Position numbers and translations under genes: made by a program | Part shown: positions 1 to 20,631 of the stretch, piece by piece | How the letters are laid out: each line of letters starts with the position of its first letter | Numbering within the stretch: position 1 is the first letter of the stretch | Notes under the pieces: model-generated | Seen by the model: the letters and a program-made list of their open reading frames with translations, nothing else | Databases searched by the model: none | Told to the model about the DNA's origin: nothing | IMG/VR virus record: IMGVR_UViG_3300033571_015747 | Span: 1-20,631 of that record | From: a virus | Length of the DNA stretch: 20,631 nt | Direction: 5' to 3' (one strand)

Positions 1-25
1 AACTCTCATCATCAAGTTTTAATCC

Positions 26-33
26 GCTAAATA
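26..33 (+). promoter_or_regulatory. T4-late-like promoter box GCTAAATA
   Basis: GCTAAATA matches six of the eight bases of the T4 late consensus TATAAATA and lies only 4 nt before the ATG at 38. No Shine-Dalgarno is visible between box and ATG. A start site about 6 nt downstream of the box would coincide with the start codon, so a leaderless transcript is predicted. The box was recognised by similarity to the clearer boxes at 1634, 3747 and 17968 in this window. Confidence 0.45.
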
Positions 34-37
34 CAGT

Positions 38-766
38 ATGCTTATAAAAGAGTTTACTGAAAAGCCTTCATCTGACTACAGCCTAAGTCATGCTGTGGTA
101 TTTCACGATGAACTAAATCCTAAATTATTTGACAGTAACGGTCAAATGCACTCTAACATACGCAAGGGACTGCTAGACATAGCCGAGCACTTTCAAGAGT
201 TTATCGGAGTAAAATTAAATTTAGAAGATATTACAGTTAGTGGCAGTAACGCCGCTTATAGTTACACACCTTACAGCGACTTAGATCTACATCTAGTAGT
301 ACGTGTGCCCAAAGATGACCTAACCTTTAAAGAATTATTAGACGCAAAGAAAAATGTGTATAACGCACAACACGACATACAGGTCAAAGGCATAGATGTA
401 GAATTATATGCTCAGGACGCAGAACAACCACATGTCAGTCAAGGAATTTACAGTATCCTTAATGATCAGTGGATTAGTCGTCCAGAACGTGTAGAAATGG
501 ATATTGATCAAAGCGATGTTAGAGACAAGTATAGAAATTACAGAGACAGAATTCGTGCTGTGATCAGTTTAGATGATTTAGATCAAGCCAAAGAAATGTG
601 GAATGATATTAAGCGTATGCGTAAAGCCGGTCTAAGTCGAGCCGGTGAATTTGGCGCAGAAAATTTGGCCTACAAAATGTTGCGTAATCAAGGTTGGATA
701 GAAAAACTACAGTTACATATTCGACAGTTGGAAGATCAAGAACTAAGTATAGAACAGAGAATATAA
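38..766 (+). CDS. Nucleotidyltransferase-fold phage protein
   Basis: The 242-residue protein carries the signature of the polymerase-beta/MNT nucleotidyltransferase superfamily. Gly69-Ser70 is followed by the metal-binding pair Asp81-x-Asp83 (SDLDLHLVV), and a plausible third carboxylate is Asp120 in GIDVEL. The family transfers nucleotidyl groups to small molecules, RNA or protein; the substrate here cannot be told. The C-terminal third (from about residue 155) is charged and helical and may bind substrate or a partner. A late-type promoter box sits just upstream without a Shine-Dalgarno, and the next gene starts 2 nt after the stop, so it probably heads a run of overlapping small genes. The fold call is fairly safe and the biological role is unknown. 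It could be an antitoxin-like or tRNA-acting enzyme, but no toxin partner is adjacent. Confidence 0.7.
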   Translation: MLIKEFTEKPSSDYSLSHAVVFHDELNPKLFDSNGQMHSNIRKGLLDIAEHFQEFIGVKLNLEDITVSGSNAAYSYTPYSDLDLHLVVRVPKDDLTFKELLDAKKNVYNAQHDIQVKGIDVELYAQDAEQPHVSQGIYSILNDQWISRPERVEMDIDQSDVRDKYRNYRDRIRAVISLDDLDQAKEMWNDIKRMRKAGLSRAGEFGAENLAYKMLRNQGWIEKLQLHIRQLEDQELSIEQRI

Positions 767-768
767 TT

Positions 769-1005
769 ATGAAAATAACAGATTTAGAAGAATTAATGGG
801 TATGCCAACTAGTACTGCACCCGCAGGTGCTCCGCAGACAGGAGTAAGTCCTCAACAGGCTGCCGCACAGGCTGTACAACAACAAAAACAACAAAAAGAT
901 GCTGTGGCCAACATGATCAAACAACGCGATATGTTAAAGAAACAGTTAATGGATTTAGAAAAACAAATTCGTGACGCCCAAACACGTAAAGTAGGGCCAC
1001 AATGA
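769..1005 (+). CDS. Small Gln/Ala-rich coiled-coil protein
   Basis: This is a 78-residue protein of unknown function. Residues 15-45 are rich in Ala, Gln and Pro, and residues 46-75 form a charged heptad-like helix (MLKKQLMDLEKQI) typical of a short coiled coil. I chose the ATG at 769, 2 nt after the upstream stop, over an in-frame start at 694 that would overlap the previous gene by more than 70 nt. The stop overlaps the next start as ATGA, so translation of the two is probably coupled. Low complexity makes the sequence uninformative about function. A virion-assembly or scaffolding role is possible but unsupported. Confidence 0.6.
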   Translation: MKITDLEELMGMPTSTAPAGAPQTGVSPQQAAAQAVQQQKQQKDAVANMIKQRDMLKKQLMDLEKQIRDAQTRKVGPQ

Positions 1006-1202
1006 AACTAAACGAACTGGTACGCGGCATAGATACTTGGACTAACACCGAGGAACGTAATCTGCTGGATCGTATTAAAGAGCTATCAGTTTTAGAAAGT
1101 TTCGAAGAACATGAACAACATGTCATAGAAGGTTTGATCCGTAAGAGCTTAGTTATAAGAGTTCCAGGGCAAGGCATTAATTACATATATCCAAATGTTT
1201 AA
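1002..1202 (+). CDS. Small winged-helix-like hypothetical protein
   Basis: This 66-residue protein overlaps the upstream gene by 4 nt (ATGA) and the downstream gene by 8 nt, so it is clearly part of the same translational chain. Residues 15-50 read as helices, followed by a short beta pair ending in INYIYPN, a layout compatible with a winged helix-turn-helix. That is a weak structural guess. No catalytic motif is seen. Similar small proteins seem to occur in marine T4-like phages, but I cannot name a family. Confidence 0.6.
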   Translation: MKLNELVRGIDTWTNTEERNLLDRIKELSVLESFEEHEQHVIEGLIRKSLVIRVPGQGINYIYPNV

Positions 1203-1638
1203 TATACAAGACACTTCACGAGATTTAGAAAGCATGTTAATGGATATCGCTGTAAAAAGCGGTATCTTTGTGCCTATTAATCGGGACACTATCAAATATA
1301 AAAATTATTTGATCACTAGAGATACTCCCGAAGGATGGAATGTTTTTTATTTGGATAAACGCAAACAACACATAGCCAATACTTTTTTAAAAATTTCTGC
1401 ATTTACAGTAGTTAAAATGCATGAAAAACGTCAAAGTCATAGAATAGATTATACGCTTAGGCTAGACCATAAGTTTGAAAAAAATTATGTAGACAGTCTT
1501 TATTATAAGAATACATATAAGAAAACTCATGATAGCCAAGTAAAAGATACTGCATTATGGAGATATGAAATAGCCCATGCTAAAGCCAAGCACAGTAAGC
1601 AACTCATAGATGGCATTTTCTATTCATCGATAGTATAA
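1195..1638 (+). CDS. Hypothetical phage protein, 147 aa
   Basis: I do not recognise this protein. It has 147 residues, is basic, and is rich in Lys, Tyr and His toward the C-terminus (residues 85-140). The middle (about 35-75) looks like alternating beta strands (NYLITRD, WNVFYLDK, FTVVKMH), so a small alpha/beta domain is likely. No signal peptide or membrane segment is visible. It overlaps the upstream gene by 8 nt, and a perfect late promoter box lies across its own stop codon, so it is the last gene of its block. Confidence 0.6.
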   Translation: MFNIQDTSRDLESMLMDIAVKSGIFVPINRDTIKYKNYLITRDTPEGWNVFYLDKRKQHIANTFLKISAFTVVKMHEKRQSHRIDYTLRLDHKFEKNYVDSLYYKNTYKKTHDSQVKDTALWRYEIAHAKAKHSKQLIDGIFYSSIV

Positions 1639-1641
1639 ATA
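1634..1641 (+). promoter_or_regulatory. Perfect T4-late promoter box TATAAATA
   Basis: TATAAATA is identical to the T4 late consensus. It overlaps the end of the preceding gene and stands 26 nt before the ATG at 1668. That leaves room for a leader with a Shine-Dalgarno (AGGAAG around 1655-1660), unlike the leaderless late boxes elsewhere in the window. Confidence 0.65.
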
Positions 1642-1667
1642 ACACATAACACCTTAGGAAGATTATT

Positions 1668-2708
1668 ATGCGAATTACAGAATTCCACAAACCCGTAACA
1701 GCAAAGGCGCTAAATGAAAGTGCCCTACAGGCTTTTGGACAGAAACTTAATCTTGAAAGTTTCACCCTAGAGCAGTTATACGATGCTCGTAACAAACTGC
1801 GCACAAAGATCCACAGTTTTGAATCCAGCAGTGGTTTCAATGCCGTCTACGAAGATGAAAGCCATAACAAGAACAAAGTGTTCTTAAACATCATCAACAC
1901 TGAGATCTCTGAACGTGAAAGCCGTCCAGAAGATATTGCGTTCACAGAAATGGAACAGATGGTGTTAGACAAAGTAGAAGAAGGTGTTATTGAATTCGCA
2001 CAACTTCCAGAAGAACTACAAGAAAAGGTGATTGCTGCCGCTGGCTCAGATCAGCAGTTAGCAGAAAAGGCTCCCGAAGGTTGGGAAGGCACAGTTAAGG
2101 CCATGAAGAAGCACAAAGATGAAATTGATAATCCTTATGCTTTGGCACATTATATGAAAAACAAAGGCTATAAGAGCCATAAGAAAGAATCAGTTGAAGA
2201 GTCGATCGTAACAGAAGGCGAAGAAGAGAAAGCAGAATTTATTATGTCTGCACGTGACATGGTAGACCGCATCACAGGCTGGATGGAAGACACAGCAAAC
2301 ATGCAGGCTGAAAACATGTTAAAATTAGTAGACGCGATACGCGATGAAATGGGCTCCGATGTTGCCATGGAATTTGAATCAATTATGAAACCAGCCTTGG
2401 CAACTGTATATACAGCATTAGAAAGTTCACGTCAGCAACTAACACAAGGTGTTGGTCTATTAACAGGCGAAGGTGGTGGCGAAATGATGGGTGCAGAACC
2501 TGCAGATGAGTTCGGCAGCGAAGATGACTTATCCGCTGAACCGGGTGCCGAAGATGACCTAGCCGCTGAACCAGGTGAAGAAGGCAGTGATGAATTTGGC
2601 GCAGCCGCACCAGCCGCGGGCGGTGATGAAGAAGCAGGTCGTGCTAAACGTGAAAGCGTTGAGTTCAGCCGTAAATTGGCTACTTTACTTGCACCAAAAA
2701 AAAAGTAA
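1668..2708 (+). CDS. Modular acidic phage protein, likely structural
   Basis: The zero-frame product has 346 residues. Residues 1-85 form a mixed helical module with LESFTLEQLYDARNKL. Residues 135-174 hold a compact module (EGWEGTVKAMKKH...YMKNKGYKSH) that I recall as recurrent in proteins of marine phages. Residues 190-265 are helical. Residues 270-325 are an acidic low-complexity linker with two copies of an EDDLxAEPG repeat. The gene has a perfect late promoter and a good Shine-Dalgarno, pointing to a virion or assembly protein. It ends at codons AAA AAA AAG TAA, exactly on an A9G run. The -1 frame is open for 107 codons beyond, so the full protein is probably about 453 residues. Function is unknown; prohead or scaffold protein is one guess. 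Confidence 0.65.
   Translation: MRITEFHKPVTAKALNESALQAFGQKLNLESFTLEQLYDARNKLRTKIHSFESSSGFNAVYEDESHNKNKVFLNIINTEISERESRPEDIAFTEMEQMVLDKVEEGVIEFAQLPEELQEKVIAAAGSDQQLAEKAPEGWEGTVKAMKKHKDEIDNPYALAHYMKNKGYKSHKKESVEESIVTEGEEEKAEFIMSARDMVDRITGWMEDTANMQAENMLKLVDAIRDEMGSDVAMEFESIMKPALATVYTALESSRQQLTQGVGLLTGEGGGEMMGAEPADEFGSEDDLSAEPGAEDDLAAEPGEEGSDEFGAAAPAAGGDEEAGRAKRESVEFSRKLATLLAPKKK
2696..2705 (+). promoter_or_regulatory. Candidate -1 slippery site, A9G
   Basis: Nine A residues and a G place the heptamer A-AAA-AAG in the zero frame, the same heptamer used in E. coli dnaX. The zero-frame stop TAA follows at once (2706-2708). The -1 frame is closed by TAA at 2672-2674 and then open from 2675 to 3025, so any shift must fall in the 31 nt that include this run. 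I see no dnaX-like Shine-Dalgarno stimulator upstream. The nearest hairpin is 47 nt downstream, too far for a classical stimulator. RNA-polymerase slippage or an undercalled A10 homopolymer would give the same product. Confidence 0.55.
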
Positions 2709-3028
2709 CAGAATCTGATCAAAAACTTAATCTAGTATTAAAAAACCTAATCGGCAGGGCAGATCAAAAAAATCGTCCTGCCGTTTTCACCTGGGATGAA
2801 CTGAACAAGTTTATGCAGAACATAGGCATGGGGGAGTTTAGTTATGACAGTTTCAAAATGGCCTATGACAGCGATGAAGTTATACAAGCACTGACATATC
2901 GATTTGATCAAAACGGTGTGGAACTTGCAACCAAAAATAAAACAGATAAACCAGAAGTGGGCAAAAAAACAGGCAGCGATACACTCAAAACAGCCGCAAT
3001 GAGATCTACAAATAAACATTTAGGTTGA
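2705..3028 (+). CDS. -1 frame C-terminal extension of the preceding gene
   Basis: From the A9G run the -1 frame encodes 107 residues before TGA at 3026-3028. They begin VTESDQKLNL and include a well-formed domain with FTWDELNKFMQNIGMGEF and DEVIQALTYRFDQNGVEL. Such a stop-free stretch is unlikely by chance in AT-rich DNA, and its composition is protein-like. No start with a Shine-Dalgarno exists: the first ATG (2813) is in the middle of the domain and preceded by ACAAGTTT. I therefore read it as the C-terminal domain of a fusion with the 346-residue protein, made by frameshifting or split by an indel. An independent 71-residue protein from 2813 is the weaker alternative. Confidence 0.6.
   Translation, partial: VTESDQKLNLVLKNLIGRADQKNRPAVFTWDELNKFMQNIGMGEFSYDSFKMAYDSDEVIQALTYRFDQNGVELATKNKTDKPEVGKKTGSDTLKTAAMRSTNKHLG
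2752..2783 (+). other. Hairpin inside the -1 extension
   Basis: CGGCAGG (2752-2758) pairs perfectly with CCTGCCG (2777-2783), with an inner GAT/ATC pair (2762-2764 with 2772-2774), and is followed by TTTT. It resembles a weak intrinsic terminator for the 346-residue gene, yet it lies in an open -1 frame. It may attenuate transcription or influence frameshifting. Confidence 0.4.
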
Positions 3029-3053
3029 CACTGTTTTAAAAAGGTAGTATAAT
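3025..3053 (+). promoter_or_regulatory. Perfect sigma70 promoter, leaderless type
   Basis: TTGACA (3025-3030), a 17-nt spacer and TATAAT (3048-3053) form an exact consensus promoter. Only 5 nt separate the -10 from the ATG at 3059, so a start 6-7 nt after the -10 would fall on the start codon itself. The -35 overlaps the stop of the preceding -1 frame. Confidence 0.8.
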
Positions 3054-3058
3054 TAGTC

Positions 3059-3748
3059 ATGACTTTACTACAAGAACGATTTCAATATCGATCCCTTACT
3101 AGGGACGAGAGCACAGGCAAAAGATTGTATGCCACACCAGACGGACATAAAGTTCCCAGCGTTACTACAGTCTTAGATAAAACTAAACCCGCAGAAGCCA
3201 GAGAAGCACTGGCTCGTTGGAAGGCCGCTGTGGGCGAACAAAAAGCACAACAGATTACCACAGAAGCCGCTAGTCGCGGTACTAGGATGCACACTTATCT
3301 AGAAAATCATATCAAAGGTGTAGCATTACCAGACTCTGTGAGTAACCCCTACGCACAGCAAAGTTTGGACATGGCTCGTAAAGTCATTGCTGAAGGATTT
3401 CCTAAAGTCGATGAAGTATGGGGTAGCGAAGTTCCTTTATACTTTCCAGAACTATATGCCGGAACCACAGACTGTGTAGGCATACACAACGGTGATGAAA
3501 GTATCCTAGACTTTAAACAGACAAACAAACCTAAAAAACTAGAGTGGATTGAGGATTACTTTTTACAGTTAACAGCCTATGCTCTAGCACACAACGAGGT
3601 TCACGGCACAAATATACGCAAAGGCGTAATTTTAATGTGTTCAAAAGACTACGAATATCAAGAGTTTATACTAGAACCTAAAGATTTTGACTATTGGACT
3701 AATCGCTGGTGCGACAGAGTTAGTCAATACTACAAACTACCCGCCTGA
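3059..3748 (+). CDS. PD-(D/E)XK (RecB/Cas4-like) exonuclease
   Basis: This 229-residue protein has the motifs of PD-(D/E)XK nucleases. There is a RGTRMH helix motif (residues 73-78), then GTTD (Asp138), then the metal-binding and catalytic core ILDFKQ (Asp151, Lys153), then the QLTAYA helix (from residue 170) that follows the core in RecB- and Cas4-type enzymes. Such phage proteins cut DNA exonucleolytically in recombination, repair or host-DNA turnover. The start follows a perfect sigma70 promoter by 5 nt and lacks a usable Shine-Dalgarno (AGG is 14 nt away), so it is predicted to be read from a leaderless, early mRNA. Whether it acts on single or double strands cannot be seen. Confidence 0.75.
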   Translation: MTLLQERFQYRSLTRDESTGKRLYATPDGHKVPSVTTVLDKTKPAEAREALARWKAAVGEQKAQQITTEAASRGTRMHTYLENHIKGVALPDSVSNPYAQQSLDMARKVIAEGFPKVDEVWGSEVPLYFPELYAGTTDCVGIHNGDESILDFKQTNKPKKLEWIEDYFLQLTAYALAHNEVHGTNIRKGVILMCSKDYEYQEFILEPKDFDYWTNRWCDRVSQYYKLPA

Positions 3749-3754
3749 TAAATA
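3747..3754 (+). promoter_or_regulatory. Late promoter box GATAAATA
   Basis: GATAAATA is one base from the T4 late consensus and overlaps the stop of the exonuclease gene. The ATG at 3778 follows after a leader with GGAG at 3765-3768, as expected for a late virion gene. Confidence 0.6.
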
Positions 3755-3777
3755 CTCGAACAACGGAGTATTGAAAC

Positions 3778-5418
3778 ATGGCCATAGTACAGATCAGCCG
3801 TATCCAAGTACGTAGAGGAAAAAAGAACGGTGCAACTAGCATACCACAACTAGCATCAGGCGAGTTAGGGTGGGCTGTAGACACACAAGAACTGTTTATA
3901 GGAAACGGTAGCGTACAGGAAGGTGCCCCTTTTGTAGGTAATACTAGAGTACTTACAGAAAAGTCTAACATTTTTGATCTAGTTAGCCAGTATCAATTTA
4001 AGAAACCTTTTGCAGGTTCCCCAGAAATTCAAACAGGTGCTAGTCCTGCCAGCCCAGTAACTAGAACTTTACAAGAACGATTAGATGATACAGTCAGCAT
4101 CCGTAGTTTTATCACAGAAGAAGATATTCAAAACAACGATTACGCAGATGTTATACAACGTGCTTTAGATCAACTGTATCTCAACGATGCTACCAAAGGC
4201 ACTGCTGAAAGCCGTATCAAACTACACTTCGAAGCAGGTGTTTATCCAATCTCTAAAACTATCTACATACCTCCTTACGCACATCTAGTAGGTGCAGGCA
4301 AAGATAAGACTGTATTTTTAGGCAGTGACATTGTACTTGCCGCTACCATCGGTGATGATGCGCAGGCTGGCACAGATCATTCTTTGTACAACAATTATAA
4401 TCTTGCTGGCCATGAATTAGTGCAGGCTAGATTTATTGAAATTGAAGGTATCACTTTCCAAAACGACAGTCTAACAAAATCAGTGTTTGAAGCACGAGCT
4501 ATGAAAAACAGTGTATTTTCTAATGTTACGTTTAGAAGTAGTTGGGTTACTGGCGTTACTCCAGGATCAGACAACAACGGACTTACATTAATAGCCTATA
4601 CATCGTTAGTGACATGTCAAGATAATATTTTTAATAGTTGTGATTTTGAAAATGTTGCATATGGTATTGATTCTACTTACGATATTCAACAGTGTATTTT
4701 CCGAGATTGTTTTATTACAAGATGTTATCAGGGTATAACATTTGGATGGGCAGTCAATGGTGTTAATGCCGGTATTGTATATGGTCCGAGATATTGTAAA
4801 ATTGAAAATAGTAAGTTTGATTTTATTGATAACTCGGCTATCCAACTTGGAAGAAAAGTTGGAGCACCTGACATTGAATACTGCTATGGTAACATCAGTC
4901 AGTCAAATACCTTTGTTCGTATTGGCGGCGGGTCGTTAAATCCACAATTTCCTGTGATAGAATTTTTATCGTCAGGTAATGTTTCAACTAATGATTATTT
5001 TGAAAGATCGTTTGACTTGGTAACATCAAATGGTTCTACACCATATGCAGTTAGTGAGTTTTCAGGTTTTACAAATGCCGATCACAAATATAATTACAGA
5101 AAGAACATTGCATCGTCGTTGAATGCTATGTTATTAAAGTTACCTGGTAATGTTAATGCAGTTTATAAACTACATTATCTATATACCAACGATGCTGCCA
5201 GCGTTATGAGAAGAGGCACATTAACTGTGAGCATAGACTTAGTTAATAGTGATGCACATCATACCGACGAGTTTGACGGAGTAGGATCATTAGCCAATGT
5301 TGAAAATTTAGTGTTTAACTCAGTGTTAGATACTGGGTCCGATACAGTGTCTATAGAATACACTACTTCTCAGAACAATGGTGTACTAACGTATTGGTAC
5401 GAGGTATTGGGCCGATAA
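3778..5418 (+). CDS. Tail fibre/spike, Mtd-like N-terminus and beta-helix
   Basis: This is a 546-residue receptor-binding-type protein. Residues 5-45 (RIQVRRG...LASGELGWAVDTQELFIGNG) match the pattern of the Mtd N-terminal domain found on phage tail fibres. Residues 85-115 are a linker. From about residue 140 a right-handed beta-helix (pectate-lyase-like) begins with HFEAGVYPISKTIYIPPYAHLVGAGKDKT and continues with repeated short strands and Asn turns to about residue 430; a separate C-terminal beta domain follows (to 546). The late promoter, Shine-Dalgarno and downstream terminator make it a single-gene late unit. Codon use changes in the helix region (about 4560-5160: many TCG, no CTA for Leu), suggesting an exchanged host-range domain. 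No lytic residues can be assigned, so enzymatic activity is open. Confidence 0.75.
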   Translation: MAIVQISRIQVRRGKKNGATSIPQLASGELGWAVDTQELFIGNGSVQEGAPFVGNTRVLTEKSNIFDLVSQYQFKKPFAGSPEIQTGASPASPVTRTLQERLDDTVSIRSFITEEDIQNNDYADVIQRALDQLYLNDATKGTAESRIKLHFEAGVYPISKTIYIPPYAHLVGAGKDKTVFLGSDIVLAATIGDDAQAGTDHSLYNNYNLAGHELVQARFIEIEGITFQNDSLTKSVFEARAMKNSVFSNVTFRSSWVTGVTPGSDNNGLTLIAYTSLVTCQDNIFNSCDFENVAYGIDSTYDIQQCIFRDCFITRCYQGITFGWAVNGVNAGIVYGPRYCKIENSKFDFIDNSAIQLGRKVGAPDIEYCYGNISQSNTFVRIGGGSLNPQFPVIEFLSSGNVSTNDYFERSFDLVTSNGSTPYAVSEFSGFTNADHKYNYRKNIASSLNAMLLKLPGNVNAVYKLHYLYTNDAASVMRRGTLTVSIDLVNSDAHHTDEFDGVGSLANVENLVFNSVLDTGSDTVSIEYTTSQNNGVLTYWYEVLGR

Positions 5419-5420
5419 GG

Positions 5421-5449
5421 TTGACTTTTAAAAATCTTGCGTGTAACAT
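5421..5449 (+). promoter_or_regulatory. Possible sigma70-like promoter overlapping terminator
   Basis: TTGACT (5421-5426), a 17-nt spacer and TAACAT (5444-5449) form a moderate promoter. The -10 lies within the terminator stem at 5436-5461, and a start near 5456 would exclude the left arm. Transcripts made here would therefore escape the terminator that stops read-through from upstream. The -10 match is weak. Confidence 0.35.
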
Positions 5450-5468
5450 ATTACAAGCAAGGTTTTTT
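5436..5468 (+). terminator. Intrinsic terminator after the tail-fibre gene
   Basis: CTTGC (5436-5440) pairs with GCAAG (5457-5461), and TGTAA (5442-5446) with TTACA (5451-5455), with one internal mismatch and a CATA loop. Six T residues follow at 5463-5468. It is placed 18 nt after the tail-fibre stop. Confidence 0.75.
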
Positions 5469-5526
5469 CCAGTTATCTATTCAGATAATCCTAAAACCAA
5501 TCGTAATACATACAAAAGTTGAACCT

Positions 5527-5534
5527 AATAAATA
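5527..5534 (+). promoter_or_regulatory. Late-like promoter box AATAAATA
   Basis: AATAAATA resembles the late consensus and lies 31 nt before the nrdA ATG at 5566, which has a strong AGGAG (5555-5559). RNR genes are usually early or middle in T4, so this may be a second promoter or a chance match in AT-rich DNA. Confidence 0.35.
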
Positions 5535-5565
5535 TCAGTTTAAAAAATACAGACAGGAGTAGCGG

Positions 5566-7872
5566 ATGTCCGGAAACATCATGATCGTCAAACGTGACGG
5601 TCGCAAAGAACCAATTAATATCGAAAAGATACACAAAGTTGCAGAGTATGCTTGTGAAGGTCTTTCAGGCGTATCAGCAAGTCAAATTGAAATGTCAGCC
5701 AATTTGCAGTTTTATGATGGCATGACAACTAAAGAAATTCAAGAAATCATTATACGTTCAGCCAGTGATTTGATTAGTTTAGAAAATCCCAACTATCAAT
5801 ATGCGGCTGCTCGTTTGCTTCTTTATGGAGTTTATAAAGAAGTGTTTGGTCGTTTTGAACCTTTGCCTTTCAGCGAAATGATTCGTAAGAATATTGATGC
5901 AGGTACTTACGATTCTGCTATTTTAGAAAAGTACACAGCAGACGAGCTAGGAAGATTGGAAGGTTGGATTAAACACGACCGTGATGAAGATTTTACCTAT
6001 GCAGGTCTACGTCAAGTTGTAGACAAATATCTAGTGCAAGATCGTAGTAGTGGTAGACTCTTCGAAACTCCTCAGATTATGTACATGATGATTGCCGCTA
6101 CATTATTCGCCAATTATCCTAAAGACAAGAGGATGAATTATGTAAAGAGGTATTATGATGCAATCTCGTCACACAAAATCAATATCCCCACGCCCGTCAT
6201 GGCTGGGGTCAGGACTCCGCTACGCCAGTTTGCCAGTTGTGTTCTTGTCGATGTTAATGATACTCTTAATAGCATCTTTAGCAGTGATATGGCTATTGGT
6301 CGCTATACTGCTCAAAGGGCTGGTATCGGTATTAACATTAGTAGGCTACGAGCCATCAACAGCAAAATTCGTGGCGGTGAAGTGGCGCACACGGGGGTTA
6401 TTCCATTCCTCAAGAAATTCGAATCAACCGTAAGATGCTGTACACAGAATGGTGTACGAGGCGGCAGTGCCACTGTGCATTTTCCTATTTGGCATTTTGA
6501 AATTGAAGATGTGCTAGTGTTAAAAAATAACAAAGGCACAGAAGATAATCGTGTACGTAAATTAGATTACAGTATTCAAATTAGTAAATTATTCTACGAA
6601 CGATTACTGCAGAATAAAGAAATTACATTGTTTAGCCCACACGATGTACCTGGTCTTTATGAGTTGTTTATCAGTGGCGATGATGAACAGTTCCGTACTG
6701 CCTATGAAGCGTTTGAAGCACGTCCAGATATTCGTAAAAAGTCTGTGCCAGCAATGGATTTATTCACACAACTGCTAAAGGAACGTGCAGAAACTGGTCG
6801 TATCTATATCATGAATATTGACCACTGTAACAGTCACAGTAGTTTTAAAGACAGCGTAAGTATGAGCAATCTCTGCCAAGAAATTACACTACCTACTGAT
6901 CCAATTGAACATATCGATGGTGAAGGTGAAATTGCATTATGTATTCTTAGTGCTATCAACGTAGGTATTGTGCGTGAAGAAGAACTAGAAGAAATGTGTG
7001 ACCTAGCAGTAAGAGCATTAGAAGAAATTATTGATTACCAAGGATATCCTGTAATTGCTGCCGAACGTTCAACTAAAGCTCGTCGCAGTCTAGGCATTGG
7101 CTACATTGGCCTAGCACACTTCTTGGCTAAAAATCATGCCAAGTATGATGATCCACGTGCATGGGAGTTGGTACATCGTTTAACAGAAAGTTTTCAATAC
7201 TATCTATTAAAGGCTTCAAATAATCTTGCCATTGAACGCGGTGCCTGCGAGTACTTTAATCGCACCAAGTACAGCGATGGCATACTACCTATTGACACAT
7301 ACAAGCGTGAACTAGACAGTGTATGTAAAGTTGATCTACAACATGACTGGGAACAATTACGTCAGGACATTATACGTCACGGACTACGCCACAGCACATT
7401 GTCGGCACAGATGCCTAGCGAATCTAGTTCTGTGGTATGTAATGCTACAAATGGTGTTGAACCGCCACGTGGTTACCTAAGTGTTAAAAAGAGTAAGAAA
7501 GGACCACTCAAGCAGATTGTTCCTCAATACTCCAGTCTAAAGAATCACTATACACTACTTTGGGACATGCCCAGCAATGAAGGTTATATTAACACCATTG
7601 CCGTGATGCAGAAGTTTTTTGACCAAGCCATTAGCGGTAACTGGAGTTACAATCCATTACATTATGAGAACAACGAAGTTCCGCTTAGTATAATGATGAA
7701 GGATATGTTGACTACATATAAACTAGGTTGGAAGACCAGTTACTATCAGAATACCTACGATTATAAGACAGATGACTCCGTAGAAGAAATTAAAGAAGAG
7801 AAACCGGTCGCTACCGAATCTTCTAAAACTTTTGATTCGGACGGTGAAGTTTGTGAAGCCTGCGCTATCTAA
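5566..7872 (+). CDS. nrdA: Class Ia ribonucleotide reductase, large subunit
   Basis: This 768-residue protein reduces ribonucleoside diphosphates to deoxyribonucleotides together with NrdB. The N-terminus (KRDGRKEPINIEKIH) is the ATP-cone. The catalytic residues are visible: Cys225 (ASCVLVDV), the NLCxE motif at Asn435/Cys437/Glu439, Cys459, the radical-transfer tyrosines Tyr726-Tyr727, and the C-terminal CxxC pair Cys763/Cys766 that is recharged by glutaredoxin. Length and spacing match E. coli NrdA closely. nrdB follows 30 nt later, and a glutaredoxin gene follows that, forming an operon for dNTP supply. Between about 6120 and 6440, around the Cys225 region, codon use turns GC-richer (ACG, GCG, GGG, AGG), hinting at a recombined tract. 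No intein is present. Confidence 0.95.
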   Translation: MSGNIMIVKRDGRKEPINIEKIHKVAEYACEGLSGVSASQIEMSANLQFYDGMTTKEIQEIIIRSASDLISLENPNYQYAAARLLLYGVYKEVFGRFEPLPFSEMIRKNIDAGTYDSAILEKYTADELGRLEGWIKHDRDEDFTYAGLRQVVDKYLVQDRSSGRLFETPQIMYMMIAATLFANYPKDKRMNYVKRYYDAISSHKINIPTPVMAGVRTPLRQFASCVLVDVNDTLNSIFSSDMAIGRYTAQRAGIGINISRLRAINSKIRGGEVAHTGVIPFLKKFESTVRCCTQNGVRGGSATVHFPIWHFEIEDVLVLKNNKGTEDNRVRKLDYSIQISKLFYERLLQNKEITLFSPHDVPGLYELFISGDDEQFRTAYEAFEARPDIRKKSVPAMDLFTQLLKERAETGRIYIMNIDHCNSHSSFKDSVSMSNLCQEITLPTDPIEHIDGEGEIALCILSAINVGIVREEELEEMCDLAVRALEEIIDYQGYPVIAAERSTKARRSLGIGYIGLAHFLAKNHAKYDDPRAWELVHRLTESFQYYLLKASNNLAIERGACEYFNRTKYSDGILPIDTYKRELDSVCKVDLQHDWEQLRQDIIRHGLRHSTLSAQMPSESSSVVCNATNGVEPPRGYLSVKKSKKGPLKQIVPQYSSLKNHYTLLWDMPSNEGYINTIAVMQKFFDQAISGNWSYNPLHYENNEVPLSIMMKDMLTTYKLGWKTSYYQNTYDYKTDDSVEEIKEEKPVATESSKTFDSDGEVCEACAI

Positions 7873-7902
7873 ATTAAATAATAAAAATAACAAGGACAAG
7901 AT

Positions 7903-9006
7903 ATGAGCAAAACTGTATTCAACAGAGACAAAATAGATTTTACCAAAGAATATATGTTCTTTGGCGCAGAACAAAACACACAAAGATATGATAGATTTCG
8001 TTTTCCTATTTTTGATAAACTAAATCAAACAATGTTAGGCTATTTTTGGAGACCAGAAGAAGTTAGTCTACAAAAGGATCGTGGAGACTATGCTAACTTT
8101 CGCCCAGAACAAAAACATATCTTTACTTCTAATCTAAAATATCAGACTCTGTTAGATTCAGTGCAAGGTCGCGGTCCATTGATGGCATTTGCACCTTATT
8201 GCTCACTGCCTGAACTAGAGGGTTGTATGACTACATGGCAGTTTTTTGAAACTATTCATAGTCGTAGTTACACACATATTATGAAAAATATCTACTCTGA
8301 TCCTTCAGAAGTATTTGATACTATTCTTGACGATGAAAATATTATTCGACGTGCAGAAAGTGTGACTAAAAACTACGACAGATTTATTGAAGTTGCTAAT
8401 GCCTATTCACAAAAAGGCGAGGGCAACATTCGCGATGTTAAGAAAGCATTGTTCCTTGCTATGATGAACGTAAACATTTTAGAAGGTCTACGTTTCTATG
8501 TCTCATTTGCCTGCACATTTGCCTTTGGCGAATTAAAAATGATGGAAGGCAGTGCTAAGATTATCAGCCTTATTGCCCGTGACGAAAGTCAACATCTAGC
8601 CATTAGCACACACATTCTTAAGAATTGGATGAAGGGCGAGGATGACCCTGACATGGTTGCAATAGCACAAGAGTGCGAAGCAGAAGTTTACGAAATGTGG
8701 AAACTATGCGTAGAAGAAGAAAAGGAATGGGCCAAATATCTGTTCAAAGACGGCAGTATTATTGGTCTAAATGAAAACCTATTACATCATTATGTAGAGT
8801 ATATGGCTAATCGTAGACTAAAAGCATTAGGCTACAAAACATTATATGATCGTCCATTAAATCAAAACCCACTACCTTGGACACAGCACTGGCTCAGCAG
8901 TTCAGGCCTACAAGTTGCTCCACAGGAAACAGAAGTAGAAAGTTATATTGTGGGTGGTACAAAACAAGACGTTACAGCAGATACATTTAAAGGATTCACA
9001 CTATGA
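7903..9006 (+). CDS. nrdB: Class Ia ribonucleotide reductase, small subunit
   Basis: This 367-residue ferritin-fold subunit supplies the tyrosyl radical to NrdA. All di-iron ligands are in place: Asp85, Glu116, His119 (ETIHSRSY), Glu194, Glu228 and His231 (RDESQH). The radical tyrosine is Tyr123. It is therefore a classical iron/tyrosyl class Ia subunit, not a Tyr-less variant. It depends on ferrous iron, oxygen and reductant, which fits the nearby redox and Fe-S genes. The start at 7903 has a weak AAGGA upstream, and the AT-rich gap after nrdA holds a loose ATTAAATA box. The stop overlaps the glutaredoxin start (ATGA), indicating coupled translation. Confidence 0.95.
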   Translation: MSKTVFNRDKIDFTKEYMFFGAEQNTQRYDRFRFPIFDKLNQTMLGYFWRPEEVSLQKDRGDYANFRPEQKHIFTSNLKYQTLLDSVQGRGPLMAFAPYCSLPELEGCMTTWQFFETIHSRSYTHIMKNIYSDPSEVFDTILDDENIIRRAESVTKNYDRFIEVANAYSQKGEGNIRDVKKALFLAMMNVNILEGLRFYVSFACTFAFGELKMMEGSAKIISLIARDESQHLAISTHILKNWMKGEDDPDMVAIAQECEAEVYEMWKLCVEEEKEWAKYLFKDGSIIGLNENLLHHYVEYMANRRLKALGYKTLYDRPLNQNPLPWTQHWLSSSGLQVAPQETEVESYIVGGTKQDVTADTFKGFTL

Positions 9007-9236
9007 AGGCAGTTGTTTGGAGCAAGTATCACTGCCCTTTTTGTGACCAAGCCAAGGCTTTGTTAACACAGAAGGGTATTGAATTTGAGGAGCGTAAAGT
9101 TGGCGATGGATATACTCGCGAAGATTTATTAGAAGCAGTTCCTCATGCTCGAACAGTTCCACAGATTTTCTTAGATAACGAGCTAGTCGGCGGCTTCACA
9201 GAATTAAAGGCATATTTTGCCAAGGAGAAGCAATGA
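9003..9236 (+). CDS. Glutaredoxin
   Basis: A 77-residue dithiol glutaredoxin with active site Cys11-Pro-Phe-Cys14, cis-proline Pro53 in TVPQIF, and the glutathione-binding GG in LVGGFTEL. The length equals T4 NrdC and E. coli Grx1/NrdH-type proteins. It overlaps nrdB by 4 nt and precedes a second glutaredoxin-fold gene, also with a 4-nt overlap. Its likely job is to reduce the C-terminal CxxC of NrdA in each turnover. It could also serve in Fe-S handling, but monothiol (CGFS) features are absent. Confidence 0.92.
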   Translation: MKAVVWSKYHCPFCDQAKALLTQKGIEFEERKVGDGYTREDLLEAVPHARTVPQIFLDNELVGGFTELKAYFAKEKQ

Positions 9237-9454
9237 TTATATTATGGACAGGCAAAGACGCATACAGTCGTGAAGCCATATCATATTTGCAAAGACTAGG
9301 TCGTCCTTACGAAGAACGCAAGATCGGAGAAGGTTGGAATATAAATCAACTATTAGCCGAAGATCCAAACGCACTATCAAGCATGCCAGCGTTTTTTCTT
9401 AACGGTCAATACATTGGCGGCCTAAGAGAACTCTACAAATATCTCCAAGAATGA
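9233..9454 (+). CDS. Cysteine-less glutaredoxin-fold paralogue
   Basis: This 73-residue protein aligns end to end with its upstream neighbour. It shares the N-terminal strand and Trp5, the EERKxGxG segment (about 27-34), the cis-proline (SSMPAFFLNG, Pro52) and the GG turn (YIGGLREL). Where the neighbour has CPFC it has Ala10-Tyr-Ser-Arg13, and the whole protein contains no cysteine. It cannot do thiol-disulfide chemistry. The fold is kept, the frame is intact and it overlaps both neighbours by 4 nt, so it looks maintained, not decaying. It may bind glutathione or a protein partner such as NrdA, or modulate the active glutaredoxin. It is probably a tandem duplicate that changed function. Confidence 0.75.
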   Translation: MIILWTGKDAYSREAISYLQRLGRPYEERKIGEGWNINQLLAEDPNALSSMPAFFLNGQYIGGLRELYKYLQE

Positions 9455-9963
9455 AGTTGTTAGTGATCGGAGGAACCTCCGGGTTAGGTCTAGCCATCTC
9501 TGAAAAATTTGGAGGATTGGCTATTTCATCTAGAACCGGACACGGCATTCCAGAAAACATCGATAAAGTTATAGGACTAAGTCTAAACTACGATGTAGTC
9601 ATAAATTGTCTACCTGACATAAATCAAAATCGTCTTTTATTTCCCATGTACGAACAACACGATCAATTAAATTTATCTACCTATTTTATTACAGTAGGCA
9701 GTATGAGTTGGAGATTTCACACAGCAGAACACAGTAAACGAGCACTGTTTGATTGGGCTGAAAATTTAATATTAAAAGACACCAAACTTAAACATACACT
9801 GATTAATCCTGCATATCTATGGAACAGTAAAAATCAAGGTGATATTGAACCTATTTCCTCCAAAGAGATTTTAGAAACCATTGACTTTTTAATTCAGAAC
9901 AGGTATAATAACAGCGTTATCAGTTTATTAGAAATTAAAGGACAATATAAAAATGTTAATTGA
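9451..9963 (+). CDS. Short Rossmann-fold (SDR-like) protein
   Basis: This 170-residue protein starts with the dinucleotide-binding motif GGTSGLG (residues 7-13) of short-chain dehydrogenases. It keeps a VVINCLP strand (about 49-55) and a FITVGSMSW strand (about 89-97) that would carry the catalytic Ser. The canonical YxxxK is not clear: SKRALFDWAENLIL occupies the place, with Lys but no Tyr. It is shorter than normal SDRs (about 250 residues), so it is either a reduced NAD(P)-binding protein or a non-catalytic relative. It overlaps the glutaredoxin paralogue by 4 nt and the next gene by 11 nt. An internal sigma70 promoter lies in its 3' end. Confidence 0.65.
   Translation: MKLLVIGGTSGLGLAISEKFGGLAISSRTGHGIPENIDKVIGLSLNYDVVINCLPDINQNRLLFPMYEQHDQLNLSTYFITVGSMSWRFHTAEHSKRALFDWAENLILKDTKLKHTLINPAYLWNSKNQGDIEPISSKEILETIDFLIQNRYNNSVISLLEIKGQYKNVN
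9881..9909 (+). promoter_or_regulatory. Sigma70-type promoter inside the SDR-like gene
   Basis: TTGACT (9881-9886), a 17-nt spacer and TATAAT (9904-9909) are near consensus. The expected start near 9916 gives a 37-nt leader with AAAGGA (9937-9942) before the ATG at 9953. It would allow separate expression of the downstream gene. Confidence 0.6.
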
Positions 9964-10246
9964 CAAAGGCGTTACACCTGGCGAAGTAATTACAATCAAA
10001 CTTACCAGCGGCGAAGAATTAGTAGCCAAATTGGTCGAGGAACATGATGACCATATCAAACTCACTAAAACTATGGTACTGACAGCAGGACCAAACGGAC
10101 TTGCTATGGTTCCATACCTATTCACAGTAGAGCAAGATAAAGAAATTAAAATGAGTAGAAACACTATTACAGTGATTGCTCCTACTATGAAACCTGCGGC
10201 AGATCAATATCTCAGCAGTACTTCTGGAATTAAAATAGCCAGTTAA
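9953..10246 (+). CDS. Small beta-barrel (Sm-like?) phage protein
   Basis: This 97-residue protein looks all-beta: GEVITIKLTSGEELVAKLVEEHDDHIKLTKTMVL (residues 10-43) has the strand-turn-strand rhythm of an Sm/LSm fold, where the first strands carry a G-x-E-L-x-A motif. The second half (50-75) has two more strands (AMVPYLF, EIKMSRNTITVI). An RNA-binding Hfq-like role is possible, but no Sm2 signature is certain. It has its own promoter at 9881-9909 and a Shine-Dalgarno. Its stop shares the bases TTAA with the stop of the convergent minus-strand gene. Confidence 0.55.
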   Translation: MLIDKGVTPGEVITIKLTSGEELVAKLVEEHDDHIKLTKTMVLTAGPNGLAMVPYLFTVEQDKEIKMSRNTITVIAPTMKPAADQYLSSTSGIKIAS

Positions 10247-12018
10247 GTATTTGTTATACCGGGCGGACTATAGAGTTTACCACTCTGATAGTCCGCATAC
10301 GACTGGTATGCCGGTGTCGGAATCTTAAATTTCCAATCCTTAGGACCTTCGTCCTTTATTGAAACATCTTCTACGCTCTTAGGAAGACTACCATATGTAG
10401 CATTGTCAAGAAATGCTTGTCTTATAGTATTATGTGCGGCACTGACTTCGTTGTGTCTAATTCTAAAAAAATCTGCTTGTAGGTAAGGTACACTCTTTTC
10501 TATAAACAATGCCCGAAGTTCGTTATGTTCTTTTATAATTTGTTTCTCTTCGTCAGTTCTAGATGAAGAATCAGGTTTATCTTTTTCTATTTGTCGTGCT
10601 CGATCTCTTAAAGATGTGTATCCTCCGGAAACGGCAGCACCAAACCATTTGTTAGCAACTGAGCTCAAGTCTTTATTAGCATCATCTAAGGCATCTTTCC
10701 ATGCTTTATAATAGTTAAAATACGCATCATAAAACGACTGACTGATTTTTTCTGCAGGATCTTTTTTAAATACCGCAGTTTTAGGTTCAGCAGTGGGAGC
10801 AGGATCTTTAGGCGGAGACACTGCTTTTACAGATTCCTGTGGATCTTTAGGCGGTGCCGAACTTTGCGGCCCCGGCTCTAGTTTACTAGCACCGGATATA
10901 GCCTTTTTAATCATAGTAGGATCAAAACTAGTAGGATTAACACTGAGATTTTTGGCTGCACCGATTGGTCCTGACGCAGGCTGTGCTAACTGTGAGGCAA
11001 AAGCAAATGCTTTGAGATCTGCTAATCCTCCTGCTAAAGCACTGGCTTGTTTAGTTTCTATTACTCCAAACTTACTAGTTAAATCTCCAGCAAGATCCGT
11101 TACTTTTCCTAACACATTTTGAAAAGATGCGGCTGTTTCGGGGTTGGCTGCGGCAAAAGTATCGTACTCTGGATTAGGCAAAGTAGTGCCACCTGGTCCA
11201 GGTATAGTAGGAAATGGCACACTGCCTAACGCACTACCAATGGCTGCACCTGCGGCTTTGGCAGCATCTGTGATTTTACCTATGCCTGCAGATATAGCAC
11301 CCCCGGCATCTTTAATACCTGTAGGTATAGCCGCGCCAAATGCTTCTCCGGCACTGGCTAGTTCTTTACCAATACCTTCAGCCTGCGCTTTTAGTAGTGC
11401 AGGACCATCTTGAAATATAGCCAATGCACCACTGGCTTGTTTTAATTCTTCTTCTGTAGGGGCTCGTCCCTGAGACGAAGCAATCTTTGAAGTCAAGTCC
11501 ATGTTAGCCTGTGCTATAGCCATAAGTTTAGGTAGTTGTGATTGTGCCGCGGCAATCTTTGCTGTGACGGCTGCTTGAGCACTGGTTAGCCCTTCGCTAA
11601 GATTACTAGATAAACTTCCGGCAACGTCACTAATACTTCCTAGAGCAGAACTGATGTCAGCATTAACAGCACCGCTTTTAATTTTGTTCAAAGTATCTTC
11701 AAGAGTCGGACCGTTACTTTCGTCAGAACTGGCTAGTTTGTTAAAAAATCCTAAACCACTAGATCCTATACCGTTTAACTCTTTACCACGGTTTTTCATA
11801 GACTCTGCTGTTTGATAAAATTCGTCTCCAGACTCGGCTATTTTTTTACCGTCAGGCGCATTTTTAATATTATATAATCTTGCTTCTTCGGCCCATGTAC
11901 GACCAGTAGCAGGGCAGATATCATCTGTTAGTTCGCTTTTTGGAACCAATGTAAAGTTTTGATTACGAACTACATAATCAAATCCTTCTGGGGGTGCTGG
12001 TGGTTTAATCAGTGCCAT
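10243..12018 (-). CDS. Large Ala/Gly/Ser-rich protein downstream of PAAR gene
   Basis: This 591-residue protein is encoded on the minus strand. Residues 1-65 form a compact start (PPEGFDYVVRNQNFTLVP...CPATGRTWAEEARLYN). Residues 75-370 are low-complexity helical sequence, rich in Ala, Gly, Ser, Leu and Lys. Residues 380-420 are a Pro/Lys linker, and the last 165 residues form a helical domain (SFYDAYFNYYKAWKDAL) with a Tyr/Pro-rich tail. I chose the ATG at 12018 (AGG 6 nt upstream) over a TTG four codons earlier. It follows the PAAR gene by 1 nt and shares its late promoter, so a tail-spike, baseplate or injected-protein role is likely. The extended Ala/Gly helices resemble virion proteins ejected with DNA, but no family is recognised. 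Confidence 0.65.
   Translation of the reverse strand: MALIKPPAPPEGFDYVVRNQNFTLVPKSELTDDICPATGRTWAEEARLYNIKNAPDGKKIAESGDEFYQTAESMKNRGKELNGIGSSGLGFFNKLASSDESNGPTLEDTLNKIKSGAVNADISSALGSISDVAGSLSSNLSEGLTSAQAAVTAKIAAAQSQLPKLMAIAQANMDLTSKIASSQGRAPTEEELKQASGALAIFQDGPALLKAQAEGIGKELASAGEAFGAAIPTGIKDAGGAISAGIGKITDAAKAAGAAIGSALGSVPFPTIPGPGGTTLPNPEYDTFAAANPETAASFQNVLGKVTDLAGDLTSKFGVIETKQASALAGGLADLKAFAFASQLAQPASGPIGAAKNLSVNPTSFDPTMIKKAISGASKLEPGPQSSAPPKDPQESVKAVSPPKDPAPTAEPKTAVFKKDPAEKISQSFYDAYFNYYKAWKDALDDANKDLSSVANKWFGAAVSGGYTSLRDRARQIEKDKPDSSSRTDEEKQIIKEHNELRALFIEKSVPYLQADFFRIRHNEVSAAHNTIRQAFLDNATYGSLPKSVEDVSIKDEGPKDWKFKIPTPAYQSYADYQSGKLYSPPGITNT
10263..10296. other. Long hairpin at the convergent gene junction
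   Basis: GCGGACTAT (10263-10271) pairs perfectly with ATAGTCCGC (10288-10296), and AGAG (10272-10275) with CTCT (10283-10286), with a single bulged G at 10287 and a 7-nt loop. It lies 17 nt beyond the plus-strand stop and inside the last codons of the minus-strand gene. No T-run follows on either strand, so it may stabilise 3' ends or act as a weak bidirectional terminator. Confidence 0.5.
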
Positions 12019-12019
12019 G

Positions 12020-12328
12020 TTAACCTGCAAATACGTCCGGACTGCCAGTTATGTTTGTATAAGTGTCGCCACCTTCGCCTAGGCCAATATCGGTTAATCT
12101 ATGTACAGCCAAATTTTCAGCAAATACTGTAGGCGATCCTGTTGTTGCCTGACTGGAATGCCCGCAACTTTGGCTGCCCGTAGTTTGGGCTATCACACAC
12201 TGTCCAAGATTATTGGAAAAAACTGTGCTAGCCGCGGTAATATGTGTGGTAGTATAATCCACAGGGCTGTTGTGTAATGGGCAAGTTCCTTCGCCCAAAT
12301 CTGTAATTCTGCTAACTGGTAAGCTCAT
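12020..12328 (-). CDS. PAAR-type tail spike tip protein
   Basis: This 102-residue protein has the low-complexity, Gly/Thr/Ser-rich pattern of PAAR-domain spike tips, comparable to T4 gp5.4. It begins PVSRITDLGEGTC and repeats short beta strands with ITAASTVFSNN, SPTVFAENLAVHRLTDIG and NITGSPDVF. Cysteines and histidines (Cys and His near residues 16-19, Cys44, Cys55, His57, His76) could bind the stabilising metal at the tip. It sits on the minus strand under a late box 5 nt before its ATG, and the next gene begins 1 nt after its stop, so the downstream 591-residue protein is probably made with it. Confidence 0.75.
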   Translation of the reverse strand: MSLPVSRITDLGEGTCPLHNSPVDYTTTHITAASTVFSNNLGQCVIAQTTGSQSCGHSSQATTGSPTVFAENLAVHRLTDIGLGEGGDTYTNITGSPDVFAG

Positions 12329-12333
12329 ATCAA

Positions 12334-12341
12334 TATTTATC
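12334..12341 (-). promoter_or_regulatory. Late promoter box GATAAATA, minus strand
   Basis: On the minus strand GATAAATA is followed after 5 nt by the ATG of the PAAR gene (12328), with no Shine-Dalgarno between. It is 2 nt away from the -35 of a divergent sigma70-type promoter, so early and late transcription depart back to back. Confidence 0.6.
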
Positions 12342-12343
12342 GC

Positions 12344-12372
12344 TTGACACAGTGTTGTTTTTTTGTTAAACT
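12344..12372 (+). promoter_or_regulatory. Sigma70-type promoter, leaderless type
   Basis: TTGACA (12344-12349), a 17-nt spacer and TAAACT (12367-12372) precede the ATG at 12379 by 6 nt. A start 7 nt after the -10 is exactly the A of ATG, and no Shine-Dalgarno is present. It drives the HAD gene and perhaps the Fe-S/redox cassette. Confidence 0.7.
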
Positions 12373-12378
12373 TTAACT

Positions 12379-12969
12379 ATGAAAAAAATCATTTTAACCG
12401 ACTGTGACGGTGTATGTTTGGATTGGGAATACGCATTTGACGTATATCTTCAAACTCACGGGTTTAACAAAGTAGAGGGCGGTGAGCTCAAATACGACAT
12501 AGGTAAACGCTATGGTATTGATCGAGAGCAGGGCAAAAAGCTCATAAAGATTTTTAATGAAAGTGCCGCCATAGGTTTTTTACCCCCTTTGCGTGATGCT
12601 ATGTTTTATATTAAAAGATTACATGAAGAGCACGGCTATGAGTTTCATGCCATTACTAGCCTAAGCAAAGATAAAAACGCACAAGAACTACGTAAAATGA
12701 ATCTGCGTAAATTGTTTGGTGAAACAGCATTTACTAAATTTGTGTTTTTAGACACGGGTGCAGACAAGGACGATGTACTAGCCAAATACGAAGGTTCTGG
12801 ACTGTGGTGGATCGAGGACAAAATTATAAACTGTCAAGTGGGTTTAGAAAAGGGACTTAAACCCTTGCTTATGGAACATGGACATAATATGGACTATGAA
12901 GATCCAAATGTTCCTAGAGTTAAAAACTGGCGTGAAATCTACGAAAGAATTGTTGGACAGGCTTATTAA
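12379..12969 (+). CDS. HAD-family phosphatase, 5'-deoxynucleotidase-like
   Basis: This 196-residue protein has the four HAD motifs: nucleophile and acid/base Asp8 and Asp10 ([11 protein letters not shown]), Thr93/Ser94 in HAITSLS, Lys130 with ADKDDVL, and the metal-binding WWIEDK (Glu146, Asp147). The hydrophobic motif I followed by a small helical cap resembles the 5'(3')-deoxyribonucleotidase group, which dephosphorylates nucleoside monophosphates. That would fit a phage nucleotide pool function, though other HAD substrates are possible. It is predicted to be translated from a leaderless mRNA. It precedes the A-type Fe-S carrier by 13 nt. Confidence 0.75.
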
Positions 12970-12977
12970 GGTAAATA
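12970..12977 (+). promoter_or_regulatory. Late-like box GGTAAATA
   Basis: GGTAAATA overlaps the stop of the HAD gene and stands 5 nt before the ATG at 12983. TAAGG in the same bases could alternatively act as a poorly spaced Shine-Dalgarno for read-through mRNA. Confidence 0.4.
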
Positions 12978-12982
12978 TTTTT

Positions 12983-13312
12983 ATGAACGCTATATCTATT
13001 ACTGAATCTGCCGCGGCAAAGATCGCAGACCTTTTGGCAGAAGAAAACAATCCTAAGTTGTGTCTGCGCACCTTTGTTCAAGGTGGTGGATGCAGTGGAT
13101 TCCAATATGGATTCACATTCGACGAAGAACAAGCAGACGATGACTTTGTTATAGAACGAGCAGGAATGAAAGTTTTGATAGATTCTATGAGTTATCAATA
13201 TCTCGTAGGTGCAGAAATAGATTACACAGAAGATGTCATGGGCAGTAGTTTTACTATTAAGAATCCTAATGCTCAAACAACCTGTGGGTGCGGTAGTAGT
13301 TTTTCAGTTTAA
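12983..13312 (+). CDS. A-type iron-sulfur carrier (ErpA/IscA-like)
   Basis: This 109-residue A-type carrier accepts Fe-S clusters from a scaffold and hands them to apo-enzymes. The three conserved cysteines are Cys37 (GGGCSGF) and the C-terminal Cys101-Gly-Cys103. I start at 12983 ([11 protein letters not shown]), because the longer in-frame start at 12878 would lie well inside the HAD gene and adds residues foreign to the family. It is one of two A-type carriers in the window; the other follows IscU. By its [11 protein letters not shown] motif it is closest to the ErpA type. Two very small basic genes follow. Confidence 0.9.
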
Positions 13313-13322
13313 GGAGATTAAC

Positions 13323-13409
13323 ATGGGATTTAAAAGAGTAATTCGTACAGCAAGAGCAGCCAAGCGTAAGGTTCGCGAAGCCGCAGTTCGTTCTGCAAAA
13401 AGGAAATAA
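13323..13409 (+). CDS. Micro-protein, 28 aa, Lys/Arg/Ala-rich
   Basis: A strong Shine-Dalgarno (AAGGAG, 13311-13316) at good spacing precedes an ATG that opens a 28-codon frame. The peptide has 12 Lys/Arg residues and many Ala, and it would form an amphipathic basic helix (MGFKRVIRTARAAKRKV...). Together with its neighbour it fills the gap between the A-type carrier and the SOD gene, leaving only 2-3 nt between frames, as expected for real genes. A DNA- or RNA-binding or membrane-active role is suggested by charge alone. No family is recognised. Confidence 0.6.
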   Translation: MGFKRVIRTARAAKRKVREAAVRSAKRK

Positions 13410-13411
13410 TT

Positions 13412-13486
13412 ATGGCTAAATTCAGAGCCCACCATCCACGTTCTATTAAGGCAACAGCCCGTAGAACTCTTAAGAAAAGAAAATAA
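13412..13486 (+). CDS. Micro-protein, 24 aa, strongly basic
   Basis: This 24-residue frame starts 2 nt after the preceding stop. It holds 10 Lys/Arg and 2 His (MAKFRAHHPRSI..., ending LKKRK), comparable in charge to small ribosomal proteins or protamine-like peptides. Its Shine-Dalgarno is AAAGGAAA at the end of the upstream frame. It ends 3 nt before the SOD start. Similar design and adjacency suggest the two peptides act together, for example in nucleic-acid binding. Function is unknown. Confidence 0.5.
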   Translation: MAKFRAHHPRSIKATARRTLKKRK

Positions 13487-13489
13487 TTT

Positions 13490-14047
13490 ATGGGTTTTCA
13501 CTTCATAAAGTACGTCAAAGAAGGTAAAGACTCCAGAGAAATATATCAGGAGAAACTTTCTTTTGACCGAAATGAGTTGAATCCTGTAATGAGTGAAGAT
13601 ACTTTAAAGTACCACTACGACGGATTAGCCAGTAAGTACTTTGATCGCTATAATAAAGGCGAGGGCGATGCCGATTTTAATTACGGTGGTGCTATGCTAC
13701 ACAATATTTTCTTTACTGGGCTTACACCGCCACGTGCGGCTAACAAGCCTGACGGTGCTAGCCAAACACTTATTGAATCTAAGTACGGAAGTTTTGAAAA
13801 GTTTAAAGAAGCCTTTGAAAAAGAGTTTATGGCCGCACAGGGATCTAACTGGATATACATGGATACTAATGGTAATCTACACACCATACATAACCATCAG
13901 TACAAAGACAGCATGAAGATAGCCTTACTAGTGGACGCCTGGGAACATGCCTGGGCATTAGACTATCAACAGGACAAAGCCAAGTATCTATCAAATATAT
14001 GGCGCATCATCAATTGGGACGTTGTTAATATTAGACTAGGAGTATAA
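13490..14047 (+). CDS. Fe/Mn superoxide dismutase
   Basis: This 185-residue protein has the fold and metal ligands of the Fe/Mn-SOD family, which converts superoxide to peroxide and oxygen. The ligands are His42 (KYHYDG), His71 (AMLHNIFF), and Asp149 with His153 (DAWEH), and the gateway Tyr50 is kept. The segment is NYGGAMLH and a Gln (137) occurs in IHNHQ, an arrangement closer to the Mn than the Fe type. The second-shell histidines after the first ligand (HTKHH in E. coli SodA) are replaced here by DGLAS. The start has only a weak upstream Shine-Dalgarno, so coupling with the micro-protein is likely. iscU follows 1 nt later. Confidence 0.85.
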   Translation: MGFHFIKYVKEGKDSREIYQEKLSFDRNELNPVMSEDTLKYHYDGLASKYFDRYNKGEGDADFNYGGAMLHNIFFTGLTPPRAANKPDGASQTLIESKYGSFEKFKEAFEKEFMAAQGSNWIYMDTNGNLHTIHNHQYKDSMKIALLVDAWEHAWALDYQQDKAKYLSNIWRIINWDVVNIRLGV

Positions 14048-14048
14048 T

Positions 14049-14453
14049 ATGGCATACAGTAATCAGGTAATTGATCATTATGAAAACCCACGCAACGTAG
14101 GCAGTTTTGATAAGTCCGACACCAGTGTTGGTACTGGAATGGTCGGTGCCCCTGCCTGCGGCGATGTTATGAAACTACAGATAAAAGTAAATGAAGAGAC
14201 AGGCATCATTGAAGACGCAAGATTTAAAACTTATGGGTGCGGAAGTGCAATTGCCAGTTCTTCACTTGTCACAGAATGGCTTAAAGGCAAAACGCTGGAC
14301 GAGGCTGGAACTATTAAGAACAGTCAAATCGCAGAAGAGTTGGCCCTCCCGCCAGTTAAGATCCATTGCTCAATCCTTGCAGAAGACGCTATTAAGGCGG
14401 CAATAAAAGACTACCAGGAAAAACATGATAACTCTAACACCATTAGCGGCTGA
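14049..14453 (+). CDS. iscU: IscU-type Fe-S cluster scaffold
   Basis: This 134-residue scaffold on which Fe-S clusters are built retains all cluster ligands: Cys37 and Asp39 (PACGD), Cys64 ([11 protein letters not shown]) and His106-Cys107. It also has the LPPVK Hsp70-recognition motif (100-104), which in bacteria is bound by HscA. The protein is full length, so it should be functional. The cysteine desulfurase IscS that supplies sulfur is not in the window and would come from the host or elsewhere in the phage. The gene starts 1 nt after SOD and overlaps the A-type carrier by 29 nt. Its presence in a phage is notable. Confidence 0.95.
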
Positions 14454-14745
14454 AAAAGTTAAACAAAATTTAGAGAATCGTAAAAAAGGATACGGCATCA
14501 AAGTTGGTGTAAAAACTACAGGATGCAGTGGTTTAGCCTATGTCCTTGAATATGTAGATAATCCGTTAAACGAAGACATGAGTTTTGTTAGTGAAGGTGT
14601 ACATGTTTTTGTTGATCCTAAAAGTCTAGTCTATGTAGAAGGCGTTATTATGGATTGGGTTAAAAAAGGACTAAACGAAGGATTTGATTTTATTAACCCT
14701 AACGAAAAAGATCGTTGCGGTTGCGGAGAAAGTTTCAGGGTATGA
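14425..14745 (+). CDS. A-type iron-sulfur carrier (IscA-like)
   Basis: This second A-type carrier has 106 residues, with Cys34 (TTGCSGL) and Cys98-Gly-Cys100 near the C-terminus. The [11 protein letters not shown] motif resembles IscA more than ErpA. It overlaps iscU by 29 nt, so the two are translationally coupled, repeating the iscU-iscA order of bacterial isc operons. hscB, hscA and fdx are missing here. A dnaK gene lies 5.3 kb downstream. The next start overlaps its stop (ATGA). Confidence 0.92.
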
Positions 14746-15071
14746 CAGCCTGGACTAGAGATAAAACCAAAGATTGGATTGCACAATTAGAAAATAGGGT
14801 AGAAGACATCGACTACTACCTTATGGAAACTGTACAATGGTGCGAAGATAATTTTGTATTTGATGACGAAAGGGTATTTGCCTGCGCATTAATGACTGTA
14901 GTTTGGGTCAGCCATATGCGACAGGAACCGTTATCCAAAAGAGAAGCCATGGAACTGCTGGGTGTGCGAGATTGGGAAAACACACCAGACGAAGAATTTT
15001 TGCTAGGACAACAATACAGAGACATGGAGTTACATGAACTTTTAAACAGAGTTGCAAGATTGGGTTTTTAA
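14742..15071 (+). CDS. Hypothetical protein in the Fe-S block
   Basis: This 109-residue protein of unknown function starts at ATGA overlapping the A-type carrier stop (14742). A longer in-frame start at 14715 would overlap by 31 nt. It is acidic and helical throughout ([27 protein letters not shown], then [18 protein letters not shown], then [13 protein letters not shown]). It has two cysteines (34, 49) but no cluster-binding motif. It does not look like IscX, HscB or ferredoxin. The coupling to iscA suggests a role in the same process, as inference only. Confidence 0.6.
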
Positions 15072-15080
15072 CCAGTTTTG

Positions 15081-15109
15081 TTGACAAAGTTCACTCCTGA
15101 GCATATAAT
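15081..15109 (+). promoter_or_regulatory. Perfect sigma70 promoter, leaderless type
   Basis: TTGACA (15081-15086), a 17-nt spacer and TATAAT (15104-15109) are exact consensus. The ATG at 15116 starts 6 nt later, so the A of ATG is the expected transcription start. No Shine-Dalgarno is visible. A short GGTT/AACC hairpin followed by AGTTTTG just upstream (about 15063-15080) may be a weak terminator for the preceding operon. Confidence 0.8.
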
Positions 15110-15115
15110 AATATC

Positions 15116-15511
15116 ATGAGTATGCATTTAGAAGGTCCTTGGTTGACCACAACAGGCAAGAAAAAAGGCAAGAAGAAATTTGCTTCGGCTGAACACGCTC
15201 GTAAGGCACGTGAGCAAGAAGAATCTTGGAAAGCTCTGCAGAAAAAATGGGCTATAGAAATCGAAACTAAAAAACGTAATCGTGCCTTAACTGCCGAAGA
15301 TCTTTCAACCAAATACAGTTTAAAACCACCCCCAGGTAGAGAAAATCAAAAAATTAACAGTTTACCGTTTACAGGTGGACCTTGTACTAAAGCACCAGAC
15401 AAAGTATATACAGGCACTAAGATTAAAGGCATTGGTACTATGCACAAGTCAAACGCAGTACCAATTTTCTCAGACGAAGAAGCAGTTGAAATTTCTCGTA
15501 TGAGAAGATAA
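15116..15511 (+). CDS. Conserved basic phage protein, 131 aa
   Basis: The N-terminus (MSMHLEGPWLTTTGKKKGKKKF) and the following charged helix (HARKAREQEESWKALQKKW) are typical of a protein that I recall in many marine T4-like phages, without a known function. It is strongly basic in its first 60 residues and has a Pro/Gly-rich second half (LPFTGGPCTKAPDKVYTGTKIKGIGTMHKS). Nucleic-acid binding is plausible. It is driven by a perfect sigma70 promoter as a leaderless mRNA, indicating early expression. The hairpin-rich region begins 14 nt after its stop. Confidence 0.65.
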   Translation: MSMHLEGPWLTTTGKKKGKKKFASAEHARKAREQEESWKALQKKWAIEIETKKRNRALTAEDLSTKYSLKPPPGRENQKINSLPFTGGPCTKAPDKVYTGTKIKGIGTMHKSNAVPIFSDEEAVEISRMRR

Positions 15512-15524
15512 AGTAGCAGTTAAG

Positions 15525-15784
15525 TATAGTTTGATTACGAACTATATAAAAGTACGGTTTCGTAAGAAACTAAGATAGTGGCACAATGGAAGTCAAAAGC
15601 AGAAATTGCGTCCGCGAGTCTTGGCCAATGAGAAACCCGATTTTTCGGGAAGCCATGCTCGCCAAAGATTAAACTCTAATGAAAATTGTTAGAGGGAGGT
15701 CGTTGGAGACAACTCACGAAAACGGGTTCGTGTTGAGCCTAGTTGAGTATCTCCCTTAATGTAATGTAGTAGAAGATCACTACA
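15525..15784 (+). ncRNA. Candidate structured RNA or leader of lysis cassette
   Basis: A 293-nt gap (15512-15804) is filled with short perfect hairpins: TATAGTT/AACTATA (15525-15531, 15540-15546); GTTTC/GAAAC with a GTAA GNRA loop (15557-15570); GCGAG/CTCGC (15614-15618, 15658-15662) enclosing TGGC/GCCA and CCCGA/TCGGG with a T4 loop; CTCTAA/TTAGAG (15674-15679, 15689-15694); GAGGGAG/CTCCCTT (15692-15698, 15751-15757) enclosing GTTG-GAGA-CAAC (15702-15713) and CACGAA/TTCGTG (15715-15732); TGTAGT/ACTACA (15765-15784). Two GNRA tetraloops and a closed three-way junction suggest a real folded RNA. The last stem competes with the Shine-Dalgarno of the endolysin (15792-15798), so a cis-regulatory leader is the favoured reading. 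A free phage ncRNA is the alternative. It is not a tRNA, tmRNA, RNase P RNA or 4.5S RNA by inspection. Confidence 0.55.
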
Positions 15785-15804
15785 CCAAATGAAAGGAGAA
15801 GAAT

Positions 15805-16374
15805 ATGGAAAAAGTAGTAAAATTTGGTTCCTATACACTGGGACTGATAGCCGTGATATTTTTGGTTCAGCAATTAACCACAACCAAATTTGTCACCCTA
15901 AAAGAAAAGAATGGCTATTATAGCCAAGATGTTGTTTCTATCAAAACTAGAGAACAACAATTAGATTGCCTAGCAATCAATATCTACCGTGAAGCAGGTT
16001 ATGAGCCGTTCGAAGGTAAAGTTGCTGTGGCGCAGGTCACTATGAATCGTGTGGCTACAGGACAGTTTGGCAAAGACGTTTGCGGAGTAGTTTATCAAAA
16101 AAACGTGGTCATGGAACGAGTAGTCTGCCAATTTTCTTGGGCATGTGATTCAGTGCATAGAAACAGACCAGTCAACCAAGCCGCATACCGTGAAAGTTAT
16201 GAAGTAGCCAAAAAAGTATTGTTAGAAGGTTTTAGACTTAGCATTCTCAAAGAAGCACTATATTATCATGCCAACTATGTAAATCCGAGATGGCAGTTAG
16301 AAAAAATCGGACAGATAGGCAATCATATTTTTTACAAACCAAAAGATAAAGGACCATCGTATGCCAAACTTTGA
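15805..16374 (+). CDS. SleB-type cell wall hydrolase (endolysin)
   Basis: This 189-residue protein has a hydrophobic N-terminal anchor (about residues 8-24), then a Hydrolase_2/SleB-like domain from about residue 54. The motif LAINIYREAGYEPFEGKVAVAQVTMNRV carries the likely catalytic Glu63. Further landmarks are CQFSWACD (108-115) and ALYYHANYVNPRW near the C-terminus. SleB enzymes are lytic transglycosylases of peptidoglycan. The N-terminal helix may act as a signal-anchor-release sequence or signal peptide, letting the enzyme be exported without a holin. A strong AAAGGAG (15792-15798) sets the start. The structured leader precedes it, and the next gene overlaps by 14 nt, giving a lysis cassette. 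Confidence 0.8.
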   Translation: MEKVVKFGSYTLGLIAVIFLVQQLTTTKFVTLKEKNGYYSQDVVSIKTREQQLDCLAINIYREAGYEPFEGKVAVAQVTMNRVATGQFGKDVCGVVYQKNVVMERVVCQFSWACDSVHRNRPVNQAAYRESYEVAKKVLLEGFRLSILKEALYYHANYVNPRWQLEKIGQIGNHIFYKPKDKGPSYAKL

Positions 16375-16666
16375 TATCCAAAATGTCAAACAGTTTTTTA
16401 TAGAAAAGTTTAGTCACATCAGTGCAGAAGCAACAGGATGGCTAGCAGTTATAGTTCTACACTCTAGTACTATTCCTAGTTTGCTGGCAGTAATGGCAGG
16501 ATTAACCGATCGTTTGCCCTCGGTAGATTTGGTTTTACTAGTTTGGGCAGGCCTTAGTTTGTTGTTTGTCAAAGCCGCTGTCCAAAAGGATATGTTAAAC
16601 TTAGTTACTATTGGATTTGGCTTTATAGTTCAAGCAATTTTGATGGCACTGATATTTTTTAAGTAA
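16361..16666 (+). CDS. Small three-TM protein, holin candidate
   Basis: This 101-residue protein has three hydrophobic helices (about residues 25-47, 55-74, 80-100), a short polar N-terminus and few charges. Size, topology and the 14-nt overlap with the endolysin gene fit a class I holin that would permeabilise the inner membrane for lysis. It matches no family I can name, and other small membrane proteins are possible. A UUCG hairpin follows its stop. Confidence 0.6.
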   Translation: MPNFDIQNVKQFFIEKFSHISAEATGWLAVIVLHSSTIPSLLAVMAGLTDRLPSVDLVLLVWAGLSLLFVKAAVQKDMLNLVTIGFGFIVQAILMALIFFK

Positions 16667-16684
16667 TTTCGAAACTCAAACCAG

Positions 16685-16713
16685 TTGACACCACCTTCGG
16701 GTGGTGTTATACT
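16685..16713 (+). promoter_or_regulatory. Sigma70-type promoter with hairpin in the spacer
   Basis: TTGACA (16685-16690), a 17-nt spacer and TATACT (16708-16713) are close to consensus. The spacer is a perfect hairpin (see 16688-16707). The predicted start near 16720 leaves about a 29-nt leader with AAAGG (16738-16742) before the ATG at 16749. Confidence 0.7.
16688..16707 (+). terminator. UUCG hairpin nested in a promoter
   Basis: Eight perfect base pairs (ACACCACC with GGTGGTGT) close a TTCG loop with the canonical C-G closing pair, an unusually stable RNA hairpin. It comes 21 nt after the holin stop and is followed by TATACTTTATATT, only a poor T-run. It could be an upstream terminator or a 3'-end protector that shares DNA with the next promoter. 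Confidence 0.5.
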
Positions 16714-16748
16714 TTATATTGTCGTAATTCACACACAGAAAGGCAAGT

Positions 16749-17228
16749 ATGAAAAAGGCACTAGTAGTTGGTTTGGTAGCCATGGCTATCACTGGTTGTA
16801 GTTCTATGAAGACCATTCCCGAGCGTAAGTCTTATGCTCAACCAAGTTGGTATCAGGAATGTGTTCAAAGTGGAGCCAAAGGTTACTTTTGGTGGAAAAA
16901 AGAATTTGCGTATGCCTGCGGCGGTGGCGAAAGTCTTCATGCACAGGCCGCTGAAGAGCAGATGTATGCTATCGCTATGAATAACTTTGCTAAACGCATT
17001 AACGGTACGGTGAATAGTGAAACAACCATTGATATCAAAGACGACAAAAAGACGACTCGTACTTTGGTTTCATATAAAGTTTCTGACACTGTAATCCGTG
17101 AACATTTGAAAACTGAGACTGCTCATTTTACAATGAATGGCCGTCACTATACTTTTGTGCGTCTCGAGATGCCTAAGAGTGTGTTTGATACTTTAATTAC
17201 TGAAGCCAAAGCCAAGAAAGCACAGTAA
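16749..17228 (+). CDS. Lipoprotein, LPP20-like
   Basis: This 159-residue exported lipoprotein starts with a signal peptide MKKALVVGLVAMAITGC and the lipobox ITGC, with lipid attachment at Cys17. The mature part resembles LPP20-type lipoproteins, with AEEQMYAIAMNNFAKRINGTVNSETT (about 68-93) as the conserved helix-strand element, then beta strands to the end. It would be anchored in the outer or inner membrane. In phages such genes can be spanins, surface-masking or superinfection-exclusion proteins, but none is shown. It has its own promoter and a 1-nt overlap with the following lipoprotein gene. Confidence 0.65.
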   Translation: MKKALVVGLVAMAITGCSSMKTIPERKSYAQPSWYQECVQSGAKGYFWWKKEFAYACGGGESLHAQAAEEQMYAIAMNNFAKRINGTVNSETTIDIKDDKKTTRTLVSYKVSDTVIREHLKTETAHFTMNGRHYTFVRLEMPKSVFDTLITEAKAKKAQ

Positions 17229-17587
17229 TGAACAATTACCGTACAAAAAATTACCTGTGGGTAGTTATACTGAGTATAGCGGTTATAGTGCTATTATCAG
17301 GATGTGCCAGTAATTCTAAAAAAATAACTGGACTAGAACCACAATATTGCTATACTAATCAAGAAATTGATTTGGAAAATGGCAAGAAAGTTTCTAGTCG
17401 CACACGGGTAGAATGTACTGATGACAGGACTCGACAACTGTTTCAGGCTCGCAGTGGTATTGCTCGTGATTGTGTTGAGTTTAGTTTTCCAGTAAATCGT
17501 AGAGGACAATTAGTTGAGGAAAGAGCATATGCTTGCCAAAAGTTTTCAGGTACTTACGAAGTTTTTAATCCTAATATCGCTCGCTAG
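17228..17587 (+). CDS. Second lipoprotein, cysteine-containing
   Basis: This 119-residue protein has a hydrophobic segment (residues 9-24) ending in the lipobox LSGC (Cys26). Four further cysteines (Cys41, Cys63, Cys82, Cys103) in the mature domain could form two disulfides in the periplasm. The start overlaps the previous stop by 1 nt. The gene overlaps the next by 59 nt, an arrangement seen in spanin pairs. No known domain is recognised in the mature part (YCYTNQEIDLENGKK...). An o-spanin or a surface-modifying role is possible. Confidence 0.6.
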   Translation: MNNYRTKNYLWVVILSIAVIVLLSGCASNSKKITGLEPQYCYTNQEIDLENGKKVSSRTRVECTDDRTRQLFQARSGIARDCVEFSFPVNRRGQLVEERAYACQKFSGTYEVFNPNIAR

Positions 17588-17972
17588 TCCTGCGGTAGCC
17601 AGGGATATTTTTACACCTATTAGTGCTACTAATGGAATTAGGCAGGATTATCAAGCCAATACTGGATTTATCGATTTGGCTGTAAATTTAGGCAAATTTC
17701 TTAGCAGTCAGTTAGACCGCGAGGATCAGCAGACGCATACTATGGCTGTACTGTTTGCTATGGAAAATGCTGACAATGGTGAAACAACTGTGTGGTATAA
17801 TAATAGAAATGACACTGCTGGCCGTATTCGTGTTATACTAACACAGCCAGTACAGGGCGGTTATTGTAGACGGTTTGTCACAGAGGTTCGCATGGGTAAA
17901 ACTGTGCGTGAGTATAATGAACAAGGATGTAGAACAATAGATAGTCGGTTTTGGAATTTCAACGGCCGATAA
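17529..17972 (+). CDS. Exported protein with 17-kDa-antigen-like domain
   Basis: This 147-residue protein has a signal peptide ending at about AVA-RD (residue 24), so it is probably soluble or outer-membrane associated. The C-terminal part (about residues 80-138) contains AMENADNGETTVWYN and GGYCRRFVTEVRMGKTVREYNEQGCR, the CR...GCR pattern of the 17-kDa surface antigen domain of Rickettsia and other alphaproteobacteria. I start at ATG 17529 because GAGGA at 17516-17520 is well spaced; an in-frame TTG at 17514 is less likely. It overlaps the previous gene by 59 nt. The domain suggests a host-derived envelope protein, possibly for exclusion of other phages. Confidence 0.7.
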   Translation: MLAKSFQVLTKFLILISLASPAVARDIFTPISATNGIRQDYQANTGFIDLAVNLGKFLSSQLDREDQQTHTMAVLFAMENADNGETTVWYNNRNDTAGRIRVILTQPVQGGYCRRFVTEVRMGKTVREYNEQGCRTIDSRFWNFNGR

Positions 17973-17975
17973 ATA
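17968..17975 (+). promoter_or_regulatory. Late promoter box GATAAATA
   Basis: GATAAATA overlaps the previous stop codon and stands 7 nt before the ATG at 17983. No Shine-Dalgarno is visible, so it is another leaderless-type late promoter. Confidence 0.6.
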
Positions 17976-17982
17976 TTAGATT

Positions 17983-19305
17983 ATGGTATTCGCATACTTA
18001 CTAGCATTTACTGGGTTAACACTATCGGCTGTAGCCATCTACTACAGCGTTATCGGATTGACCGCAGTATTTGCCGCGGCATTTTGGCCTGTAGTTATTA
18101 TGGGCACTACGTTAGAAGTTGCCAAACTAGTAGCCGCTAGTTGGCTCAAAATGTATTGGGAAAAGATTCCAAGAACTATGAAGATTTACATGACCTCTGC
18201 GGTCGTAGTTCTTATGGTAATCACCAGTATGGGTATTTTTGGTTTTCTAAGCAAAGCACACTTAGATCAAAGTATTGTCAGTGGTGATGTTGTTGATAAG
18301 GTTGCTATAATTGACGAAAAAATTAAAACACAGAGAGACAACATTGAAGCCTCTCGCAAAGCACTGAGACAGATGGATGAAGCCGTGGATCAAACCATGG
18401 CTCGTTCTAGTTCCGAACAAGGTGCAGATAAAGCAGCCGCACTACGTAGACAGCAACAAAGAGAAAGAACTAATCTACAAAATGACATAGCCAAAGCACA
18501 GACAGAAATTAGTAAACTTAATGAACAACGAGCACCGATTGCTAAAGAACTACGTGCCGTTGAAGCAGAAGTTGGCCCGATCAAGTATATTGCTAAACTA
18601 ATCTACGGTGATAACCCAGATGCTAATATATTAGAAAAGGCAGTTACTTGGGTTATTATGATTATTGTGTTTGTATTTGACCCGTTGGCTGTTTTAATGT
18701 TGCTGGGCGCACAGATGACCTGGCAGTGGAAAAAAGATGAAGATCAAGTATCTGACGAGATGGCCAGTGACCTTTATGAAATAAATCAGCCTAAGGATTG
18801 GCTAGATGAACAAGCAGACGATTTAACTAAAGCGTTTGAAGACTATCCTGAAAAAGTTGTAAAAAAAGAAAGCAACGATCCTCACCCTCCGGGATGGATG
18901 TTTAGATCTGTAACTGGCGCAGACACTGCTCCAGAAAAATTTGGACTGAAAAAAGAATCTGAATATAAAGTGGTTGACGATTCCGACGAGGAAATGTTTG
19001 ATGCCAATGCTCACGCTCGTAATCACATACCTGCAGAAGAACAAGATATAGTTGACACTGTTGGCCTGGAAAACTGGAACAAGATGGTCGAAGAAGCAGA
19101 AAAAGCCGTAGAAGAAGAAAAAGAAAAAGAACGTATGCGTCTTTGGAAAGAACAAAATCCAGATTCAACTATTAAGAGCGAACAACTTAAAAAATCAGTA
19201 GGAGCCATAGACGAAGTTCCTTGGAATAAAGAAGATCTTTCAAAAAAAAAGACAACCTACATGATCAAGGATCACAACAAACAGATCAAGAAGACCAAAG
19301 AATAG
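17983..19305 (+). CDS. Membrane protein with periplasmic coiled coil
   Basis: This 440-residue protein has three N-terminal membrane helices (about residues 3-25, 27-50, 68-90), a long charged coiled coil (about 105-190), a fourth membrane helix (about 220-245) and an acidic, Lys/Glu-rich cytoplasmic tail. I recall similar proteins of unknown function in marine T4-like phages. It may remodel or seal the host membrane during infection; that is inference. It is expressed from a late promoter as a leaderless mRNA. The zero frame ends KKTKE-stop, but the -1 frame carries an open tail that overlaps it from an A9G run. Confidence 0.65.
   Translation: MVFAYLLAFTGLTLSAVAIYYSVIGLTAVFAAAFWPVVIMGTTLEVAKLVAASWLKMYWEKIPRTMKIYMTSAVVVLMVITSMGIFGFLSKAHLDQSIVSGDVVDKVAIIDEKIKTQRDNIEASRKALRQMDEAVDQTMARSSSEQGADKAAALRRQQQRERTNLQNDIAKAQTEISKLNEQRAPIAKELRAVEAEVGPIKYIAKLIYGDNPDANILEKAVTWVIMIIVFVFDPLAVLMLLGAQMTWQWKKDEDQVSDEMASDLYEINQPKDWLDEQADDLTKAFEDYPEKVVKKESNDPHPPGWMFRSVTGADTAPEKFGLKKESEYKVVDDSDEEMFDANAHARNHIPAEEQDIVDTVGLENWNKMVEEAEKAVEEEKEKERMRLWKEQNPDSTIKSEQLKKSVGAIDEVPWNKEDLSKKKTTYMIKDHNKQIKKTKE
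19242..19251 (+). promoter_or_regulatory. Second A9G run, possible -1 slip site
   Basis: A9G occurs here in the same codon register as at 2696-2705, so the zero frame again contains A-AAA-AAG. The -1 frame is open from 19230 to 19382. Unlike the first case the zero frame stays open for 17 further codons. The shift could therefore also lie anywhere up to the stop at 19303, including a single missing base in GAATAGG. Confidence 0.4.
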
Positions 19306-19385
19306 GATATGTACAAAACTCCGAACAAGACGAAAGTACTCTTTGGCAACGAATTCAAATGAAAAAACAACAAGATGGCAAATAA
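19251..19385 (+). CDS. Possible -1 tail of the membrane protein
   Basis: Read from the A9G run the -1 frame gives 44 residues to TAA at 19383-19385. The last 27 (IGYVQNSEQDESTLWQRIQM...) look like natural protein and would follow KKTKE smoothly if one base were missing near 19302. Its stop would overlap the next gene's ATG (19375) by 11 nt, the usual spacing in this genome, whereas without it a 69-nt gap remains. It is either a frameshifted tail or the sign of an indel. A 17-codon frame from ATG 19309 is the weak alternative. Confidence 0.4.
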   Translation, partial: DNLHDQGSQQTDQEDQRIGYVQNSEQDESTLWQRIQMKKQQDGK

Positions 19386-19755
19386 AATAACACTAGTTAC
19401 TCCACCAGACGTGATATTAAACCGCGTCCAAACTATATTATTAATAACACCTAGCCAAGATATTAAAAATAGTTTAGAACACTTTCTTGGCACTATAAAA
19501 GCCAATATAAATGTTTACATTTATGATGAAAACCAAACGGACCATAAATGGTTGTTAAGTGTGGCTGTTAGAGCAACCGCTGTGATTATAGATTGTGACA
19601 ATGTTCCAGAAAATCTCAGCCACTTTTTGTCATATATAATTAGTATGCCGAATACATACTATAGAATCACGGACCCTAAAGTAGATTATTTGTTAATTAA
19701 TCCAAACAAGTTTCATGATTTCCCAGACCTAAGGACTAAGATAAAATCAGCATGA
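19375..19755 (+). CDS. Hypothetical phage protein, 126 aa
   Basis: This 126-residue alpha/beta protein of unknown function contains alternating strands and helices ([60 protein letters not shown]). The pattern resembles a receiver- or Rossmann-like fold without visible active-site residues. It precedes the bS21 gene with a 4-nt overlap (ATGA), which suggests joint expression and perhaps a ribosome-related role. The start has no clear Shine-Dalgarno and probably depends on upstream translation. Confidence 0.6.
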
Positions 19756-19982
19756 GTATGAAAATATTTGGAAATACAGTATTTGTAAAAGACGGTGAAC
19801 CGTTCGAAAAAGCCCTGCGCAAATTTAAAAAGAAAGTGCAGGACAGTGGACTACTACAGGATTTGCGTGATCGCGAATTCTATGAAAAGCCTACTACAGC
19901 TCGTAAACGTAAGAAATCTGCGGCTAAAAATCGCTGGCAGAAACAAGTACGTTCTCAGCAATTACCAAAAAAAATGTATTAA
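19752..19982 (+). CDS. Ribosomal protein bS21 homologue
   Basis: This 76-residue protein is a clear bS21 homologue. It has the [20 protein letters not shown] core (about 11-29), followed by [18 protein letters not shown] (about 38-55) and a basic tail. bS21 sits at the mRNA exit near the anti-Shine-Dalgarno of 16S rRNA and affects initiation. Phage-encoded bS21 has been reported for marine and giant phages, and the usual hypothesis is preferential translation of phage mRNA. Here this is pertinent because many messages appear leaderless. The start overlaps the previous stop by 4 nt. An alternative ATG lies two codons on (19758). Confidence 0.9.
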
Positions 19983-19996
19983 TCTGAAAACTCAGA

Positions 19997-20004
19997 TATA
20001 AATA
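19997..20004 (+). promoter_or_regulatory. Perfect T4-late box TATAAATA
   Basis: An exact late consensus 15 nt after the bS21 stop. It gives an approximately 75-nt leader before dnaK with two hairpins and a strong Shine-Dalgarno (AAAGGAG, 20074-20080). Confidence 0.65.
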
Positions 20005-20010
20005 TGAATG

Positions 20011-20050
20011 TATAGTGCCATATGGGCTATACACTATAGGGTGTTTACCC
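20011..20050 (+). other. Tandem hairpins in the dnaK leader
   Basis: TATAGTG (20011-20017) can pair with CACTATA (20032-20038), or its TATAG with CTATA (20027-20031), two exclusive hairpins. GGGT/ACCC (20039-20042 with 20047-20050) makes a second small stem. They lie more than 20 nt from the Shine-Dalgarno and do not occlude it. Confidence 0.4.
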
Positions 20051-20059
20051 AAAATTTAA

Positions 20060-20631
<572 letters not shown>

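What the first reader, a model, noticed from the sequence alone, without database searches (positions are those of the whole stretch)
15512..15804. Hairpin-dense structured RNA ahead of the lysis cassette
Eight or more perfect short stems fill a 260-nt gap, two of them with GNRA tetraloops (GTAA, GAGA) and one a closed three-way junction (GAGGGAG/CTCCCTT around two hairpins). This density is far above chance for coding or spacer DNA. It does not match tRNA, tmRNA, RNase P, 4.5S or glutamine/downstream-peptide motifs that I can recall. It could be an undescribed phage riboswitch or ncRNA class.
Basis: partly seen in the sequence, partly recalled or inferred. Interest (0 to 1): 0.78.

Follow-up and report, generated by a model that had tools for sequence, protein, structure and literature searches.

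The report
Phage lysis-gene RNA leader switch
Many uncultured T4-like viruses of bacteria carry, just before the gene for the enzyme that breaks open the host, the same undescribed folded RNA of about 250 bases, which looks built to hide or expose that gene's ribosome-binding site and so control when the host bursts.

Summary
Window 15557-15804 (+) is a real, conserved, noncoding structured RNA, found in 97 distinct viral loci but matching no Rfam family. A covariance model aligned to 69 homologues pairs 94.6% of cells, with 22 pairs changed on both sides (shuffles 12.3; none of 500 as high). The RNA lies directly before a peptidoglycan-cleaving enzyme, either SleB/Hydrolase_2 or, in diverged phages, an unrelated RlpA-type transglycosylase: a cis-acting leader of the lysis enzyme. 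Its 3' end resembles a translational switch: CUCC (15751-15754) can pair with GGAG in hairpin 5 (15705-15708) or with GGAG of the Shine-Dalgarno site (15795-15798). In folding calculations the 3' part alone hides that site (median accessibility 0.04), the native 5' domain frees it on average (0.35), and breaking hairpin 5 hides it again (0.03). Positions 15758 and 15791, opposite each other in the masked form, co-change repeatedly. The trigger (small molecule, phage protein or other) is unknown. A new RNA class of a known kind, interest about 0.7.

The parts
15543..15548 (+). TATATA box, probable phage promoter -10 element; it lies where a -10 box would lie if the RNA began at or just before H1
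   Evidence: TATATA within about 25 nt upstream of H1 in 94 of 96 homologues, starting 11-14 nt before H1 in nearly all; similar boxes lie before other genes of these phages
15557..15570 (+). H1 hairpin GUUUC-GUAA-GAAAC, probable 5' end of the leader
   Evidence: conserved in all aligned homologues; 99.7% of cells paired, almost no variation, so conserved but not covarying
15571..15579 (+). conserved linker UAAGAUAGU; UAAG may pair with CUUA 15755-15758
   Evidence: AGAUAGU invariant; the UAAG/CUUA helix is paired in 93% of cells without compensatory changes
15580..15613 (+). H2 hairpin, variable sequence
   Evidence: four of five base pairs change on both sides; top covarying pairs 15583/15610 and 15584/15609
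15614..15662 (+). H3: long stem GCGAG-U-CUUGGC / GCCAUG-CUCGC with a conserved inner loop (AAUGAGAAA) and CCCG/CGGG cap
   Evidence: most conserved block; 91-100% of cells paired, mostly one-sided changes
15667..15700 (+). H4 hairpin, variable sequence and length
   Evidence: seven of eight pairs change on both sides (helices 6 and 7)
15705..15754 (+). H5 hairpin; its foot pairs GGAG(A) 15705-15709 with (U)CUCC 15750-15754
   Evidence: 99.3% of cells paired at the foot, without double changes; 11 of 15 inner pairs change on both sides (helices 8-11)
15751..15757 (+). anti-Shine-Dalgarno CUCCCUU, shared by H5 and by the masked form
   Evidence: CTCCC[TC] before [AT]A(A)GGAG in all 113 unique loci of a regular-expression tally; the two close relatives L042/L060 read CUCUCUU
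15758..15758 (+). position that co-changes with 15791
   Evidence: A/G 72, U/C 30, U/U 7, A/C 3, U/A 1; shared changes on two trees
15765..15784 (+). H6 hairpin UGUAGU/ACUACA, hypervariable stem just before the ribosome-binding site
   Evidence: pairs 15767/15782 to 15770/15779 change on both sides; 15768/15781 and 15769/15780 among the three strongest pairs
15791..15791 (+). partner position of 15758 in the masked form
15792..15798 (+). Shine-Dalgarno site AAAGGAG of the SleB gene
   Evidence: conserved in the loci; ends 6 nt before ATG at 15805
15805..16374 (+). controlled gene: SleB-type cell wall hydrolase (endolysin)
   Evidence: Pfam PF07486 Hydrolase_2, 2e-25; PHROG endolysin families

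Best explanation
The element is the 5' leader of the endolysin mRNA and acts in cis as a translational switch. A phage promoter at 15543-15548 probably starts the RNA at hairpin H1. The 5' part (H1-H5, about 200 nt) folds into a compact domain with invariant joining sequences, like the sensing part of a riboswitch or a protein-binding leader. Its last hairpin, H5, holds CUCC in its foot. When H5 is formed, the Shine-Dalgarno GGAG is free and the lysis enzyme is made. When the domain does not hold H5, CUCC(C)UU turns to the Shine-Dalgarno site across hairpin H6 and translation stops. This would keep the lytic enzyme off until some cue late in infection. Shown here: conservation, the base-paired fold, the fixed position before two unrelated lytic enzymes, and the conserved complementarity with correlated changes in the masked form. 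Inferred: that both forms exist in cells, which form is bound by the cue, the direction of control, and the promoter. The nature of the cue is unknown.
For: RNA fold: 69 homologues give 94.6% paired cells (shuffled 88.2), 22 doubly changed pairs (12.3), 263 doubly changed cells (67.5), covariation score 0.221 (shuffled 0.102; slid at most 0.041), 0 of 500 shuffles. Cis position: in 97 distinct loci the RNA ends 2-8 nt before the start of SleB in nearly all, and before a DPBB/RlpA-type transglycosylase in six. A scan with only the 3' platform found 101 distinct loci: all have the 5' domain, 95 have SleB or RlpA next, 4 run off the contig and 2 are cut inside what looks like RlpA. Switch: 3' part alone has Shine-Dalgarno accessibility 0.04 (shuffled platform 0.39), full leader 0.35 (5' part shuffled 0.21), H5 foot broken 0.03, anti-SD broken 0.76 (medians of 65 sequences). 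Co-changes at 15758/15791: 8 branches of a SleB protein tree carry both changes, out of 9 and 10 changes; on the RNA's own tree this is pair 9 of 8515, p = 4e-7 before correction.
Against: In the window itself the calculated fold stays masked even with the full leader (accessibility 0.03), so the open form needs help or the model is inexact. GGAG and CUCC are nearly invariant, so their pairing cannot be proved by covariation. The 15758/15791 pair is usually a mismatch (A/G, U/C), and exchange of whole leaders between phages could create some of the co-changes seen on the SleB tree. Energy models ignore tertiary contacts. No transcript, ligand or protein data exist.
Confidence: 0.68

Rival explanations
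1. A leader bound by a phage or host protein (as T4 RegA, gp32 or gp43 bind their targets) or by a ribosomal component rather than by a small molecule; the same masking of the Shine-Dalgarno site would follow. This is a variant of the best explanation that differs only in the cue.
For: T4 controls many genes by translational repressors that bind mRNA leaders (PMC3014915). The RNA was found only in phages, one copy per record searched, always before the lytic enzyme, not before metabolic genes as many riboswitches are.
Against: About 200 nt of multi-hairpin fold with invariant joining sequences is larger than the simple hairpins such repressors usually need (general knowledge).
Confidence: 0.35
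2. A fixed structured leader (translation tuning, mRNA stability, ribosome standby) without a switch between two forms.
For: The full leader gives a mixed result (median accessibility 0.35); H1 at the 5' end and H6 before the ribosome-binding site could just protect or present the mRNA.
Against: The platform masks the Shine-Dalgarno site far more than shuffled sequence does (0.04 against 0.39), and 15758/15791 co-change; a fixed leader explains neither well.
Confidence: 0.17
3. An independent noncoding RNA that merely sits before, and may be cut from, the SleB message.
For: Probable own promoter; large conserved fold.
Against: The conserved sequence runs through H6 into the Shine-Dalgarno site with no T-run after H6; the association survives replacement of SleB by RlpA and changes in the upstream genes.
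Confidence: 0.07
4. A control like that of T4 gene e: a simple hairpin masks the lysozyme ribosome-binding site in long early transcripts, and late transcripts start inside the hairpin and escape.
For: Same gene function, same kind of phage, Shine-Dalgarno masking, promoter nearby (PMC3014915).
Against: Here the promoter box lies upstream of the whole leader, so that transcript keeps the anti-Shine-Dalgarno sequence; and a 200 nt conserved 5' domain would be needless.
Confidence: 0.08
5. A catalytic RNA, for example a rearranged group I intron (UAAGAUAGU resembles J8/7-P7).
For: Visual resemblance only.
Against: The supposed P7 partner ACUA is absent in diverged members (AACGCC, GACAGA) while UAGU is invariant; no Rfam intron or ribozyme match.
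Confidence: 0.02

Closest known systems
T4 gene e (lysozyme) leader hairpin
   Same: Translation of a T4-type phage lysis enzyme is controlled by RNA structure over its ribosome-binding site (PMC3014915).
   Different: The T4 element is a short hairpin escaped by starting transcription inside it. Here about 200 nt of conserved upstream RNA competes for the anti-Shine-Dalgarno sequence, and the promoter box is upstream of all of it. Sequence similarity to it was not tested.
Translational riboswitches with anti-SD / anti-anti-SD platforms (a mechanistic kind, not one family)
   Same: Conserved folded 5' domain, then an expression platform in which one strand pairs with either the domain or the Shine-Dalgarno site.
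   Different: No ligand known; found only in phages; controls a lysis enzyme; no Rfam match.
manA and wcaG RNA motifs
   Same: Structured candidate leaders found mainly in aquatic metagenomes and T4-like phages (PMC2864571).
   Different: They precede metabolic, photosynthesis and exopolysaccharide genes. No match of this RNA to any Rfam model.
GOLLD RNA
   Same: Large structured RNA named for lake samples and Lactobacillales (PMC12286853); phage-linked (recalled).
   Different: Much larger and separate from the message (recalled); no match here.

Membership tests
Riboswitch | conserved, covarying folded domain in the 5' UTR | tested here: met
Riboswitch | expression platform with mutually exclusive pairings | tested here: met
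   by calculation and conserved complementarity only
Riboswitch | direct binding of a small ligand that changes expression | not testable with these tools
   needs in-line probing and reporter assays
Known Rfam families (4227 models) | score above the family's gathering score | tested here: not met
   none in the window; only chance-level matches for the window, L043 and L198
tRNA / tmRNA | ARAGORN detection | tested here: not met
   none
T4 gene e-type lysis leader | Shine-Dalgarno site of a lysis gene sequestered by upstream RNA | tested here: met
   predicted for the 3' platform
T4 gene e-type lysis leader | late promoter inside the structure, removing the masking strand | tested here: not met
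   the conserved TATATA box lies upstream of H1, about 200 nt before the masking strand; the transcript start was not mapped
Group I intron (permuted) | P7 pairing between R and S elements | tested here: not met
   partner ACUA not conserved
RNA thermometer | melting of the masked site with temperature | not testable with these tools
   the masked stem is weak (4 pairs plus mismatches), but the large conserved domain would be superfluous
Protein-coding region | conserved open reading frame | tested here: not met
   stops in all frames in 95 or more of 97; lengths vary modulo 3

The most novel reading that the evidence does not exclude
A true riboswitch class, private to phages, that reads a metabolite or ion whose level reports the state of the infected cell and so sets the moment of lysis by opening the endolysin's ribosome-binding site.
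Probability: 0.35. Interest if true: 0.92.

Novelty: new variant of a known kind. Interest (0 to 1): 0.72.

Why it matters
How large lytic phages time lysis is an open question. In T4 it is known through holin control (recalled) and the gene e hairpin, and a 2010 review states that no riboswitch or trans-acting small regulatory RNA had been functionally characterised from T4 (PMC3014915). A large, widely conserved leader that appears to gate the endolysin, and that stays in place even when the enzyme is replaced by an unrelated one, makes RNA-level timing of lysis directly testable in a common group of uncultured phages. It also adds a well-supported RNA class missing from Rfam.

Tried and rejected
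Rfam at gathering and relaxed thresholds on three diverse members: only chance hits (SNORD49, Clostridium-PBP, preQ1-II). tRNA/tmRNA: none. Permuted group I intron, suggested by UAAGAUAGU and GGAGACAACUA: rejected, partner not conserved. Isolated phages by blastn with three members: none. Bacterial genomes by pattern: 79 matches, about what chance gives, none confirmed by profile search; 369 genomes of one class drawn evenly: none, with stricter filters and no positive control. Phages with the upstream gene (Acidovorax ACP17, Delftia PhiW-14, BUCT-ZZ01, C48C1): no match to the model. MAFFT misplaced the 3' side of H3 in one subgroup, so covariation was counted on a model-guided alignment, which leans towards the structure; the shuffled and slid controls and the tree test on the MAFFT alignment speak against that as the cause. 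Linked changes between the H3 loop and the H5 loop (15641/15723) were seen, but I do not claim a contact. Literature searches for a structured RNA before phage endolysins found nothing in the open-access library; papers outside it were not searched.

Full report
What is there. The window is a fragment (one record of 20631 bases) of a T4-like phage. Between a small conserved gene of unknown function (15116-15511, PHROG 27048) and a SleB-type cell wall hydrolase (15805-16374, PF07486) lie 293 noncoding bases. The + strand folds better than all but 1 of 200 shuffles (z -3.4).

Homologues. Searching viral contigs with the SleB protein returned 80 loci, of which 76 carry the same RNA upstream. A profile search of all fetched loci gave 177 usable loci, 97 distinct. 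The length of the leader differs between members and no frame is conserved. The RNA is absent from the INPHARED phage records at the sensitivity used, was not confirmed in any pattern match from about 85,000 bacterial and archaeal genomes, and was not seen in 369 sampled genomes of one bacterial class (a weak test). Six viral contigs of 21-278 kb hold one copy each; two others that have the upstream gene hold none.

Fold. Independent minimum-energy folds of most diverse members agree on six hairpins. A covariance model (R1) realigned 69 members. In that alignment 94.6% of cells form standard pairs against 88.2% in shuffles; 22 pairs have changes on both sides against 12.3; the covariation score is 0.221 against 0.102, and at most 0.041 when partners are slid; no shuffle of 500 reached any of the observed values. 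The strongest evidence is in H2, H4, H5 and, on the free alignments, H6. H1 and the CCCG/CGGG cap of H3 are nearly invariant, so covariation is silent about them. On a tree of the RNA itself the leading pairs out of 8515 column pairs are mostly Watson-Crick partners of H2, H6 and H4.

Cis position. The RNA ends 2-8 nt before the start codon in nearly all loci. In a diverged group (L179, L198, L202, L211, L232, L245) the next gene is not SleB but an RlpA-like DPBB lytic transglycosylase (PF03330, 1e-22 for one member), a different family with the same kind of target, peptidoglycan. To avoid the bias of fetching by SleB, I scanned with the 3' platform pattern alone: of 101 distinct loci holding it, every one has the 5' domain; 80 have SleB next, 15 RlpA, 4 reach the contig end and 2 are cut within an RlpA-like start. 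Upstream genes vary, and in several loci an extra gene lies between the small gene and the RNA. So the RNA belongs to the lysis enzyme, not to the locus in general.

Switch. CUCCCUU (15751-15757) is complementary to the foot of H5 (GGAG, 15705-15708) and, with one bulge, to the Shine-Dalgarno sequence (AAGGAG, 15793-15798). The two pairings exclude each other. In 65 non-redundant members the Shine-Dalgarno GGAG has a median calculated accessibility of 0.04 in the 3' part alone (0.39 when the platform is shuffled, p 3e-11), 0.35 with the native upstream domain (0.21 when that domain is shuffled, p 9e-9), 0.03 when the H5 strand is broken and 0.76 when the anti-Shine-Dalgarno is broken (an earlier run gave the same picture). 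In the window itself the calculation stays masked with the full leader. In the masked form 15758 and 15791 face each other beside a two-pair AU/(A or G)U helix. They occur as A/G 72, U/C 30, U/U 7, A/C 3 and U/A 1. On a SleB protein tree 8 branches carry both changes out of 9 and 10. On the RNA's own tree, built without these columns, 8 of 11 and 11 two-state changes coincide, and the pair ranks 9th of 8515. Exchange of whole leaders could mimic this on the SleB tree but less so on the RNA tree. I take it as good, not final, evidence that the masked form is selected. That the pair is mostly kept a mismatch suggests a stem tuned to be weak; this is inference.

Start of the RNA. A TATATA box stands 11-14 nt before H1 in 94 of 96 members, the place of a -10 element if transcription begins at or near H1. 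Similar boxes precede peroxiredoxin-like and rubrerythrin-like genes in these phages (names from sequence resemblance only). No start site has been mapped.

Comparison with the known. The closest functional analogue is T4 gene e: a hairpin masks the lysozyme ribosome-binding site in early transcripts and late transcripts start downstream of its 5' strand (PMC3014915). It works towards the same end but differs in anatomy. The manA and wcaG motifs (PMC2864571) are structured leaders of T4-like marine phages, before metabolic genes. No Rfam family matches. By its parts the element works like a translational riboswitch or a protein-controlled leader; membership among riboswitches cannot be claimed without a ligand.

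Verdict. A real, new, well-supported RNA class acting as a cis leader of phage lysis enzymes, most likely a translational on/off switch with an unknown cue.

Noticed in passing
L107:4432, L114:4432, L116:4438, L153:2754: Relatives that have the upstream gene but lack this RNA carry a different conserved leader before their SleB gene (TATATATTGTACC hairpin, internal AAGGAGATG, then GCGTAAAGGAG-ATG). It may be a second leader class at the same place.
   Followed up: partly
L083 about 4390-4510; L076 and L077 about 3750-4000: Other relatives with SleB but without the RNA have yet another AT-rich leader with a GGATTGCTGGTG/GGACTTCTGGTG motif before the ribosome-binding site.
   Followed up: no
L184, downstream of the RNA (minus-strand match 6242-6452): A TnpB-like element of about 1.6 kb (named by eye) lies inside the loop of H6, between the RNA and SleB; the short stem arms (GTGA/TCAC) and the Shine-Dalgarno side CACCAAATGAAAGGAG are kept.
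   Followed up: partly
15641 and 15723: A base in the H3 loop and one in the H5 loop co-change G-C to A-U in 4 shared events; possible loop-loop contact, but it does not hold in all subgroups.
   Followed up: partly
L123:4416-4646: One member lacks about 20 nt of the H3 5' strand (GAGTCTTGGCC..GAGAAA) yet keeps the rest and the SleB gene; possibly a natural loss-of-sensing variant or an assembly artefact.
   Followed up: no
L090 (same insert expected in L278), just upstream of the RNA: An extra gene (170 aa, resembling an HNH-type homing endonuclease by eye) is inserted between the small conserved gene and the RNA.
   Followed up: no
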